Below, in pieces: positions 1 through 64,000 of a stretch of DNA of 64,000 nt. The position numbers were made by a program, and so were the translations under genes. Positions within the stretch are counted from its first letter, which is position 1. Each line of letters starts with the position of its first letter. A model generated the notes under the pieces. It was not told where the DNA came from. It was given only the letters and a program-made list of their open reading frames with translations, and searched no databases. The DNA comes from Pyrinomonas methylaliphatogenes (lineage in GTDB: Bacteria; Acidobacteriota; Blastocatellia; Pyrinomonadales; Pyrinomonadaceae): contig NZ_CBXV010000005.1 in assembly GCF_000820845.2 (NCBI RefSeq), positions 1 to 64,000 on the forward strand, given 5' to 3'.

Positions 1-19
1 TACGCGGACTATATAGCAG

Positions 20-714
20 GTTTCAATCCCACACTGGTCCGATTAAAACAGGCGAGTTACCGGCCGGACCGGCTAACTTCGAGATGTTTCAATCCCACAC
101 TGGTCCGATTAAAACCTCCTCGCCCGTCTCAACGCGTTCCTTCCCGAGCACGTTTCAATCCCACACTGGTCCGATTAAAACCCAATTGATGACGATGACG
201 ATGATGTAGTCGGACGCGTTTCAATCCCACACTGGTCCGATTAAAACTACGTCCAGGGCTGCGGTTTTACGCGTATCGAAACGAGTTTCAATCCCACACT
301 GGTCCGATTAAAACCGTCCAGGGCTGCGGTTTTACGCGTATCGAAACGAGTTTCAATCCCACACTGGTCCGATTAAAACTTGCGTCTGACGAGAGCGTTC
401 CCGTGCGCCTTGACGTGTTTCAATCCCACACTGGTCCGATTAAAACCATGTTTCGCGCCTACTTGCCCCCGACCGATAAAGTCGTTTCAATCCCACACTG
501 GTCCGATTAAAACTTCATCCACCTGCAGTGGCGGGTGGACGCCGGCGAGGTTTCAATCCCACACTGGTCCGATTAAAACATGTTGGTTAGGAGCGCCTAT
601 TAGGCGCTCGAGTCCGAGTTTCAATCCCACACTGGTCCGATTAAAACTCGGCCAGACGGTATGCGGTCTGAGAGCGCCCTGACTGTTTCAATCCCACACT
701 GGTCCGATTAAAAC
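20..714 (-). CRISPR. CRISPR array A, 11 intact repeats, continues past left edge
   Basis: Eleven copies of a 30 bp repeat (begins GTTTCAATCCC, ends CCGATTAAAAC on the + strand) start at 20, 86, 152, 218, 285, 350, 417, 484, 550, 618 and 685. I see no mismatch among them. Spacers are 35-38 nt. The reverse complement ends in ATTGAAAC, the usual 3' end of type I and type III repeats, so transcription is probably on the minus strand with the leader at the right (from 715). Two neighbouring spacers (248-284 and 315-349) are the same sequence apart from two extra bases at one end. No cas gene lies in the window, so the subtype cannot be fixed. ORFs drawn through the array are not genes. Confidence 0.98.
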
Positions 715-898
715 CCCCCTAGGATTTCTGCAAAAAACACTGATATTTCAATCAACTCCAAGAATATTTTGCCGTCGAACATCGGTAAATGTCAATCCCT
801 AGCTTAGTGACGGCAAGTGGCAATGTTTATCAAAAAACAAGTCGGTTTAGGGGTAGAGTTCTCGCAATCTTAATCGACACATTTTTAGGTTTAAGTGT
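715..898 (-). promoter_or_regulatory. Probable leader of CRISPR array A
   Basis: This AT-rich, gene-free stretch directly abuts the last perfect repeat (685-714), on the side where the leader should lie if the array is read on the minus strand. It also contains short repeat-like fragments (TTTCAATC near 746, GTCAATCCC near 791). The leader role is inferred from position, repeat orientation and composition; no promoter was identified with confidence. Confidence 0.55.
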
Positions 899-1063
899 GA
901 TGTTTGCCATATGGCTATAACCAGTCCGCGCGATCATCGGCTAGACCTCTGCTAATCTCCAGCAGAATGTTTGCCCTATGGCTATATGCCAGTCCGCCGC
1001 AGATGCAGCAGCAGTCTCAACAGCCGGACCAGATATTTGCCCTACGGCTATATGGCTAGCTCT
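899..1063. repeat. Array B: three degenerate CRISPR-pitch repeats
   Basis: Three related segments begin near 900, 967 and 1033, with cores TGTTTGCCATATGGCTATA, TGTTTGCCCTATGGCTATAT and TATTTGCCCTACGGCTATAT. Their spacing is 67 and 66 nt, the same pitch as array A, but the repeat is unrelated to GTTTCAATCCC. No ORF explains the region. I read it as a small array with its own repeat that has begun to decay. Confidence 0.6.
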
Positions 1064-1070
1064 TCGAAAT

Positions 1071-1381
1071 CTTAAATGCATTTAGGGCTGCCGTCTTCCT
1101 AGCAGCGTGATCAACTCATCGTACAGTGCCCGATCTTAATCGATGCATTTAGGGCTACCGTCCCACCCAAACTTGTACGACAGCGCGAGCCCTCAACCAC
1201 CTCGCCAGTGAACAGATCCAGCTACCGTCCCATCCACACTTGTACGACAGCCGTAAGCGGGTATCAAAGATTTTCCAGCTTCGTGGGCTGCCGTCCCACC
1301 CGCACTTGTACGATAGCATTGGGCGAGTGCCCGTCGCTAATAGCAACTACCGCCTCGCACTACCCACACTTGTACGCCAGC
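1071..1381. repeat. Array C: degenerate CRISPR-pitch repeats with a third repeat type
   Basis: Repeats with the core CCGTCCCACCC followed by CACTTGTACGACAGC occur at 1155-1184, 1222-1251 and 1288-1317, with a decayed copy ending at 1381; the steps are 67, 66 and 64 nt. A second, displaced duplication (core GCATTTAGGGCT) lies at 1078 and 1145, 67 nt apart, and a weaker relative of its flank (CTTAATCGAC) is at 869. The overlap of two repeat registers suggests two successive duplication events. The in-phase ORF with repeated LSYKCGWDGS is a by-product of the pitch, not a gene. Confidence 0.6.
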
Positions 1382-1653
1382 ATCCGCATAATCGATGAAT
1401 TTAGTGGTGTTGGTGAAAAAGAGGGGCGCGGAGCGGCTGGACCAACACGCGAAACTTGACGATGAAAGGTCGGGTGTTAGTAAAAAAGGGTTGCGCGGGG
1501 CGAGGCGAACCAGGCGCGCTTCGGAAGCGTTCTGAGCGCTTTCGAAAGCGTCACGCGTTGCGCGGAGTGGGGTGAACTAAGCGCGCTCGGTGCCGAAGCT
1601 CGTGGCGGTGGCCGCACAGCTTTGGTCTCCCTGTGGCCGTCCACAAAGCGTGT
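1382..1653. other. Gene-free spacer between arrays C and D
   Basis: I see no convincing gene here. The 202-codon minus-strand ORF that spans this region and array D has no recognisable family, runs through repeated DNA and has an arginine-rich, low-complexity composition typical of a GC-rich shadow frame. The GCGCTTTCGAAAGCG segment near 1535 is self-complementary but has no obvious context. Confidence 0.5.
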
Positions 1654-1821
1654 GACTGGCCCACATGAAGCCACCCTTGTCGAAGGGCTTTGAACGGACT
1701 GCGCACTAGTGCGAACAGCTTTGTCGCCACATGAAGCACCGTTGTCGAAGGACCGGCCTGCCGGCCGAAGAGCGTGACGCGAAACCATGGCTTTGTCGCC
1801 ACATGAAGCATCGTTGTCGAA
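1654..1821. repeat. Array D: three degenerate CRISPR-pitch repeats
   Basis: Copies of a 31 nt element occupy 1719-1749 and 1791-1821 (core TTTGTCGCCACATGAAGCA then CGTTGTCGAA), with a more diverged copy at 1654-1684 (CCCACATGAAGCC then CTTGTCGAA). The steps are 65 and 72 nt. This is a fourth repeat type at roughly the same pitch as array A. Region 1822-2137 beyond it holds no feature I can support. Confidence 0.5.
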
Positions 1822-2233
1822 AGACATTCGCTTCGACCCTCGCCAGCAAGTGGCCATCGCGGCTAGTTGGAGGCGAAGCCGATCAGAGCGATCCGCTTGA
1901 TGAAGCTTTGGCCCATCAAAAGGGTCCAGATGATCGCTCTTCACAGAAAGAGCTAGAAGACACTCCCAACCCGAGATGACCGCCCCCTTCCGCCGCGCTG
2001 GCGCTCTTCGCTTGGCTGTAGGACGCTCGCTGATAGATAGTGCGCCGCCCGCGCGCCATGTCGAGAGGTCGCTTGTTTCATGCACGTTGGTTGCATCGCG
2101 ATCTTACTTAGGTGCTATTTATGAAACTGCCTCTCGAGTGTTAATCGGACCAGCGTGGGATCGAAACGCGGGCGCCTTCGCCTCATGCGGCGAAAACGCC
2201 CGCGCTTTAATCGGACCAGTTGCTTTCTCCTTT

Positions 2234-2321
2234 AACTTGTGGAACTAAGGGGGCCGTGGGGGGCCCCCGTGTTGAATTTGAATTCTTTTTCATTTTGTTT
2301 TTTTTCCTTTCTTTTGTCATG
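2234..2321 (+). promoter_or_regulatory. GC hairpin plus T-rich tract, candidate leader of array E
   Basis: A 7 bp stem (2249-2255 with 2262-2268, GGGGGCC/GGCCCCC) is followed by a strongly T-rich stretch to 2320. It separates two damaged repeats (2138, 2204) from the well-preserved repeats beginning at 2322. Position and composition fit a leader for a + strand array. The hairpin with T-run also looks like an intrinsic terminator, so the role is uncertain. Confidence 0.4.
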
Positions 2322-2605
2322 GGTTTAATCGGACCAGCGTGGGATTGAAACGGCGCATGCCGACCTCCGCCAATCCGTGCATCCCACGTTTTAATCGGAC
2401 CAAAGTGGGATTGAAACTTTGCACGCGGCGCGTCGGTTTGGCCGGTGCGTCTGGTTTTAATCGGACCAGTGTGAGATTGAAACACCGTGGAACCCCGCCG
2501 GGTCGAGCGGACCCGCCCTGTTTTAAACGGACCGGTGTGGGATTGAAACCCGCAAAACTTCAACAAGCTAGGCGTGGTCGCTTGCGCCTTAATCGGACCA
2601 GGGTG

Positions 2606-2703
2606 GGACTCGAGGACAACCAGTACACGCTCGGGCGCTTCTCAAGATCCTCCCTTATCTTTTGTTTGGCAGCACTCGAGGACAACCAGTACGCGCTCGT
2701 GCG
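2606..2703. repeat. Off-register 66 nt duplication inside array E
   Basis: The segment ACTCGAGGACAACCAGTAC and about ten following bases occur at 2608 and again at 2674, 66 nt apart. The duplicated piece starts in the last bases of the repeat at 2586-2615 and extends into its spacer, so it straddles a repeat-spacer junction. The 36 nt between the copies (about 2636-2671) resemble neither copy. Removing one copy plus that insert would leave a repeat-to-repeat step of 60 nt from 2586 to the repeat now at 2712. Confidence 0.8.
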
Positions 2704-3057
2704 ATTGTCTAGCTTTAATCGGACCAGTGTGGGATTGAAAAACTGGATCGTAGTTTCATCACGCAATTTTCTTAAGTCGTTTTAATCGGACCAAAGGGGG
2801 ATTGAACCCTGGGGGAGCGGTTAAGGGGGTAACTGGTTTTAATCGGACTCAGGTCTGGAACCAAAGCGAACTAAAAAGCTCTCATGTAGGGAGTTTAACT
2901 GGTTTAATCAGACTGCTGTACAGCGTCACACATCGGCGACGTCGAGCTCGTGGTGCCATGTTTAGCTGGTTTAATCAGACTGCCGTACGGACTTTAGCAC
3001 GCCATCGCGGCATCGTGTAGGGAGCTGGTTTTAATAGGACCAGCTGGGGAAGTAGTA

Positions 3058-3609
3058 AATTGTGTTCTCTGTCTTGTATTAGGCCCATAACGCGCGCATT
3101 TTGCGTAGCCGAGTGTCATTCAGCGTTCTAGAAACTTAGACCAGCGACCGCGGTCAAAGTCATGCCAATCAATAAAGCCTCAAGGTTTCGGGGAACAATG
3201 GGAAGCGCAGCCGCTTACTGATTGAAAGACACCGACTTCGATTAACTTCTCGCGCGCCGCATCGACGATAGCGCAGTCGCTTACTGGGAGAAAATCGCGC
3301 CCAGGCTCAAGGCGTGATGGATGATTACATGTGGTTAAGGGTCAATAGCCGCTGCCAAAAACGGGCCCAAGCTCAAGACGTGATGGATGATTACGCCATC
3401 GGTGCTTGACTCTACTTCCGTTATGTTGTATGTCATACGAACCTCGTCGACTGCCGTTCGCTTCGCCGCAGGGAAGCGCAGTCAATCCGCGCGATTCATG
3501 ATAAGCGCTCTCCGTGAACGGATGGATTATGGACCATCCGGGAAATCGCGAGCAGAAAGCCCGCCAAATTAACGCCTCGTCATGAACCAGCAACAGGAGG
3601 TAACAAAAG
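3058..3609. repeat. Gene-free region with two further CRISPR-pitch duplications
   Basis: No gene is supported between array E and the small protein at 3610. Two direct duplications are visible. GCGCAG(C/T)CGCTTACTG occurs at 3205 and 3271, 66 nt apart. A 30 nt segment beginning GCCCA(G/A)GCTCAA and ending GGATGATTAC occurs at 3299-3328 and 3365-3394 with two mismatches, 66 nt apart, leaving a 36 nt insert. The second has exactly the 30/36 geometry of array A but an unrelated repeat. Confidence 0.75.
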
Positions 3610-3969
3610 ATGGCAAGTCAAAAGCCTCAGACCTCGATCGAAGAAGCTTTGATGCATGAACTGCGCTTTGGCGGTATCGACAAGGAGAACCTCAAAGAGT
3701 TGGTCTCGATAGTTGCCACGCTTCATCGCGCTGGTTTGAAGAGGATCAAAGCCTTTCCGCGCGGCATCCCCGCGGTGGATGGCTTGCGGGTTTCCGGTAT
3801 TCTCGAGGCGAGCGAAGTGGGTAGGTTCTTTAGCGATGTCGTGTTGAAGACACCTCGCTTGGGCGGGATAGTCGTCTTCCCGTACGGCATCCCGTGGCCG
3901 GAGATCTTTCGCGTCAATCTCGATCTCGGCGCCTCGACGGTGCCAACGACGGAACTCACCTCGCCTTAG
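3610..3969 (+). CDS. Small protein with two FPxGIP motifs, possible substrate or partner of the radical SAM enzyme
   Basis: I do not recognise this 119-residue protein. An AGGAGG site about seven bases before ATG 3610 supports the start. The first half looks helical and charged. The second half contains an internal repeat: KAFPRGIPAVDGLRV (about residues 48-62) and VVFPYGIPWPEIFRV (about 88-102), each followed by a short stretch ending L-x-A-S. There is no signal peptide, Cys or membrane segment. The radical SAM gene starts 48 bases downstream on the same strand, so the two are probably co-transcribed. A precursor peptide for a radical SAM maturase is one reading; a small partner protein is another. 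Confidence 0.7.
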   Translation: MASQKPQTSIEEALMHELRFGGIDKENLKELVSIVATLHRAGLKRIKAFPRGIPAVDGLRVSGILEASEVGRFFSDVVLKTPRLGGIVVFPYGIPWPEIFRVNLDLGASTVPTTELTSP

Positions 3970-4016
3970 GCTAACGTCTATCAGACTTGAGCGGTCTCGG
4001 GGAAAGATCAAGGGCT

Positions 4017-5072
4017 ATGGAAGAGCTGAGTTCGAGGAGTCCTTCTGGCGGGGTTAGAGGCCCTGCCAGAAGGACGATCGTCCAGATCCATCCTTCGCTC
4101 AAGTGCAATCTCTCTTGCGCGCACTGTTATTCCGATTCTGCCCCAACGGCGCGCGTTGAGCTCGAGCCGGAGATCGTTTGTCAATTCATCTCGGATGCGG
4201 CCTCCATGGGCTATGAAGTTGTCTCGATTTCGGGCGGCGAGCCTTTGATCTACGACGGACTCGAGATCATTCTCGCGCATGCCAAATCGCTCGGTTTGCA
4301 GACGACGGTCACGACGAACGGTTTCTTCAATGACCGAAGGCGTTTGGAAAGATTACGCGACAAGCTCGATGCGCTCGCCATCAGTCTCGATGGCCCGCCT
4401 GAAGTTCACAACCGAATACGCCGTTCAGCGCGAGCGTTCGAAAGACTCGTAAGCGGATTGGGCGATTTGCGGGCGATTGGGATTCAATTCGGCTTCATTC
4501 ATACACTCACGCGCGAGAACTGGGAACATCTCCCTTGGGTAGCGGAATTCGCCGCTGAGAACGGCGCCCGTTTGCTGCAAATTCATCCGTTAGAGTTAGC
4601 TGGTCGCGCTACTGAGATGATGCGAGGCGAATCGCTGACGGAAGAGTTGTTAGCGAGAGCTTATGTCATCGCTTTTCTGCTCGCGGACAAATACGCTGAG
4701 ACTATGGCCGTGCAGATCGATCTGCTCTACCGCGAACACTTACGTGAAGAGCCGGAACTAGTTTACGCCGGGACGCCCCCTGAAGAAGCGACCGATCTAT
4801 CTCCGGCGCAGCTCCTCAGCCTGATCGTGCTCGAATCGGACGGGGCTGTTGTGCCTGTGTCATACGGTTTCTCGCGGCGATATCAGATATGCAACGTGCG
4901 CGACGAGAGGTTGATTGACGCTTGGGGCGAGTTCTTGACGCGCCGCTATGTTGCCTTCAGCGAACTGTGTCGTCGAGTGTGGGAGGAGTTGTGCCTGCCT
5001 GAAGCTCCGCTCCTTAGCAATTGGCACGAAATGATCGTCGCGCGAAGTCACGAGAGGGCTTACGCGAGTTGA
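4017..5072 (+). CDS. Radical SAM protein with C-terminal cysteine-containing extension
   Basis: The radical SAM core is clear: CNLSCAHC (CxxxCxxC, about residues 24-31) would bind the SAM-cleaving 4Fe-4S cluster, and SISGGEPL supplies the glycine-rich SAM contact. After the core, Cys residues in RRYQICNV, SELC and EELC near the C-terminus could form a partial SPASM/twitch auxiliary-cluster domain, as in peptide-modifying enzymes, but the full SPASM pattern is not obvious. The preferred start is ATG 4017; an in-frame ATG at 3987 would add ten residues. It follows the FPxGIP protein, which makes that protein a candidate substrate. Substrate and reaction are unknown. Confidence 0.85.
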   Translation: MEELSSRSPSGGVRGPARRTIVQIHPSLKCNLSCAHCYSDSAPTARVELEPEIVCQFISDAASMGYEVVSISGGEPLIYDGLEIILAHAKSLGLQTTVTTNGFFNDRRRLERLRDKLDALAISLDGPPEVHNRIRRSARAFERLVSGLGDLRAIGIQFGFIHTLTRENWEHLPWVAEFAAENGARLLQIHPLELAGRATEMMRGESLTEELLARAYVIAFLLADKYAETMAVQIDLLYREHLREEPELVYAGTPPEEATDLSPAQLLSLIVLESDGAVVPVSYGFSRRYQICNVRDERLIDAWGEFLTRRYVAFSELCRRVWEELCLPEAPLLSNWHEMIVARSHERAYAS

Positions 5073-5115
5073 GGGGCTCCGCTGATCTGTCCGGCGACAT
5101 TGCGCTACCTTCAGT

Positions 5116-5212
5116 CAAACGGTTTTGCAGCCTAAAGGCACAGCCCTCGGGAGGAAAGATCGCCGCTTCCGCTCTTTTCGACAAACGGTTTTGCAGCCTA
5201 AAGGCACAGCCC
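5116..5212. repeat. 31 bp direct duplication with 35 nt insert after the radical SAM gene
   Basis: The same 31 bases (begin CAAACGGTTTTGCAG, end AAAGGCACAGCCC) stand at 5116-5146 and 5182-5212, with no mismatch that I see. The 35 nt between them (5147-5181) resemble neither flank. The pitch is 66 nt. It begins 43 bases after the radical SAM stop codon and lies upstream of tRNA-His. Confidence 0.9.
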
Positions 5213-5278
5213 CCTCAAGCCGCTTGTCAGCAGCGCCCCGTATCAGTTACTATTTAAAAATGTGTGAAAGAGAGTTGC

Positions 5279-5356
5279 GGCGGCTATAGTTCAGTTGGTT
5301 AGAACGCTTGACTGTGGATCAAGAGGTCGCGGGTTCGAGTCCCGCTAGCCGCCCCA
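5279..5356 (+). tRNA. tRNA-His (GTG)
   Basis: A full cloverleaf can be drawn. Acceptor GCGGCTA (5280-5286) pairs with TAGCCGC (5346-5352). The extra G at 5279 pairs with C73, the hallmark of tRNA-His. The anticodon loop reads CTGTGGA (GTG anticodon), the T arm contains GGTTCGAGTCC, and CCA is encoded at 5354-5356. Confidence 0.97.
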
Positions 5357-5487
5357 ATCGCTTAATCGATCGCCGTATTGATTGCCGCACAACAGCTATC
5401 TACTCTTCAAGCTAGGATCTACTCTTCAAGCTGGCGAGCGGAAGCCAACCTCCGTTAGGCTTCATCAGTTGATGCCTATCCGTGCGC
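5357..5487. repeat. Short tandem duplication, otherwise empty
   Basis: TCTACTCTTCAAGCT occurs twice about 19 bases apart (from about 5399 and 5418). Nothing else is recognisable between tRNA-His and the gene remnant. Confidence 0.5.
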
Positions 5488-5658
5488 CTAATTCTCGAAA
5501 TCAGCCAGGCCCTTTCCGCGGTTGAGGATGTAGACTCCGAATCGTTCATCGCTCCGACTCAGGCGGTAGAACTCTTCGACCAAGTAACCTGCCGCAAGCG
5601 CTTCCTTAAAAGCCCATCGCGTCACGGCGCGCCACTCGGCGGCGTTCCGTTCGGGACG
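5488..5658 (-). pseudogene. 3' remnant of a protein-coding gene
   Basis: The minus strand keeps an open frame of about 56 codons ending in TAG at 5488-5490. It reads as ordinary protein: AAEWRAVTRWAFKEALAAG, then YLVEEFYRL, ERFGVYILNRG and a final LADFEN. An in-frame stop (5659-5661) lies directly upstream and there is no start codon or ribosome site, so only the C-terminal end survives. I do not recognise the family. Repeated DNA at 5671-5811 begins where the coding sense is lost, suggesting that insertion or rearrangement there truncated the gene. Confidence 0.4.
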
Positions 5659-5670
5659 CTATGCATCTTG

Positions 5671-5811
5671 TGTCGCATTGCATGTGGATGTAATGCCGCC
5701 TCGGTAAGCGATGATGATGTCGAATTGCATGCGGAGGGAATGTCGCTCGGTAAATGATGATGCCGATGTGATGATGATGTCGAATTGCATGTGGAGGGAA
5801 TGTCGCTCGGT
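5671..5811. repeat. Three-copy direct repeat beside the gene remnant
   Basis: Two nearly identical blocks of about 40 bases (GATGATGATGTCGAATTGCA, then GAGGGAATGTCGCTCGGTA) lie 60 bases apart around 5710 and 5770. A more diverged copy begins near 5671 (TGTCGCATTGCATGTGGA). No gene is seen between here and tRNA-Arg. Confidence 0.75.
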
Positions 5812-5894
5812 AGCTATCGATAGACTTGGTCGCTCTGGGTTGTTGTGGAGTAGATTTTCGGCGGACTAGCCTGGTATCTGTAAAGCTATAAAAT

Positions 5895-5971
5895 TGGCGC
5901 CCCTGGCAGGACTCGAACCTGCGACCCTCTGCTTAGAAGGCAGATGCTCTATCCGGCTGAGCTACAGGGGC
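5895..5971 (-). tRNA. tRNA-Arg (TCT)
   Basis: On the minus strand acceptor GCCCCTG pairs with CAGGGGC, the D arm reads AGCTCAGCCGGATAGAG, the anticodon loop CTTCTAA gives anticodon TCT, and the T arm contains GGTTCGAGTCC. The discriminator is G and CCA is encoded (5895-5897). Confidence 0.97.
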
Positions 5972-6148
5972 TTTGATTGAGTATCGCCTGCTAAGCGAAA
6001 CGTAACACATTCTAACATGTCGGGTCTGCGTTGATCTAGGTGAGGTGGATGAATGTGCGAGGGGATTAAGCGATCCGACCGAAGCGCAGAGCTTGCTTTG
6101 GCGTTCATCTCACCGAGTGAGATTCGAGTGGATGGACACGCGCCGTCG

Positions 6149-6254
6149 AGCGGATTCAATGCGCACGCGGCTGAAGCGATGATTTCCACACGCTCCCGCG
6201 CGGTATTCAACTCGCAGTCGAGGTTGATTCAATGCGCACGCGGCTGAAACGGTC
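6149..6254. repeat. Direct duplication upstream of the AI-2E permease gene
   Basis: GATTCAATGCGCACGCGGCT plus GAA occurs at 6153-6175 and 6226-6248, 73 bases apart, with partly conserved flanks (CGAG before, CG after). The rest of 5972-6336 shows no gene or structure I can name. Confidence 0.7.
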
Positions 6255-6336
6255 CGCGTTGCTGCCAGAGCCGCGAGGGCGGCCCGCCTCGGCTGACCGC
6301 TAAGAGCTTAGAGGGAAATATGTTTATCATTGGGGC

Positions 6337-7422
6337 ATGAGCACGGATAAGATGAAGCTGGCGCGCGGGCGTAGGGCGCGATGGGCAGTTCTGATCATCG
6401 CAACGGCGATCGCGCTTTACGTTTGCTGGTTAATGCTGCAACCTCTTCTGAACGTCTTAGTGTGGGCGATCGTTCTGGTCATACTCTTTCATCCGTTGCA
6501 TCGGCGAATAGTGTTGCTGACGCGGAGCTCGCACCTAGGCGCTTTGCTCTCGTGTCTGTTGGTCGTCATCACGATCCTTGCGCCGCTGACTCTTGTCACC
6601 TTCGCCGTCTTCAATGAGTTGTCTGGGGCGGCGAAGATGCTGCAGGCCAATGCCGCGACGCTGCTCGATCCCGAGTCGCCTTTCATGGGACCGCTTTGGC
6701 GATGGTTGGGCCGGTTCGTCGATGTCGAGAGTTTACGCGCCGGTTGGCTTTCCGCCGAGCGCATCCAAGCGGCGGTTCAAACTGCGGCTGGTGCGATTGC
6801 CGGGCGCACCCTTGGGGTGCTCGGCGGAGCGTTCGGCATCGTGATCGACACGTTCTTCATCATCTTCACGATGTACTATCTGTTTCGCGACGGCGAACGC
6901 ATCCTACGTGCTTTGCGTGATTTCCTGCCGCTCGATCGCGCGCAAGTGGATACCGTCTTCACGCGCGCGCGTGAAGTGATCAACGCGAGTCTCTATGGCG
7001 TATTGGTGATCGGCATCATCCAAGGCGCTTTGGGCGGACTAGCTTTCTGGGCGCTCGGGCTCCCTTCGGCGATCGTCTGGGCGGTGGTGATGGCGATCCT
7101 TTCGATGATTCCGATGGCCGGAGCCTTCATCGTTTGGGTGCCAGCGGCGCTCTTCCTCGCTGCGACGGGGCATTGGGCGAAGGCCATCATGCTCACCGCT
7201 TGGGGGGCGCTGGTCATCGGGACGGTGGACAACTTCCTTCGCCCGAAGTTGGTTGGCGAAAAGACGCGCTTGCACGAGTTGTTCATCTTCTTTTCGGTGC
7301 TCGGCGGGCTGAACCTTTTTGGCGTATTGGGGCTCGTGTTGGGACCGGTCATCTTGGCGATCACGCTCGCGCTTCTCGATATCGTTCGCGAGATCGAATC
7401 CGGGGCTGAGGCTGATCATTAA
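6337..7422 (+). CDS. AI-2E family transporter (putative permease)
   Basis: This 361-residue integral membrane protein has the layout of the AI-2E transporter (PF01594) family. A hydrophobic pair lies near the N-terminus, a soluble segment covers about residues 85-165, and hydrophobic helices follow, including GVLVIGIIQGALGGLAFWALG and the conserved DNFLRPKLVG then LFIFFSVLGGL. Members export small molecules or act as Na+/H+ antiporters, so the substrate cannot be assigned. The upstream ribosome site is poor. The stop codon (7420-7422) lies inside a 29 bp segment repeated 65 bases downstream. It stands alone between tRNA-Arg and the Nudix gene. Confidence 0.9.
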   Translation: MSTDKMKLARGRRARWAVLIIATAIALYVCWLMLQPLLNVLVWAIVLVILFHPLHRRIVLLTRSSHLGALLSCLLVVITILAPLTLVTFAVFNELSGAAKMLQANAATLLDPESPFMGPLWRWLGRFVDVESLRAGWLSAERIQAAVQTAAGAIAGRTLGVLGGAFGIVIDTFFIIFTMYYLFRDGERILRALRDFLPLDRAQVDTVFTRAREVINASLYGVLVIGIIQGALGGLAFWALGLPSAIVWAVVMAILSMIPMAGAFIVWVPAALFLAATGHWAKAIMLTAWGALVIGTVDNFLRPKLVGEKTRLHELFIFFSVLGGLNLFGVLGLVLGPVILAITLALLDIVREIESGAEADH

Positions 7423-7498
7423 AGATCGCATCGCCGAACCAAACAAAACAGAAAAGCACAGACTCTTAAGCTGAGGCTGATCATTAAAGATCGCATCG
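7405..7498. repeat. 29 bp duplication over the permease stop codon with 36 nt insert
   Basis: Bases 7405-7433, which hold the last codons and TAA of the permease gene, recur exactly at 7470-7498. The 36 nt between (7434-7469) match neither flank, and nothing after the second copy resembles them, so this is not a 65 bp tandem duplication. Repeat 29, insert 36 and pitch 65 copy the geometry of CRISPR array A. Confidence 0.95.
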
Positions 7499-7512
7499 TG
7501 AGGGGCGGGTGA

Positions 7513-7542
7513 TCATGATGCGATACTGGTCCGATAGTAAAA
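7513..7542. repeat. Solo sequence resembling the CRISPR array A repeat
   Basis: ACTGGTCCGATAGTAAAA at 7525-7542 matches the 3' half of the array A repeat (ACTGGTCCGATTAAAAC) apart from a two-base insertion. The 5' half is not conserved. It lies just before the Nudix start codon and shortly after the duplication at 7405-7498. It may be a stray repeat or chance. Confidence 0.4.
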
Positions 7543-8133
7543 ATGCCGATGAGTGAAAGAAAAGATCGTGTGGAGAGCATCGAGGATGGAAGCGACGAGA
7601 ACCCTTGGCGACGGATCTCCTCGCGCTTGATTTACGATAATCCGTGGATCCGCGTGCGCGAAGACAGCGTCATCCGTCCCGATGGCATGCCGGGAATCTA
7701 CGGCGTCGTGCACTACAAGAACATCGCCGTCGGCGTGCTTCCGATCGAAGGCGATGACGTATATCTTGTCGGTCAATATCGCTACACGCTCGAACGCTAT
7801 TCGTGGGAGATACCGGAGGGCGGTTGCCCGTTCGGTGAAGATCCGCTCGTGGCGGCGCAACGAGAGTTAAAGGAGGAGACGGGGCTGAGCGCGCGCCATT
7901 GGCGTCGGATGGGAGCGGCGTATCTTTCGAATTCCGTTTCCGATGAATATGCCATCTGGTTCTTAGCGACTGGATTGACTCAAGGCGTAAGCCAGCCTGA
8001 AGGGACGGAGCGGCTGCGTGTGCGGCGCGTGCCGTTCGCTGAGGCTCTGCGGATGGCGCTCGCTGGAGAGATCACCGACGCGCTCAGCTTGTTGGCCATC
8101 ATGCAATACCAGCTAGAGCGAGCGCGGCTTTGA
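7543..8133 (+). CDS. Nudix hydrolase, ADP-ribose pyrophosphatase-like
   Basis: The 196-residue protein carries a full Nudix box around residues 94-116 (GGCPFGEDP then AAQRELKEETGL), which binds divalent metals and hydrolyses nucleoside diphosphate-X compounds. The preceding VYLVGQYRYTLERYSWEIPEGG is typical of the ADP-sugar pyrophosphatase branch (NudF/ADPRase-like). Substrate preference is inferred from that similarity. ATG codons at 7543 and 7549 are both possible starts; no strong ribosome site separates them. It has no obvious operon partner. Confidence 0.9.
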   Translation: MPMSERKDRVESIEDGSDENPWRRISSRLIYDNPWIRVREDSVIRPDGMPGIYGVVHYKNIAVGVLPIEGDDVYLVGQYRYTLERYSWEIPEGGCPFGEDPLVAAQRELKEETGLSARHWRRMGAAYLSNSVSDEYAIWFLATGLTQGVSQPEGTERLRVRRVPFAEALRMALAGEITDALSLLAIMQYQLERARL

Positions 8134-8297
8134 AAAGCTCAACGGCACGCCCTTTTACGCGGCCGTCATAAAGCGACCTTCATCGGCACCGCATATTTTA
8201 GCGATCACGGGCCAGCGTGATCAGACTCTTCGTTGATGGGAGCGGCGAGGCGTTAAACGCTTCGCCGGTCGTGTGCCGCTTTCTTCGCCCCGCCCCG

Positions 8298-8456
8298 ATT
8301 CCGCGCCTCATCTATGAATCAGAGTTCGTCATCGCGATTTTGGCGCGAGCAGCGCCGCCGTCTATCCGCGCTTCATCTGTGGGGCAGAGCCATTGGCGAT
8401 CATCCTATGTCGAGATCGCTACTCTCTATCCGCGCTTCATCTGTAGATCAGAGCCC
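8298..8456. repeat. Three-copy, two-insert repeat over the stop codon of the NamZ fusion gene
   Basis: A roughly 30 bp element with core CCGCGCTTCATCTGT starts at 8298, 8363 and 8427 (steps 65 and 64). The 8427 copy contains the end and stop codon (8437-8439) of the minus-strand gene; the copies at 8363 and 8298 are progressively more diverged and lie downstream of that gene. The two inserts are about 34-35 nt and unrelated to each other. It looks like a miniature CRISPR with the gene end as repeat. Nothing else is seen between the Nudix gene and this element. Confidence 0.85.
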
Positions 8457-10920
8457 GTTCGCGCGCGCGAAGGAACTTTTCCAACTCCTCTTGCCAAGAG
8501 CTTTCGATCGCTTCGGGCGCTTCGCCGCGTTTGAGGCGCGCGAGCGTCTCTTCATTGGCGAGCAAGCGCACATAATCGTCAACTCTCCATTCTTGCGGGT
8601 AGAGTTTGTGCAAAGCGGCGGCGATCTCTATGCCTGTGCGCACGGGGCGAAAACGCTGGCGATCGGTGATGACGATGTTGACGCCGCCGCACTCTTCGCC
8701 TTTGAAGACGGAAGCGCGCGGCGTAAAGCGCACGGGGACGAAACGGACGCCGGGTATCTCGCGTTCGTTCAAATAAGCGGCGAGGCGTTGCCCATCGAGC
8801 CACGGCGCGCCGATGAGTTCAAAGGGCGTGTCTGTGCCGCGCCCGACCGAAAGGTTAGTCGTCTCGAGAAGCCCGATGCCCGGATAGAGCGTCGCTTCCG
8901 TCAAGCTGCGCATGTTGGGCGATGGGTTGATCCACGTGAGGTTCGTCTGATCGAACCACATCGCGCGCCGCCAGCCACGCATCTCGATGACGTGAAGCTC
9001 GCAGCCTATCTTGCGCTCTTCATTGAAGAGGCGGGCCAGTTCGCCGACCGTCATGCCGTGGCGCACGGGGATCGTGTGATAAGCGGTGAAAGAGAGCTTG
9101 TCGGCATCGGCCAGCGGCCCTTCGACATCAAGGCCATTTATCGGATTGGGCCGGTCCAGCACGTAAACGGGGATGCGCGCTTTGGCCGCTTCCTCCATCA
9201 CGTAGCCGAGCGTCGAGATGTATGTGTAGAAGCGCGCGCCGATGTCTTGAATGTCGAAGACGAGCGCGTCAAGGTCGCGCAGTTGCTCCGGCTTCGGGCG
9301 GCGCGTGTCGCCGTAGAGCGAGTAGATCGGCAGTCCCGTCTTCTCATCGCGCGAGTCCGGCACCTTTTCATCGAGCGCGCCGCGAATGCCGTGTTCCGGC
9401 GAGAAGAGGGCCACGAGTTTCACGCCAGGCGCACGCGCCAGCAGATCGATCGTCGGCACACCCCGACGGTTGCGCCCCGTGTGATTGGTGACGAGTCCGA
9501 CGCGTTTGCCGACGAGCGGCTTGAAGCCGTCGCGTTCGAGCACATCTATTCCGGTCAGCACCTCAGCGTTATGGGCCTCTTCCGCGTCACCGATGCGCGC
9601 TCTCGCTTGCGCGCTCGCCATCCGCGGCAGCGTCGCCGACAATTCGGCGGCGAAACGTGCGCTCTCTTCGCGCGCTCGTTCAACCGGCAGGTCCGTAATC
9701 GAAGCGGCGACGATCGAAGCGACACGGCCCCGTAAGGGAGTCACATCGCCTTTGCCGTCCGGATGAACGCGGTTGCTCAAGAAGATGACGAACGTTTCGC
9801 TCGCCGGATCGATCCAGATCGAGGTCCCCGTAAAGCCCGTATGTCCGAATGAACCGAGAGGGAAGAGATCGCCGCGATTGGACGAATAAGCGGTCGCCAT
9901 ATCCCATCCGAGTCCGCGCGCCGCTCCTTCGGCATTGACGGCCCGCGGGCGCGTCATCGCGGCGACGCTCAACGGGCTCAAGATGCGTCGGCCAGCGTAT
10001 TCGCCGCCGTTCAAGATCATCTGGCAATAGATGGCCAGATCGTCCGCCGTGGAGAAGAGTCCGGCGTGACCGGCGACGCCGCCCATGCGATGAGCGGTCG
10101 GGTCGTGCACTTCACCGCGCAAGACCCTTTCAGCTTCGGCGCCAGCGTCTTCGGGATGGCCGCCGAGATAACTCATCTGGCCACGACGGGTTTCGGTCGG
10201 CGCGATGCGCGCAAGAAGGCTGGCGGGCGGACGGAACATCGTCTCGCGCATGCCGAGCGGCTCAAAGATGTTGCGGCGTGCGAACTCATCGAGCGGCAGA
10301 CCGCTCGCGCGCCGGACCACCTCGCCGAGCGCGATGTAGCCGATGTCGCTATAGACGAAGCGCGTTCCCGGCTGATAGCGCAGCGGCTCTTCGATGAGCC
10401 GGCGAATGGCCTCGTCGTAGCCGGTCCACCGTTTGCCGAGATCGAAGTCGGGCGCATAGCCTGCGGTGTGCGTCAACAGTTGCTCGATGGTGATACGTTC
10501 GCGCCCGCCGCCTTTGATCTCCGGGATGTAGCGCGAGAGCGGATCGCTCAAACGCACCTGCCCGCGTTCGACCAAGATCATGATGCTCGTCGCAGTGGCG
10601 ACGACCTTGGTCAAACTCGCCAGATCGAAGATCGTGTCAACGGTCATCGGCTCGCGTTGCGGGACCACGGCTCTCGATCCGTAAGCTTTGCGCCAGACGA
10701 CGCGCCCGCGCCGCGCGACGAGCACGACCGCCCCGGGAAGCCTTCTCTGCGCGATCTCTTGTTCCACGGCGCGATCTATCTCCGCGAGACGCTCGGCTGA
10801 GATGCCGACGGCGGCGGGTGAAGCGGTCGGCAGTTTGTCGGCGACCGCTCGTTGCGCGAAGAGTAGAAGCAGGAGCAGCGCTATGCCGCGCGCATCACAT
10901 TGACGACGGAAGCTCATCAT
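8437..10920 (-). CDS. Serine beta-lactamase-fold esterase fused to NamZ-type exo-N-acetylmuramidase (DUF1343)
   Basis: A signal peptide (residues 1-27, IALLLLLLFAQRAVA) precedes two domains. Residues about 35-420 form a class C beta-lactamase-like domain with SLTK (102-105), YSD (190-192, in place of YxN) and HTG (360-362). Residues about 440-827 match the DUF1343/NamZ family (VGLVTNHTGRN, FSPEHGIRG, YSLYG, LDRPNP). NamZ enzymes release MurNAc from the non-reducing ends of peptidoglycan fragments. The product is probably exported, and it would feed the MurQ/kinase salvage genes transcribed from 17.8 to 12.4 kb. The esterase half may trim peptides or acyl groups; its substrate is unknown. Confidence 0.92.
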   Translation of the reverse strand: MMSFRRQCDARGIALLLLLLFAQRAVADKLPTASPAAVGISAERLAEIDRAVEQEIAQRRLPGAVVLVARRGRVVWRKAYGSRAVVPQREPMTVDTIFDLASLTKVVATATSIMILVERGQVRLSDPLSRYIPEIKGGGRERITIEQLLTHTAGYAPDFDLGKRWTGYDEAIRRLIEEPLRYQPGTRFVYSDIGYIALGEVVRRASGLPLDEFARRNIFEPLGMRETMFRPPASLLARIAPTETRRGQMSYLGGHPEDAGAEAERVLRGEVHDPTAHRMGGVAGHAGLFSTADDLAIYCQMILNGGEYAGRRILSPLSVAAMTRPRAVNAEGAARGLGWDMATAYSSNRGDLFPLGSFGHTGFTGTSIWIDPASETFVIFLSNRVHPDGKGDVTPLRGRVASIVAASITDLPVERAREESARFAAELSATLPRMASAQARARIGDAEEAHNAEVLTGIDVLERDGFKPLVGKRVGLVTNHTGRNRRGVPTIDLLARAPGVKLVALFSPEHGIRGALDEKVPDSRDEKTGLPIYSLYGDTRRPKPEQLRDLDALVFDIQDIGARFYTYISTLGYVMEEAAKARIPVYVLDRPNPINGLDVEGPLADADKLSFTAYHTIPVRHGMTVGELARLFNEERKIGCELHVIEMRGWRRAMWFDQTNLTWINPSPNMRSLTEATLYPGIGLLETTNLSVGRGTDTPFELIGAPWLDGQRLAAYLNEREIPGVRFVPVRFTPRASVFKGEECGGVNIVITDRQRFRPVRTGIEIAAALHKLYPQEWRVDDYVRLLANEETLARLKRGEAPEAIESSWQEELEKFLRARERALIYR

Positions 10921-11234
10921 GATCTTGACCTCACTTGGCGAATCTTACCGGCTGAAAAATCGCGCAAGTTACGCTTCATGCCGTCGAGCCGGAGTATAAG
11001 CGGCGCTTTGTCGTGCATAAATCGCTTTACGGCTTCGCTCGCCTCGAACTCGGGAGAGCTAAAGGCGCGCGACGTTTCGCCGCCCCCGAGCGGGCGAAAA
11101 AATAGCGCGAAATTGCGCGATAAATCGCCCGGTCGAGCGGGCGAAGAGCGAAGGCTATTGTCACCGCTGGCGACTCTTGCTACTCTTTTGAGTTTCAAAA
11201 ACTCGAACCCAACTCTAGAAGAGAAGGATTGAAG
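10921..11234. promoter_or_regulatory. Divergent intergenic region between NamZ fusion and PFK genes
   Basis: This 314-base gap lies between two divergent genes and must hold both promoters, but I cannot pick out clear -35/-10 pairs. CGAGCGGGCGAA is repeated at 11087 and 11134, and GAGTTTCAAAAACTC (near 11191) is an inverted repeat that could be an operator or weak hairpin. The long minus-strand ORF overlapping the PFK gene here is a shadow frame. Confidence 0.35.
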
Positions 11235-12350
11235 ATGAAAGTAAAACGCATTGGTGTTCTGACCGGCGGCGGAGACGCGCCGGGGCTCAATCCAGCGATC
11301 AAGGGGTTGGTCTATCGCGCCAGCGATCATGGCATCTCGGTCATCGGCCTGTATGATGGCTGGCGCAGCCTGCTCGATCCGCCGCTCGAGACGTGGCCGC
11401 TCGATCGCGAGACGGTGCGGCGTTGGGATCGCGATGGTGGAACCAACTTGGGTTCTTCGCGCACCAATCCCTTCAAAGCGCCGAACGAGGCGGGCGAGCG
11501 CGTGGATCGTTCCGACGAAGTGATCAAAAACATGGAGAAGCTCGGCCTCGATGCGCTCGTCGCGTGTGGCGGCGAAGACACGCTCGGCGTGGCGGCGCGC
11601 TTGACGCAGAAGGGCGTGCCCGTGGTCGGCGTGCCCAAAACGATTGACAAAGATCTCGCCGGCACGGATTACACGCTCGGTTTCGACACCGCTCTGCGCA
11701 ACGTGACGGAGATCATCGAATGGTCGCGCAATCCCGCCGGTTCGCACGGTTGGGTGCAGGTGATCGAAGTGATGGGGCGGCATGCCGGGCACTTGGCCTT
11801 CTGGTCCGGCGTCGCCGGTCAAGCCGATTTGATCCTCATTCCCGAACATCCGTTCAGTTATGCCAAAGTCTTCGCGCTTTTGCGCGAGCGGATGGGCGAT
11901 CCGAACCGTCTGACGCGCGATCCGCGACGCCCGCGCTATTCGGTCATCGTCGTCGCCGAGGGCGCGTATGCCGAAGACGGTCAGATCGTCACGCTCGATG
12001 ATCGCCAAGACGCCTTCGGCCATGCGCGTTTGGGCGGCATCGGCGAAATCCTCGCGCGCAAGATACGCGAAGAGACGCCCTATGATGCGCGCTCGGCGGC
12101 CATCGGCCATCCACAACGCGGCGGGCATCCGAGCCCGATCGATCGAATCATGGGACTATCCTTCGGGGCGCGGGCCGCAGATGCCATCGCTGCCGGAGAT
12201 TTCGGCAAGATGGTTTCGGCGCGCGGCATCGCCCCATCGTTCGAACTGTCGCTCGTCGATCTTGGGATCGTCGTCGGCAATCTCAACACGCTCGACGTCG
12301 CGCGTTACTACGATACCGAGCGTTATCACGCGAAAAACCTCGGCATGTGA
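11235..12350 (+). CDS. 6-phosphofructokinase, probably PPi-dependent
   Basis: PFK family (PF00365), 371 residues. ATG 11235 is chosen because AGAAGG (11222-11227) lies seven bases ahead; a TTG at 11229 would add two residues. GVLTGGGDAPGLN opens the nucleotide/phosphate site and TIDKD holds the catalytic Asp. Two diagnostic positions point to pyrophosphate rather than ATP: GGEDT (112-116) has Asp where E. coli ATP-PFK has Gly104, and PKTIDKD (134-140) has Lys where ATP enzymes have Gly124. These residues are known to favour PPi. The enzyme would interconvert fructose-6-phosphate and fructose-1,6-bisphosphate, reversibly if PPi-linked. Confidence 0.93.
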   Translation: MKVKRIGVLTGGGDAPGLNPAIKGLVYRASDHGISVIGLYDGWRSLLDPPLETWPLDRETVRRWDRDGGTNLGSSRTNPFKAPNEAGERVDRSDEVIKNMEKLGLDALVACGGEDTLGVAARLTQKGVPVVGVPKTIDKDLAGTDYTLGFDTALRNVTEIIEWSRNPAGSHGWVQVIEVMGRHAGHLAFWSGVAGQADLILIPEHPFSYAKVFALLRERMGDPNRLTRDPRRPRYSVIVVAEGAYAEDGQIVTLDDRQDAFGHARLGGIGEILARKIREETPYDARSAAIGHPQRGGHPSPIDRIMGLSFGARAADAIAAGDFGKMVSARGIAPSFELSLVDLGIVVGNLNTLDVARYYDTERYHAKNLGM

Positions 12351-12370
12351 CGTTCGACCGACAGTTTGGG

Positions 12371-12401
12371 GCAACGCCGCATCAGCGCGATGTGGCGTTG
12401 C
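12371..12401. terminator. Hairpin between convergent PFK and GH3 genes
   Basis: GCAACGCCGCAT (12371-12382) pairs with ATGTGGCGTTGC (12390-12401) with a single G-T mismatch and a seven-base loop. It lies between the PFK stop (12350) and the GH3 gene and includes the last codons of the GH3 gene, so it could terminate transcription from both sides. There is no long T-run. Confidence 0.5.
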
Positions 12402-14283
12402 TCGCCTCGCCTTTTCGCCATTGGATTCCCGTCCCGCGCGCGTAAAGCCCCGGCAAGCTTATCGGCAAGCGCCCCGTAATGTCGGAAACGCCAAGCAGCG
12501 CGCGCGCCGCCGCCTGTTGCAGGCAAGGCATGTCGCCGTATGCGACCAGATAGGTCTTCAGGTTCGGGAAGTTCTGCAGCAGATAAGGATTGCCGAAGCT
12601 GATCCCGATCACCGGGCGATCGCCGTCAAGCAGAGCGCGCAGCGCACTCTCACCAGCTTTGGGAATGCTCGCGCTGTTCGGCTGGCCTGAGCGGATGCGC
12701 CCGTAGAGCGAAACGACGATGAGATCGGCGCGCGCGGCGCGCTCCAAGGCTTTTCGCCATTCCTCTTCCGAAGACCGGTCGTCAAGCGCAGCCGTTTCGA
12801 CGCGCGCGCCCAAGTGGCCCAGCTCCGTCGTGAACGGGCGCGCCACCCATAACCGATCTTCGCCGTTGGTCACGGCAAGGTTAAAGATGCGCGCGCTTCG
12901 CACGTCGCGCAGCGGAAGGAGTTTGGCTTCGTCGCGCACGAGCGTAATGGCGCGCGCGGCGATCTCCTGTGCGAGTTGTTCGGCCTCACGGCTGGCGACG
13001 AGACGATCGATCGCTTCGAGCGGCGCGTAACGGTTCTGGACCAATCCGAGATCATACTTCGCCGCGAGGATGCGCCGGACCGATTCTTCGATCCTCTTCT
13101 CGCTCAATCGCCCGGTGCGCACGGCTTCGCGCAGACCGCGGATGCACGCGTCGGGATCGGCGGGTTTTAGGAGCATATCGGCTCCGGCCTCGATGGCGCG
13201 CACGGCCGCTTCATCCTGCGTGAAGTAGAGCGTCAAGCCGCTCATGTCGAGCGCATCGGTGACGACCAATCCGCGAAAGCCCAGTTCGCCGCGCAGGAGT
13301 CTGCCCGTGATGACGGGCGAAAGCGTCGCCGGAAGCGTCGCCTTCTCGACGACGATCTCACTCCCCTCTTCGGCATAAACCGGACGCAGGACGCGCTCGC
13401 GCGGTAGCGGCGTGATCGCGGTTGGATCTAGCTGTGGCAAGCCGATGTGACCCGTCATGATCGCGCCGACGCCGGCGCGGATCGCCGCGCGAAACGGCAC
13501 AAGCTCCACTTCGTCCAAACGCTGGCGCCCGACGTTTATCACGGGCAGCCCGCGATGCGAATCGATGGCCGTATCGCCATGGCCGGGGAAATGTTTCGCC
13601 GTCGCGATGACGCCGCCTCTTTGCGCGCCCTCGATGAAGGCGGCGACAAAGCGCGCCACTGTCGCGGGGTCCTCGCCGTAGGAGCGGACGTTGATCACCG
13701 GATTGGCCGCGTTGTTGTTCACGTCCGCCACCGGCGCGAAGATCATTTGCACGCCGAGCGCGCGCGCTTCGCGTGCGGTGATCTCGCCTTGGCGGCGCGC
13801 GTAATCTGGATCGCCTGTGGCCGCGACGGCCATGTTCCACGGAAAATCGGTCGCGTCTTCAAAACGCATCCCCGACCCGGCTTCCAGATCGGCGGAGATG
13901 AGGAGCGGGATGCGCGCCAGACTCTGCATGCGATTCATCAGGTGGACCGATTCATAGACCGGTCCGCGGAACAGGATGATCCCGCCGATCTGATTCTCCT
14001 CGACTTGTCGGCGAAGCGCGCGAAACGCTTCGCTCTCCTGATTGAGGAAAGTGGCGTTGACGCCGATGTGGATCAGTTGCCCGATCTTCTCGTCGAGCGA
14101 CATGCGACGCAGTTGTTCATCGGCCCAACGCAAGGCCGCGGCGGATGGATGTGACGGGTAGGGTGCGATCTGCGGGGGCAAAGCGCGCCCCTGCGCTCGC
14201 ACTGGCGATCGCGCTTGATACGGCAACGCGATGAGCGCGAGAAGAAGGATCGAGATGAAACGGCGTTCTAAGTTTCGCTCCAT
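12382..14283 (-). CDS. Glycoside hydrolase family 3, NagZ-like beta-N-acetylhexosaminidase with C-terminal domain
   Basis: 633 residues with an N-terminal signal-like segment (ISILLLALIALPYQA). The GH3 catalytic barrel carries KHFPGHGD (230-237), then D-S-H (241-243), the Asp-His acid/base dyad typical of NagZ, and TDALDM (342-347) with the nucleophile Asp. A C-terminal alpha/beta domain (about 440-620) resembles that of Bacillus-type two-domain NagZ. The family removes GlcNAc from GlcNAc-MurNAc or muropeptides. It is the last gene of a minus-strand set kinase-murQ-symporter-GH3, with 10 bases to the symporter gene, so it should supply sugars to that pathway. Confidence 0.93.
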   Translation of the reverse strand: MERNLERRFISILLLALIALPYQARSPVRAQGRALPPQIAPYPSHPSAAALRWADEQLRRMSLDEKIGQLIHIGVNATFLNQESEAFRALRRQVEENQIGGIILFRGPVYESVHLMNRMQSLARIPLLISADLEAGSGMRFEDATDFPWNMAVAATGDPDYARRQGEITAREARALGVQMIFAPVADVNNNAANPVINVRSYGEDPATVARFVAAFIEGAQRGGVIATAKHFPGHGDTAIDSHRGLPVINVGRQRLDEVELVPFRAAIRAGVGAIMTGHIGLPQLDPTAITPLPRERVLRPVYAEEGSEIVVEKATLPATLSPVITGRLLRGELGFRGLVVTDALDMSGLTLYFTQDEAAVRAIEAGADMLLKPADPDACIRGLREAVRTGRLSEKRIEESVRRILAAKYDLGLVQNRYAPLEAIDRLVASREAEQLAQEIAARAITLVRDEAKLLPLRDVRSARIFNLAVTNGEDRLWVARPFTTELGHLGARVETAALDDRSSEEEWRKALERAARADLIVVSLYGRIRSGQPNSASIPKAGESALRALLDGDRPVIGISFGNPYLLQNFPNLKTYLVAYGDMPCLQQAAARALLGVSDITGRLPISLPGLYARGTGIQWRKGEASNATSR

Positions 14284-14293
14284 AGCCTGCCAC

Positions 14294-15787
14294 TCAATCG
14301 ATCGGTTGTTCGACGGCGATCGGCTCGCGCTCGAAGATCAGACTGGCCAAATAGGCGATGATGAACGTCACCAGCGAACCGATCAGGACATACCATTGCC
14401 AAGAAATGGCCGTCTGCGCCCAGACGAGAATCATCACGGCGATCCCTGACACCACGCCGATGAGCGCTCCCAACGGCCCGATGCGCTTGGTGAGCGCGCC
14501 GCTGAAGAATAGCCCGAGGATCGGGCCGTTGGTGAAGGAGGCGATCGAAAGCACCGCATCGACGACGCGCTGTTCCATCGCGATCGCGGCGATGGCAACG
14601 GCGATCTGGACCACGCCCCAACCGGCCGTCAACGCGCGCGAGACGGTCAGATAGTGCGTTTCGGAACGCTGCGGCGCAAGGAGCGGCCTGTAAAAATCTG
14701 TGAGCGCCGTAGCGGCAGAGGAGTTGAGCGATGACGAGAGCGTGCTCATCGCGGCGGCGAATATCGCCGCGATCACGAGGCCGACGATTCCAACCGGCAG
14801 TTGCGTGACGATGAAATGGGGGAAGATGCGATCGGCTTTGGCGGCGACCTCCGCCGGCAGCAGGGCGGGGAAGCGATGGTAGAAGACGAAGAGCATCACG
14901 CCGATAAATAGGAAGAGGACGAACTGCGCGAAGATGATCGCTCCGCTGGCGAGCAACGCGCCGGTCGCTTGACGCGCGTTGCGGCTGCAAAGATAACGCT
15001 GGACCATCAACTGGTCCGTCCCATGCGTCGCCGTCGTCAAGAATGCGCCGCCAACCACGCCGGACCAGAACGTATAGCTGCGCGCGAGGTCGAACGTGAA
15101 ATCGAAGAGCCGAAATTTGTCGAACGCGCTGCCGACGGCGATCACTTCATGCCACCCGCCCGGAATCTGGCCCAGCAGGATCGCGGCGGCAACGAGCGCG
15201 CCGCCAATGTAGATCAAAAGCTGCACGACATCGGTCCAGATGACAGCCGCCATCCCGCCGAGATAGGTGTAGAAGATCGTCACCGCGCCGATGATCAGGA
15301 TCGAAGTCGGATCAGCCCAGCCGGTAAGCGCCACAAGGACCAGCGCCGTCGCGTAGAGTCGTATCCCGTCGGCGAGCGAGCGCGTGATCAAAAAGAGCGA
15401 AGCGGCGACGCGCTTGACCCGCCCGCCGAACCTTCGATCGAGCACCTGATAGACGGTGAAGAGTTCGCCGCGAAAATAGAGCGGGATGAAGAGCGCGACG
15501 ATGATCAGCCGCCCGATCATGTAACCGAAGACGAGTTGCAAGAAGGTGAAGTTGCCGCCCTCGCCGCGCGCATTGGCGGCGAAGGCAAAAGCCGGGACGC
15601 TGATGAAGGTCACGGTCGAAGTCTCGGTCGCGACGATCGAACCGGCGAGCGCCCACCACGGGACATCGCGGTCCGAAAGGAAATAGTCGCGTATGTCGCG
15701 CTGCTTGCGCCCGAAATACCAGCCGAAGGCTGTCACGCCGAGCATGTAAGCGACGAGGACGATCAGATCCAGCGGATGGAGCGTCAT
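14294..15787 (-). CDS. Sodium:solute symporter (SSS family), likely amino-sugar uptake
   Basis: 497 residues with about 13 predicted membrane helices, starting [21 protein letters not shown] and containing the SSS-type segment [24 protein letters not shown] typical of the SGLT/sialic acid branch. It would couple Na+ entry to solute uptake in the inner membrane. Its place between murQ and the NagZ-like gene suggests MurNAc, GlcNAc or the disaccharide as substrate; this is inference from context. The next gene starts 10 bases after its stop. Confidence 0.92.
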
Positions 15788-15841
15788 GCGCGTCGATGAT
15801 GTTAGCTTAGTCTCGTAGACCTAATCACTTCCAACACGATC

Positions 15842-15935
15842 GCGAAGCCCGAGCGAGCTTCAATGTGCGGCGATGTCAGCGCGCTCGGGGCTGCCGACGA
15901 ATTCGATGCGAAGCCCGAACGAGCTTCGCTGTGCG
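15842..15935. repeat. 28 bp duplication with 38 nt insert just after murQ
   Basis: GCGAAGCCCGA(G/A)CGAGCTT and the bases following it occur at 15842-15869 and 15908-15935 with about three mismatches, pitch 66. The element begins seven bases beyond the murQ stop codon (15942-15944, minus strand) and lies between murQ and the symporter gene. Confidence 0.85.
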
Positions 15936-15941
15936 ACCGCC

Positions 15942-16850
15942 TTATTCCGCGTTCCCGACGAGCATCCGAACGGCATCGGCGATGCGCCACTGGACGGCTT
16001 TCAAGGCCGCTTCCGCTTCGTCGCGCGTGCGCCCCGTTTTACACATGACGAGCGCTGTGCGCAAGTCATCGCCGGCCCGATCCAGCGCCGCCTGCGCTTG
16101 TTCTTCATCGAGGCCGAGTTCGGCCCGCAGGATGCGGACGGCGCGCGCGCGCAGCTTCGTGTTGCGCGGCTGAAGATTGGTCATGCGGTTGCCCTTGACG
16201 TAGCCGAGCCGGATCATCGCCACCGTCGAGATCATGTTGAGGATCATCTTCTGCGCCGTGCCCGCTTTCAGACGGGTCGAGCCAGTGATGACCTCTGGGC
16301 CGACGACGGCGACGATCGGAACCTCAGCCGCGCGCGTGATCGGGGAATCGGGAACGCACGTGACAGCGGCGGTGAAAGCTCCGAGAGAGCGCGCGAATTC
16401 GACGGCGCCGACCGTGTACGGCGTGCGCCCCGAAGCGGCGATGCCGACGACCGCATCGTCGGCGGTGACGCCGCGCCGCTCGAGATCGCACGCGCCCGCC
16501 TCCTTATCGTCTTCAGAAGCCTCCACGGCGCGATAGAGAGCCTCGTAACCGCCAGCGATCACCCCTTGCACAAGCTCGGGCGAGACGCCGAACGTTGGCG
16601 GACACTCCGCCGCATCAAGCACGCCGAGCCTTCCAGAAGTGCCCGTGCCGACGTAGAAGAGCCGTCCGCCGGCACGCAAGCGCTCGACAATGCGATCGAT
16701 GGCGCGCGCGACTTGCGGGAGCGCGAGACGCACGGCGTCAGCGACGCGCGCGTCCTCCTCGTTCATCAGACGGATGATCTCCAGCGTCGGCAGTTCGCTG
16801 ATTTGCGCGGTGCGCGGGTTCTCCTGCTCGGTGATCGGGACCTGGTCCAT
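15942..16850 (-). CDS. murQ: N-acetylmuramic acid 6-phosphate etherase
   Basis: 302 residues, the usual MurQ length, with the SIS-domain signature YVGTGTSGRLGVLDAAECPP (67-86) including the catalytic Glu at about 82, and the later VGIAASGRTPY motif. MurQ cleaves the lactyl ether of MurNAc-6-phosphate to give GlcNAc-6-phosphate and D-lactate in the cytoplasm. The upstream gene encodes the likely kinase that makes its substrate (24-base gap); downstream lie the symporter and the NagZ-like hydrolase. Together they form a peptidoglycan sugar salvage operon. Confidence 0.97.
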   Translation of the reverse strand: MDQVPITEQENPRTAQISELPTLEIIRLMNEEDARVADAVRLALPQVARAIDRIVERLRAGGRLFYVGTGTSGRLGVLDAAECPPTFGVSPELVQGVIAGGYEALYRAVEASEDDKEAGACDLERRGVTADDAVVGIAASGRTPYTVGAVEFARSLGAFTAAVTCVPDSPITRAAEVPIVAVVGPEVITGSTRLKAGTAQKMILNMISTVAMIRLGYVKGNRMTNLQPRNTKLRARAVRILRAELGLDEEQAQAALDRAGDDLRTALVMCKTGRTRDEAEAALKAVQWRIADAVRMLVGNAE

Positions 16851-16874
16851 AAACTTTTCGCTCGCGATGGCGCT

Positions 16875-17819
16875 TCAACTGGCGAGCGCTGGCGCGTAGA
16901 GATGCTCCCTCGCCATGCGCGCTGCGGCGATCGCCGGCGCCATCGCCGGTTGCGTCAAGTAGGCTTTCGGCGCTATGCGAGCTACAGCCTTGCGCAGAGG
17001 TTCAAGAAGCAGTTCGCCCGCGACGAAGACGCCGCCGACATAAGCGACGGGAAAGGCTTCGTGTTGCATGTGCAGACGGCGGATGACCGTGGCCGCCGCC
17101 GTCCCCAGTTCGCGGCCCGCCTCGGCGAGAATCGCCCGCGCCACTTGATCGCCTTCGCGCGCCACATTGATGACGTGACGCGCGAAACCCGCAATGCGCT
17201 CGTTGGTCATCTCCGGCGCATAGATCGCCGTCGAAAGTTCGTCTGGAGTTTCGCCGCCGAAATAGGCATAGGCCGCTTGCACGAGCGCAGTCTGCGGCCC
17301 GCGCTCATCGGTCGCCTGGGCCACCGCCTGTAAGGCGCGGCGCGCGATCCATGATCCGCTCCCCTCGTCACCAGCGACAGGCCCCCAGCCACCTGTGCAC
17401 GCGCGCCGTCCATGCGCGTTGCGCCCACAGCAGATCGATCCGGTGCCCGCGATGACGACCACTCCCGGGCCGCCATCGGTCGCGCCGAAAAGGGCGATGT
17501 CAGCATCGGTGACCACTTCGAGCGTATCGATGCCCAGATCGGAGAGGGCCGCGCGCATGCGTTCGCGCCAATCTTTGCGCCGCACCCCGGCCAAACCGAT
17601 CTCCGCCGCTGCGATCTTCCCGCGATCGATCGAAGCGGCCTGACAGGCGCGATCGATCGCTTCGCGAATCGCCGCCGCAGCGCGCTCGACGCCGACGCGC
17701 AACGGATTCGATGGGCCAGCCAATCCCTCGCCCACGACGCGATAGAAACTGTCGGTGATGACCGCTTGAGTCTTCGTGCCGCCGCCATCGACGCCGAGGA
17801 AGAATTCGACTTTGGCCAT
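16875..17819 (-). CDS. BadF/BadG/BcrA-type ATPase, N-acetylglucosamine/N-acetylmuramic acid kinase
   Basis: The phosphate-1 loop FLGVDGGGTKTQ near the N-terminus, the phosphate-2 segment GVVVIAGTGSICCG and the GGWGPVAGDEGSGSWI motif place it in the BadF/BcrAD sugar kinase family (PF01869), which includes MurK and mammalian NAGK. It should phosphorylate MurNAc and/or GlcNAc at C6. ATG 17819 is preferred because homologues begin a few residues before LGVDGGGT; in-frame ATGs at 17858 and 17924 also exist. It is the first gene of the salvage operon and diverges from the LysR gene. Confidence 0.9.
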   Translation of the reverse strand: MAKVEFFLGVDGGGTKTQAVITDSFYRVVGEGLAGPSNPLRVGVERAAAAIREAIDRACQAASIDRGKIAAAEIGLAGVRRKDWRERMRAALSDLGIDTLEVVTDADIALFGATDGGPGVVVIAGTGSICCGRNAHGRRACTGGWGPVAGDEGSGSWIARRALQAVAQATDERGPQTALVQAAYAYFGGETPDELSTAIYAPEMTNERIAGFARHVINVAREGDQVARAILAEAGRELGTAAATVIRRLHMQHEAFPVAYVGGVFVAGELLLEPLRKAVARIAPKAYLTQPAMAPAIAAARMAREHLYAPALAS

Positions 17820-17926
17820 CTCTTCGGCTGTTTGGGGAGGTGCGGAATCTGGTCCCATGACGCCCGTTCTTCTGATCACTGCTCTTCGACCCGTGAAAAA
17901 CCTGATCGGCGCGCGAGAGCGCACGA

Positions 17927-17955
17927 TTGAATTTTAGCGCGCGCTCTCTCATAAT
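17927..17955 (+). promoter_or_regulatory. Probable promoter of the LysR gene
   Basis: TTGAAT (17927-17932) and CATAAT (17950-17955) are separated by 17 bases, a good sigma-70 type match, 51 bases before ATG 18006. The region also separates LysR from the divergent salvage operon, the usual place for LysR control of a neighbour. Confidence 0.5.
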
Positions 17956-18005
17956 GGAAACTAAAAGCTCTTATTCAAACGATAACCTAAACTAATCGAG
18001 GGCGC

Positions 18006-18944
18006 ATGGACATCAGACAGCTCAGGGCCTTTGTCGCCATCGCCGAGACGGGCACTTTCACCGCCGGGGCCGATCGCGTGCACGTCACGCAGGCCGCCAT
18101 CAGCATGCAGATCAAGCAGCTCGAGCGCGAAGCCGGCGTGCGCCTCTTCCTGCGCACGCCGCGGCGCGTTCTCTTGACCGAGGCTGGCGAGCGGCTTTTG
18201 GAGCGCGCGCGCCGCATCTTGCGTGAGCACGATGCGGCGCTCGCCGAGATGAAGGAGCTTGCGGGCGCAGAGAGCGGGAGGTTGCGGATCGGGACGGCTT
18301 CGGCGATGATCGCTTCGGACCCTCTGCCGCAACTTCTGCAGGAGTTGCGCGCGCGCCATCCGCGCGCCGAAGTGACGGTGGAGTCGGGGACGAGCGCCGA
18401 ACTGGTGCGTCAGATCCTCGCTGGCGAATTGGATATCGCCTTCGTCTCGTTGCCGGTCGAAGCGCGCGGTATCGAGACCGAACTGTTAAGCCGCGATGAA
18501 CTGGTGGCGATCGCGCATCCCGAGCATCCGCTGGCCGCGCGGCGCGTCGTCGATGCCGAAACGCTCGCGCAGGAGCGATTGATTTTGGGTGAGCGCGGCG
18601 GCAACACGCGCCGCTTGATCGATCAGTTCTTCACGCAGGCCGGCGTTCGTCCGCACGTGACGATGGAGTTGAGTCGGACGGCGGCCATCAAGCGCATGGT
18701 CGAAGAGGGGATGGGCGTCGGCATCGTCCCGTCGCAATCCGTGCGCGAAGAAGTGGCCGAAGGGCGATTGGTCGCATGGTGGATCAAAGGGGCCGAACGG
18801 ATCAATTGGGAGCTCGGGTTAGCGCGTTTGCGCGATGGTTACGATTCGCCCATTTGTAAGACGTTCATCCGTCTATGTCGTCGTCACTTCAAGGGCGAGG
18901 ATCAACCGCGGGCGAAGACGGCGAGCCGGCGCACGCGCGCTTGA
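18006..18944 (+). CDS. LysR-family transcriptional regulator
   Basis: 312 residues. The N-terminal winged HTH is canonical (MDIRQLRAFVAIAETGTFT, then VTQAAISMQIKQLEREAGV, residues 1-65), followed by a periplasmic-binding-protein-like effector domain (about 90-295) and a short basic tail. Members bind DNA as tetramers and respond to small ligands. It is transcribed away from the kinase-murQ-symporter-GH3 operon across a short shared region, so that operon is its likely target and an amino sugar or its phosphate its likely effector. That assignment is inferred from context only. Confidence 0.92.
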   Translation: MDIRQLRAFVAIAETGTFTAGADRVHVTQAAISMQIKQLEREAGVRLFLRTPRRVLLTEAGERLLERARRILREHDAALAEMKELAGAESGRLRIGTASAMIASDPLPQLLQELRARHPRAEVTVESGTSAELVRQILAGELDIAFVSLPVEARGIETELLSRDELVAIAHPEHPLAARRVVDAETLAQERLILGERGGNTRRLIDQFFTQAGVRPHVTMELSRTAAIKRMVEEGMGVGIVPSQSVREEVAEGRLVAWWIKGAERINWELGLARLRDGYDSPICKTFIRLCRRHFKGEDQPRAKTASRRTRA

Positions 18945-19032
18945 GGTCGAGGCGGCGCGGCCATAAATAGGCTTCAGCGCGAGGTTTAACCTCGTGACGT
19001 CGAACTCCGCGACGTGCTAAAATTTTTGCGCC

Positions 19033-20145
19033 ATGCGCACGGACATCATCATCATCAGACTGGTCTTCAGCGCTATCCTCATCGTCGCCGGGTACGTCCT
19101 GCGTCCCTTCGGTCATCGTTTGATCTCGGCGATCATCGCCGGAGTGATCGCTCTGGCCATCATCTTCTTCGAGGTGCGCGTGCAGCGGGCTTCGCTCAAG
19201 ACCTTGATCGGCGCCGCCGTCGGTTCGATCCTAGGGATCATCGGGGCTTATCTGATCGGCACGCTCATCAGTCATCAAGAGTCTCCGGCGGTCGCGCCCG
19301 AAACCAAGACCTTTTTGACGCTCGCTCTGACCTTCTTTATGGCGTATGTCGGGCTAATGGTTGGAGCGGCCAAAGGCGATTATCTGGACCTTTCGGCGCT
19401 GGGCGGGATCTTCAGCGATCGCGCGACGCGGCGCGATTACAAGATACTCGATACGTCGGTCATCATCGATGGGCGGATCGCCGACATCGCCGAGACGGGG
19501 TTCTTGAGCGGCACGATCATCATCCCGCAATTCATCCTGCGCGAGCTGCAACAGGTGGCCGATTCGCCCGACGCTTCCAAGCGGCAGCGCGGGCGGCGCG
19601 GGCTCGACATGCTGCAACGCTTGCAGAGCAACAGCAAGCTCGACGTGCAGGTCGTCGATACGGACTTCCCGGCCATTCGCGAAGTCGATCTGAAGCTCAT
19701 CGAATTGAGCAAGCAGCTCGAGGCGGTCATCGTCACGAACGACTTCAATCTGAACAAGGTGGCGCAACTGCATGGCGTCACCGTGCTGAACATCAACGAG
19801 CTGGCGAACGCCCTGAAGCCGGTCGTCTTGCCGGGCGAAGCGATGCGCGTCTTCATCCTGAAGGAGGGGAAAGAGTACAACCAAGGCGTCGCTTATCTCG
19901 ATGATGGGACGATGGTGGTGGTTGACAACGCGCGCAAGATGATCGGCAAAAACGCCGATATCTCTGTGACCAGCGTGTTGCAGACGACCGCCGGGAAGAT
20001 GATCTTCGGGCGCTTGTGCGAAGAGTCGAGCGAGACGGCAGGCGGCGAACTGCGCGCTTCGAATGGGACGGTGCGCCGCCCGTTACGCGATGCCCGATCG
20101 GCCATTACGCCGACGCGCAATCCCGATCAAAGCGAGACATCTTAA
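19033..20145 (+). CDS. Membrane-anchored PIN/TRAM domain protein (YacL-like)
   Basis: 370 residues: four hydrophobic segments in residues 1-115, then a PIN nuclease domain beginning KILDTSVIIDGRIADI (acidic metal ligands) and continuing through VIVTNDFNLNKVA, then a TRAM domain (about 270-330, VAYLDDGTMVVVDNARKMIG). This is the layout of Bacillus YacL and mycobacterial homologues, often next to ispD, as here. A possible -10 (TAAAAT, 19018-19023) lies only about ten bases before ATG with no ribosome site, so the message may be leaderless. The stop codon is part of a duplicated segment. Confidence 0.93.
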   Translation: MRTDIIIIRLVFSAILIVAGYVLRPFGHRLISAIIAGVIALAIIFFEVRVQRASLKTLIGAAVGSILGIIGAYLIGTLISHQESPAVAPETKTFLTLALTFFMAYVGLMVGAAKGDYLDLSALGGIFSDRATRRDYKILDTSVIIDGRIADIAETGFLSGTIIIPQFILRELQQVADSPDASKRQRGRRGLDMLQRLQSNSKLDVQVVDTDFPAIREVDLKLIELSKQLEAVIVTNDFNLNKVAQLHGVTVLNINELANALKPVVLPGEAMRVFILKEGKEYNQGVAYLDDGTMVVVDNARKMIGKNADISVTSVLQTTAGKMIFGRLCEESSETAGGELRASNGTVRRPLRDARSAITPTRNPDQSETS

Positions 20146-20220
20146 GAGCGCGTCTCGATTTTCCGCTCAAGGCCGTGCTGCCCACGGTTACAAAGCGAGA
20201 CATCTTAAAGAAGGGCGCGT
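20128..20220. repeat. Duplication over the PIN/TRAM stop codon, 63 nt pitch
   Basis: CAAAGCGAGACATCTTAA, which includes the TAA stop of the PIN/TRAM gene, stands at 20128-20145 and again at 20191-20208, followed in both by a similar GCGCGTC. The second copy supplies the purine-rich sequence just before the ispD start at 20225, so the duplication appears to have been used as the ispD ribosome-binding region. Confidence 0.85.
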
Positions 20221-20224
20221 CGCC

Positions 20225-20929
20225 ATGAACACCGCGATCATCGTCGCCGCTGGCGAAGGCAAACGCGCTGGCGGCGAAACCCGCAAGCAGTTCCGCGAAA
20301 TAGCTGGCGCGCCGATCATCATCCACACGCTGCGACGATTTGAGGCTTGCGCTTCGATCGCGCGCGTCGCGCTGGTCCTGCCCGCGGCGGAAGCGGCGGG
20401 GTTCCACGAGACGCTCGCGCGTTACGGTTTGCGCAAGGTGACGGGGATCGTCGTCGGCGGCGCGTCGCGCATGGAATCGGTCTGGCGTGGATTGCAGGCG
20501 ATCGAAGCTGGACCGACGAGCATCATCGCCATCCATGATGGCGTCCGCCCGCTGGTTGCGCCTGAGGAGATAGATGCGACCGTGCGCGCGGCGGCGGAGA
20601 CCGGAGCGGCGATCCTCGCGGCGCCGATCGTCGATACGGTCAAAGAGGCGGATGATGCGCGCGCGATCGTGCGGACCGTAGAGCGCACGCATCTTTATCG
20701 CGCATTGACGCCGCAATGTTTTCGGTTCGATCTGCTGCGCCGCGCTTATGAGTCGGCGCGGCGTGCGTCGGTCGAAGCGACCGACGATAGCTCTCTCGTC
20801 GAAAGGCTCGGCATCCGTGTCCACATCGTCGAAGGCAGCGCGCGTAACATCAAGATCACGCATCCGGATGATTTCATCATCGCGGCGGCGCTTTTGCACG
20901 ATGCGATCTTCGTTCGATCCGGCGCGTGA
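20225..20929 (+). CDS. ispD: 2-C-methyl-D-erythritol 4-phosphate cytidylyltransferase
   Basis: 234 residues from ATG 20225, preceded by a purine-rich AAGAAGG site; the upstream in-frame extension to 20063 overlaps the previous gene and is not needed. It shows the IspD nucleotidyltransferase signature AAGEGKRAGGETRKQF (8-23), HDGVRPLV, the ATDDSSLVE motif and a final NIKITHPDD. IspD joins CTP to methylerythritol phosphate in the MEP isoprenoid pathway. It follows the PIN/TRAM gene, a common pairing in bacteria. No ispF is seen in the window. Confidence 0.97.
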   Translation: MNTAIIVAAGEGKRAGGETRKQFREIAGAPIIIHTLRRFEACASIARVALVLPAAEAAGFHETLARYGLRKVTGIVVGGASRMESVWRGLQAIEAGPTSIIAIHDGVRPLVAPEEIDATVRAAAETGAAILAAPIVDTVKEADDARAIVRTVERTHLYRALTPQCFRFDLLRRAYESARRASVEATDDSSLVERLGIRVHIVEGSARNIKITHPDDFIIAAALLHDAIFVRSGA

Positions 20930-20978
20930 TCGGATGGTTGTAAGGCAACGCCCTGTAAGCCGGAGCAAAAGTCATCAT

Positions 20979-22940
20979 TCAATGGGCTCGATCCAATCTC
21001 ATCGCCTCGACCAACGAGATGAAGCGCGGGTCGGAACGAAGCGGATCGAACAGCGGATCGACGGCGATGAACGGCAGGCTTGGATCGCGGTTTCGGTAAG
21101 CGTGTGTGAGCCATTCGATGGCGCATTCGGCATCGCCCAAACGCAGGCAGCAGAGCGCAGCCGAATAGCCGTAAACGTACTCGCCTTGCGCCCGGCTCTT
21201 CGTCGCCGAAGCGATCATGTTGCTCCACACGGCGCGCCATTCGCCCGCTTGCCCCGCGCTCCGTTCCGCAAAGCGCCCTTGCGCGAACGATCTCGCTAAT
21301 TCGTACTCGCGCAGCGCTTCGTCATACATCCCTTTGACTTCGTACAGGCGGCCCATTTCGAAGTGCGCGCGCACGAAGCTCGCGTCGAGTTCCAGAGCGC
21401 GCTTGTAAGCCCGTTCGGCTTCGTCGAAACGTCGCCAGTAGTAGAAGATCTCGCCGACATCCGTGTTGATCGGGAGCGAGAGCGGATCGAGCGCGCGCGC
21501 GCGTTCTATCTCCGCCAGCGCCTCGTCAAAGCGCCCCATCGCCGCGAGAAACTCCGCATACCAGTGGTGCGCCGTCGCGTAGTTCGGGTTGAGCTCGATG
21601 GCGTAGCGAAACTCGCGTTCAGCCCCTTGCCAATCCCAGTCGTAGCGAAAGAGGGCGTAAGCGAGCGACGTGTGCGCTTCGGCTGATTGCGGATCTAATT
21701 CCAAAGCCTTTAACGCCGCCTCTTTGGCCTTCGGAAAGGTCTCCGCCGGCGGCACGCTGTAAAGGCTCAGAAGATTGTAGCAATCGGCCAGTCCGACATA
21801 GGCGAGCGCGTAATTCGGATCGAGTTCGACGGCCCGCCGAAAATGCTCGATGCTCTTGTACAGGCTTTCGCGCGTGCGCCGGTTCCAGAAGTAGCGCCCT
21901 TTCAGATATTCTTGCAGCGCCTCGTTGTTGTTCGTATTCGTCGTGTCCTCGCGTCCATGCGGTTGGACCAATGCCATAGCCAACGCCGAGGCCACGCGCT
22001 GCGCGATGGAGTCCTGCAGCAGAAGCAGATCGCTCTTCCGTTCGTCGAACTTAGCCGCCCAGAGCGGGCGATTCTCCTTGGCGTCAATCAATTGGACCGA
22101 GACGCGCCATTGATCGCCGACGCGCTGGACCGTGCCGGTCAGAACCGCCTCGACGCCGAGTTCGCGCCCGACGGCGACCGCATCTTGCGGCGGATTGTAG
22201 CGCCCGATGGCGGTCGTCGGGCGCACGGCCAGTTCCTTGTACTGGCTCAACTTGTTGATGATGCCGTCGGCGACGCCGAGGCTGAGAAAACCCGCCTCTT
22301 CCGTCTCCGGCATGACCTGGAACGGAAGCACGGCCAACGAGCGCACCCGAAGCCGCAGATCACCCGAAGACCAGCGCGGAGAGAAGGTGATGACGATGGC
22401 TGCCAAAAAGAGCAACGCAAGGATCGCTATGCCCGCCAGCGCGCGATTGTTCAGCCATCGAGGCGAAGAAGCCGCGGATGTGCTCTCCTGCGGGACGTGT
22501 GGCGCGGCTTCGGGCTGCGCCTCTTCGTGGGGGTGGACGCTCGCCAGCGCTTCAACCGAAGCTTGCGCGGCCTCGTCGGCCTCTTCGCCGCGGTGGACTT
22601 TGACTTCGGCGATGAAGCGGTAGCCGCGTTTGGCGACCGTCTCGATGTAACGCGGGGCTTCCGCCGTGTCGCCGAGAGTCTTGCGCAAAACGGAGATCTG
22701 AACGGTCAGGTTCGCCTCTTCGACGAAAGCCTCGGACCAGACGCGCGCCATCAACTCTTCGCGCGAAACGACGTGGCCGCGCCGTTCGATCAGCGCCAGC
22801 AGCGTTTCAATGGCCTTCGGCGCCAGCGGGACGAGCCGATCGTCGCGCCAGAGAATCCGTTCGCGCGCGTTCAGGCGAAAGGGGCCGAATTCGTAAACGA
22901 TATCCTCATTGAGGTTCGTCGGGGCCGTGGTTCGGGGCAT
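20979..22940 (-). CDS. Winged-helix DNA-binding protein with TM segment, TolB/FlgO-like domain and TPR repeats
   Basis: 653 residues. An OmpR/PhoB-type winged helix (about 15-113, ending YIETVAKRGYRFIAEV) is followed by an acidic linker, one TM helix (168-186), a TolB/FlgO-like domain (LAVLPFQVMPET, about 200-325) and several TPRs (about 340-600: YALAYVGLADCYN, AEAHTSLAYALFRYDWDW, YATAHHWYAEFLAAMGRFDEAL). This membrane-tethered regulator type (CadC-like input through TPRs) is very common in Acidobacteriota. It has no receiver domain, so the signal is presumably sensed by the extracytoplasmic part. Targets are unknown. Confidence 0.92.
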   Translation of the reverse strand: MPRTTAPTNLNEDIVYEFGPFRLNARERILWRDDRLVPLAPKAIETLLALIERRGHVVSREELMARVWSEAFVEEANLTVQISVLRKTLGDTAEAPRYIETVAKRGYRFIAEVKVHRGEEADEAAQASVEALASVHPHEEAQPEAAPHVPQESTSAASSPRWLNNRALAGIAILALLFLAAIVITFSPRWSSGDLRLRVRSLAVLPFQVMPETEEAGFLSLGVADGIINKLSQYKELAVRPTTAIGRYNPPQDAVAVGRELGVEAVLTGTVQRVGDQWRVSVQLIDAKENRPLWAAKFDERKSDLLLLQDSIAQRVASALAMALVQPHGREDTTNTNNNEALQEYLKGRYFWNRRTRESLYKSIEHFRRAVELDPNYALAYVGLADCYNLLSLYSVPPAETFPKAKEAALKALELDPQSAEAHTSLAYALFRYDWDWQGAEREFRYAIELNPNYATAHHWYAEFLAAMGRFDEALAEIERARALDPLSLPINTDVGEIFYYWRRFDEAERAYKRALELDASFVRAHFEMGRLYEVKGMYDEALREYELARSFAQGRFAERSAGQAGEWRAVWSNMIASATKSRAQGEYVYGYSAALCCLRLGDAECAIEWLTHAYRNRDPSLPFIAVDPLFDPLRSDPRFISLVEAMRLDRAH

Positions 22941-22955
22941 CGCTCACTCGAAGCC

Positions 22956-23050
22956 AAAACTCAATCGAGTCGAAATTAAAACTCGAATGACGCGACAAGC
23001 GGTTCCGCAAGGCTGCAAAGCAAGACTCGATTGAGTCAAGTCCAAAAAAT
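22956..23050. repeat. Diverged duplication with inverted-repeat core upstream of the wHTH-TPR gene
   Basis: ACTCAATCGAGTCGA (22959) and ACTCGATTGAGTCAA (23025) lie 66 bases apart, and the similarity continues into A-rich tails. Differences are mainly transitions. Each core is also nearly self-complementary (ACTC..GAGT), so it could alternatively be a paired operator for the regulator gene starting at 22940. Confidence 0.6.
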
Positions 23051-23582
23051 CGCGCAAAGGGTTAATCGGGCGCTTCACCTCGTTCATCCGTCTTGGAAAG
23101 GTGATGAGGTAGCGCGCGGCATCGGATCACAACTTGGGGGCACGCTGGCCCGAATCTTGCTGCTCCTGCGCTCGTCAAGCGCAGATGATCTGACCTTCAA
23201 GGCTCTCACTGCCTGATGAGCGGTAGCCGATTATCGCGCCGTCCGCACGAGAAGGTCAATAGCGAAAAGAGGCTCGACTCTGTTAAATCTCGATTAACAA
23301 TCCAGCTCTTCTCTTTCGCCATCTTGCCGCTTCTGTTGGGCGCAAGATTTTTTTTAGATCCCTTAAAGCCGTGCGGCAAGGCGCTGATCTTCTTCAAGAT
23401 AGATATACAAGGAATATTTAAGGATTTCCAAAGGCGGAATCGGTGGAAGGTGGAGGAGAATCGCTTTATTTGAGCGAGTAGAGATGGAGAGAGGGTGAGG
23501 CGCGCGCCTCACCGTGATCGGGAGAGACCGGCTCGGCGCGACGGGTCGAGCCAGCTGGTGAAGAAGGAAAGGGGAAAGAACC
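23051..23582. promoter_or_regulatory. Long leader region of the first PEP-CTERM gene
   Basis: I see no convincing gene. A segment TTTAAGGATTTCCAAAGGCGG (about 23416-23436) resembles TTTTAAGGGTTTTCAAAGGACGG upstream of the third PEP-CTERM gene (about 25315-25337), suggesting a shared regulatory block. The near-perfect palindrome GGTGAGGCGCGCGCCTCACC (about 23494-23513) and a GGCTCG/CGAGCC stem (about 23530-23552) follow before the ribosome site at 23570. Confidence 0.4.
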
Positions 23583-24350
23583 ATGAAGCGAACGAATGTC
23601 GCACTTGCCGCGCGAGAAAGATTGTTTAAGCTTGTTTTTCGAATACAACTGATCGCCCTCAGCATCACTTTCTTTCTCTCATTATCGTTGCGGGCGAGTC
23701 CCATCAATGTCGTAACTTTCGCGCCCAGTGTGTACAACCCCAATACTGCAGCTATGGATGCCGCATTAGGCATCAACGGCATGTTGATTGAAGATTTTGA
23801 GGACACCACCCTTATTCCGCGCCTCTCTGTAGAATTCAGGAATCCCAACGGAGGCCCCATCACTACACTGCCGCAGACCTTCGCTTACATCTCGTGGGAC
23901 GGGACGAAGACGCTTATCAATCGACCTGATCAGCAGAACATGCCTCCTTACTCTGACGTCATCTTCTATATAAATGGCGGTACTACAAGGTTCGGCGTGG
24001 GTCTTGTTGACTTCCAAACCTTTTTAAACGAGACGAAACTATTTGTTAACGGCATTGATCTAGGTCTGGTGAGTTCGCTGCCTAATTATCAGGATGGTGC
24101 CATCAGGAACTTATATTTACTGCTCTCTGTTAGTCCAGGCGATCCACTCATTACGAGCGTTGAGTTCAGAATGTTAGGGAGAAATGACGCGATAATCTTT
24201 GACCACTTGGCCATCGATGCTGAGGCACAAGGGACACGACCTGTGCCCGAACCCGGCACGATGTTGCTTTTGGGGACGGGATTGGCTGGCGTGGCCAGTG
24301 TCATGAGGAGGCGGAACAGAAGATCTGCTTCGAATCGGATGAAGCGGTAA
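23583..24350 (+). CDS. PEP-CTERM sorting domain protein
   Basis: 255 residues with a purine-rich ribosome site before ATG. The long signal peptide (IALSITFFLSLSLRAS, cleavage near residue 40) sends it out. The mature part is beta-rich with no known domain. The C-terminus carries the sorting signal: RPVPEPGTMLLLGTGLAG, a short hydrophobic helix and a basic tail (MRRRNRR). Exosortases recognise the PEP motif, cut the tail and attach the protein to the cell surface or exopolysaccharide. No exosortase gene is in the window. It is the first of three adjacent PEP-CTERM genes. Confidence 0.9.
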   Translation: MKRTNVALAARERLFKLVFRIQLIALSITFFLSLSLRASPINVVTFAPSVYNPNTAAMDAALGINGMLIEDFEDTTLIPRLSVEFRNPNGGPITTLPQTFAYISWDGTKTLINRPDQQNMPPYSDVIFYINGGTTRFGVGLVDFQTFLNETKLFVNGIDLGLVSSLPNYQDGAIRNLYLLLSVSPGDPLITSVEFRMLGRNDAIIFDHLAIDAEAQGTRPVPEPGTMLLLGTGLAGVASVMRRRNRRSASNRMKR

Positions 24351-24404
24351 GGCGCATCGGTTCGGGTGCGGATGGCGAGCGATTCTTTAGGAGGTGAAAT
24401 TGTG

Positions 24405-25175
24405 ATGAGATCTTTATTGGTGAGATTGGCAGTGGTTTGCGTAGCCGTGTTGTGTGGCGGGACGGTGTTGCGTGCTGACACCTTCACGGTGACGATACCG
24501 GGGACGGCCAACATCTTTGGAGCCAATCGTCCGGCTGGCAGTCAAACGCCGCAGCCGGGCGGAGGTGGCGGTGGGACTCCCGCTCCGTATGTGACGATCC
24601 CTTCGGGGAGCGGACTGGTGCTCACTTTTCAGAACGTGAGCGGCAACGTCACCTGCTTCGTCAATGGTCCGTCGAACGGTCCTGATGGCGGGCAGTGCGC
24701 AAGCAACTATACGGACATAAACTCCTACGATGGGATTTCGGGGATCTACTTTCAAGGGCGGACGATGTTTCTGGTCGGTGTATTTACCGATGGTGATCCG
24801 ACCGGGCAGAGCGCCCCGGCGCGATTGGTGTACGACACAGGCGGGAGCGGGAGTCTGAGCAGCAGCGATTTGACGTATGCGCCGCAGCTACGGCAGGTCT
24901 TCTTCATTGGCGATGGGTTGACGGGGACAGGCAGCGGGAGCGTGCAGACGTTCATCGTGCCGAGCGGGGCGACACGTCTCTATTTGGGCTTTGCCGATGC
25001 GTTCGCCTTTCATGGCAATCCCGGATGGTACGATGACAATGTTCCCGGTGAGTTGACGGCGACTTTTGAGATCAAGCAGCCGGGAGCCTCTCCGGTGCCC
25101 GAACCGACGACGATGTTGCTTTTAGGGACGGGTTTGGCCAGCGTGGCTGGGATCGTGAGACGGCGGCGCCGGTAG
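24405..25175 (+). CDS. PEP-CTERM sorting domain protein
   Basis: 256 residues from ATG 24405, chosen because AGGAGG (24389-24394) sits ten bases ahead; the longer frame from 24366 lacks such a site. A signal peptide (LLVRLAVVCVAVLCGGTVLRA) precedes a beta-rich mature domain with a Pro/Gly-rich loop (QTPQPGGGGGG). Four Cys residues in FVNGPSNGPDGGQCASNY and nearby could form disulfides. The C-terminal SPVPEPTTMLLLGTG, hydrophobic stretch and RRRRR tail make the exosortase signal. It is followed by a stem-loop whose loop is repeated after the next PEP-CTERM gene. Confidence 0.9.
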   Translation: MRSLLVRLAVVCVAVLCGGTVLRADTFTVTIPGTANIFGANRPAGSQTPQPGGGGGGTPAPYVTIPSGSGLVLTFQNVSGNVTCFVNGPSNGPDGGQCASNYTDINSYDGISGIYFQGRTMFLVGVFTDGDPTGQSAPARLVYDTGGSGSLSSSDLTYAPQLRQVFFIGDGLTGTGSGSVQTFIVPSGATRLYLGFADAFAFHGNPGWYDDNVPGELTATFEIKQPGASPVPEPTTMLLLGTGLASVAGIVRRRRR

Positions 25176-25185
25176 GTATGAGCGA

Positions 25186-25263
25186 GCGAGTTTGCCGTGG
25201 AGAGCGGCAATCGAGTGGTTCGGGCAAGGAGGTTTGGTGGCGAGGACAAGCCGATTTGCCCGA
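25186..25263 (+). ncRNA. Candidate structured RNA element, copy 1
   Basis: After the second PEP-CTERM gene, a small hairpin (GCCG TGGAGAG CGGC) is followed by a long one: AGTGGTTCGGGCAA pairs with TTGCCCGAGCCACT around an inner GGTTT/AAGCC stem and the 12-base loop GGTGGCGAGGAC. The same loop and small hairpin recur at 26293-26372 with a different but equally complementary stem. It could be a 3' processing or termination element, but no T-run follows. Confidence 0.5.
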
Positions 25264-25617
25264 GCCACTACCTGCGCGGCTTTGCAAGGAAGAATTAAGA
25301 AAGATCCAAGATGATTTTAAGGGTTTTCAAAGGACGGTGGATTGATTTTAGGAGCAAGATAGAGGGTGAGCTTTAACGGAAGGCACGAGCGTTCATCGCA
25401 AGAGCGTTCGTGTTGGCAGCGATGGGGAGAGCGGCTCGGTGGCGAGATCCGCCGCCGAGCCGAAGAATAGATCGTCCTGTGGATCCTTTCGGTCAAGGCT
25501 GGGTATCGATTCTTCGCCGAGTTTCTGTCGCTTCTCTCTTCTTCAGTGCCCCGGAGAAGGACTGCGACGCGATGTTAACCAACAGAGTGCCTCACAAGTA
25601 AAGTTAGGAGGAGAAAG
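25264..25617. promoter_or_regulatory. Leader region of the third PEP-CTERM gene
   Basis: This 354-base gene-free stretch includes the TTTTAAGGGTTTTCAAAGG block also present before the first PEP-CTERM gene. A stem-loop near 25430-25462 (GGCTCGG with CCGAGCC, enclosing TGGCGAGATCCGCC) contains GGTGGCGAG, as in the structured elements downstream. AGGAGG lies about eight bases before ATG 25618. Confidence 0.4.
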
Positions 25618-26295
25618 ATGCTTCAAAGATTTGCTTTCGGTTTCTTGACGCTTCTTCTGGCGGTGGCGGTTGGTGGTAGTACTGCGCGAGCCGACTTTAT
25701 CACCATCTCACAGCCGACCGCGGCCTATACTTCGAGCACAACTAATATTCCCATCACCGATCCTGACTACACTAACATCACGTCGCTCAGTGATGGGACG
25801 ATGACGCTGTCTTTTTCGAGCCAAGTTCAAACACGGACTGTGCCTAATAGTTGGAGTACCTGGGGTAGTCCGCCGTTCACGGAAAGTAGCACCCCACGAG
25901 TGCTTTCTTCTTGTATCGGCTGCGGCAATCTGACCATCACACTCTCGCAACCAGCTTCCATCTTCGGCTTCGAAGCTGAACCGAATAACTTTGGCGTCTA
26001 CAACATCACAGCGTCGTTTTACCAAGGTGCAACGTTGGTCGGGACTATCTCGCAACTCGTCAATGGTCGTTCTGGCGCCCGACTCTTCGCTGCGCAAACT
26101 TCAACCAACCCGTTCACGACAGTGGTCATTCAAGCTGATAGCGGCGCAGATGGGTTTGCGATAGCACAACTGCGTTACTCATTGCAAAGTCCTCAACCTG
26201 CGCCCGTACCCGAGCCAACGACGATGTTGCTTTTAGGGACGGGTTTAGCGGGAGTGGCTGGCGCGTTGAGGAGACGCCGCCGCCAGCGCGAGTGA
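25618..26295 (+). CDS. PEP-CTERM sorting domain protein
   Basis: 225 residues with a strong AGGAGG site. The signal peptide (FGFLTLLLAVAVGGSTARA) is followed by a beta-rich domain with a CIGCG pair of cysteines near residue 100. The middle (LTITLSQPASIFGFEAEPNN) resembles the fold seen in other PEP-CTERM proteins. The C-terminus ends in APVPEPTTMLLLGTGLAG, a hydrophobic helix and RRRRR. It would be sorted by an exosortase encoded elsewhere. It is third in the cluster and is followed by the second copy of the conserved stem-loop. Confidence 0.9.
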   Translation: MLQRFAFGFLTLLLAVAVGGSTARADFITISQPTAAYTSSTTNIPITDPDYTNITSLSDGTMTLSFSSQVQTRTVPNSWSTWGSPPFTESSTPRVLSSCIGCGNLTITLSQPASIFGFEAEPNNFGVYNITASFYQGATLVGTISQLVNGRSGARLFAAQTSTNPFTTVVIQADSGADGFAIAQLRYSLQSPQPAPVPEPTTMLLLGTGLAGVAGALRRRRRQRE

Positions 26296-26372
26296 GCGAG
26301 TTTGCCGTGGAGAGCGGCACGCTGGTCCGAGCGCGGGTTTGGTGGCGAGGACAAACCCGGCGCTCGGACCAT
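26293..26372 (+). ncRNA. Candidate structured RNA element, copy 2
   Basis: It begins at the stop codon of the third PEP-CTERM gene. The sequence GAGCGAGTTTGCCGTGGAG matches copy 1. The long stem TGGTCCGAGCGC/GCGCTCGGACCA is perfect (12 bp) and continues as GGGTTT/AAACCC around the same loop GGTGGCGAGGAC. Compared with copy 1, the stem sequence has changed on both sides while pairing is kept, the pattern expected of a selected RNA structure. Confidence 0.5.
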
Positions 26373-26653
26373 TCGCCTTGTTAAAAGTGCGAGCGGCTTG
26401 CGACTTGAAGTTTTAAGCGAGGGAGTCTCGACAGTTGCCAATAATGATGGGTTTCAGCGGCGAACTCCGACCGAAGAGTCAAGAGGAACGCTCTTTGGAA
26501 CCGATGATGAAGGAAGGGGATCGTGCCCAAACTTCTGCGGTGAGATCGGCGCGGAAAAACACAGGATCTAAAGGCGTCTATTTTGAGATCGCGTCTAAAC
26601 TTCTGCGGTGAGACAGCCGAGAGATTTCATCGTCGGCGTGAGGGAGAGATAGG
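26373..26653. repeat. Duplication AAACTTCTGCGGTGAGA in an otherwise empty region
   Basis: AAACTTCTGCGGTGAGA occurs at 26529 and 26597, 68 bases apart, just upstream of the gene at 26654. No gene or clear promoter is seen in the rest of the gap. Confidence 0.65.
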
Positions 26654-27436
26654 ATGAGCAGCATTGCGGAGATATACACGGAAGCGGTTTATGAAAACTT
26701 GAAGCCGTTGTATGGGAATTGGGAGCCTGGGCGTCCGGTCAAGCTCGGCGATTTCGGGTTGCTGCGCGGGCGGATCTTCATCTATCTGGGCAACATCGAG
26801 GAGCGCGGGATCAGCTTTCAGACGCGCACCGATCCGGCGAAGGATCAAAAATACTTCTCTTCGGCGGGCGACACGCAGATCAACTTCTATGCTAAAGGAT
26901 CGGTCGCCAGCGGCGGGATCGCCAACGAAAAGGCTCGTGTGGAGATCAGATTTTCGAGTCGCAAAGCGGTCTTCTTCAACGCGGCGGGATGTAGCTACAC
27001 GATGATCGCCGACAAGGTCGCTCTCGGTCGTCGGGTGATGGACCTTTTTCGTCGGGGCGAGTGGCAGCGAGAATGGGCCATCGTGACCGATCTGGTCGAG
27101 GCCGAGAGCACGACGCTCGCCGTTTCGGGCGCGGATCAAGCGGCGATCGCTTTCGAGGCGACGAGCGATGTTCCGTACATAGACCTGGCCGATGCCGCCA
27201 TCGGTTTGGAAGTAAAGATGGCGAGCAACATCGGTTATCAGGTGGTGGCCGAGAAGGGCTTAGTTCCGCTGTTCGGGTTGTGCAAGATTCAGAACGCTTT
27301 TCTCTGGTGGGGCGACGAGTTCAACCCTCTGTCGCGCCGAATGACCGACCTGAACGTGCGGCGCGCGCTCGAGGACTCGCCGCTGGTGCGAACGGAAGAA
27401 TCGGACGAAGCGCTCTTCTTCGCGCAGCTTCAGTAA
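26654..27436 (+). CDS. Conserved-looking hypothetical protein, cytoplasmic
   Basis: I do not recognise this 260-residue protein. A GGGAGAGATAGG site precedes ATG. There is no signal peptide or TM helix. The N-terminal half (YGNWEPGRPVKLGDFGLLRG, RTDPAKDQKYFSSAGDTQIN) looks like an alpha/beta soluble domain, and the C-terminus has WWGDEFNPLSRRMTDLNVRR. Length and the charged, soluble character loosely resemble pore-forming or effector-type stand-alone proteins, but I see no family signature and assign no function. The stop codon lies in a duplicated segment. Confidence 0.75.
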   Translation: MSSIAEIYTEAVYENLKPLYGNWEPGRPVKLGDFGLLRGRIFIYLGNIEERGISFQTRTDPAKDQKYFSSAGDTQINFYAKGSVASGGIANEKARVEIRFSSRKAVFFNAAGCSYTMIADKVALGRRVMDLFRRGEWQREWAIVTDLVEAESTTLAVSGADQAAIAFEATSDVPYIDLADAAIGLEVKMASNIGYQVVAEKGLVPLFGLCKIQNAFLWWGDEFNPLSRRMTDLNVRRALEDSPLVRTEESDEALFFAQLQ

Positions 27437-27516
27437 ACTTCGATCGGGTGCGATTAACGATGGCGATGAAGGCGATGAAGCTTCATTAAACTTCGATTGG
27501 GCGCGACTAGCGATGG
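27434..27516. repeat. 30 bp duplication starting at the stop codon of the hypothetical gene, 53 nt pitch
   Basis: TAAACTTCGATCGGGTGCGA and ten more bases (27434-27463) recur at 27487-27516 with four mismatches. Both copies begin with TAA, which is the stop codon in the first. The insert is about 23 nt, shorter than in the other pairs. Confidence 0.8.
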
Positions 27517-27723
27517 ACCGTGGGTTTTCGACCGAATATCATCGGCTCTATTCAGAGCTCTCGCTGTCGGCGAGGGACCATGGGGTTCGACCGAGGTGAA
27601 AGCGCAATTCGTGCCCGCCGCGTCAGCAGTGGACCCATGGATTATCGGCGGCCACAGACTCCACCGCAGGGATTCGCCGGAGCGATCCTAAGCGCCTTTG
27701 GTTCTGGCGCTGAATTTCGTCGG
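27515..27723. repeat. Three loosely related segments with 56-60 nt pitch
   Basis: GGACCGTGGGTTTTCGACCG (27515), GGACCATGGGGTTCGACCG (27575) and a weaker GGACCCATGGATTATCGG (27631) are similar. No gene is seen up to the minus-strand lipoprotein gene that ends at 27724. Confidence 0.45.
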
Positions 27724-28236
27724 CTACTTGCCGTTGTGAGATTGATGGGCTGCGATGATCTGTTCAGCCATTTCGATCGCTTGTTCTAGCGATTCGCGCT
27801 CTCGCCGATCGCTGATCTGCTCGCGCAGTGGGCGGAGCGCTGCGACGTAACGTTTAGCTGCTTCGGCCATCTTCTCCAGCGCTTTCGGCAGAAACTCTTT
27901 CTGCGGGGGGCGTTCTGCGGCGTCATCCAGATTGGTTATCGCCTCGTCAAGGATGCCCGCGATATCGGCTATAAGGTCGGCCCGCGTGCCCTTCACTTCG
28001 CCCCACTCTTCGATCTCCTTCTGCCCTTTCTTGCTCGCATTCTGCGGCTGGCCTTGCAAGGCTTCTATGCGACGATCGATCGCTTTGATGAAGACTTCGA
28101 TGCGTTTGTCTATCCTTTGCGCATCGCGCACGTGATCGGCCTCTTGCGGCGTGAGATGGTCGCGTTGGAGGGCCAGGGCGCGGCCCGAGCTACAAGCGAT
28201 GAGCGAAAGGGCGAGCGTTGCGATTAGCGATCTCAT
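27724..28236 (-). CDS. Putative lipoprotein, helical, unknown function
   Basis: 170 residues. The N-terminus MRSLIATLALSLIACSSG looks like a lipoprotein signal (LIAC lipobox, Cys at about 15). The rest is predicted almost wholly helical and rich in Ala, Glu and Arg, with heptad-like stretches (RIDKRIEVFIKAIDRRIEAL). I recognise no family. Its start overlaps the stop of the upstream gene by four bases (ATGA), so it is translationally coupled in the three-gene TPR operon. Confidence 0.75.
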   Translation of the reverse strand: MRSLIATLALSLIACSSGRALALQRDHLTPQEADHVRDAQRIDKRIEVFIKAIDRRIEALQGQPQNASKKGQKEIEEWGEVKGTRADLIADIAGILDEAITNLDDAAERPPQKEFLPKALEKMAEAAKRYVAALRPLREQISDRRERESLEQAIEMAEQIIAAHQSHNGK

Positions 28237-28865
28237 GGCTCTTTGCGTTTTGTCATCGTATCGGCAGCGGACTTTTCCTGCGAGGCGCTCTCTTCAATGT
28301 CATGGATCACGACGTGACCGTAGAAAGCGTTGATCGCGTCGATGCGCGCGCGTTTGATGGCGTTGATGATCGAGTTCATGTTGACGGCCTGTTCGGACGG
28401 CATGAGGCGGCGGATCGCTTCGAGTCGCGAGAGTTGACCGCGCAAAGCGATCTCGAAGCGGCGATAGAGATCGCGCCGTCGGTTGCCTTTGGTTTCGCCC
28501 TCTTTGAGGGCGCGAAGCGCGTCCTCAATGATCGCTTGATAGATGCCGAGCTCTGAAACCGCCTCATCGAACTTCTGTTCATTGGTCAATTCTTCGGCGC
28601 GACTGAGCCTCTCTCCGCTCAGTTCGAGGCTCAGGGCGACGCGCGACTTAAGGTTCTTCGTCTCATCCAGACGCGCCCGCTCATCTTTGGGGATGTAGCG
28701 GTACGGGGGAGGGGCGGGGAGGAAGACGTTTTGCGCAAAGAGAACGCGGGCGAGGTTCAAGATGATCAGCGTTGCGCAGGCCGCCTTTGCGCTCCGAAGG
28801 ATCTGTAATCGAGGAGCGCGTTTGGCGCTCGAAGCTCTTCCGAAATTATCCTCGCCTCTTCCCAT
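28233..28865 (-). CDS. Secreted helical protein of unknown function
   Basis: About 210 residues from ATG 28865, which overlaps the end of the upstream TPR gene; the longer frame to 28988 would lie deep inside that gene. A basic N-terminus and hydrophobic core (ACATLIILNLARVLFAQN) suggest a signal peptide. The mature part is helical and charged (SRAEELTNEQKFDEAVSEL), possibly TPR-like. It overlaps both neighbours, so it is clearly part of the operon. No function can be assigned. Confidence 0.75.
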   Translation of the reverse strand: MGRGEDNFGRASSAKRAPRLQILRSAKAACATLIILNLARVLFAQNVFLPAPPPYRYIPKDERARLDETKNLKSRVALSLELSGERLSRAEELTNEQKFDEAVSELGIYQAIIEDALRALKEGETKGNRRRDLYRRFEIALRGQLSRLEAIRRLMPSEQAVNMNSIINAIKRARIDAINAFYGHVVIHDIEESASQEKSAADTMTKRKEP

Positions 28866-30267
28866 CGCTGCGTTTGATCTGTTCTCGCAACCTCGGCAAG
28901 CGAAGATTGACGCGCTCGATCTCCAGCGAATTCTTCTCTCGATCGGCGCGCGCGAGAAAGCGTTCGTAAGCGGCCAACGCCTCTTCATAGCGCCCGAGAA
29001 GGTCGAGCGTGCGCCCGATGAAGTAATCGGCGATCGCCAGATCGGGTCGCGCGCGGCGTATCCATTCGTATTCGGCGAGCGCGCGCTCGTACAGTCTCAA
29101 CTCGTCAAACGCCGTCGCCAGATTGGCGTGTGCGGCGTAGTTATTCGGATCGAGCGCGAGGACGCGCTGCAGGACGGTTGCGGCTTCGGCGAAGCGCCGT
29201 GCCTGGACCAGCGCCGCGCCGTAGCCGGCAGCATAATCGCTGTTCTGCGGCGCGAGTTGGACGGCGCGACGAAAATACTCGAGCGCTCGTTCGGGATCGA
29301 TCCGGCGGTAAGCTTCGCCGAGATGCGCGAGAAGCGCGGCGTTCTGCGGATCTCGCGCGAGCGCGCGTTCGAGAGCGGCGCGCGTCGAAGCATCGAGTTC
29401 GCCTGTTGCCAGATCGGCTCGCAGGATGATGGCCTCAGGATCCTGCTGCGCCGCTTCGCTCAGTTTGGCAAGCGCGTTTCGTGCCCGCTCTCGCTCGCCG
29501 ACTCGCGACCAGAGCCTAGCGATCGTCAGCAGCGCCGCATCGTCTTGTAGATGCGCTTCTGCGATGCGCAGATCCTCGCGCGCGCGATTCGGCTCGCCTA
29601 GAGCGAGCAGCAGTTGGGCGCGATCCAAGCGGATCGCCGGATCATCCGGCGCGATGGCGAGGGCGCGGTTCAGGCTCGCAAGCGCCGCTTGGAGATCGCC
29701 GCTTGCTCGTTCGATGAGGGCGCGTTCGCGCCAATCGGAAGCTTTCGCTTCGGGGAGCGCGGTCGCGCGTTGCGCCAGTTGGCGCGCTTCGGCCACGGCG
29801 CCTAGACGATAGCGCAGCCGCGCGAGGGCCATGAGCGCCGCTCCGTTCTGCGGTTCCAGTTCGAGCGCGCGGCGAAGCGCCGTCTCGGCCTCTTTTTCGC
29901 GACCCGCGAGCGTCGAGAGCGCAGCGCCGAAAGAGGCATAGGCGAAGGCCCACTGCGGTCGGAGATCCACGACGCGCGCGAAAGCGCTGAGCGCCTCGTC
30001 CGTGCGCTTCAACGCAAGCAGCGCCATCGCCTTTTGGAACTCGGCTTCGGGGAATTCTGGACGGAGCGCGAGCGCTTGATCGTAAAGCTGAAGGGCTCTT
30101 GCGTAATCGCGCGCGGCGTGCGCGTTCTGCCCGAGTTCGAAGAGTTTAATCGGATCGGCCTCTTCGCTCGGATCTTGGGCGAAACAGAGTGCGAACGCGA
30201 AAAGCGTGACCGCCAAAATCATCGCGCCGCGTCGGCACCGTGGCGTTAAAGCGCGAGCTCTTCGCAT
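28846..30267 (-). CDS. TPR-repeat protein, exported
   Basis: 473 residues from ATG 30267, with AAGG nine bases ahead; further upstream starts lack a ribosome site. A signal peptide (GAMILAVTLFAFALCFAQD) leads to about eleven tandem TPR units from residue about 40 (AARDYARALQLYDQALALRPEFPEAEFQKAM, FAYASFGAALSTLAGREKEAE, YAAHANLATAFDELRLYERAL, written here in parts). TPR arrays mediate protein-protein contacts. With the two downstream genes it forms a tightly overlapping operon of exported proteins. The process served is unknown. Confidence 0.88.
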   Translation of the reverse strand: MRRARALTPRCRRGAMILAVTLFAFALCFAQDPSEEADPIKLFELGQNAHAARDYARALQLYDQALALRPEFPEAEFQKAMALLALKRTDEALSAFARVVDLRPQWAFAYASFGAALSTLAGREKEAETALRRALELEPQNGAALMALARLRYRLGAVAEARQLAQRATALPEAKASDWRERALIERASGDLQAALASLNRALAIAPDDPAIRLDRAQLLLALGEPNRAREDLRIAEAHLQDDAALLTIARLWSRVGERERARNALAKLSEAAQQDPEAIILRADLATGELDASTRAALERALARDPQNAALLAHLGEAYRRIDPERALEYFRRAVQLAPQNSDYAAGYGAALVQARRFAEAATVLQRVLALDPNNYAAHANLATAFDELRLYERALAEYEWIRRARPDLAIADYFIGRTLDLLGRYEEALAAYERFLARADREKNSLEIERVNLRLPRLREQIKRSDGKRRG

Positions 30268-30408
30268 ATCAGTCATCCTTCGCTGTCGTTCGGGCGGCGC
30301 TTGGAAAAATGATACCATGCCGACTCGAGCGTGCGCCAAACGCGCAAGCTTTGAGGGCGAATTAACGCGCTCCCCCCACATGCCCAGAGCTTCGGTTGTG
30401 AGGGTCGA

Positions 30409-30502
30409 TTTAGATCGAGCCTTTTAACTTGCTAAAAATACGCGAAGGGATTCGGGTTCCTCACCCGCTGTGATGGGCAGTTTAGATCGAGCCTTTTAAC
30501 TT
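30409..30502. repeat. 22 bp duplication upstream of larE, 72 nt pitch
   Basis: TTTAGATCGAGCCTTTTAAC plus TT stands at 30409-30430 and 30481-30502 without mismatch, in the divergent region between the TPR operon and larE. No promoter was identified with confidence in 30268-30567. Confidence 0.8.
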
Positions 30503-30567
30503 CGACTCCATTTCACAGTTCGTGCCGCTGAGCCGTCATTTGCAACGCGCGAAGAGGCTGCGATAAC

Positions 30568-31491
30568 ATGCAAGGCGGGTTTGCTGAGAGTGAAGAACGC
30601 GCGCCAAGCGAAATGATGATGGCGAAAAGCACGTGTGACTCGAGCGCACCCTCTTCTGGTCCAGCGAAGGATCCCGCGGTCAAAGAAGAGGAGCTGCGGC
30701 GCCTCCTTCGCGAGATGGGATCGGCGCTCATCGCTTTCTCGGGCGGCGTGGATAGCACCTACGTCGCCTATCTGGCGACGCAAGTGCTCGGCGCGCGCGC
30801 GCTTTGCGTTACCGGAGTGTCGCCAAGTCTATCGGCGCATGAGCGGGCGGAGATCGAGTCGCTCGTGCGTCGCTTCGCCTTCCACCACGAATTCATCGAG
30901 ACCGATGAGCTAAACGATCCGCGCTATCAGGCCAACTCTCCGAACCGTTGCTATTTCTGCAAGAGCGAGCTTTACGGCAAACTGGCGGAGCTGGCGCGCG
31001 CGCGCGCCGTGCGCTACATCCTCGACGGCTCGACGCTCGATGATCTTTCGGATCATCGTCCTGGAAGGCGCGCGGCCGCAGAGCATGGCGTGCGCAGCCC
31101 GTTGATCGAGGTCGGGATGACCAAGGCCGAGGTGCGCGAGCGGAGTCGGAAAGCGGGTCTGCCGACGTGGGATAAGCCGGCGACGCCGTGTCTATCTTCA
31201 CGCATCGCGTATGGATTACCGGTGACGATCGAGCGATTGCGCGTTGTCGAGCGCGGGGAAGAGATCCTGCGCGCGATGGGATTCCGCCTCTTCCGCGTGC
31301 GCCATCACGGCGAACTGGTCCGGTTGGAGATCGCCCGCGATGAGATGGAGCGCGCGCTGAGCAAAGAGGTCTTCGCCGAACTGGCGGCGCGCTTTCGCGC
31401 GCTCGGGTTCCGCTACGTCACGCTCGATTTGGAAGGGTTCCGTTCGGGCGCGATGAACGAGATCTTCCGCCAAAAGGATTCGCGCGGATGA
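30568..31491 (+). CDS. larE: ATP-dependent sacrificial sulfur transferase LarE
   Basis: 307 residues. The PP-loop [13 protein letters not shown] (about 56-68) binds [14 protein letters not shown] holds the conserved cysteines, and [11 protein letters not shown] is the family signature that carries the Cys used as sulfur donor in the Lactobacillus enzyme. LarE inserts sulfur while building the nickel-pincer nucleotide cofactor of lactate racemase and related enzymes. LarB and LarC, needed for the same cofactor, are not in the window. Alternative starts (ATG 30613 and neighbours) would remove the weakly conserved N-terminus. Confidence 0.93.
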
Positions 31492-31543
31492 GGGCGGGAT
31501 CGTTCGTCGCGTCGCAATTCGAGGGAGCGTTAAAGGAGGGCGG

Positions 31544-31591
31544 TTCGAAAGTCTTTCAGCTTGCAAATTCGACAGTCTTTCAGCGTACAAG
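31544..31591. repeat. 24 bp tandem repeat before the glutamate dehydrogenase gene
   Basis: TTCGAAAGTCTTTCAGC (31544) and TTCGACAGTCTTTCAGC (31568) are adjacent 24-base units, ending at the ribosome site of the next gene. This is a true tandem repeat, unlike the spaced duplications elsewhere. Confidence 0.75.
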
Positions 31592-31600
31592 GAGGTGTCT

Positions 31601-32881
31601 ATGCCGAGTCCGATGGTGGATGATGCGAGAGAGATCAAGGAAGAAAATCCGTTCGAATCGATGATGTCGCGTTTCGATCGAGCGGCGCAGTTGCTTGATC
31701 TCGATCCTGATCTCTACGCCGTCATGCGCGTTCCGAATCGCGAACTGAAGGTCTATATCCCGGTGCGCATGGATTCGGGGCGCATACAGGTCTTCGAAGG
31801 TTTCCGCGTCCAACACAACTTCGCGCGTGGGCCGGCCAAGGGCGGCATCCGCTACGCGCCGGATGTGACGCTCGATGAAGTGCGCGCGCTCGCCGCGTGG
31901 ATGACGTGGAAATGCGCCGTCGTCAACGTCCCCTTCGGCGGGGCCAAAGGCGGGATCGTCTGCGATCCGCAACAGATGTCGCAGGGCGAGCTCGAACGGT
32001 TGACGCGCCGCTATACGGCGGAGCTGATCGATATCATCGGTCCGGAGAAGGATGTCCCGGCGCCTGATATGAACACGAACGAACAGACGATGGCGTGGGT
32101 GATGGACACCTACTCGATGCATGCGCGCCATACGGTCACGGCGATCGTCACGGGCAAGCCGGTCGAGTTGGGCGGTTCAGCCGGACGACGCGAAGCGACC
32201 GGACGCGGCCTGCTCTTCGTCATCAACGAGGCGATCAAACGCTTCAAGATGACTCCGCCGCAGACGCGCGTCGTCGTCCAAGGGGCTGGCAACGTCGGCG
32301 GGACAGCGGCGCGCCTGCTCTACGAGGCGGGTTACAAAGTTGTCGCCATCTCCGACATCCACGGCGGGATCTACAATCCCAACGGCTTGAACATCCCGGA
32401 TGCGCTCGAATACCTGCGGCAGACCCGTTCGTTCGAAGATTATCCTGAGGCCGAGCAGGTCACCAACCAAGAACTTCTTGAACTCGATTGCGATGTGCTC
32501 GCCCCGTGCGCGACCGAGAATCAGATCACCTCGCACAACGCCGATCGCCTCAAGTGTAAGGTGCTTGCCGAAGGGGCTAATGGGCCGACGACGGCAGCCG
32601 CCGATAGCATCCTGCATGAGAAGGGCGTCTTCGTCATCCCTGACATACTGGCCAATGCTGGCGGCGTCACCGTCTCCTATTTTGAATGGGTGCAGGATCG
32701 AATGGGCTATTTCTGGCGCGAAGATGTCGTTAATCAGCGTTTGCAGGAGGTGATGGTCGCCAGCTTCAACGACGTCTGCCGTTACGCCGAGCGGCACAAG
32801 GTGGATACGCGAACGGCGGCCTATATGTTGGCGATCGATCGGGTCGCTTACGATACGCGGATGCGGGGCTTTTACGCCTGA
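31601..32881 (+). CDS. gdhA: Glu/Leu/Phe/Val dehydrogenase (glutamate dehydrogenase)
   Basis: 426 residues from ATG 31601, with AGGAGG ending five bases upstream. The catalytic region [18 protein letters not shown] and [13 protein letters not shown] holds the conserved lysines. The coenzyme domain has the Rossmann motif [14 protein letters not shown], and [13 protein letters not shown] and [15 protein letters not shown] are typical of the family. The enzyme deaminates glutamate to 2-oxoglutarate, or the reverse, in the cytoplasm. Length and motifs fit the hexameric NAD-type enzymes of thermophiles; coenzyme preference cannot be read safely. Confidence 0.95.
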
Positions 32882-32931
32882 GCCGCGGGCGGCGGAAAGA
32901 AAAAATTTTTCGCCTAAATCATAAAAAGGAC

Positions 32932-32960
32932 TTGATTTCCGCGCGAATCTGGGGTATGGT
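32932..32960 (+). promoter_or_regulatory. Distal promoter candidate of the OmpA-like gene
   Basis: TTGATT (32932-32937) and TATGGT (32955-32960) are spaced by 17 bases. If used, the 5' leader would be about 290 bases. Confidence 0.4.
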
Positions 32961-33031
32961 CTGCCGGAAGCAAGCGCACGACGGGCGTGGACCGCTCGGT
33001 GGACCAAGAGGCGAGGGAGGGAGATCGATTT

Positions 33032-33060
33032 TTGACAGCTTCGTTAAGAACGCGTAGTAT
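33032..33060 (+). promoter_or_regulatory. Proximal promoter of the OmpA-like gene
   Basis: TTGACA (33032-33037), a 17-base spacer and TAGTAT (33055-33060) form a near-consensus sigma-70 promoter. The leader to ATG 33256 is nearly 190 bases and includes a GTGTCTT/AAGACAC hairpin (about 33143-33161). AGGAGG lies about eight bases before the start. Confidence 0.65.
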
Positions 33061-33255
33061 CTTCAAGCGTTTCGCCTTGAGATCGTTCGTTTGATAATTT
33101 GGCGGCACGTTTTTTGCTTGATTCGATTGGGCTTGGAACAGCGGTGTCTTCGTTGAAGACACGGCGCGCAATCTTAAGGACTTGGCCTGCCGTTTGACGG
33201 CGGGATTGTTGATTGAAGAAAAAACTGAAACCACTCGTTTCGCAGGAGGAATGCG

Positions 33256-35682
33256 ATGAGATTCGCGAGAGGAGCGCTCGTTGCCGCGCTCACCGTTGTG
33301 ATGCTGTGTGCCGCAGCGTCCGCGCAAACGCTAAGGCCGGAGAGTGATCCGCGAAATCTGGCCCCGACTCTGGGGACTGGCGGTCCGGTCGGCGGGCCAA
33401 CCGGCCTGTTCACCATCTATGATGGGCAAACGTTGCGGCGTGGGGAATTCACCTTCAGCTTTGGCTACAGCAACTACGACCGTGATCCCGGTAACGTCGA
33501 TATCACGGAAGTCCCACTGAGCTTCCAGGTCGGCCTTTCGGACTATCTGGAGCTGTTCTTCAATACCGACGCTTACCGCGGCATCAAGGTTAACAATCCA
33601 CGAAATCTTTCGAGCTTTTATCTGCCAAATTCCCGCTTCTTTAACTTGCCGGCGATCGTCCTTGCGCCAACTGGGCCGAACGTTGGCACGCAGATCGCCG
33701 CTAGCGGGGCGCTCTATCGGCCACCCAGCAGTCAGCCTTTCGTCCCATTCCCATTCGTCGGCGGCTCATGCGGGACCTTCGGTCTAGCTCCGGGGCCAAC
33801 TGGCGGGACTTATGGTTTCCCGGGCTTCAACGCGCAGATCGGGACGCCGACGGGAGGGCAGAGCAATTACGGCGCAGCCGCTAACTTCCCCTGTCTCGGT
33901 TCCGTCTACGGCAGCATCTTGCCGGGCGTCGTGCTGAGGAATGGGCCTGTGAACTCGAGCGTTCCGGGAGGACAGCGGACCGTCGATGGACCGATCACCT
34001 ATACGGTGCCGCCGGCATATCTGCCCGACGCGCCGTTCATCAACCGGCTCTACGGTGAATCAGCTTTCAGCACTTTCGTCATCGGCGCGAAGATCCGCCT
34101 GACCGGGCCGAACAATCCGTTGGGCTTCGGCTTTATCCCGTTCTATCGCTTCTATGCCGATAAGGCCAATGATGCTGCTGGTTTCAATCAGTTGCAGCGT
34201 GGCGCGAGCCCGGGCGGCAATGTCGGCGACTTCGGCGTCATCTTCTTCATGGATGGGCGCGTCAGTCGTTCCGTCAACATCTCGGTCAACTTGGGTTACA
34301 TCTTGAACAGCAATCCGCGGAGCGACGCGCTGAACAAAGCCGCCTTGCTCGATCGGCCCGATGAGTTGATCGCGGGCGTCGGGTTCGACTTCCCCGTGAA
34401 CAAGTATTTCCAACCGATCGCCGAATTGCGCTCGACACAGTATGTCGGCGGGCGCACGCCGAACGCTTTCGAGAACAGCCCGGTTGATGGCCTCGTTGGC
34501 GTGCGCATCTTCCCGGCCCGTTACATGGGGTTCAGCGCCGCCTATCGGCGTCACTTGAATCAACAAGATCAGAGCCACTTCAGCCAAACCCTTCCGAGCG
34601 GCTTTACGCCGTCGGATGATCCGAACGGGTATCTGTTCCAATTCTTCATCGGGCGACGCAATGAGCGCGCGCCGGAGTACTTGCCAAATCAGCCGCCGAC
34701 CGTTTCGGTGACGGCCAATCCGACTTCGATCACGGTCTGCCCGCGCGATCCGTCGCAGGCCAATCCGCCCGATTCGCGCGTGCAGTTGTCGGCCTCGGCG
34801 ACCGATCCAGATGGCGACACGCTGCTCTATAGCTGGACGGTCACAGCCGGGAAGATCGTTGGCGAAGGGCCGAACGTGACGTGGGATCTGTCGGGCGTGC
34901 AGCCGGGCACCTATACGGCTAACGTCGAGGTGGATGATGGCTGCGGTTGCGTTGCCTTCGCTTCGACGAGCGTGACGGTGAGCGAATGCCCGGCGCCGAC
35001 GCCGACGCCGACGCCAGCTTGCCCGACCATCTCGGTGAGCTGCCCGACCGAACCGGTGCAGGCCGGACAGCCGATCACTTTCACGGCTAACGTGCAGGGC
35101 GCTCCAGAAGGGCGTACGTTGACCTACAACTGGACCGTCTCCGCCGGTACGATCACGAGCGGTCAGGGCACGCCGACGATCCAAGTCGATACGACGGGCC
35201 TTGGCGGACAGACTGTAACGGCGACTGTCGAGATCGGTGGGCTCGATGCGAGCTGCACGAGCACGGCCAGCTGCTCGGCTTCGGTCGTACAGCCTCCGCA
35301 GGCGTCGAAGTTTGACGAGTATGGCAACATCGCCTTCAACGACGAGAAGGCCAGACTCGACAACTTCGCCATCCAGTTGCAGAATCAACCCGGCGCACAA
35401 GGCTACATCATCGCTTACGGCGGTCGTCGTGGTCGCGTCGGCGAAGCGTTGCGTCGCGCTGAACGCGCCAAGAACTACCTCGTCAGCACGCGCGGTATCG
35501 AAGCGGGCCGCATCGTGACGGTTGACGGCGGATACCGCGAGACGTTGACGGTGGAGCTGTGGATCGTGCCGCAAGGCGCGCAGCCGCCGCAGGCAACGCC
35601 CACGCTGACGCCGGAAGAGGCGCAACCGCGGCCTGCTGCGCCAGCTCGGCGCGCGCCGCGTCGCCGTCCGCGTCGCCGCTAA
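33256..35682 (+). CDS. OmpA-like outer-membrane protein with two Ig/PKD-like repeats
   Basis: 808 residues with a signal peptide (LTVVMLCAAASA). Residues about 30-480 are beta-rich with aromatic strands, probably a barrel (GEFTFSFGYSNYDRD, LSINVSLGYIL-type strands). Two Ig/PKD-like repeats follow (PPTVSVTANPTSITVCP to VTVSEC; then CPTISVSCPTEPVQAGQ), joined by a PTPTPTP linker. The last 130 residues form an OmpA-like peptidoglycan-binding domain (FDEYGNIAFNDEKARLDNFA, AERAKNYLVSTRGIEAGRI), and the tail is a basic Arg/Pro-rich stretch. It probably ties the outer membrane to the wall. Strong expression is suggested by its promoter and terminator. Confidence 0.88.
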   Translation: MRFARGALVAALTVVMLCAAASAQTLRPESDPRNLAPTLGTGGPVGGPTGLFTIYDGQTLRRGEFTFSFGYSNYDRDPGNVDITEVPLSFQVGLSDYLELFFNTDAYRGIKVNNPRNLSSFYLPNSRFFNLPAIVLAPTGPNVGTQIAASGALYRPPSSQPFVPFPFVGGSCGTFGLAPGPTGGTYGFPGFNAQIGTPTGGQSNYGAAANFPCLGSVYGSILPGVVLRNGPVNSSVPGGQRTVDGPITYTVPPAYLPDAPFINRLYGESAFSTFVIGAKIRLTGPNNPLGFGFIPFYRFYADKANDAAGFNQLQRGASPGGNVGDFGVIFFMDGRVSRSVNISVNLGYILNSNPRSDALNKAALLDRPDELIAGVGFDFPVNKYFQPIAELRSTQYVGGRTPNAFENSPVDGLVGVRIFPARYMGFSAAYRRHLNQQDQSHFSQTLPSGFTPSDDPNGYLFQFFIGRRNERAPEYLPNQPPTVSVTANPTSITVCPRDPSQANPPDSRVQLSASATDPDGDTLLYSWTVTAGKIVGEGPNVTWDLSGVQPGTYTANVEVDDGCGCVAFASTSVTVSECPAPTPTPTPACPTISVSCPTEPVQAGQPITFTANVQGAPEGRTLTYNWTVSAGTITSGQGTPTIQVDTTGLGGQTVTATVEIGGLDASCTSTASCSASVVQPPQASKFDEYGNIAFNDEKARLDNFAIQLQNQPGAQGYIIAYGGRRGRVGEALRRAERAKNYLVSTRGIEAGRIVTVDGGYRETLTVELWIVPQGAQPPQATPTLTPEEAQPRPAAPARRAPRRRPRRR

Positions 35683-35709
35683 ACGAGTAGGAGCGCTGCG
35701 GCCTTTGGC

Positions 35710-35750
35710 AAGCGGGCGGCAATAGAGTTGCCGCCCGCTTCGCCTCTTTT
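35710..35750 (+). terminator. Rho-independent terminator of the OmpA-like gene
   Basis: A 13 bp perfect stem (AAGCGGGCGGCAA at 35710-35722 with TTGCCGCCCGCTT at 35728-35740), a five-base loop and then CGCCTCTTTT. Confidence 0.85.
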
Positions 35751-35946
35751 ATTCTCCGATCCCTGCCCCTAAATCTTCGGCTCATCTGTGGACTCCGAAC
35801 CTCTCTTGCTAAAGACGTGCGGATTAATGTACAACCGGTGTGAGGTAGGGATTCATCCTACCGATGCCGCGATCCCCTGAGGTTGCCGTGAGGCGTATGG
35901 GGGAGTTCAATCTGAAGCCCTTTCGCATCGAATGGAGAAGGAGTTG

Positions 35947-38247
35947 ATGATCCGTTTACCCCGACTGAGCGAGAGTAACCGACCCTTTCTTTCGTGTCGC
36001 GAGAAGATCGCCATTGCAGTGGCGGCACTTTTGATCTTCACGCTTTTCTCTCCCTGCGGCACGCGCGTAAACGCGGGCGCTGTGCCGAATAGATCATCGG
36101 CCCTGGTTGATTGGCGCGTGACTGGGCCGATGGGGGGCGATGTGCGCGCTCTCGTCATTGACCCGAAAGATGCGCGGAAGATCTATCTGGGAACGCTCGA
36201 TGGGCAGATTTATGTTTCGACCGACGGCGGTGAGAGATGGTCTCGCTTAGCGAGTTTCAATCGCCCCGGACTCTACATCGATCACATCATCATCGACCCG
36301 CGCGATTCGCGCATCCTTTACGTCGGCGCGCATCGACACAAAGAACCGGGCGGATTCTTCAAATCGACCGATGGCGGTCAGACTTGGCGCGAGGCCAAGG
36401 AGTTGAAGGGCGAAGCCATTCATTCGCTGGCCCAATCGTCAACCAAACCCGACGTCATCGTCGCCGGGACGAATAACGGCGTCTATCGCTCGGATGATGC
36501 GGGCGAGACGTGGACCAAGCTGCCGACGACGGGGATGACCAACACGAATATCGAATCGTTGGCCATCGACCCGCGCAACGATAAGGTGATCTACGCTGGA
36601 TCGTGGCATCTGCCCTTCAAGACGACCGATGGCGGTCAGACTTGGCGCAAGATCAACAAGGGGATGATCGATGATTCGGACATCTTCGCCATCTCGATAG
36701 ATAATCGCAACCCGGATCACATCATCGCCTCCGCCTGTAGCGGGATATACGAATCGAAAGATGCGGGCGAAACTTGGCACAAGGTGCAAGGCATCCCGTC
36801 GAGCTCGCGGCGCACGCGCGACATCCTGCAACATCCATCGCGCCCGGAGATCGTCTATGCGGGGACGACCGAGGGCTTTTGGCGTTCGACCAAAGGCGGG
36901 GCCGATGGCTCTTGGACGCTGATGACTTCAAAGCAACTCGAAGTCAACGCCATCGCCGTTCACCCGGATAACCCGGACACCGTTTACATCGGAACGAACA
37001 ACTACGGCGTGATGGTCTCGCATGATGGCGGACGCACCTTCGCGATGAGCAATGAAGGTTTCAGCGGAAGGCTGATCTACACGGTCGTCGCCGATCGCGA
37101 GCGTCCGGGTCGCGTTTACGCTTCGACCATCAACACGACCACCGGCGGCGGTTTCTTCTTCATCAGCGATGATGGCGGAATGACGTGGCAGCCGGCGATG
37201 CGCAACATGCCGCGCCAATTGATCGCTTATTCGATCTTGCAGGATCGGCGCGATCCGAACGTCATCTACCTCGGGACCAATTTCGGATTGTACAAGTCGC
37301 TCGATCGAGGCATGTCGTGGTCGGCGGTGAGAGTGGCTAAGCCGCGCGCGCGCGCATCGCGCGCGGCTGCGAGCGCGACGGATGATACCGTCCGCCGCGC
37401 GCAAGAAGCTTTGAAAGAAGCCGGCTACGATGTTGGCGCGCCAGACGGCAGATTGGGACCGCGCACTTCTGCCGCTATAAGGAAGTTTCAGATCGATAAG
37501 AATCTGCCGCCAACCGGCAGATTGGATGAGCGGACGCTCGCCGCGCTCGGCATTCAAGAGATGGTCGATCTGACCGAAGAGACCATCAACAGCTTGACTT
37601 TCACCCCAGACGAGCGCGACGGTCATCCCGGAATGCTCGCTGCCACCAACAGCGGTCTGTATCGGACCTATGATCCCGCGCGCGGTTGGGAGCGGATATC
37701 TTACGGGAGCGGTTTCGATGCGCGAACTTTGGCCGTTTCGGTCGATCCGCAAAATCCGGAAACGATCTGGGTCGGAACGGCGACTTCCGGCTTGCTCGTT
37801 TCGCACGACGGCGGACGAACTTGGCAGCAGATCAAGGCGATCCCGACAATCGCTCCGGTCAACACCATTGTGCAAGACCCCAAGCGTGCCGGCTACATCT
37901 ACGTTGGAACCGGACACACTCTTTATCTATCGCGCGATGGCGGGCAGAGTTGGATGCGACGCGGCGGTAATCTGCCGATCGGAAACTTCACGAGCATCCT
38001 CATCAATCCCAACGATCCGGATGAGATCTTCGCCGGGAGCGCGTTCGAAACGGGCGGGGGCATCTTCCGTTCGACCGATGCTGGGATGACTTGGGAGCGG
38101 ATCGATCCTGAATTGCCGAGCCGTCGCGTCTGGTCGCTGGCCTTCGACCGGCAGAGCGCCGAAAGGCTTCTGATCGGCTCGCATTCGGGCGGAGTATACG
38201 TCGCGCTCAGATCTGGCGTGGCGACCGCTTCGAGCGGGCAACGCTGA
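35947..38247 (+). CDS. Asp-box/BNR repeat beta-propeller protein with embedded peptidoglycan-binding domain
   Basis: 766 residues from ATG 35947, with GGAGAAGGAG just ahead; ATG 35932 is possible. The signal region IAIAVAALLIFTLF is followed by many Asp-box (BNR/VPS10-type) repeats: STDGGERWSRL, STDGGQTWREA, SDDAGETWTKL, TTDGGQTWRKI, SHDGGRTF, SDDGGMTWQP, SRDGGQSWMR, STDAGMTWERI. These form one or two beta-propellers. Between them, at about residues 475-535, lies a complete peptidoglycan-binding type 1 domain (VRRAQEALKEAGYDVGAPDG then AIRKFQIDKNLPPTGRLDE), an unusual insertion. It is probably extracytoplasmic and wall-bound; the ligand is unknown. Confidence 0.88.
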   Translation: MIRLPRLSESNRPFLSCREKIAIAVAALLIFTLFSPCGTRVNAGAVPNRSSALVDWRVTGPMGGDVRALVIDPKDARKIYLGTLDGQIYVSTDGGERWSRLASFNRPGLYIDHIIIDPRDSRILYVGAHRHKEPGGFFKSTDGGQTWREAKELKGEAIHSLAQSSTKPDVIVAGTNNGVYRSDDAGETWTKLPTTGMTNTNIESLAIDPRNDKVIYAGSWHLPFKTTDGGQTWRKINKGMIDDSDIFAISIDNRNPDHIIASACSGIYESKDAGETWHKVQGIPSSSRRTRDILQHPSRPEIVYAGTTEGFWRSTKGGADGSWTLMTSKQLEVNAIAVHPDNPDTVYIGTNNYGVMVSHDGGRTFAMSNEGFSGRLIYTVVADRERPGRVYASTINTTTGGGFFFISDDGGMTWQPAMRNMPRQLIAYSILQDRRDPNVIYLGTNFGLYKSLDRGMSWSAVRVAKPRARASRAAASATDDTVRRAQEALKEAGYDVGAPDGRLGPRTSAAIRKFQIDKNLPPTGRLDERTLAALGIQEMVDLTEETINSLTFTPDERDGHPGMLAATNSGLYRTYDPARGWERISYGSGFDARTLAVSVDPQNPETIWVGTATSGLLVSHDGGRTWQQIKAIPTIAPVNTIVQDPKRAGYIYVGTGHTLYLSRDGGQSWMRRGGNLPIGNFTSILINPNDPDEIFAGSAFETGGGIFRSTDAGMTWERIDPELPSRRVWSLAFDRQSAERLLIGSHSGGVYVALRSGVATASSGQR

Positions 38248-38268
38248 ATTCACGCTTCATATTTCTTC

Positions 38269-38323
38269 GACGGAGGATGTCGAATGCCTCACCTTGGCCT
38301 TCGCATCCTCCGTCGGCTTTTTA
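38269..38323 (+). terminator. Rho-independent terminator
   Basis: GACGGAGGATG (38269-38279) pairs with CATCCTCCGTC (38304-38314), followed by GGCTTTTTAA. It ends the Asp-box gene transcript. Confidence 0.8.
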
Positions 38324-38378
38324 ACTGGCTCGGTTGCAATTTAAGATTGAGCCGGATGAGGAAGTCGAGTTACGTTCG

Positions 38379-39521
38379 ATGAGGAGAGTGTTCGCCACCT
38401 TCAAAAAAACTCTCCGGTACTTACAGGCCGCGCTCAGCGTGATGGCCGTCACGGCCATGCTCGTCCTCTTTAGGGTGCAGATCAATGCGACGACCGTCGC
38501 TCTGACGATGACGCTCGCCATCCTCTTCATCGCCACTTTCATGGGAAGCGGGCCGGCTTTCTTCGCTTCGGTGTTGGCGATGCTCTGTTTCAACTATTTC
38601 TTCCTTCCGCCAGTGGGCACGTTGACGATCGCCGATCCGCAAAATTGGATCGCGCTTTTCGTCTTCTTCATCGTCTCGCTTACGGCTGGTCAGCTCTCAG
38701 CCCACGCGCGCCGTCGCACGGAAGAGGCGGAAGCCGGTCGCAGAGAAGTTGAGAGATTGTACAGAGAATTGCAAGAGGCATTCGAACGCGCCAGTCAAGC
38801 CGAAGCGCTTCGCCGCAGCGAAAAACTCAAATCGGCGCTGCTCGATGCCGTCACGCACGATATAAGGACCCCGCTCACTTCGATCAAAGCTTCAGTGACC
38901 ACCCTGCTTGAAGGTTGCGCCGGTAAGATCAGCGCTTTCGATGGAAAGATGGAGCGCGAGATGCTCCTGGTGATAGACGAAGAGTGCGACAGGCTCAATC
39001 GGTATACCGAAAAGTTGCTCGAGTTGGCGCGAATCGAAGCCGGCGAGTTGCGCCTTCATCGGCGTTGGGAAGCGGTCGATGAGCTGATTGACGCAGCTCT
39101 CAAACGCGCCGAGCCGCTCGTCGGCGAACGTAAGGTAGAGGTGATCTTGCCGGAAGAACTTCCGGTCATCCTCGTTGATTCGCATGCCGTGTCGGAAGCG
39201 ATCTACTCGTTGCTCGATAACGCTGCGAAGTACTCCCCTCGCGGCAGCACCATTCGGATAGAGGCGCGTTGCGTGGGCGAAGATGTGGAGATCGCCGTCG
39301 AAGACGAGGGAAACGGCATCCCCATAGAACTGCGTGAGCGCGTGTTTGATAAGTTCTTCCGCGCCGATGACGGCGCGGGGGAGAAAGGGGTCGGCATGGG
39401 ATTGGCGATCGCGCGTGGCATCGTGGAGGCTCATGGCGGAAGGATTTGGATCGAAGATCCGAAAGTTGGCCAAGGAACGCGCATCGCCTTCACGCTTCCG
39501 ATAGGGGACGATGGCGCTTAA
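38379..39521 (+). CDS. Sensor histidine kinase with DUF4118, equivalent to the C-terminal half of KdpD
   Basis: About 380 residues from ATG 38379; an in-frame ATG at 38334 is upstream. Residues about 12-115 form four TM helices of the DUF4118 type found in KdpD (VTAMLVLFRVQI, NYFFLPPVGTLTIADPQNW). The HisKA domain holds the phospho-acceptor in LDAVTHDIRTPLTSIKAS. The ATPase domain has DNAAKYSP (N box), EDEGNGIP (G1) and GMGLAI. The osmosensory N-terminal KdpD and USP domains are absent but are encoded separately at 45794-46972. It is followed by the KdpE-like regulator. The stop codon region is duplicated 65 bases on. Confidence 0.92.
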   Translation: MRRVFATFKKTLRYLQAALSVMAVTAMLVLFRVQINATTVALTMTLAILFIATFMGSGPAFFASVLAMLCFNYFFLPPVGTLTIADPQNWIALFVFFIVSLTAGQLSAHARRRTEEAEAGRREVERLYRELQEAFERASQAEALRRSEKLKSALLDAVTHDIRTPLTSIKASVTTLLEGCAGKISAFDGKMEREMLLVIDEECDRLNRYTEKLLELARIEAGELRLHRRWEAVDELIDAALKRAEPLVGERKVEVILPEELPVILVDSHAVSEAIYSLLDNAAKYSPRGSTIRIEARCVGEDVEIAVEDEGNGIPIELRERVFDKFFRADDGAGEKGVGMGLAIARGIVEAHGGRIWIEDPKVGQGTRIAFTLPIGDDGA

Positions 39522-39601
39522 AGAGTCCAGATGACCGGAACGCACACAACTCTATCAATGCACGTTGAAGGGATGATGGCGCTTAAAGAGCGCTAGATGA
39601 C
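39505..39601. repeat. 31 bp duplication over the kinase stop codon, 65 nt pitch
   Basis: GGGA(C/T)GATGGCGCTTAAAGAG, with the TAA stop of the histidine kinase gene in the first copy, followed by a shared AGATGAC, stands at 39505-39535 and 39570-39601. The insert of about 34 nt matches neither flank. Confidence 0.9.
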
Positions 39602-39643
39602 GACGTTTTGTGAACGCATCGATCGTTTTCGAGGTATGTCTTC

Positions 39644-40345
39644 ATGGAGGAAAGATTAGCGAGAATCCTCGTCGTCGATGATGAGCCGCAAATAACGCGC
39701 GTTTTGCGCGCAAGTTTGACGGCGCAAGGTTACGACGTGCACACGGCGCTGGATGCCGCTTCGGCTTTGCGGATCTTCGAGGATTGGCATCCCGACCTGA
39801 TTATCGCTGATCTGGTCATGCCGCAGATGAGCGGGTTGGAATTCTGCCGACGAGTGCGGCTCGTTTCGCAAGTTCCGATCATCGTCCTTTCGGTCAAAGG
39901 CGACGAGAGGACCAAAGTCGAGGCGCTCGATCTCGGCGCGGATGATTATGTCACAAAACCTTTCGGCATCGCCGAACTTCTGGCGCGCATTCGCGCCGCT
40001 TTGCGGCGCGCCCGTCTGCCATTCCCGGAACGGACCGATGTCTTGGCGGTCGGCGATTTTCAAATCGATCTGGCCGCGCGCGAAGTCCACGTTCGAGGGC
40101 AACAGGTACGCTTGACGCCAAAAGAGTTCGATCTGCTCGTCTATTTCGCGCAAAATGCCGGTCGGGTCCTGACGCATCGTAAGCTTCTCGGTGCCATATG
40201 GGGCGGCGAATATACGGAACAGAACGAGTATTTGCGCGTCTTCGTCGGAAACTTGCGCAAGAAGATCGAACCTGATCCGAACCGACCGCGCTACATTGTG
40301 ACCGAACCGTGGGTGGGGTATCGCTTCAACCCTCAAGCTGACTAG
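39644..40345 (+). CDS. kdpE: OmpR/PhoB-family response regulator, KdpE-like
   Basis: 233 residues. The receiver domain ILVVDDEPQITRVLRASL has the acidic pair, DLIIADLVMP the phospho-accepting Asp (about 55) and DYVTKPF the conserved Lys. The C-terminal winged helix (about 135-230) has LTPKEFDLLVYFAQNAGRVLTHRKLL and ends YIVTEPWVGYRF, matching KdpE. It should be phosphorylated by the kinase encoded just upstream and activate kdpFABC under low potassium or osmotic stress. Four CTTTA direct repeats upstream of the small membrane genes are its candidate binding site. The stop region is duplicated. Confidence 0.93.
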   Translation: MEERLARILVVDDEPQITRVLRASLTAQGYDVHTALDAASALRIFEDWHPDLIIADLVMPQMSGLEFCRRVRLVSQVPIIVLSVKGDERTKVEALDLGADDYVTKPFGIAELLARIRAALRRARLPFPERTDVLAVGDFQIDLAAREVHVRGQQVRLTPKEFDLLVYFAQNAGRVLTHRKLLGAIWGGEYTEQNEYLRVFVGNLRKKIEPDPNRPRYIVTEPWVGYRFNPQAD

Positions 40346-40417
40346 GTCGAAGATGGCTCACACGAGCCGCGCGATCGACTTGGTTTCAATCCTCAAACTG
40401 AGTCGGATTGAGAATGG
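40325..40417. repeat. Diverged duplication over the kdpE stop codon, 60 nt pitch
   Basis: TTCAACCCTCAAGCTGACTA (40325, including the kdpE stop TAG) and TTCAATCCTCAAACTGAGTC (40385) share most bases, and the following GAAGATGG/GAGAATGG also match. No gene is seen in 40346-40605. Confidence 0.7.
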
Positions 40418-40605
40418 GCGATCGGCCAGCCGCGTTGTGACTCGCGGACAAGTCACTCTCATAAGATCTGTCATCAGTTTCTTCCTGCCCTTTATTCTCT
40501 CAATTTCAGATCAAATTGGCGAAGATCGAATTATCCGCGCGGCGCGCAGCTCGGATCGTTGATGGCTCCTTGGCGATCTGAGCTTGAGTCGGATTTTTAT
40601 GAAAT

Positions 40606-40647
40606 CTTTATGGGCGCTTTACGCTGGCTTTACAAAAGCCGCTTTAC
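40606..40647 (+). promoter_or_regulatory. CTTTA direct repeats, candidate KdpE binding site
   Basis: CTTTA occurs at 40606, 40617, 40628 and 40642, i.e. with steps of 11, 11 and 14 bases. PhoB/OmpR-type regulators bind tandem sites with 11-base periodicity. The cluster lies 55-95 bases upstream of the first small gene of the kdp block, where an activator site is expected. The role is inference. Confidence 0.45.
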
Positions 40648-40701
40648 CGTTCATCGCGAAAGACGAACGAGAGGTCGCCGTCGATTTGAGCGGAGGATGT
40701 T

Positions 40702-40965
40702 ATGGCTTGGGCGTTGAGCGAGGAAGGGAAGATATCGTGGGATTGGCGTTCCATTGGCTCCCTGTTGGGTTTGATGGGCGTCATCGCCGGTTCGATCGGG
40801 TCGGTTCTGACCGCGATGAGTTGGTTTTGCGAAGGCGACTCGCATTTCTATTTTCACGTCTCTGGCGCGATGTTGCTCTCACTTGTGATCCCACTTCTCG
40901 CCATCGGCGCAAGTTGCTTGGATGAGACGGAGGAACGGTGCCGATCCGCGCGAAGAATCGTTTGA
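40702..40965 (+). CDS. Small membrane protein at the head of the kdp block
   Basis: 87 residues with GGAGG a few bases before ATG. Two hydrophobic segments (IGSLLGLMGVIAGSIGSVLTA, about 18-38, and GAMLLSLVIPLLAIGASCL, about 55-73) predict a two-helix inner-membrane protein. I do not recognise a family. The position between kdpE and the kdp transporter genes, on the same strand and downstream of the CTTTA repeats, suggests co-regulation. Confidence 0.7.
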   Translation: MAWALSEEGKISWDWRSIGSLLGLMGVIAGSIGSVLTAMSWFCEGDSHFYFHVSGAMLLSLVIPLLAIGASCLDETEERCRSARRIV

Positions 40966-41032
40966 TTCCCAGAACCTACTCCTCTCCGAGGAGAAAATGG
41001 CCAATCGAATCTTCTAGGAGGCTTTCGGCTGA

Positions 41033-41134
41033 ATGCTCGATGCGATCTTCATCTTGGTCACGGTCCTCTTCTTCCTCGCGTCGTTAGGTTACGTCAGTTG
41101 GTGCGATCGATTGCGAGGGGAAGGAGGAAAATGA
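41033..41134 (+). CDS. 33-residue single-pass membrane protein upstream of kdpF
   Basis: MLDAIFILVTVLFFLASLGY then VSWCDRLRGEGGK. AGGAGG (41016-41021) lies 11 bases before ATG. One TM helix is followed by a short basic tail containing C-D-R-L. Small proteins with a similar helix and a CDRL/CERL-like end are, to my recollection, often found just ahead of kdpF in other bacteria, so I think it is real. It may be an accessory subunit of the Kdp complex. Confidence 0.7.
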   Translation: MLDAIFILVTVLFFLASLGYVSWCDRLRGEGGK

Positions 41135-41172
41135 GGATCGCTCCTGAGTCGTAAATCCCGCAGGAGTCAGCG

Positions 41173-41262
41173 ATGAACTTCGAGGATATCGTCGGACTTA
41201 TCGTGGCGGCTTTGCTTGTCGTCTACTTGCTCTACGCGCTCCTTCATCCAGAAGAGCTTTAG
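41173..41262 (+). CDS. kdpF: Potassium-transporting ATPase small subunit KdpF
   Basis: A 29-residue single helix ([20 protein letters not shown], ending EEL), the exact size and pattern of KdpF, with AGGAG eight bases ahead. KdpF is a lipid-like stabiliser of the KdpABC complex in the inner membrane. kdpA follows after 82 bases. Confidence 0.93.
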
Positions 41263-41344
41263 GTGTGGGGCAACCTTCAGCGCCGCAGATGAGTTTCAAC
41301 GAACACATCAGCTCTGTCGAACAAAATACCTCAACGTTAGAGAT

Positions 41345-43111
41345 ATGACCATCAACGGTTGGTTGCAGATACTGCTGTTCTTTGCTCTCGTGCTCGTTGT
41401 GACAAAGCCCCTTGGCGCTTATATGGCGCGCGTGTATCAAGGCGAGCGGACGTGGCTCGACTTTGTGTTGCGACCGCTCGAGCGCCTGATCTATCGCGCG
41501 ACGGGCGTTGATGAACGGCACGAAATGCGTTGGACCGAGTATGCGGCGAGCTTGCTCCTGTTCAGCCTCGTTTCGATGCTCCTTCTCTACTTGCTTCAGC
41601 GCTTGCAGGATGTTTTACCCCTCAACCCACAAGGTTTTGCTGCGGTCCCGCCGGATCTCGCTTTCAACACGGCGGCGAGTTTTACGACGAACACGAACTG
41701 GCAGGCTTACAGCGGCGAAGCCACGATGAGCTATCTTGTGCAGATGGCCGGTCTTGCGTATCAGAATTTCGTTTCAGCGGCGGTCGGCATGGCTGTGGCC
41801 GTCGCTTTCATTCGCGGCATCGCGCGGCGCGAATCGGAAACGATCGGTAACTTCTGGGTCGATCTGGTGCGCGGACTCCTCTGGATTCTTTTGCCGATAA
41901 GCTTCGTCTTTGCCTTAGTGCTCGTCTCACAAGGCGTGGTGCAAAACCTTCGCCCATACCAGACTGCGAGGCTCGTTGAGCCGCAGATCGTGCAGAGCGA
42001 GGGCAGCAGCCAGCAGGTGATCCGCACCCAGACCATTCCGCAAGGACCCGCTGCATCGCAGATCGCCATCAAGATGCTCGGCACCAACGGCGGCGGATTC
42101 TTCAACGCCAATTCCGCTCATCCGTTCGAGAACCCGACGCCTTTCTCGAACCTGCTTGAGATGCTGGCGATCTTCGCGATCCCCGCCGGTTTCACCTACA
42201 CGTTGGGGCGCATGACCGGCTCGCAACGTCACGGCTGGGCCGTCTTTGCGGCGATGAGCCTGCTCTTTTTCGTCGGGGTCGCGGTCGCTTACTGGGCCGA
42301 AGCGCGCGGCAATCCGCTCGTCGCTGCGCTCGGGGTGGACCAGAGCGCGAGCGCTATGCAACCGGGCGGCAACATGGAAGGCAAAGAGGTGCGCTTCGGC
42401 ATCGCTGGTTCCGCCCTCTTTGCGACCGTGACGACGGATGCCTCGTGCGGCGCGGTCAACTCCATGCACGACTCTTTCACGCCGCTCGGCGGGCTTGTGC
42501 CGCTCGTCAACATGCAACTCGGCGAGGTCGTTTTCGGTGGCGTTGGAGCAGGGCTCTATGGCGTGCTCGTGATGGTCATCCTGTCGGTCTTCATCGCTGG
42601 ACTCATGGTCGGACGCACGCCCGAATATCTCGGCAAGAAGATCGATTCGTACGATGTGAAGATGGCGATGCTCTACGTCATCATCTTCCCGCTTTCGATT
42701 CTGGGTCTTACGGCGGCTTCGGTTCTCTTGCCTGCCGGGTTGAGTTCGGTCAGCAACGGTGGGCCGCATGGGCTAACGCAGATCCTTTACGCCTTCACCT
42801 CGGGAACAGCCAACAACGGTTCAGCCTTCGGCGGTTTGAACGCAAACACGCTCTGGTACAACACGACCGTCGGGCTGGCGATGCTCGTCGGGCGATTCCT
42901 CATGATCGTTCCGGTGCTGGCGATCGCAGGCAACCTCGCGCGCAAAAAGATTGTCCCGCCGTCGCTCGGAACGTTCCCCGTCACCACGCCATCGTTCGTT
43001 GTGCTGCTGGTCAGCGTCATCCTGATCGTCGGCGCGCTAACCTTCTTTCCGGTCCTCAGCTTAGGGCCGATCGTCGAGCATCTTCTCATGCAGATTGGAC
43101 AGACGTTTTGA
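41345..43111 (+). CDS. kdpA: Potassium-transporting ATPase, potassium-binding subunit
   Basis: 588 residues from ATG 41345; the frame upstream overlaps kdpF and is non-coding. [20 protein letters not shown] is a typical KdpA start. The four selectivity-filter loops are visible: [49 protein letters not shown] and [13 protein letters not shown]. KdpA forms the potassium channel-like part of the high-affinity Kdp pump. kdpB starts 12 bases after its stop. Confidence 0.98.
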
Positions 43112-43123
43112 AGGATTGGAGTC

Positions 43124-45157
43124 ATGAGCAGAGAGATGATCAAAACGTGGGATGCGAGGATCGTGCGTCGCGCCGCAATCGAAGCCTTCAAGAAGCTCGA
43201 TCCGCGCGTGATGATCAAAAATCCCGTGATGTTCGTCGTCGAAGTCGGCAGCGTGTTGCTCTCGGTGAACCTCGCGCGTGACCTGCTCGCAGCTTCTGGA
43301 GAGAGACTCGCGTTCGAATTTCAGATCGTGCTCTGGCTTTGGTTCACCGTGCTTTTTGCAAACTTCGCGGAAGCGATGGCCGAAGGTCGTGGCAAGGCGC
43401 AGGCCGATAGTCTGCGCCGGGCGCGGACCAGCCTCAGGGCGCGGCGTCTGCGTGATGACGGAAGCATCGAAGAAGTCGCCGGCCCCGAGTTGCGGCGTGG
43501 CGATGTAGTCATCGTCTCAGCCGGTGAATTCATTCCTGCTGATGGCGAAGTCATCGAGGGCATCGCGTCCGTTGACGAATCGGCGATCACGGGTGAATCG
43601 GCGCCGGTGATACGCGAGGCGGGCGGCGACCGTTCCGCGGTGACCGGCGGCACGCGCGTGCTTTCGGACCAAATCAAGGTGCGTGTGACGAGCGATCCCG
43701 GCGAAACTTTTCTGGATCGTATGATCGCGCTCGTCGAAGGGGCACAGCGGCAAAAGACCCCGAACGAAATCGCGCTCAATATTCTCCTTGCGGGTTTGAC
43801 GATCATCTTTCTTCTCGCCGTCGTTACCCTTCAACCTTTCGCTATCTACTCCGGCGCACGGCAATCGCTCTTCGTTCTGATCGCACTCCTCGTCTGCTTG
43901 ATTCCAACGACTATCGGCGGACTTCTTTCCGCGATCGGCATCGCCGGCATGGACAGGCTTCTGCAACGCAACGTGATCGCGATGTCGGGGCGCGCCGTGG
44001 AAGCCGCTGGCGACGTAGATACCATGCTCCTCGATAAAACCGGCACCATCACGCTCGGGAACCGGCAGGCGACCGAGTTCATCCCTTTCGAGGGAGTGAG
44101 CGATCGAGAATTGGCTGAGGCAGCGCAACTCGCTTCGCTGGCTGACGAGACACCGGAAGGGCGCTCGATCGTCGTGCTGGCGAAAGAGCGCTACGGGCTG
44201 CGCGGGCGTGAATTGAAGGGCGCGACGTTTGTGCCGTTTACGGCGCAGACGCGCATGTCCGGTGTCGATTACGACGGTCGCGAAATCCGCAAAGGGGCGC
44301 CCGACGCTATTGAAAAATACGTGCGACAGAAGGGCGGCGCGATCCCCGAACGGATGCGCGAAACGGTCGAACGCATCGCCCGCGAAGGCGGAACGCCGCT
44401 TCTCGTCGCTGAAGGCAATCGCCTCTTAGGGGCGGTCTATTTGAAAGACATCATCAAAGCCGGAATCCGTGAGCGCTTCAACCAACTGCGTCAAATGGGA
44501 ATCAAGACCGTGATGATCACAGGCGACAATCCGTTGACCGCAGCGACCATCGCCCGAGAAGCGGGCGTTGATGACTTCCTCGCGGAGGCGAAACCAGAAG
44601 ATAAGCTGGCGCTCATCCGAAAAGAGCAGGCGGAGGGCCGATTGGTCGCCATGATCGGCGATGGAACCAACGACGCGCCCGCGCTCGCGCAAGCCGATGT
44701 CGGCGTGGCGATGAACACGGGGACGCAAGCGGCCAAAGAAGCCGGCAACATGATCGATCTCGATTCGAATCCGACGAAGCTGATCGAGGTCGTCGAGGTC
44801 GGCAAACAGCTTCTGATGACGCGCGGAGCGCTGACGACCTTCTCGATCGCGAACGACGTGGCGAAATATTTTGCCATCATCCCGGCGATGTTCGTTTCAG
44901 CGTTCCCGGTGCTCGATACGCTCAACATCATGCGTCTTCATAGCCCGGAGTCGGCGATCCTTTCAGCGGTGATCTTCAACGCTTTGATCATCATCGCGCT
45001 CATCCCGCTGGCGCTTCGCGGCGTTCGCTATCGTCCGATGCCAGCGACGGCGATGCTGCGCCGCAACTTTCTGATCTACGGCGTCGGCGGATTGATCGCG
45101 CCGTTCGTCGGTATCAAGCTCATAGACCTTCTCATCGTCGCGCTCGGGTTGGTATGA
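43124..45157 (+). CDS. kdpB: Potassium-transporting P-type ATPase subunit B
   Basis: 677 residues, usual length. The actuator motif ITGESAPV, the phosphorylation site [11 protein letters not shown], the nucleotide-domain segment [20 protein letters not shown] and the hinge [19 protein letters not shown] identify KdpB, the ATP-hydrolysing subunit. TSFSIAND-type TM5 residues appear as [15 protein letters not shown]. Its stop overlaps a possible ATG of kdpC. Confidence 0.98.
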
Positions 45158-45168
45158 AAGGAGCAGCC

Positions 45169-45747
45169 ATGAAGAATATCAAAACCGCGATCGCTATCAC
45201 GCTCGTGACGACCGTACTCCTTGGTCTTGTTTACCCGCTGGTAGTGACCGCCCTTGCCCAATTGCTCTTTCCCGAAAAAGCCAATGGGAGTTTGATACGC
45301 GAGCGTGATGGCACGGTCGTGGGCTCGCGTCTGATCGGTCAACCCTTCTCTTCGCCCGGCTACTTTCATCCGCGCCCGAGCGCGGCTGGTCCAGCCGGTT
45401 ACGACGCTTCGTCGTCTTCGGGATCGAATCTCGGCCCAACCAGTTCGAAGCTCATTGAACGCATTCGACGCGAAGTGGAACGTCTGCGCGCCGAGAATCC
45501 GACAGCACTGATCCCTGTTGATCTCGTGACAACTTCCGGCTCTGGGCTCGATCCGCATATTTCTCCGGCGGCGGCGGAATTCCAGATCCCGCGCGTCGCG
45601 CGCGAGCGAGGGATGAGCGAAGATGAATTGCGCAGGCTCGTCGCGCGCCACACCGAAGGAAGGCAGTTCGGCATTCTTGGCGAACCGCGCGTCAACGTGC
45701 TCGAACTCAATCGCGAACTCGACCGCTCGCATCCGATGAAACGATAA
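45169..45747 (+). CDS. kdpC: Potassium-transporting ATPase subunit C
   Basis: 192 residues from ATG 45169 with AAAGGAG six bases ahead; ATG 45154 overlaps the kdpB stop and adds five residues. One N-terminal TM helix (TAIAITLVTTVLLGLVYPLV), then the periplasmic domain with GSRLIGQPFSSPGYFHPRPS, AGYDASSSSGSNLGPTS, SGSGLDPHIS and LGEPRVNVLELN, all KdpC hallmarks. It binds nucleotide cooperatively with KdpB and completes the complex. Confidence 0.97.
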   Translation: MKNIKTAIAITLVTTVLLGLVYPLVVTALAQLLFPEKANGSLIRERDGTVVGSRLIGQPFSSPGYFHPRPSAAGPAGYDASSSSGSNLGPTSSKLIERIRREVERLRAENPTALIPVDLVTTSGSGLDPHISPAAAEFQIPRVARERGMSEDELRRLVARHTEGRQFGILGEPRVNVLELNRELDRSHPMKR

Positions 45748-45793
45748 GATGCGGCAAAGATCGATTCGATTTTGAAGCTGCGAAACCGAGAAG

Positions 45794-46972
45794 ATGGCCG
45801 ACACGGAGTTCAAAAGACCATCGCCAGATACGTTGCTCGCCAAGATCAAGGAGAGCGATCGACCGTGGTTGCGTGTTTATCTCGGGGCTGCGCCGGGTGT
45901 GGGGAAGACGTACCGAATGCTCGAGGACGCCCACGAGATGCGAAAGCGCGGCACCGATGTCGTCATCGGTTTCATCGAGACGCACGGTCGGGCGGAGACG
46001 GAAGCGCTGATCGGCGATCTCGAAGTCATTCCGCGCAAGCGTGTCGAGTACAAAGGCGTGACGCTCGAAGAGATGGACCTTGAGGCCATCATTCAGCGTC
46101 ATCCCCAAGTGGTGCTCGTTGATGAACTGGCGCACACGAATCCGCCGGGAATGAAGCATCGCAAGCGCTACGAAGATGTGCTCGATATTCTCGATCACGG
46201 CATCTCGGTCGTGACCGCAGTCAACGTGCAGCATATCGAATCGCTCAATGATGTTGTCGCAAGCATCACGGGCGTGCGCGTGCGCGAAACCGTTCCCGAT
46301 TGGTTCTTCAAACGCGCCGATGAGGTGGTCAACGTCGATGTGTCGGTCGAGACGCTGCGGACGCGACTCAGGCAAGGGAAGATTTATGACATAGACCGGA
46401 TCGAACACGCGCTCAACAATTTCTTCCGCAAAGGGAACCTCTCTGCTTTGCGCGAGTTAGCTCTGCGTCAAGTGGCCGAGGATCAGGAGACCAAAGCGCG
46501 CGACTACCGCGAACGGGAAGGGCTCGATCAGGCTCCGATCCCCGGGCGGGTGATGGTCTGCATGGCCTCGCGCGGCAACGCGCAAAAGCTTTTACGGATT
46601 GGTGCGCGCATGGCGGGACGGTTCGCGCGCGATTGGTATGCGGTCTATGTTGAAACCCCCGAAGAGGAGCCGGGACGCATCAAGCCGGAAGATTACGCTT
46701 CGCTCCAGGAGAACATCGCGCTGGCGCGCGATCTCGGCGCACAGGTCGTCAAACTCCGGGCGAACAGCCGGCGCCACATTGCCGATGCTCTCATCGAATT
46801 TGCGCGCACGCATGCGATCACACACGTGATCTTCGGCCAATCGGCGCGCTCGCGGCTCGACATACTGCTCCGCGGTTCGATCATCAACCGATTCTTGCGG
46901 GAAGTGCGCGACGTAACGGTTCAGGTCGTACCGCTCGAGAAAGAGGCGTCGGGCGCCGACGCTGCGAGTTGA
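45794..46972 (+). CDS. KdpD N-terminal sensor plus USP domain, without kinase domain
   Basis: 392 residues. The KdpD sensor domain (PF02702, about 20-230) has Walker A GAAPGVGKTYRML and the conserved GFIETHGRAET, VDELAHTNPPG and DRIEHALNNFFRKGNL. A universal stress protein domain follows (about 250-380, VMVCMASRGNAQKLLRIGARMA). The usual TM bundle, HisKA and ATPase parts are missing; the stop is natural and the next gene is on the other strand. The missing half is encoded at 38379-39521. The two proteins probably act together as a split KdpD. Stand-alone KdpD sensor domains are known from other bacteria. Confidence 0.93.
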   Translation: MADTEFKRPSPDTLLAKIKESDRPWLRVYLGAAPGVGKTYRMLEDAHEMRKRGTDVVIGFIETHGRAETEALIGDLEVIPRKRVEYKGVTLEEMDLEAIIQRHPQVVLVDELAHTNPPGMKHRKRYEDVLDILDHGISVVTAVNVQHIESLNDVVASITGVRVRETVPDWFFKRADEVVNVDVSVETLRTRLRQGKIYDIDRIEHALNNFFRKGNLSALRELALRQVAEDQETKARDYREREGLDQAPIPGRVMVCMASRGNAQKLLRIGARMAGRFARDWYAVYVETPEEEPGRIKPEDYASLQENIALARDLGAQVVKLRANSRRHIADALIEFARTHAITHVIFGQSARSRLDILLRGSIINRFLREVRDVTVQVVPLEKEASGADAAS

Positions 46973-47038
46973 AGCTTGGACTTCGCGGCTTGCGATGTGT
47001 CTAAGCCCCCTAGGGCGAGGTCGGCGCTTCGAAGAGCA

Positions 47039-47839
47039 CTACCTGCGCAAAGAGTGGGATGGGTAGCCGATGTGAATGTGTGGACCGGTGGCGGCGCCCG
47101 GGATGGCCGTGCGAAAGGCGAGGAAGGGGATGCCGTTCGCGCGCAAAAAGCTCATCAGAGCTTGTCCTTCGACGCTATCCGGATGAACGGGCACGTCGAG
47201 CGAGTTGCGGTGGTCCAGACCCCACTGATCGTGGACCGGCGATTGACCGTAGGCGCTGATGGGAAGCGGTCTTCCGAACCTCTCTTGAAAGAAGCGTTGC
47301 ACTTTCCAAGCGTCAGAGATGGACCAGGAAGACGCGCCGCCGTAACGGATGAGCGATGCTGTTTTGACGAACAAACGGACGGACGGCGACACAGGGCGCT
47401 CGGCCCGTCTCTTCGCCTCTTCAGCTTCGAGCAGAGCGGCGGCTATTTGGGCTTCAACGTCGCTTATTTGTCGTTTGGTCGCTTCGACGCGCGCGCGCGC
47501 TGCGGCGACGGCTTTTTGCTGCTCTTCCAAAGCGCGGCGGGCGATCAACCCTTGTTCGTAAAGCGGTTCGAGTTCGGCCAAGCGTTTTGCGGCGCGTTCG
47601 GCCTCTGCCTCGTAGAGCGTCAGGAGCGTTCGAAGACTGGCCTTGTACTCTTCCGTCGCGCGCACGTATTCGTTGCGGATGGCATCAGGTGAATCGGAAG
47701 ATCGGGACGTTTGCGTGATTGGAGCTTGCTTCGCCGATTGAGGAAAGGCGTGGGGCGAAAAGAGCAGCGCGAAGGCTGCGCCTAGGCCCCAGCTCATCTT
47801 CACCCATCCTTTGATCTTCCAGATCATTTGATTAAACAT
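47039..47839 (-). CDS. Secreted coiled-coil protein with D-Ala-D-Ala carboxypeptidase-like (M15) C-terminus
   Basis: 266 residues. Signal peptide (SWGLGAAFALLFSPHAF), then a coiled coil of about 110 residues (EAERAAKRLAELEPLYEQGL, EEQQKAVAAARARVEATKRQ). The C-terminal 100 residues resemble the M15 peptidase fold: YGQSPVHDQWGLDHRNSLDV would hold one His and the Asp zinc ligands, and ATGPHIHIG the second His pair. It may cut peptidoglycan crosslinks or act as a wall-associated scaffold. The HRNSLD spacing differs from the textbook SxHxxGxAxD, so activity is uncertain. Several ATGs near the N-terminus are possible starts. Confidence 0.75.
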   Translation of the reverse strand: MFNQMIWKIKGWVKMSWGLGAAFALLFSPHAFPQSAKQAPITQTSRSSDSPDAIRNEYVRATEEYKASLRTLLTLYEAEAERAAKRLAELEPLYEQGLIARRALEEQQKAVAAARARVEATKRQISDVEAQIAAALLEAEEAKRRAERPVSPSVRLFVKTASLIRYGGASSWSISDAWKVQRFFQERFGRPLPISAYGQSPVHDQWGLDHRNSLDVPVHPDSVEGQALMSFLRANGIPFLAFRTAIPGAATGPHIHIGYPSHSLRR

Positions 47840-47848
47840 TATACGCTT

Positions 47849-47942
47849 CGAATCAATGCTTCGTTCGCTTTTCGCCGTCTACCTTCATCCGCCATTCACC
47901 GTCGCGCTTGACTCCGAATCAACGCTTCGTTCGCTTTTCGCC
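47849..47942. repeat. 28 bp duplication with 38 nt insert after the efflux operon
   Basis: CGAATCAA(T/C)GCTTCGTTCG, continuing CTTTTCGCC, stands at 47849-47876 and 47915-47942 (27 of 28 identical), pitch 66. The right copy lies 10 bases after the stop of the minus-strand MFS gene; the left copy is just upstream of the M15-like gene. Confidence 0.92.
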
Positions 47943-47952
47943 CCGTTTGGGC

Positions 47953-49530
47953 TCAGTGCACTGCGACCGCCCCGCGTCTTGCGCGCGTGCGTTTGAAGAG
48001 CAACGCAGCTGGTATGCAGAGCAGGCACAAGAAAGCGAGGAAACGAAAGTTGTCGATGTAAGACATCAGCGAAGCCTGCTTGAGCAAAGTCCCATATATC
48101 GCCCCGTAAGCTTGCTGTGGGGCGGTCGCCGGATTGCCGTGTGCCGCCAGCGCGTTCGTCATCTGGCGCAATCTCTCTTGATAGATCGGATCGTAAGGCG
48201 TCAGATGGGCAACCATGATGGCTTGGTGCATCTGCGCTCCGCGCGCGAGAAAGGTCGTCACAAGCGCGATCCCAATGCTGCCGCCGAGATTGCGCATGAG
48301 ATTGTAGACGCCGGTCGCGTTGCCGATCTGTTCGTTCGGCAGTGTGCTAATGCTCAGCGTCGTCATCGGAACGAAGATGAAGCCCATCGCGAAACCGCTG
48401 ATGATGTTCGGCCACGTCACGTTGCCGGAAGCGATTTCGAGATTGAGTCCGGCGAACATGTAGGTCGCATAGGCCAGCACGGCGAACCCGAACATGATGA
48501 GCCATCGGCCATCGACTTTGCCGATCAATCGCCCGACGATGATCATCGAGGCGATCGAACCGAAACCGCGCGGGCTCACCGTCAGTCCGCTCTCGACCGC
48601 CGGATAACCGAGCAAAGTTTGTAAGAAGAGAGGCAGCAACGCGATCGTGCCAAAGAGAACGATGCCCACCGAAGTGATGAGCGCCGTGCCGACGGCGAAG
48701 TTGCGATTGGCGAAGACGCGCAGATCGACGATCGGATGATCGGTCGTCAACTCCCAGATGACGAATGCGGCGAGCGCAAATAGGGCCAGAAGCGAGAGAC
48801 GAACGATGAAGGCCGATTCGAACCAGTCTTCTTGCTGCCCTTTGTCGAGCACGATCTGCAGCGCGCCGAGTCCGACGGCCATCAACCCGAACCCGATGTA
48901 ATCGATCTTCGGCGCACGCTGCGCTTTGACGTAAGGCGGATCTTCGACGAAGAGGCTCGTCATCAGAATGGCGAGCGCGCCCACCGGAAGGTTGATGTAG
49001 AAGATCCAGCGCCACGAGTAGTTATCGGTGATCCACCCGCCCAGCGTCGGTCCGATGATCGGCGCCGTCACGACGCCCAGGCCGAAGACGGCCATCGCAG
49101 CGCCGCGCTGCTCCTGTGGGAAGCTTTCGAGCAGCACGGCTTGCGCGATCGGTTGCAACGCGCCGCCGCCGACGCCTTGCAGAATGCGCGCGACGATGAT
49201 CATGCCGAGACTGGTCGCCATGCCGCACAGCGCCGAAGCGAGCGTGAAGATGATGATGCAGACGATCAGAAAGCGTTTGCGCCCAAAGAATGACGAAAGC
49301 CATCCGGTCGCCGGCAGGATGATCGCGTTCGAGACAAGATAGCTCGTCAAGACCCACGTCGCCTCTTCCGGCGTCGCCGCGAGACTGCCGGCGATGTGCG
49401 GCAGCGAGACGTTGGCGACCGAGGTGTCGAGCACCTCCATGAAGGTGGCGAGCATCACGGAGAAGGCGATCAACCACGGACTGTAGCTTGGTCGCCACGC
49501 GGCCCAATCGTTTCTGAGATCTTCGCTCAT
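47953..49530 (-). CDS. DHA2-family multidrug exporter (EmrB-like)
   Basis: 525 residues with 14 predicted TM helices. Motif A-type LSSFFGRKRFLI, the DHA2 signature LDTSVANVSLPHIAGSL in helix 1 and the PIIGPTLGGWITDNYSWRWIFYINLPVG segment identify an EmrB/QacA-type drug:H+ antiporter. It is the inner-membrane pump of a tripartite system with the EmrA-like adaptor (19 bases upstream) and the TolC-like channel. Substrates are unknown. A ribosome site GGGAG precedes the start. Confidence 0.95.
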   Translation of the reverse strand: MSEDLRNDWAAWRPSYSPWLIAFSVMLATFMEVLDTSVANVSLPHIAGSLAATPEEATWVLTSYLVSNAIILPATGWLSSFFGRKRFLIVCIIIFTLASALCGMATSLGMIIVARILQGVGGGALQPIAQAVLLESFPQEQRGAAMAVFGLGVVTAPIIGPTLGGWITDNYSWRWIFYINLPVGALAILMTSLFVEDPPYVKAQRAPKIDYIGFGLMAVGLGALQIVLDKGQQEDWFESAFIVRLSLLALFALAAFVIWELTTDHPIVDLRVFANRNFAVGTALITSVGIVLFGTIALLPLFLQTLLGYPAVESGLTVSPRGFGSIASMIIVGRLIGKVDGRWLIMFGFAVLAYATYMFAGLNLEIASGNVTWPNIISGFAMGFIFVPMTTLSISTLPNEQIGNATGVYNLMRNLGGSIGIALVTTFLARGAQMHQAIMVAHLTPYDPIYQERLRQMTNALAAHGNPATAPQQAYGAIYGTLLKQASLMSYIDNFRFLAFLCLLCIPAALLFKRTRARRGAVAVH

Positions 49531-49549
49531 CGCGCACTCGCTCCCTTGA

Positions 49550-50956
49550 TCATTGCACCTTCACTTCAGGTTCGACCGACATCCCCGGCGCGAGCATATG
49601 TTGCGGGTCGGGCGGCTCGTCGAAGACGATCTTGACCGGCACGCGCTGGACCACCTTGACGTAGTTGCCGGTCGCATTCTCCGGCGGGATCAGACTGAAG
49701 CGCGCGCCCGTCCCGGCCTGTATGCTGTCGATGTGGCCGCGGAAGACTTTGTCCGGATAAGCGTCGACTCTGATCTCGACCGGTTGGCCGGGGCGCATCC
49801 GCCCCACCTGCGTCTCTTTGAAATTGGCGACCACCCAGACGTCGTTCGCCACGATCGCCATCAGCGGTTGTCCCGCCTGGACCAGCATTCCCTCTTCAAC
49901 CGCCCGGCGCGTGACGCGCCCCGAAGCCGGCGCGTAGATCTTCGTGTAGGAGAGTTCGAGTTCGGCCTGTTCGACGGCGGCGCGCAACTGTTCGATCGAA
50001 GCGGTCGCCGTCTCAGCTTGGGCTTGGGTGACGGCGACCTGTTGGGGCGCGGTCTCGGCTTGGGCCAGCCGCCCGAGCGCTTCGCCCACTTGCGCTTGCG
50101 CGCTGCCGATCTGCGTTTGCGCACGGCGCGCGTTCTCTTCGGCGGCAGCGGCGGCAGCGCGCGCTTCGCTCAGTTGCGCTTCGGCAGCAGCGACGCGACT
50201 TCGCGCCGCTTCAAGCTGCGCATTAGCGGTGCGCGCGGCGGCGATCGCCTGATCGAGCCGTTGCTGCGAGATCTCGTCTTTAGCGCGCAGCGCTTGATAG
50301 CGCGCGACATCCGCGTTGGCGCGCGTCGCTTCGGCTTCCGCTGCTGCCACCTGCGCACGCGCTTGCGCCAGATTGGCTTCAGCCGTCGCGACCGCAGCGC
50401 GCGCTTGGGCGACGCGCCGCTGTTCGGCAGCCGCCGCCACCCGGCTCGTTTCGACATCGGTGCGCGCCCGTTGTACGACGGCTGACGCTTGCTGAATGTT
50501 CGCGCGCGTGGTGGCGCGCACGAGCGCAACGCTCGCCTGCGCTTCGCGCTGGCGGGCGAGCGCCGCATCGAGCGCTGCTCGCGCCTGTTCGAGCCTCGCT
50601 TGGTAATCGCGCGGATCGATCTCAGCGATCAGATCGCCTTCTTTCACCTCTTGGTTGTCTGTGACGTAAAGCTTGACGATGTGGCCCGAAACTTTCGGGC
50701 TGACCTGCACGACGTGGCCTTCGATGAAAGCGTCGTCGGTCGATTCGTGGGAGCGAGCGTACAGCCAGTAGCGTATGCCGACCACAGCGCCGACGATGAG
50801 CGCGATGCCGAGCGCCAGAAGGAAGCCGGGACGCTTGTAAAGCGGTCGCCTCTTTTCGCCAGCGCTCTTCCCGTCTTTGGCCGCGCTCTCGATCTCGGCC
50901 TCGATCCCTTCTGCGATCTCGTCGTCTCGAATCTCCTGTTCAACCACCTCTGCCAT
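49550..50956 (-). CDS. HlyD/EmrA-type membrane fusion protein
   Basis: 468 residues. An N-terminal TM helix (GFLLALGIALIVGAVVGIRYW, about 48-68) follows a cytoplasmic stretch. The biotinyl-lipoyl half-motifs (VQVSPKVSGHIVKLYVTDNQEV and YTKIYAPASGRVTRRAVEEGMLV) flank a very long coiled coil (about 130-330) rich in Ala, Gln, Arg and Glu. A beta-barrel domain follows. It should bridge the EmrB-like pump to the outer-membrane channel. The hairpin is longer than in E. coli EmrA. Confidence 0.94.
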   Translation of the reverse strand: MAEVVEQEIRDDEIAEGIEAEIESAAKDGKSAGEKRRPLYKRPGFLLALGIALIVGAVVGIRYWLYARSHESTDDAFIEGHVVQVSPKVSGHIVKLYVTDNQEVKEGDLIAEIDPRDYQARLEQARAALDAALARQREAQASVALVRATTRANIQQASAVVQRARTDVETSRVAAAAEQRRVAQARAAVATAEANLAQARAQVAAAEAEATRANADVARYQALRAKDEISQQRLDQAIAAARTANAQLEAARSRVAAAEAQLSEARAAAAAAEENARRAQTQIGSAQAQVGEALGRLAQAETAPQQVAVTQAQAETATASIEQLRAAVEQAELELSYTKIYAPASGRVTRRAVEEGMLVQAGQPLMAIVANDVWVVANFKETQVGRMRPGQPVEIRVDAYPDKVFRGHIDSIQAGTGARFSLIPPENATGNYVKVVQRVPVKIVFDEPPDPQHMLAPGMSVEPEVKVQ

Positions 50957-51030
50957 AAAACCACTCCATCGATCCGAATTGAACTCTTCATGCTACGCTT
51001 CGATGATGCATATAAAAAGCGCCGCGCGCT

Positions 51031-52470
51031 TTACCAACGAAATTTCTCCGCACGACCGAGCGCCGAAGCGAGATTCAAGCGCGCCGCGTTGTAGACGGCG
51101 AGCGCCGTCACCTGCGCTTCGCGCGCGTTGGCGAGCGCCGTCTGCGCGTTGACGACCTCGAGATTATCGCCGACGCCTGCTTGAAACCGATCGCGCGCCA
51201 TCTCAAGCTCGCGCTCGGCTAAGCGCACGCTCTCATCAGCCGCTCGCACCTGCGCTTCAGCCGTGCGCAGATTCGCGAAGGCCAACCGCACATCCTCTTC
51301 GACTTGACGGCGTATGCTGTCAAGCTCCAGCTCCGCCTGGCGCTGCCTGCTCGCGGCGACGGCGATCCGCCCGCGCGTCAACCCGCCGTTGAAGATGGGA
51401 ACGTTCAATTGGATCGCCACGCGGCGAGTAGGAAGCGCCGTGTCGGTCGGCGTGATCCCGCTCGTCCCGTAATCGCCGACGAATTCGACCGAAGGGAGCT
51501 GCTCGGCGCTCGCCGCTTGACGCTCGAGCGCGCTGATCTTCACCTGCTGTTCGGCAAGAAGAATCTCGCGCCGATTCTGCGCCGCTGCCGCAAGCGCTTC
51601 AGCGAGCGACGGCAACGGTTCGCTCACGAAACGAAGCTGGTCGGTCAACGTTAGAGAGGCTTCGAGCGGCACGCCGATGATGCGCTTCAAGTTCAGTCGC
51701 GCTTGCTCCGCTGCGGTCTGCGCTTGCGCAAGCCGCAATTGCTCTTCGGCGAGCCTCGTCTCGGCGCGCGTCACATCGACGCCCGTCGCCACGCCCGCAT
51801 TGCGCTGGTCCTCGGCAAGCCGTAACAGCGCGCGCGCCAGTTCGACGTTAGCTTCGGCAGCGGCGACGGCTCGCTCAGCCCGCAACGCTTCAAGATAGGC
51901 GAGCGCCGTGACGGTGGCCACTTGCTCGCGCGCCAGTTCCTCGCGCAAACCGGCTAATGTGACGCCGGCCTGCCCAGCCTGAAAACGCCGGATGGCGCCG
52001 AGATCGAAGATGCTCTGCGCAAGACGCAGACGCGCGTCGAAGTTGTTGAAGGGGCCGATGAAGGTCGATCTCAGACCGAACGCTCCGGGACGAAACCCGA
52101 GCGCGGCCAAGTTCTGCGTCAAATTGGCTTGATAGGCCGCGCCCGATACGTTCGGCAATAGCCCTGCCAGCGACTCTTGCTTTATCCCTTCCGCCTCGCG
52201 CCGTTGCTCGCGCGCGCGCAGCGTCTCCAGATTGTTCTCGATCGCAAGCTGAATCGCTTGCTCCAAATTGAGCGTCGTCGGCGCCTGCGATGTGCGCGCG
52301 GCGCCGGGAAATTGAACGGTCGCTTGAAAAAGCGTCGGGCTGAAGGATGATGAGATCATGCCAGACGAAGCGCCGCCAATCGCTTGCCCACGCGACGGAG
52401 CGAAACCGACGATCAAACAGAGAAAGGACAGCCCAAATCTGAGAAGAACTTTCACCGCGTGACCTCGCAT
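51031..52470 (-). CDS. TolC-family outer-membrane efflux protein
   Basis: 479 residues with a signal peptide (FGLSFLCLIVGFAPSRGQA). Two outer-membrane efflux protein repeats (PF02321) are seen: TTLNLEQAIQLAIENNLETL begins the first, and PSLAEALAAAAQNRREILLA the second. Long helices form the periplasmic tunnel. It follows marR by three bases, and the adaptor and pump genes follow, giving the order marR-tolC-emrA-emrB. A GTG at 52455 with GCGAGGT ahead is an alternative start. Confidence 0.94.
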   Translation of the reverse strand: MRGHAVKVLLRFGLSFLCLIVGFAPSRGQAIGGASSGMISSSFSPTLFQATVQFPGAARTSQAPTTLNLEQAIQLAIENNLETLRAREQRREAEGIKQESLAGLLPNVSGAAYQANLTQNLAALGFRPGAFGLRSTFIGPFNNFDARLRLAQSIFDLGAIRRFQAGQAGVTLAGLREELAREQVATVTALAYLEALRAERAVAAAEANVELARALLRLAEDQRNAGVATGVDVTRAETRLAEEQLRLAQAQTAAEQARLNLKRIIGVPLEASLTLTDQLRFVSEPLPSLAEALAAAAQNRREILLAEQQVKISALERQAASAEQLPSVEFVGDYGTSGITPTDTALPTRRVAIQLNVPIFNGGLTRGRIAVAASRQRQAELELDSIRRQVEEDVRLAFANLRTAEAQVRAADESVRLAERELEMARDRFQAGVGDNLEVVNAQTALANAREAQVTALAVYNAARLNLASALGRAEKFRW

Positions 52471-52473
52471 GCT

Positions 52474-52986
52474 CTATGAGGTTTTCGTGCAATCTTTTTC
52501 CGACGCGCGCTCGGATGAGCGCAAAACTTCGTGCCGCAGCTTAACCAGAAGCTTGCTCAGGATCGCCTTCTCTTTGTCGCTCATGCCGGCGAACATCGCG
52601 CGCACGTTCGCATAGTGCGACGGAAGAAGCTCATCGAGGAGCCGCTCGCCCGCCCGCGTCAGGCGCACCAAGCGGAACCGACGATCGCCCTCTTTCTCGA
52701 CGCGCTCGACCAGCCCTTTGCAGGCGAGCGAATCGATCAGCCCGGTCACATTCGGGCGGCTGACGAGAAGCAGATCGCCGATCTCGCACATCGGGCAACC
52801 GCTCTCGCCGTAGTGGCTGATGATCATCAAAGCGTTGAAAGCTGCCGGCGAAAGGCCATACGCTTCGATCCGTTTGGCGACCCGCGAGCGGATGACGTCG
52901 TAGGTGTAGATCAGATTAAGAAGGAGTTCGACCGAGGGGCGATGGAACTCTTTGTACTTGCTGCTATGGGAACGGACGCGACACAT
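52474..52986 (-). CDS. MarR-family repressor of the efflux operon
   Basis: 170 residues from ATG 52986; ATG 53037 would add 17 residues but would leave a leader of only about three bases from the predicted promoter. The winged HTH is clear (GLSPAAFNALMIISHYGES, CEIGDLLLVSRPNVTGLIDSL, VEKEGDRRFRLVRLTRAG as wing). MarR proteins repress nearby efflux genes and release DNA when bound by phenolic or lipophilic compounds. It is the first gene of the operon, and an inverted repeat in its own promoter is a likely operator. It has a Cys-rich CPMC near the HTH that could sense oxidants. Confidence 0.9.
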   Translation of the reverse strand: MCRVRSHSSKYKEFHRPSVELLLNLIYTYDVIRSRVAKRIEAYGLSPAAFNALMIISHYGESGCPMCEIGDLLLVSRPNVTGLIDSLACKGLVERVEKEGDRRFRLVRLTRAGERLLDELLPSHYANVRAMFAGMSDKEKAILSKLLVKLRHEVLRSSERASEKDCTKTS

Positions 52987-53046
52987 GTAGTGCGCTTCCC
53001 GCTTGTCGGACCCGTTTTGAACGGTCTGCGTCGCCATACGGGGGGG

Positions 53047-53075
53047 AGGATACTGATTAAGGAGTTAATTGTCAA
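53047..53075 (-). promoter_or_regulatory. Efflux operon promoter with inverted-repeat operator
   Basis: Read on the minus strand, TTGACA (53075-53070) and TATCCT (53052-53047) are 17 bases apart. The spacer contains ATTAACTCCTTAAT, an ATTAA/TTAAT inverted repeat fully between -35 and -10, and TTAATAAC lies just upstream of -35. This is where a MarR dimer would block RNA polymerase. Confidence 0.65.
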
Positions 53076-53095
53076 GTTATTAACCAACCGGCGCG

Positions 53096-54424
53096 CTAGC
53101 TTCCGGGCATCGCTCCCTCGTCGGTGATCTCCTCGACGGGATCGCCGCCGGTCATCTGGAGCGCGAGGATGAGCTCGCGCGCCTCTTCGCGCAGCGCCGG
53201 CAGGCGGTAGCCGAAGATGGCCGCGCCCGCGATGCAGCACAATCCACCGACGATGATCGTCTCGGGCGCGCCGATGCGGTTGGCGAGCGCTCCGGCGAGA
53301 AGCGAACCGAAGGGGGCTAGCCCCATGAACATCATCGAGTAGACGGCCATCACGCGCCCGCGCAAGTTGTCCGGCGTCATCGATTGGATGAGCGTGTTCG
53401 ACGCGGCCATCTGAAGCATCATCGAAAAGCCGACCGGGACGAGCAGCCCGACCGAAAGCCAGAAGGAGCGCGACAGCGCGAAGAGGATGAGCGATAGGCC
53501 GAAGCTTGCGCTCGAGAGCATCACCCAGCGTCCCAATCCACGCAGGCCGCTGCGCGCGGCGAGGCTTAGCGCGCCAAGCAGCGCGCCTGCGCCCGCCGCC
53601 CCCATCAAGATGCCGAGCCCACGTGCGCCGCCGTGCAGGATGCGATCGGCGATGATCGGCATCAGGACGGCGTAAGGCATGCCCATCAGGCTGACCAGAC
53701 CGAGGAGCAGGAGCAGAGCGCGGACTGGACCGGTTCGTGCCACGTAGCGAAACCCTTCGGCGATCTCCGAAAGGGCCTTTCCGCGCTTTGCGTTTGCGCC
53801 CTGCGTATGTACGCGCATCATGAGCAATCCGGCGATGACGGCTAGGTAACTTACGCCGTTGGCGAAAAAACACCAGCCTTCGCCGATCGTCGAGACCAGG
53901 ACGCCAGCGATCGCTGGGCCGACGATGCGCGCTCCGTTGACCATCGAAGAGTTGAGCGCGATCGCGTTCATCAGATCCTCTTTGCCGACCATTTCGACGA
54001 CGAAGGCTTGGCGCGTCGGAATATCGAAGGCGTTTACGACGCCGAGCGCCGTCGCGATCGCGAGGATCTGCCAAGTGTCGATCTTCGCCGTCAGCGTAAG
54101 CGCCGCGAGGATGAAGGCCAGCAGCATGGCCGATGATTGGGTGAAGATCAGGACTTTTCGCTTATCGCGCCGATCGGCGAGCGTGCCGCCTATGGGCGCC
54201 AAAAGGAGCACGGGGATCTGCGAACAGAAGCCGACGAGACCTAACAGCGTTGCCGAGTCGGTCAGGCGGTAGACGAGCCAGCTTTGCGCGACCGATTGCA
54301 TCCATGTGCCGATGAGCGAGATGAGCTGTCCGCCGAAGAAGAGCTGGAAGTTGCGGTGTCTGAGCGCGCGCCACACGGGTGGGCGCGGCATGGATGCAGT
54401 CGAGATGGACGACGCCGGTCCCAT
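53096..54424 (-). CDS. MFS transporter, EntS/MFS_3 type exporter
   Basis: 442 residues with 12 predicted TM helices. PPVWRALRHRNFQLFFGGQL is a typical N-terminus of the MFS_3 (enterobactin exporter-like) family, and the motif A-like GGTLADRRDKRKVLI follows helix 2. It is likely an exporter of unknown substrate. It lies upstream of, and in the same direction as, the MarR efflux operon but is separated from it by the operon promoter, so it is a separate unit. ATG 54391 is an alternative start. It is divergent from the S1 gene. Confidence 0.9.
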   Translation of the reverse strand: MGPASSISTASMPRPPVWRALRHRNFQLFFGGQLISLIGTWMQSVAQSWLVYRLTDSATLLGLVGFCSQIPVLLLAPIGGTLADRRDKRKVLIFTQSSAMLLAFILAALTLTAKIDTWQILAIATALGVVNAFDIPTRQAFVVEMVGKEDLMNAIALNSSMVNGARIVGPAIAGVLVSTIGEGWCFFANGVSYLAVIAGLLMMRVHTQGANAKRGKALSEIAEGFRYVARTGPVRALLLLLGLVSLMGMPYAVLMPIIADRILHGGARGLGILMGAAGAGALLGALSLAARSGLRGLGRWVMLSSASFGLSLILFALSRSFWLSVGLLVPVGFSMMLQMAASNTLIQSMTPDNLRGRVMAVYSMMFMGLAPFGSLLAGALANRIGAPETIIVGGLCCIAGAAIFGYRLPALREEARELILALQMTGGDPVEEITDEGAMPGS

Positions 54425-54538
54425 AAGCGCACAAAAGAGGAATTCTGGCAGCGAAGACCATTTTATTCAAATCGCTCCGCGCCGGGATCCGGTCGGGCGG
54501 CAAGTTGGGATCTATCGATCATTTAGGCTTCGGTTTGC

Positions 54539-54568
54539 TTGACACTGGATCGCTTTGGCGTGTACATT
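54539..54568 (+). promoter_or_regulatory. Promoter upstream of the ribosomal protein S1 gene
   Basis: TTGACA (54539-54544) and TACATT (54563-54568) with an 18-base spacer. If used, the leader to ATG 54802 is about 225 bases. I see no further feature in that stretch. Confidence 0.5.
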
Positions 54569-54801
54569 GCGACACTACATCCCCGGTCAGGCGGCCGGGT
54601 GATTATCGGATCACGCGGGTGATCCACGGGCACGATTCAGTTAGCGACTTTGAAAACCACCTTATCGAGATCGAACGGCTCGCATCCCCGCCCCATTAAA
54701 TTCCGACCAATCACCCTTGTTCGATGGCCGCTCGAACCGACGATTCGTCAAAGGCGGATCGTTTTGGGATGACTCTGGAGGAGCGCGAAACAGGAGTTTG
54801 C

Positions 54802-56646
54802 ATGGCGATTGAAGAGAGAAAGCCGAGTGAGACTGAGTTGGACGGCGCGGCTTCGTCGGAGAGGCAAGAGGAGCAGGTTGCGGCGGACGCCGAGAGGGCT
54901 TCCGCTGTGACCGGCCCGGCGGCAGAGGAGGCTGAGGAGGAGGCGCGCGCCTCCGGCGGCGAGATGGATTTTGCCGCCATCCTCGATCAGTTCGAGGAGC
55001 AGCAGTCCTCGTTTCAAGAGGGGCAGATCGTTCAAGGCAAAGTCGTCGGCGTGAGCGAGCGGGGGGTTCTCATCGACTTCGGTTTCAAGTCCGAAGGATT
55101 GGTCCCGCAGGAAGAGTTCGCCGAAAACGGCGCCTTGACGGTCAAGCCGGGCGATGAGGTGGAGGTTGTCGTCAAGAGCATGGATTCGCCCGAGGGCGTG
55201 CCGGTGCTGTCGCGCGCCGACGCCTTGCGCCGCAGGGCGTGGGACGAGTTGGAGCAAGCCTACCGCGAAGGTAAGCCCGTGCGTGGGCGGGTCGTCGAAC
55301 GGATTCGCGGCGGTTTGCGCGTGAGCGTTGGACCGGTCGACACTTTCCTGCCCGGATCGCAGGTTGACATCCGTCCCATCCGCAATCTCGATTCGTTGCG
55401 CGGTCAAGAGATCGAAGCGAAAGTCGTCAAGCTCAATCGCAAGCGCGCCAATGTCGTCATCTCGCGCAAAGCCTTGCTCGAGGAGCGAAACGAAAAGCGC
55501 CGGCAAGAGGCGCTGCGACTGCTCGAAGAGGGCATCATCGTCGAAGGGCAGGTTAAAGGGCTGACCGACTATGGCGCGTTCATCGATTTGGGGGGAGTCG
55601 ATGGATTGCTGCATGTGACCGACATGTCTTGGGGGCGGGTGCAGAATCCGGCGGAGCTGTTCAAAGTCGGCGATACAGTTCAGGTCAAAGTGCTCAAGTT
55701 CGATCGCGAGAAGGGGCGCGTTTCGCTCGGCTACAAACAGCTTCTGCCCGATCCGTGGGAAACGGTCGAGGAGCGTTATCCGGTCGGGAGCCGCGTCCAA
55801 GGCAAGGTGGTGAGCATCGCCGATTACGGGGCTTTCGTCGAGCTCGAGCCGGGCGTCGAAGGGTTGGTCCACGTCACCGAGATGACTTGGTCGAAGCGGA
55901 TCAAGCATCCGAGCAAGATCGTCAGCGTCGGCCAGACCATCGAGGTCGAGGTGTTAGAGATCGATCCGCGCGCGCGCCGTATCCGTCTCGGCCTCAAACA
56001 GACTCTGCCGAATCCTTGGGATACTTTGCCCGAACGGTACGCGATCGGGCAGCGCGTCCGCGGGCGCGTCCGCAACTTGACGGAGTTCGGCGCCTTCGTC
56101 GAAATCGAGGACGGCATCGACGGGCTCGTCCATGTTTCAGATATCTCATGGACGAAGCGCATCAAGCATCCGGCTGAAGTCTTGAAGAAGGGGCAGGAGG
56201 TCGAGGTCGTCATCACCAACATCGACAGGGAGAATCGACGACTTTCGCTCTCGATCAAGGATACGGAGCCGAGCGTGTGGGATCGCTTCGTCGCCGAGCA
56301 CAAGCCGGGCGATATCATCCGCGGGCGAGTCACGCGCTTCGCTAATTTCGGCGTCTTCGTCGAGGTGGCCGAAGGTTTAGAGGGATTGTGCCACATCTCG
56401 GAGTTGGCCGAAGAGCGCGTCCGCAAGCCCGAACAGGTCGTGCAGATCGGTCAGGAGTTGGATTTTCGCATCTTGCGGATCGAGCCCGAAAATAGGAAGA
56501 TCGCCCTTTCGGCGCGCGCCGCCAAACATGATGAGCCAGCGGTCGATACGCGTTCTTACTCGACCGAAGTGGGGGCTGGCATCGCTTCGCTCGGCGAACT
56601 GGCCGAGTTCAACCTGAACACGACGAACGAGGATCGCGAGCGCTAG
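54802..56646 (+). CDS. rpsA: Ribosomal protein S1
   Basis: 614 residues from ATG 54802, with AGGAG seven bases ahead; the frame extends to ATG 54724 without a comparable site. An acidic N-terminal region (about 1-65) precedes six S1 RNA-binding domains, each beginning with a motif of the form G-x-V-x-G-x-V: EGQIVQGKVV, GKPVRGRVV, EGIIVEGQVK, VGSRVQGKVV, IGQRVRGRVR and PGDIIRGRVT. S1 helps the 30S subunit bind mRNA. Six domains and the length match bacterial S1. A terminator and the HU gene follow. Confidence 0.95.
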   Translation: MAIEERKPSETELDGAASSERQEEQVAADAERASAVTGPAAEEAEEEARASGGEMDFAAILDQFEEQQSSFQEGQIVQGKVVGVSERGVLIDFGFKSEGLVPQEEFAENGALTVKPGDEVEVVVKSMDSPEGVPVLSRADALRRRAWDELEQAYREGKPVRGRVVERIRGGLRVSVGPVDTFLPGSQVDIRPIRNLDSLRGQEIEAKVVKLNRKRANVVISRKALLEERNEKRRQEALRLLEEGIIVEGQVKGLTDYGAFIDLGGVDGLLHVTDMSWGRVQNPAELFKVGDTVQVKVLKFDREKGRVSLGYKQLLPDPWETVEERYPVGSRVQGKVVSIADYGAFVELEPGVEGLVHVTEMTWSKRIKHPSKIVSVGQTIEVEVLEIDPRARRIRLGLKQTLPNPWDTLPERYAIGQRVRGRVRNLTEFGAFVEIEDGIDGLVHVSDISWTKRIKHPAEVLKKGQEVEVVITNIDRENRRLSLSIKDTEPSVWDRFVAEHKPGDIIRGRVTRFANFGVFVEVAEGLEGLCHISELAEERVRKPEQVVQIGQELDFRILRIEPENRKIALSARAAKHDEPAVDTRSYSTEVGAGIASLGELAEFNLNTTNEDRER

Positions 56647-56675
56647 CCGCGCGTGCAACCTGCGCGTAAAAATGT

Positions 56676-56718
56676 AAACGCTTGCTTGCCTAGCACTTGC
56701 CGGGAGCAAGCGTTTTCT
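56676..56718 (+). terminator. Rho-independent terminator after rpsA
   Basis: AAACGCTTGCT (56676-56686) pairs perfectly with AGCAAGCGTTT (56705-56715), followed by TCTGTT. Confidence 0.7.
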
Positions 56719-56793
56719 GTTAACTTCTGCAGTGTGTTTGGACCAGCGGGTCTTGAGGCGCAAGCCTTGTGTTCCACTCTGTGAGGTGAGGCT

Positions 56794-57132
56794 ATGACGA
56801 AAGCTGAGTTGGTCGAGGAGGTGGCGCGCGCCGCGGAGTTGACTAAAAAGGATGCCGAGCGGCTCGTCGAGATCGTTTTCGAGAGCATGATCGAAGCGCT
56901 GAATCGCGGCGAGAAGATCGAACTTCGCGGGTTCGGCAGCTTCCGCGTGCGCGAGCGAAGCGCGCGCCGCGGGCGTAACCCGAAGACCGGCACGCCCGTT
57001 GACATTCCGACCAAGCGGGTGCCCTACTTCAAGCCGGGAAAAGAGCTTAAAGAATTGATCAACGAGGGCAGCGCAGATCAAAATCCTTCTGAAGGGAAGA
57101 TCCAAGGGGCGCCGCAGACGCCCCTCAGCTAG
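56794..57132 (+). CDS. HU/IHF-family DNA-binding protein
   Basis: 112 residues, slightly longer than usual because of a polar C-terminal tail of about 20 residues. MTKAELVEEVARAAELTKKD opens the dimerisation helices, ELRGFGSFRVRERSARRGRNP leads into the beta-arm, and PKTGTPVDIPTKRVPYFKPGKEL is the HU/IHF signature. It bends DNA non-specifically (HU) or at sites (IHF); the sequence looks IHF-like around the arm but does not decide. GAGGTGAGG precedes ATG. The HIT gene follows after 13 bases, so the two are likely co-transcribed. Confidence 0.95.
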   Translation: MTKAELVEEVARAAELTKKDAERLVEIVFESMIEALNRGEKIELRGFGSFRVRERSARRGRNPKTGTPVDIPTKRVPYFKPGKELKELINEGSADQNPSEGKIQGAPQTPLS

Positions 57133-57145
57133 GCTCGGTTCTCTT

Positions 57146-57634
57146 ATGGATCGACTGTGGTCGCCCTGGCGTTACCAGTACGTCGCCGGTGAGGGAGGGA
57201 AGGCGACGAGCGGTTGCATCTTCTGCGAGTTGAGGGACGGCGCCCCGGAGGATGATGAACGGCGCTACGTCCTTCACCGCGCGCGCTATAACTACATCGT
57301 CTTGAACCTCTACCCTTATACCAGCGGACATCTGATGATCGTGCCCTATGAGCACGTCGCCGATCTCGATGCCGTATCGAAACCGGCGACCGATGAGATG
57401 ATGGATTTGGCGAAAAGGGCGCAAACCATCTTACGCGAGGTTTACCGTCCAGATGGCTTCAATCTCGGGATGAATCTGGGACGCGCTGCGGGCGCTGGCG
57501 TCGTCGGCCACGTTCACCTGCACATCATGCCGCGGTGGGTTGGCGATACGAACTTCATGACGACCGTCGGGGAGACGCGCGTCTTGCCGGAAGATCTGCG
57601 GACCACATACGACAAGTTGCGCCGCTTCATTTGA
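57146..57634 (+). CDS. HIT-domain nucleotide phosphorylase/hydrolase (Ap4A-type)
   Basis: 162 residues. The N-terminal MDRLWSPWRYQYVAG and the CIFCEL zinc-type pair are typical of the bacterial Ap4A phosphorylase/FHIT-like group. GHVHLHIMPRW (about 125-135) is the HIT triad H-x-H-x-H with the nucleophile His in the middle. It likely cleaves diadenosine polyphosphates or AMP conjugates in the cytoplasm. It follows the HU gene closely. Confidence 0.93.
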   Translation: MDRLWSPWRYQYVAGEGGKATSGCIFCELRDGAPEDDERRYVLHRARYNYIVLNLYPYTSGHLMIVPYEHVADLDAVSKPATDEMMDLAKRAQTILREVYRPDGFNLGMNLGRAAGAGVVGHVHLHIMPRWVGDTNFMTTVGETRVLPEDLRTTYDKLRRFI

Positions 57635-57744
57635 TTCAAGTCACGCGAAGTCGCTCGAGTAATTCGAGCGCGAATCGCTCTGCTCGATCTGACATCTTCA
57701 CTTCAGATAAGGGTAACTCGAAGCGAAGGCGAGTCGCTTGCCGC

Positions 57745-58035
57745 TCAGCTTTCGAAATCGACCGAAGCGACGTGTTCGCTGATGCTGCGCCCGAACTCGG
57801 CGACGCGCTGGTGTTCCGGATGGACCGTGTAGGCGTCGAGCGCTGCGCGATCGCGAAAGACGGCGACGAGGCCCGTATGGTACGAGCGCGGCAGGCGCAA
57901 CACGTCGAATCCGACGGCGAAGCTCTCTATGCCGGGGACAAGCGAAGAAAGGTTGCGCAGCAGCCTCACGTGCTCTTCCCGCGTCGCCTGCTCGACATCG
58001 GCGCGATATTTCCAGATGACGATGTGTGTGATCAT
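57745..58035 (-). CDS. Stress-responsive A/B barrel (Dabb) domain protein
   Basis: 96 residues: MITHIVIWKYRADVEQATRE at the start, LVPGIESFAVGFDVLRLPRS in the middle and AYTVHPEHQRVAEFGRSI near the end, the Dabb pattern (PF07876). Such small dimeric barrels occur in stress responses and some cyclases; no specific role can be assigned. GAGGAGAGG precedes the start. It lies 51 bases after the decarboxylase gene on the same strand. Confidence 0.92.
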   Translation of the reverse strand: MITHIVIWKYRADVEQATREEHVRLLRNLSSLVPGIESFAVGFDVLRLPRSYHTGLVAVFRDRAALDAYTVHPEHQRVAEFGRSISEHVASVDFES

Positions 58036-58086
58036 TCCCTCTCCTCAACGAGATCCGGATGATAGAACTCTGAGCCGCAAGCGCCT

Positions 58087-59571
58087 TCAAGGCGAGATGC
58101 GCGGCAGATCCTTCACGTTCTCCTTGAGCGCTTGTGATAGCAGCTCGCGCACGCGCGCGACGTGTTCTTCGCCCGTGCGCATGTTGCCAATGGCTAAGCG
58201 CAGAGTGAAACGCCCATTGAGCCGCGTGTGCGACAGGAACGCTTGGCCCGTAGAGTTGACATGGTTGAGTATGCGTTCGTTCAGCGCGTCGAGCTCTTCG
58301 CCCGACAGCGCTCGATCGGGGCGCGCGCGGAAGCAAACGACGCTGAACTGGACCGGGGCGACGAGTTCCCATTCGGCTTCGCGTTCGATCCAAGCGGCAA
58401 AATCGCGGGCCAGTCGGCAGTGCTCGCGAAGGCGCGCTTGCAACCCTGCGCGCCCGAAGTAACGCATTATCATCCAGAGCTTCAGCGCGCGGAAGCGGCG
58501 GCCCAGTTGTATCCCATAATCCATCGGATTGCGCACCCGCTCATCGGTCCTCAGATATTCGGGCACGAGCGAGAAGGCGCGGCGCAGCGTCTCCATCCGC
58601 CGGCAGTAGAAGGCGGAAAGGTCCAGCGGCGTGAAGAGCCATTTGTGTGGGTTGGTGACGATCGAATCGGCGCGTTCCCAACCACGAAACAGTTCGCGCT
58701 TTTCCGGCAACATCGCCGCGACGCCCGCATACGCGGCATCGACGTGAAGCCAGATCGAGCGCTCATGACATACATCGGCGATCTCGGCGACCGGATCGAG
58801 GCTGGTCGTCGAGGTCGTGCCGAGCGTGGCGACGACGGCGCAGGGAAGCGCTCCGGCAGCCACATCGTCTTCGATCGCGCGCCGCAACGCGCTTACATCC
58901 AGGCGGAACTGTTCATCGGTTCGAATCGGGCGAAAGGCGCGCTGGCCCAGCCCGAGGGCGATCACCGCTTTCTCCACAGATGAATGGGCTTGTTCCGAAG
59001 CGTAGACGCGGAGCGGCGGAAGATCGGCGCGGCCCGCCATCCCTTCTTCGCGGATGCGTAGATTCAAGCTTTCGCGGGCCGCCGCCAACGCATGAAGCGT
59101 CGAAATGGAGGCCGTGTCGTAGATGATGCCTTCGAACTCCGGCGGAAGGCCGATCATCTCGCGCAACCAATCGAGCGCGACCTCTTCGAGTTCGACGGCA
59201 GCGGGCGCCGTGCGCCACAGCATCGCATTGACGTTGAAGGCGGCGCTCAAAAGCTCGCCGAAGATGCCGGGCGCAGAGGCCGAGGTCGCAAAGTAGGCGA
59301 AGAAGGCCGGATGGTTCCAGTGCGTGAGGGCTGGCGCGATCGAACGATCGATGTCGGCGATGATCCTCTCCATCGGCTCGCCGCGCTCGGGCGCCATCTG
59401 CGGAAGCTGCGCGCGCAATTCGCCCGGACGGATCGAGGGCAGGACCGGTCGCTCATCTATCTTCTCCAGATAATCGGCGATCCAATCGATCAGTTGATAT
59501 CCGAAACGGCGAAAATCTTCCGCCGACATATCAGCCGATACTCTCTCCTTGAGAGGCGCGTTCTCATCCAT
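58087..59571 (-). CDS. PLP-dependent aromatic-L-amino-acid-type decarboxylase
   Basis: 494 residues, group II decarboxylase family (PF00282). FGYQLIDWIADYLEKIDERP is a typical N-terminus, LTHWNHPAFFAYFATSASAP the substrate loop, YASEQAHSSVEKA the His that stacks on PLP, HVDAAYAGVAAMLPE holds the cofactor Asp, and NPHKWLFTPLDLSAFY the PLP-binding Lys. It would decarboxylate Trp, Tyr, Phe or DOPA to amines; the substrate is not decided. Two APC permeases start divergently upstream, but no regulatory link is visible. Confidence 0.94.
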   Translation of the reverse strand: MDENAPLKERVSADMSAEDFRRFGYQLIDWIADYLEKIDERPVLPSIRPGELRAQLPQMAPERGEPMERIIADIDRSIAPALTHWNHPAFFAYFATSASAPGIFGELLSAAFNVNAMLWRTAPAAVELEEVALDWLREMIGLPPEFEGIIYDTASISTLHALAAARESLNLRIREEGMAGRADLPPLRVYASEQAHSSVEKAVIALGLGQRAFRPIRTDEQFRLDVSALRRAIEDDVAAGALPCAVVATLGTTSTTSLDPVAEIADVCHERSIWLHVDAAYAGVAAMLPEKRELFRGWERADSIVTNPHKWLFTPLDLSAFYCRRMETLRRAFSLVPEYLRTDERVRNPMDYGIQLGRRFRALKLWMIMRYFGRAGLQARLREHCRLARDFAAWIEREAEWELVAPVQFSVVCFRARPDRALSGEELDALNERILNHVNSTGQAFLSHTRLNGRFTLRLAIGNMRTGEEHVARVRELLSQALKENVKDLPRISP

Positions 59572-59857
59572 TCGATCGCTCCAACATCCCTGCCGAAGTT
59601 ATGCGGTTTCCAATTCTGCCGCAATATGCGCGCCGAATCAACGAGCGACACCGGCTCGACATCGACCGGAGAATGGATATAATCGCCCGACGCGGGAGCT
59701 TCATTTCATTGTCATGCGGCCACTTGATCGCGAGCTTCGTTGACGGTATGCTAACGCGCGCTTTCGCAAGGCGCGATGCCCTGGTCTTGGCATTTAGTTC
59801 TCCCGCGAGTGGAAAGCGATCTTTCATTTGATCTCCTGGCGTGAAGGAAAAAAAAGG

Positions 59858-61396
<1,539 letters not shown>

Positions 61397-61468
61397 AGAT
61401 CGTTCTTTTGCGCAGGTGTGAAACTTCGGGCCCGGAACGGGTTCCGAATACTCCTGAGGAGATGACGT

Positions 61469-63049
61469 ATGGCAAATCTGTTCCTTCGTAAATCGATCGC
61501 CGAACTCAAGGCGGAAGCCGAATCATCCGGCGATGAGCACAGTTTGAAGCGCGCTTTGTCGGCATTGAATCTGGTGACGCTCGGCATCGGTGCGATCATC
61601 GGCGCCGGCATCTTCGTCCTAACTGGGCATGCGGCGGCGGCGAACGCCGGACCCGCGATCGCGCTGTCGTTCGTTTTGGGCGGGATCGCTTGCGCTTTCG
61701 CTGGCCTCTGCTATGCCGAGATGGCTTCGACCGTGCCGATCGCCGGATCGGCTTACACCTATGCCTATGCGACGATGGGCGAATTCATCGCCTGGATCAT
61801 CGGTTGGGACTTGATCCTCGAATACTCGCTCGGCGCGACGACGGTCGCCATCGGCTGGTCCGGTTACGTGACCAGTTTCTTGCGCGGATTTGGGATCGAT
61901 ATCCCGCCGGAGTTGACCGCCGCTCCGGGAACGGTTCTGGTCCAGATCCCGGAGGCCGCCGCGGCGAAACTGAACCTCGTCCCCGGCTGGACGGCGCTGA
62001 CCAAAGAACTGCAAACACAGTTAGCGCAGGTCGGTTTCACCGATCTACAAACGGTCAAGGCGATCATCAATCTACCGGCGATGCTGATCATCGCGCTTGT
62101 CACCATTTTGCTCGTGATCGGCATCAAGGAGTCAGCCAACGTCAACAGCGCGATCGTCGTCATCAAGGTCGCCATCGTCCTGACTTTCATCATCGCGGGG
62201 ATCGGGTATGTTTCGACGAGCAATTGGGTCACCCCGAGCAATCCGGAGGGGGCCTTCATCCCGCCGAACACGGGCAGGTTCGGCGAGTTCGGTTGGAGCG
62301 GCGTGTTGCGCGGCGCCGGAGTCGTCTTCTTCGCCTACATCGGATTCGACGCCGTCTCGACCGCCGCGCAAGAGGCGCGCAATCCGCAGCGCGATATGCC
62401 GATCGGCATCCTCGGCTCTCTCTTTATCTGCACCATCCTCTACGTGCTCGTCGCCTTCGTCCTGACGGGGATCGTGCCTTACACGCAGTTGAACGTGCCC
62501 GATCCGATCGCCGTCGGGATCGACGCCATCGGCATGAAATGGCTTTCGCCGATCATCAAACTCGGGGCGATCGCCGGCCTCAGTTCGGTCATCCTCGTCA
62601 TGTTGCTGGGCCAGCCACGCATCTTCTTCTCCATGTCGAAGGATGGATTGCTCCCGGCGGCCTTCTCTAAAGTCCATCCGCGTTTCCGCACGCCGTATAT
62701 CACGACGATCATCACCGGCATCGTCGTGATGATCGCTGCCGGGACGCTGCCGATCGGGATCGTCGGCGAACTTGTCAGCATCGGCACGCTCTTCGCTTTC
62801 GCCATCGTCTGCGCGGGAGTGCTCGTCCTGCGCATCACGCATCCGGAGATCGAACGTCCGTTCAAAGCGCCAGCCATCTGGTTGGTCGCCCCTGCGGGCG
62901 TGCTCTGTTCGGTCGCGCTGATGGCCGGATTGCCGCGCGACACTTGGTTGCGGTTGATCATCTGGATGGCGATCGGTCTCGTGATCTATTTCGCCTACGG
63001 AGCGCGCCACAGCCGATTGGCCCAGCGCGAGGCGATCGCTGCCGATTGA
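61469..63049 (+). CDS. APC-superfamily permease, cationic amino acid transporter (CAT) type
   Basis: 526 residues with GAGGAG about eight bases ahead of ATG. About 12-14 TM helices. The start [20 protein letters not shown], then [22 protein letters not shown], and [22 protein letters not shown] match YfnA/CAT-type transporters. [20 protein letters not shown] and [20 protein letters not shown] are also family hallmarks. Substrate is inferred only. It is not closely similar to the preceding permease, so they are not a recent duplication. Confidence 0.94.
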
Positions 63050-63070
63050 TCGCGAGGGAGGCGCCGATCT

Positions 63071-64000
63071 TCAAGAAAGACGCTGGCGCGCTTCCCGTAT
63101 CGCCTCATGCACGCGCGCGGGAGCGGTGCCGCCAATGACCTCTTTGCTCCCGAGCGTTCGATCGAGCGTGAGCGCCGCATAGACGTCCCCCTCGATCATC
63201 GGAGCGATGGCGCGCATCTCGTCGAGCGCAAGATCCTGAAGCTCTACACCGCGCGCCATCGCCGCCAAAACGAGGCGGCCAGTAAGCTCATGCGCGTCGC
63301 GGAAGGGAACCCCTTTGCGAACCAGATAATCGGCCAGTTCCGTCGCATTCATGTACCCGCGCGTCGCCGCCTCGCGCGCCCTCGCCTCGTTCAACCTGAC
63401 GTTGCGCAGCACGGTCGCCATCGTCTCGAGACAGGCTTTCACGGTATCGACCGTATCGAAAACCGCCTCTTTGTCTTCTTGCATGTCCTTGTTGTAGGCG
63501 AGCGGCAATCCCTTCAGCATCGCGAGCAGCGCCACTGTGTGGCCGAAGATGCGCCCCGCCTTCCCGCGGATGAGCTCCAGCGCATCCGGGTTCTTCTTCT
63601 GTGGCATCAAACTAGAGCCGGTCGCCACCGCGTCGCTGAGTTCGATGAAGCCGAATTCTGTCGTCGCGTAGATGATGATATCCTCAGCTAAGCGCGACAG
63701 ATGGACCATCACGAGCGAGGCGGCAGCAGTCGCTTCCACGCAAAAATCGCGATCGGAGACGGCATCGAGACTGTTGCGCGTGATGGCCTCGAAACCGAGC
63801 GCGCGCGCCATCGCTTCGCGATCGAGTTGGTAGCTGGCGCCAGCCAGAGCCGCTGAACCGAGCGGCATCGTGTTCACTCGCCGGCGCGCGTCGCGCAGCC
63901 GGTCGCGATCGCGCTCGAACATCTCGAAATAGGCGAGGCACCAGTGGGCGAAAAGTATCGGCTGGGCGCGTTGCAGGTGCGTGTAACCGGGAAGCGCGGC
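63071..64000 (-). CDS. argH: Argininosuccinate lyase, C-terminal part
   Basis: About 309 residues are inside the window and the frame is open through its right edge, so the N-terminal third is missing. Beyond the internal ATG at 63922 the coding sense continues (PGYTHLQRAQPI, the ArgH/fumarase-family conserved region). The signature GSSLMPQKKNPDALELIRGK is present, with the catalytic Ser in the mobile loop. The enzyme splits argininosuccinate into arginine and fumarate. The C-terminal SKEVIGGTAPARVHEAI is typical. Confidence 0.97.
   Translation of the reverse strand, partial: AALPGYTHLQRAQPILFAHWCLAYFEMFERDRDRLRDARRRVNTMPLGSAALAGASYQLDREAMARALGFEAITRNSLDAVSDRDFCVEATAAASLVMVHLSRLAEDIIIYATTEFGFIELSDAVATGSSLMPQKKNPDALELIRGKAGRIFGHTVALLAMLKGLPLAYNKDMQEDKEAVFDTVDTVKACLETMATVLRNVRLNEARAREAATRGYMNATELADYLVRKGVPFRDAHELTGRLVLAAMARGVELQDLALDEMRAIAPMIEGDVYAALTLDRTLGSKEVIGGTAPARVHEAIREARQRLS

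Follow-up and report, generated by a model that had tools for sequence, protein, structure and literature searches.

Direct repeats at CRISPR-like pitch in the genome of Pyrinomonas methylaliphatogenes K22 very probably record off-target spacer integration

The stretch analysed here (the window) is the 64-kb start of contig C5 of the Pyrinomonas methylaliphatogenes K22T genome, which comprises 3,788,560 bases in 16 contigs. It opens with CRISPR array A and its probable leader, and beyond them lie unrelated short direct repeats at a pitch of 64-72 nt (arrays B, C and D), followed by a decayed array. These features are as follows (a slash marks a repeat boundary; direct repeats given without a strand are called unstranded):

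20-714, minus strand: array A, 30-nt repeat in 11 perfect copies (minus-strand sequence GTTTTAATCGGACCAGTGTGGGATTGAAAC), pitch 65-68
715-890, minus strand: probable array A leader, minus-strand end ...CCTAGGGGG at the first repeat
899-1064, unstranded: array B, three copies at 900, 967 and 1033, pitch 67 and 66, repeat of 22-31 nt ATGTTTGCCCTATGGCTATATGCCAGTCCGC
1070-1162, unstranded: array C, register 1, ATCTTAA(TCG)ATGCATTTAGGGCTRCCGTC duplicated, pitch 63-67
1154-1384, unstranded: array C, register 2, 31-nt repeat GCTACCGTCCCACCCACACTTGTACGACAGC, four copies, the last decayed
1490-1587, unstranded: D1, 31-nt duplication at 1490 and 1557, lag 67, 81% identity, left flank AAAAGG/GTTGCG
1649-1825, unstranded: D2, 36-nt duplication GCTTTGTCGCCACATGAAGCAYCGTTGTCGAARGAC, lag 72, 94% identity, 72-class geometry
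2138-3057, plus strand: decayed run of array A repeats, oriented opposite to array A

The leader of array A was placed at 715-890, adjoining array B, because the minus-strand repeat ends in ATTGAAAC; the native leader-repeat junction reads ...GGGGG/GTTTTAATC. Arrays B, C and D are located between two back-to-back leader ends, that of array A and that of the decayed inverted array at 2138-3057. Array A is interrupted by the end of contig C5 and resumes on contig C9 beside a type I-B operon (cas6, cas8b, cas7, cas5, cas3, cas4, cas1b and cas2). Array 2 (C5:115269-118785) has 36-nt repeats at a pitch of 72-73 and is preceded by type III-A genes and by a Cas4g/Cas1g fusion accompanied by cas2. The genome contains only two cas1 genes: Cas1b, encoded with Cas4 and Cas2, and the Cas4g/Cas1g fusion, encoded with Cas2.

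Several other features were seen at or near these systems. Two neighbouring spacers of array A at 248-350 have the same sequence and unequal length, one starting 2 nt later; they may come from one protospacer that was sampled twice, or from a duplication with a small deletion. Another small array with a different repeat (TTTTCAACCTATAATGGAAGAAAT, pitch 57-68) lies beside array 2 (L003:19085-19372). Mini-arrays of type I-E geometry, with 29-nt repeats at pitch 61, are present at C2:64301-64512 and C3:215072-215443, despite no Cas1e gene being found in the genome. The type I-B Cas1 (P0001, L008:13624-14985) has approximately 110 extra low-complexity residues in its N-terminal part. An origin of these residues as an integration product was considered and rejected, the same region being matched in the relatives G031, G035 and G039, and no 66-nt repeats were found in this N-terminal region. 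A contig scan with a neighbouring protein gave one remote match. In both systems, the interval from cas1 to cas2 holds direct-repeat pairs of the 72-74 nt class, with three pairs in the Cas1g operon (C5:114378-114759) and one in the I-B operon (C9:55157-55271), where cas2 expression may be affected.

Alignment of the copies clarified the structure of the small arrays. Register 1 of array C has copies at 1076 and 1143, which extend leftward to 1070-1096 and 1133-1162 if a 3-nt indel is allowed. Register 2 has well-conserved copies at 1154, 1221 and 1287 and a decayed fourth at about 1351-1383, and its left flank, ...TTTAGG/GCTACC, is leader-like. What had been taken as array D is two separate duplications: D1, and D2 with copies at about 1654, 1718 and 1790, of which the last two are those at lag 72 and the one at about 1654 is older. 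In 200 trials, dinucleotide shuffles of positions 720-2130 never produced a pair of this kind with a lag of 60-75. The original prediction had described unrelated repeats at 64-72 nt pitch with at least three copies each and two overlapping registers in array C. The pitch and the unrelatedness of the repeats are real (0/200 shuffles match), and the two registers were recovered by copy alignment at 1070-1162 and 1154-1384. D divides into a two-copy and a three-copy duplication. Assignment of B, C and D to a common origin was based on the geometry that they share with the genome-wide class described below and, for C and D1, on the flank motif, and so they are putative members of that class.

Self-comparison of the window found the same pattern at further positions, the last at 47849, with lags from 63 to 73 for pairs beyond the array. 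All are unstranded:

2608-2712: off-target-type pair, lag 66, within the decayed array, left flank GTGGG/
2893-2988: 29-nt pair, lag 67, weakly array A-like (p 0.014)
3204-3394: two pairs, 3204/3270 (24 nt) and 3291/3357 (38 nt), lag 66
5116-5212: identical 31-nt pair, lag 66, immediately upstream of a tRNA gene
6153-6248: identical 23-nt pair, lag 73
7405-7498: identical 29-nt pair, lag 65, across the stop codon of an intact gene (6337-7422)
8296-8455: three copies (pattern at 8361), lags 65 and 64, adjoining the stop codon of the gene at 8437-10920 (minus strand)
15842-15935: 28-nt pair, lag 66, between two genes
20128-20208: identical 18-nt pair, weak, lag 63, at a gene end
26519-26613: 27-nt pair, lag 68, intergenic
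30409-30502: identical 22-nt pair, lag 72, intergenic
39505-39590: 21-nt pair, lag 65, at a gene end
47849-47942: 28-nt pair, lag 66, occupying the whole space between two genes

In addition, a 43-nt sequence occurs three times between two tRNA genes at 5663-5812, with spacings of 47 and 60, a geometry unlike that of integration.

The presence next door (2138-3057) of array A repeats that have truly decayed raises the possibility that B, C and D are remnants of array A, or of an older array, that have decayed past recognition. Array C aligns weakly to array A (p 0.007-0.034), as this explanation would predict. Array B, in contrast, has no likeness to the array A or array 2 repeats, and B, D1 and D2 all align to arrays A and 2 at the level of shuffled sequence, save for one D2 copy (p 0.016), while most control decayed repeats give p 0 in the same shuffle test. 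Furthermore, B, C and D each consist of copies that are alike, which independent decay cannot produce, and more than 100 sites remote from any array show the same geometry. These results make decay a highly improbable explanation. The earlier view that these arrays are not decayed copies of array A was upheld for B and D by the shuffle test and has to be tempered for C by its weak likeness to array A. Since the copies of C resemble one another, as four array A repeats decaying independently would not, array C may be a repeat-like target of integration.

The geometry was then surveyed in 1.88 of the 3.79 Mb of the K22T genome. Pairs of direct repeats were concentrated at lags of 60-75 (134 pairs, versus 13 at lags 76-135 and 23 at lags 136-599), and there were almost none at lags 78-113. 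Once arrays and the I-E-like mini-arrays (C2:64301 and C3:215121) were set aside, 125 pairs remained at lags 60-75, distributed over 121 sites. The length of the repeat tracked the pitch (p 1.3e-4): pairs at lags 65-67 had a median of 29 nt, and for lags 71-74 the median was 35 nt. In other words, two rulers are represented, one with repeats of about 30 nt at pitch 66, which is the geometry of array A, and one with repeats of about 36 nt at pitch 72-73, which is the geometry of array 2. Forty-three pairs have near-identical copies, and across the pairs identity stops after about 30 or 36 nt. Apart from B, C and D2, a strict search identified four sites with two inserts in one register, and a weaker third copy was present at four more sites and at none in a shifted control. 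Site density was 12.6 and 10.7 per 100 kb on the two contigs that carry CRISPR loci and 4-6 per 100 kb on the other well-sampled contigs.

The sites are scattered, mostly intergenic and of fixed size, as might be expected of small mobile or regulatory elements that belong to one family (REP, STAR-like or MITE) and have a fixed period. However, the repeats differ between sites and the inserts are mutually unrelated (a spacer-to-spacer search gave one 14-nt match), and period and repeat length fall into two classes that match both resident arrays. An element family is thus very unlikely to be responsible.

The boundaries of the repeats were informative for the 66 class. GG was present within 3 nt outside one end at 31 of 51 sites of this class, versus 21% expected (p 7e-10). 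In the window this flank was seen at C, D1, 7405, 2608, 5116 and 47849, and B is without it; the right-hand boundary of the 5116 pair, CACAGCCC/CCTC, is GG/GGGC on the opposite strand, and the right end of the 47849 pair is GG/GGCG on the opposite strand. The target of the 66 class resembles the native leader-repeat junction, where the array A leader has GGGGG at the repeat. A clear leader-like target motif was sought for the 72 class and was not found.

The sites also avoid genes. With genes called by a simple codon-usage method, only 5 of the 121 sites were in gene interiors, versus approximately 97 (80%) expected. In all 31 cases in which an insert reaches a stop codon, the gene was left whole: the copy on the side of the gene carries the stop codon, and the duplication thereby rebuilds the end of the gene.

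K22 is a draft genome from a hybrid assembly in which contigs end in CRISPR arrays, and an assembly or sequencing artefact might be suspected on that account. However, coverage of approximately 75x was reported (PMC4644332), most pairs have diverged copies and unique inserts, and an artefact would leave the avoidance of genes and the boundary motif unexplained. Of the explanations considered, this one is hardly credible.

Likely donors were identified for two inserts. The insert at C2:103984 resembles C2:263737-263769 (97% over 33 nt), and the insert at C9:28230 resembles C1:89399-89429 (97% over 31 nt). These two near-copies in the genome carry a mismatch, so a homologue elsewhere could be the true source, and most inserts are without an identified donor. 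The insert at C5:207244 terminates in the opening 12 nt of the array A repeat. Comparison of two young spacers with viral contigs gave no exact 22-nt match.

Related genomes were also compared. At the site corresponding to C5:189665, a congeneric genome (G001) has the same pair of genes with a single target copy and no insert between them, which is an empty site, and the insert at C2:244254 is likewise absent from G001. The alignment of empty sites rests on this one clean case, the intergenic DNA of G001 at one other junction being too different to judge, and no paralogous empty sites were found within the K22 genome. The I-B leader of G001 also ends in a G-run at the repeat, longer than that of the K22 array A leader, and G001 has a pair of its own (L156:1371-1468, 33 nt, lag 65) approximately 400 bases outside its I-B array on the leader side. 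Given this pair, the habit of leaving stray pairs may be a trait of the genus. A genome from the same family that has no cas1 contained no pairs at lags 54-149 in 195 kb. In a genome from the same class with five cas1 matches and very large arrays, approximately 2 stray pairs were seen outside arrays in 400 kb, versus the 26 or so predicted from the K22 rate.

Each repeat-insert unit resembles a tandem repeat of period 66 in which one half has been conserved, and the pairs might accordingly be tandem duplications of approximately 66 or 72 bp in which divergence has affected the second half. But the near-identity of the 43 pairs over about 30 nt and its sharp end argue against this, because drift would not erase 36 nt yet spare 30, and conservation over the whole period, as in a tandem repeat, is not seen in the pairs. 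Tandem duplication also leaves aside the two inserts that match DNA elsewhere in the genome, the motif at the boundaries of the 66 class and the clean empty site in G001. It deserves very little credence.

Arrays B, C and D, together with about 120 other sites in the half of the genome that was read, are best explained as off-target full-site spacer integrations by the resident Cas1-Cas2 integrases, that is, as seeds of neo-CRISPR arrays (probability approximately 0.91). The integrase would capture a fragment of about 36 bp and attack chromosomal DNA that resembles a leader-repeat junction; for the I-B enzyme, this would be a site with GG immediately outside and, on the inside, G or C followed by T. 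A ruler would set the second attack about 30 bp away for the type I-B enzyme or about 36 bp away for Cas4g/Cas1g, and repair of the gaps would duplicate the intervening stretch and leave a repeat-spacer-repeat unit with a pitch of 66 or 72-73. Some of the duplications would be used again in the same register and grow into mini-arrays such as B, C and D2; the presence of several inserts per register at four sites, more weakly at four others, and in B, C and D2 suggests that a new duplication can be a target once more. Insertions within genes would be removed by selection, while those that are intergenic or rebuild a gene end would survive and later decay. The two enzymes are the presumed agents on the basis of geometry, motif and their presence in the genome, the steps probably follow in this order, and the process may still be active.

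Integration at non-CRISPR sites was the mechanism first proposed for the region beside array A. It is borne out by the fixed pitch, the unrelated repeats, the two length classes, the GG motif, the avoidance of genes, the near-copy donors and the empty site, but the proposal was too local, since the pattern is genome-wide rather than specific to this region. The description of the region as a nursery of new repeats is apt only insofar as some sites have gained two or three spacers in one register.

It is possible, though doubtful, that in this lineage off-target adaptation continues to act as a source of mutation across the genome and founds new CRISPR arrays, and that B and C, beside the I-B leader, are arrays of new repeats that the resident machinery can read. 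If so, horizontal transfer would not be needed for new repeat families to arise. The origin of new CRISPR loci and the natural accuracy of adaptation are open questions that have rested on overexpression, in vitro work and few natural cases. On the integration reading, the small K22 genome is a large natural sample of more than 100 events by two integrases, datable by the divergence of their copies, in which target preferences can be read from the boundaries and selection is visible at gene ends. Real integration products may lie behind many weak CRISPR predictions with a single spacer, and comparison of a lag histogram with the pitch of the resident arrays is a cheap test for any genome.

Off-target full-site integration by overexpressed E. 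coli enzymes was reportedly observed in 2018 by Nivala, Shipman and Church, who are said to have found native-like sites duplicated and to have proposed the products as seeds of new arrays. They are also said to have described a few natural cases, in Yersinia pestis and Sulfolobus islandicus. The K22 sites are like these neo-CRISPR products in that they represent full-site integration outside arrays with duplication of native-like chromosomal targets, and unlike them in that there are about 120 natural sites in half a genome, with two rulers together and some sites with multiple spacers.

In vitro, the type II-A Cas1-Cas2 of Streptococcus thermophilus integrates off target, mainly as half-site events on plasmids, at sites that mimic the leader-repeat junction with a guanine at the attack point, and a ruler sets the length of the repeat (Kim et al. 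2019, PMC6895254). The K22 sites share the junction mimicry with G and the ruler-set repeat length, but they are completed and inherited chromosomal events, and the systems are type I-B and Cas4g/Cas1g. Ectopic spacer acquisition inside the arrays of S. thermophilus, away from the leader end (PMC7999890; reviewed in PMC8047081), uses an existing repeat, whereas the K22 targets are unrelated chromosomal sequences. A literature search that covered few subscription journals found no account of natural off-target integration on the scale of a genome. The reaction is already known (Nivala 2018; Kim 2019), and its natural accumulation at this scale, with two rulers in one genome, appears to be undescribed. 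False-CRISPR elements (PMC5294841) are short repeat-spacer-like structures without cas genes of their own, and they either have no spacer diversity or are tandem repeats. The K22 sites are likewise short repeat-spacer-like structures without their own cas genes, but they differ from those elements in having unique inserts and an integrase-specific geometry.

Follow-up and report, generated by a model that had tools for sequence, protein, structure and literature searches.

The window, a stretch of 64,000 nt (bases 1-64,000 of contig 5) from the genome of Pyrinomonas methylaliphatogenes K22 (a thermophile with an optimum of 65 C and a 3.79-Mb genome in 16 contigs), contains a decayed CRISPR array within which a segment has been duplicated out of register with the array. 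The question raised by this locus is which process could have duplicated a segment that runs across a repeat-spacer junction.

An off-register duplication within a decayed type I-B array

An initial sequence-only reading of this DNA had reported an off-register duplication, with copies 66 nt apart around a 36-nt insert, and both elements were recovered here as a 30-nt direct repeat (first copy ACTCGAGGACAACCAGTACACGCTCGGGCG) with 28 of 30 positions identical between copies (Table 1). The length assigned to the insert was correct; its position, given as 2636-2671, lies 2 nt short of the actual one. Immediately outside both ends of the repeat the copies mismatch, so that the unit is exactly 30/36/30. 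Repeats of the decayed array start at approximately 2322, 2388, 2454, 2520, 2586 and 2712, and the first ~22 nt of the repeat at 2586 precede the duplication, which straddles the junction of this repeat with its spacer, so that what is found at this site is not an in-register duplication of the repeat itself. The step of 126 nt from this repeat to the next is the one noted earlier, and corresponds to 66 nt plus a short 60-nt unit.

The repeat of the decayed array is the reverse complement of the repeat in the intact array at 20-714. In the crRNA orientation, the leader of the intact array ends CCTAGGGGG^GTTTTAATC (^ marks the junction), just right of 714, and the junction of the duplication reads GGGTGGG^ACTCGAGG. 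The duplication would be shifted into the repeat because the repeat itself carries GTGGGA at that place. In the intact array one spacer is present twice, at 247-283 (37 nt) and 315-349 (35 nt), with one end in common; either one prespacer was captured twice with different trimming, or the unit was duplicated and one copy lost 2 nt. The inserted segment gave no exact 20-mer match in IMG/VR and no significant match among phages, and no second copy of it was found in the K22 genome. By itself this site is insufficient to sustain the claim of an integrase acting outside its proper site, and it is a survey of the genome that carries that claim.

Table 1. Coordinates of the features discussed (window positions, unless preceded by the label of another K22 stretch or contig) and of donor matches to inserts.
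Feature	Position	Strand	Remarks
Intact type I-B array	20..714	-	30-nt repeat, 35-38-nt spacers
Older three-copy off-register unit	900..1054	+	offsets 67, 66
Three-copy neo-array of non-CRISPR sequence	1154..1317	+	offsets 67, 66; flank TTTAGG^G
36/36 site	1718..1825	+	offset 72; type I-G ruler
Decayed type I-B array holding the duplication under study	2136..3060 (about)	+	
GGGTGGG within decayed repeat, directly 5' of the duplication and proposed as a false end of a leader	2601..2607	+	G-run flank as at other 30/36 sites
First copy, 30-nt target-site duplication (decayed repeat end and start of its spacer)	2608..2637	+	
Inserted segment, spacer-sized	2638..2673	+	36 nt
Second copy, 30-nt duplication	2674..2703	+	
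Second off-register duplication in decayed array	2893..2988 (2893-2921 / 2960-2988)	+	offset 67; flank AGGGA
Duplication outside array	3291..3394	+	offset 66
Intergenic 30/36 site	5116..5212	+	copies 31/31 identical
30/36 site across stop codon of gene 6337-7422	7405..7498	+	copies 29/29 identical
Gene-end site	8361..8455	+	offset 64
Intergenic site	15842..15935	+	offset 66
Intergenic site	26519..26613	+	offset 68
Site across stop codon	39505..39590	+	offset 65
Site filling gap between two genes	47849..47942	+	offset 66
Insert at L036:864	donor L072:8296-8329		34-nt match, 97%
Insert at L080:14241	donor C6:28375-28411		37-nt match, 100%
Insert at L033:3984	donor C2:263730-263769		95%
Insert at L067:6931	donor C8:635517-635553		97%

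Direct repeats cluster at two spacings that match resident CRISPR repeats

Close direct repeats were surveyed in 41 stretches totalling 860 kb (23% of the K22 genome), with arrays excluded. Among the 109 pairs with offsets of 20-200, 98 fall at offsets 59-76, a share that is repeated in each half of the sample (43/48 and 55/61); extrapolation from these 98 yields some 430 sites in the whole genome. For pairs of 30 nt that match at 27 or more positions, 79 were found at offsets 58-77 and 2 at offsets 40-57, with another 17 spread over the 123 offsets from 78 to 200. This concentration of 30-nt pairs at offsets 58-77 excludes chance as the origin of the duplication in the decayed array. Within the window alone, direct repeats are overrepresented at offsets 64-68 and 72. 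The window also holds a 43-nt unit in three degenerate copies (5663-5812; offsets 47 and 60), fitting neither the 30/36 nor the 36/36 pattern.

Pairs were divided into class A (offsets 64-69), with a median duplication of 30 nt and a median insert of 36 nt, and class B (offsets 70-76), with medians of 36 nt for both. The length of the duplication differs between classes (p=3.5e-9) and that of the insert does not (p=0.57), the interquartile ranges of the latter being 35-38 and 34-38 nt, respectively, with canonical I-B spacers spanning 35-38 nt. The duplication lengths of the two classes equal the repeat lengths of the resident systems, 30 nt for type I-B and 36 nt for type I-G (35-36-nt repeat), and a minor group of five pairs at offsets 59-62 has median lengths of 28/33, which are those of type I-E. 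The two-class pattern is the one that two integrases must leave if their repeats differ in length and their spacers are similar. The inference of an integrase with a 30/36 ruler working outside its proper site is hence borne out by the survey, through separate predictions on duplication length, on a G-run flank resembling that of type I-B and on inserts of host DNA. More than one integrase is implicated, the 36/36 class fitting type I-G and the small 28/33 class type I-E.

K22 encodes two cas1 genes. One belongs to a type I-B locus at the end of contig 9 (cas6, cas8b/TM1802, cas7, cas5, cas3, cas4, cas1) that adjoins the 30-nt-repeat array, and the other is part of a type I-G cas4g/cas1g fusion located beside type III-A csm genes and followed by an array of period ~72. 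Type I-E is represented in K22 only by a decayed period-61 array (L037:15072-15382); the repeat in L037:15072-15410 looks like type I-E, and no cas genes were recognised among the neighbouring frames tested. A sister genome has a type I-E locus (L140) in which cas1e, cas2e, cas5, cas6e and cas7 are accompanied by a period-61 array. A 36/36-type duplication (38/36, offset 74) lies at L024:19157-19268, between the I-B cas1 and a small ORF that is probably cas2, and two offset-72 duplications (L025:14378-14480 and 14517-14622) lie 3' of cas4g/cas1g, before a presumed cas2; both adaptation operons therefore carry such insertions. Just 3' of the I-G array there is a short array-like run (TTTTCAACCTATAATGGAAGAAATAG; L025:19085-19370) with offsets of 57, 65 and 67.

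Most sites of the 30/36 class are flanked by a G-run

The I-B leader end reads AGGGGG^G, and a G-run is likewise found just outside the duplication at 30/36 sites. Counting G over four junction bases, at the better end and with a shift of at most 1, class-A junctions average 2.98 G of 4, versus 1.92+-0.11 for local controls slid by 12-150 nt (0/500 controls); the motif is short and was noticed in the data before its test, which draws its strength from the canonical leader, the class-B control and the size of the effect. The class-A enrichment is significant in each half of the sample separately. Class B shows no G-run (1.87 vs 1.98 in controls) and no other motif above control. As 36 of 46 class-A sites retain a G-run at one end, with some 10 of 46 lacking it, the site precision that had been described as lost is better described as relaxed.

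With genes called by a simple ORF picker scored on hexamers, intergenic positions hold 60 of 69 inserts and make up 17% of the DNA; an in-gene site was recorded at L067:19101. Purifying selection against insertion within genes suffices to account for this bias, and targeting is not required. Targeting of gene 3' ends was considered and discarded, the nearest gene ends being evenly 3' and 5'; the events earlier called gene-end duplications are better described as intergenic. Hairpins or cruciforms were also discarded as targets, given that secondary structure in the duplicated segments does not exceed that of the DNA around them.

Some inserts are copies of chromosomal DNA

At least four inserts reproduce K22 chromosomal DNA almost exactly, and most inserts have no match. 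The donor matches span the insert and end essentially at its edges; the four donors lie within open frames that span 191-572 codons between two stops, or up to the limit of the sampled stretch, and no flanking direct repeats were found at the three donor places examined (on contigs 6, 2 and 8). Judging from these matches, the four inserts are self-derived prespacers. When the inserts were compared with the 860-kb sample, most matches measured 14-20 nt and one, located elsewhere in the chromosome, reached 34 nt; no common sequence, either terminal or internal, was seen among the inserts.

High pair density as a probable genus-level trait

The sister genome, a same-genus uncultured Pyrinomonas MAG (contig CAKZOF010000586) of which 90 kb were sampled, shares ~75% DNA identity with K22 and aligns poorly in intergenic regions. 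Two sites appear to be empty in it. At L069:1335-1432 one copy is present in the sister, without insert, and at L077:17623-17719, where K22 presents an in-frame insertion within a gene (SEDQTRR...SEDHTRR), the segment is missing from the sister; the matches of relatives break at the same place in this gene, the protein loop there being variable in all of them. Other sites are too diverged to align, including the intergenic DNA corresponding to the site at 7405, and the decayed array has no aligned counterpart. The sister's own sites, searched back in K22, gave no match.

K22 has 11.9 solo pairs per 100 kb at offsets 59-76, and the sister genome 7.7. Three other Cas1-bearing genomes of the family yielded 3.0, 1.8 and 0 per 100 kb, and three family genomes without Cas1 yielded 0, 0 and 1.6; the few pairs in these genomes look low-complexity or like array fragments. 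The scarcity or absence of pairs in Cas1-bearing relatives indicates that Cas1 alone does not produce the pattern, and, to judge from K22 and the 90 kb covered in the sister, a high pair density seems to be a genus-level trait in Pyrinomonas.

Off-target spacer integration and alternative explanations

Taken with the survey, the duplication in the decayed array is very probably an off-target Cas1-Cas2 spacer integration, one of many such sites in K22. In Cas1-Cas2 chemistry, two staggered attacks placed one repeat length apart are followed by fill-in, which leads to exactly the combination of duplication and insert seen here. The type I-B integrase, carrying a prespacer of ~36 bp, would have taken GGGTGGG in the decayed repeat for the leader end, which properly reads AGGGGG^G, and attacked the two strands at points separated by 30 bp; repair of the gaps would then have left a 36-bp insert flanked on either side by a 30-bp copy of the target. 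The same integrase would act likewise at many intergenic sites, and the second module, type I-G, would follow the same process with a 36-bp ruler. From lengths, flanks, inserts and the scarcity of such sites in relatives we infer Cas1-Cas2 as the agent, together with the strand chemistry and the assignment of modules to sites.

Direct repeats are also the usual product of replication slippage or unequal recombination, and 17 pairs do lie at offsets 78-200; a tandem duplication whose middle part later diverged has no ruler, however, and would be expected neither to cluster at 66 and 72 nor to keep a constant 36-nt middle. It would leave unexplained both the inserts copied from distant chromosomal DNA and the lack of such a pattern in other family genomes, and we consider it extremely improbable as the source of these units. 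A small mobile element (a MITE, an IS remnant or something casposon-like) with long target duplications would explain why a duplicated target surrounds an insert, the mark of transposition, but the inserts share no common sequence and we know of no 36-nt element that makes 30- or 36-nt duplications; such an origin is hardly conceivable.

Two further readings appeal to array decay. The duplicates might be worn repeats of extinct true arrays that were formerly longer, in line with the decayed arrays at 2136-3060 and L037:15072-15382. Solo-site duplications, however, consist of unique local DNA, often across a stop codon or in a gene, and some copies are identical, hence neither old nor derived from a common repeat; the duplication studied here straddles a repeat-spacer junction, and this origin is highly improbable. 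It is likewise very unlikely that the off-target integrations are real elsewhere and that this site alone is a coincidental rearrangement. Although the array is decayed, and the 60-nt remainder calls for either a short unit or the deletion of 6 nt, the exact 30/36/30 lengths, the sharp edges and the GGG flank, along with the event at 2893-2988 in the same array, speak against coincidence.

If off-target integration by Cas1-Cas2 is accepted, the simultaneous laxity of both modules needs a common cause. One possibility, which we put forward tentatively and hold to be somewhat less than an even bet, is that in the genus Pyrinomonas the I-B, I-G and (where present) I-E systems are all relaxed through an alteration in a shared host factor or condition, making Cas1-Cas2 a genome-wide insertion mutator. 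Such a mutator would write 66- and 72-bp units, partly made of self DNA, into intergenic regions, and would found new arrays.

Relation to known systems

Natural off-target integration has hitherto been treated as very rare, and the leader fidelity of Cas1-Cas2 is an open question. K22 is a cultured type strain with a large set of events that differ in age and follow two rulers, and a sister species is at hand for comparison, so that site rules, insert origin, the birth of new arrays and genome tolerance may be read directly from its sequence; it provides a natural system for what keeps the adaptation machinery accurate, with the fidelity factor open to experiment.

The study by Nivala, Shipman and Church (Nat Microbiol, 2018) reportedly dealt with overexpressed Cas1-Cas2 in E. 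coli, plus a few natural cases. That Cas1-Cas2 can integrate off-target in vivo has been documented (Nivala et al. 2018, cited in PMC9456107 and PMC11788318), and the K22 sites resemble such integration in that a spacer-sized fragment lands outside arrays, a repeat-length target is duplicated and the sites are similar to the native locus. They differ from it in comprising ~100 natural sites in a 23% sample, with two resident modules acting with their own rulers and a trace of a third. Casposase (Cas1-solo) transposition likewise involves Cas1 chemistry and target duplication, but the K22 sites contain no casposon, their 36-nt fragments lack common ends and their duplications are longer. Target duplications of casposons measure ~14-15 nt.

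In Streptococcus type II-A systems, spacers may be acquired ectopically in mid-array, and a leader-like sequence within the array has been considered the misguiding signal (PMC7999890). The event in the decayed array shares with these cases both its mid-array location and a leader-like sequence within the array. In type II-A, nonetheless, the new spacer is in register at a repeat, whereas the K22 unit straddles the repeat-spacer junction; this off-register position would stem from the location of the false leader within the repeat. As far as the searched literature shows, the scale of the phenomenon in a natural genome, the match of duplication length to each system and the off-register event in a repeat appear to be new.
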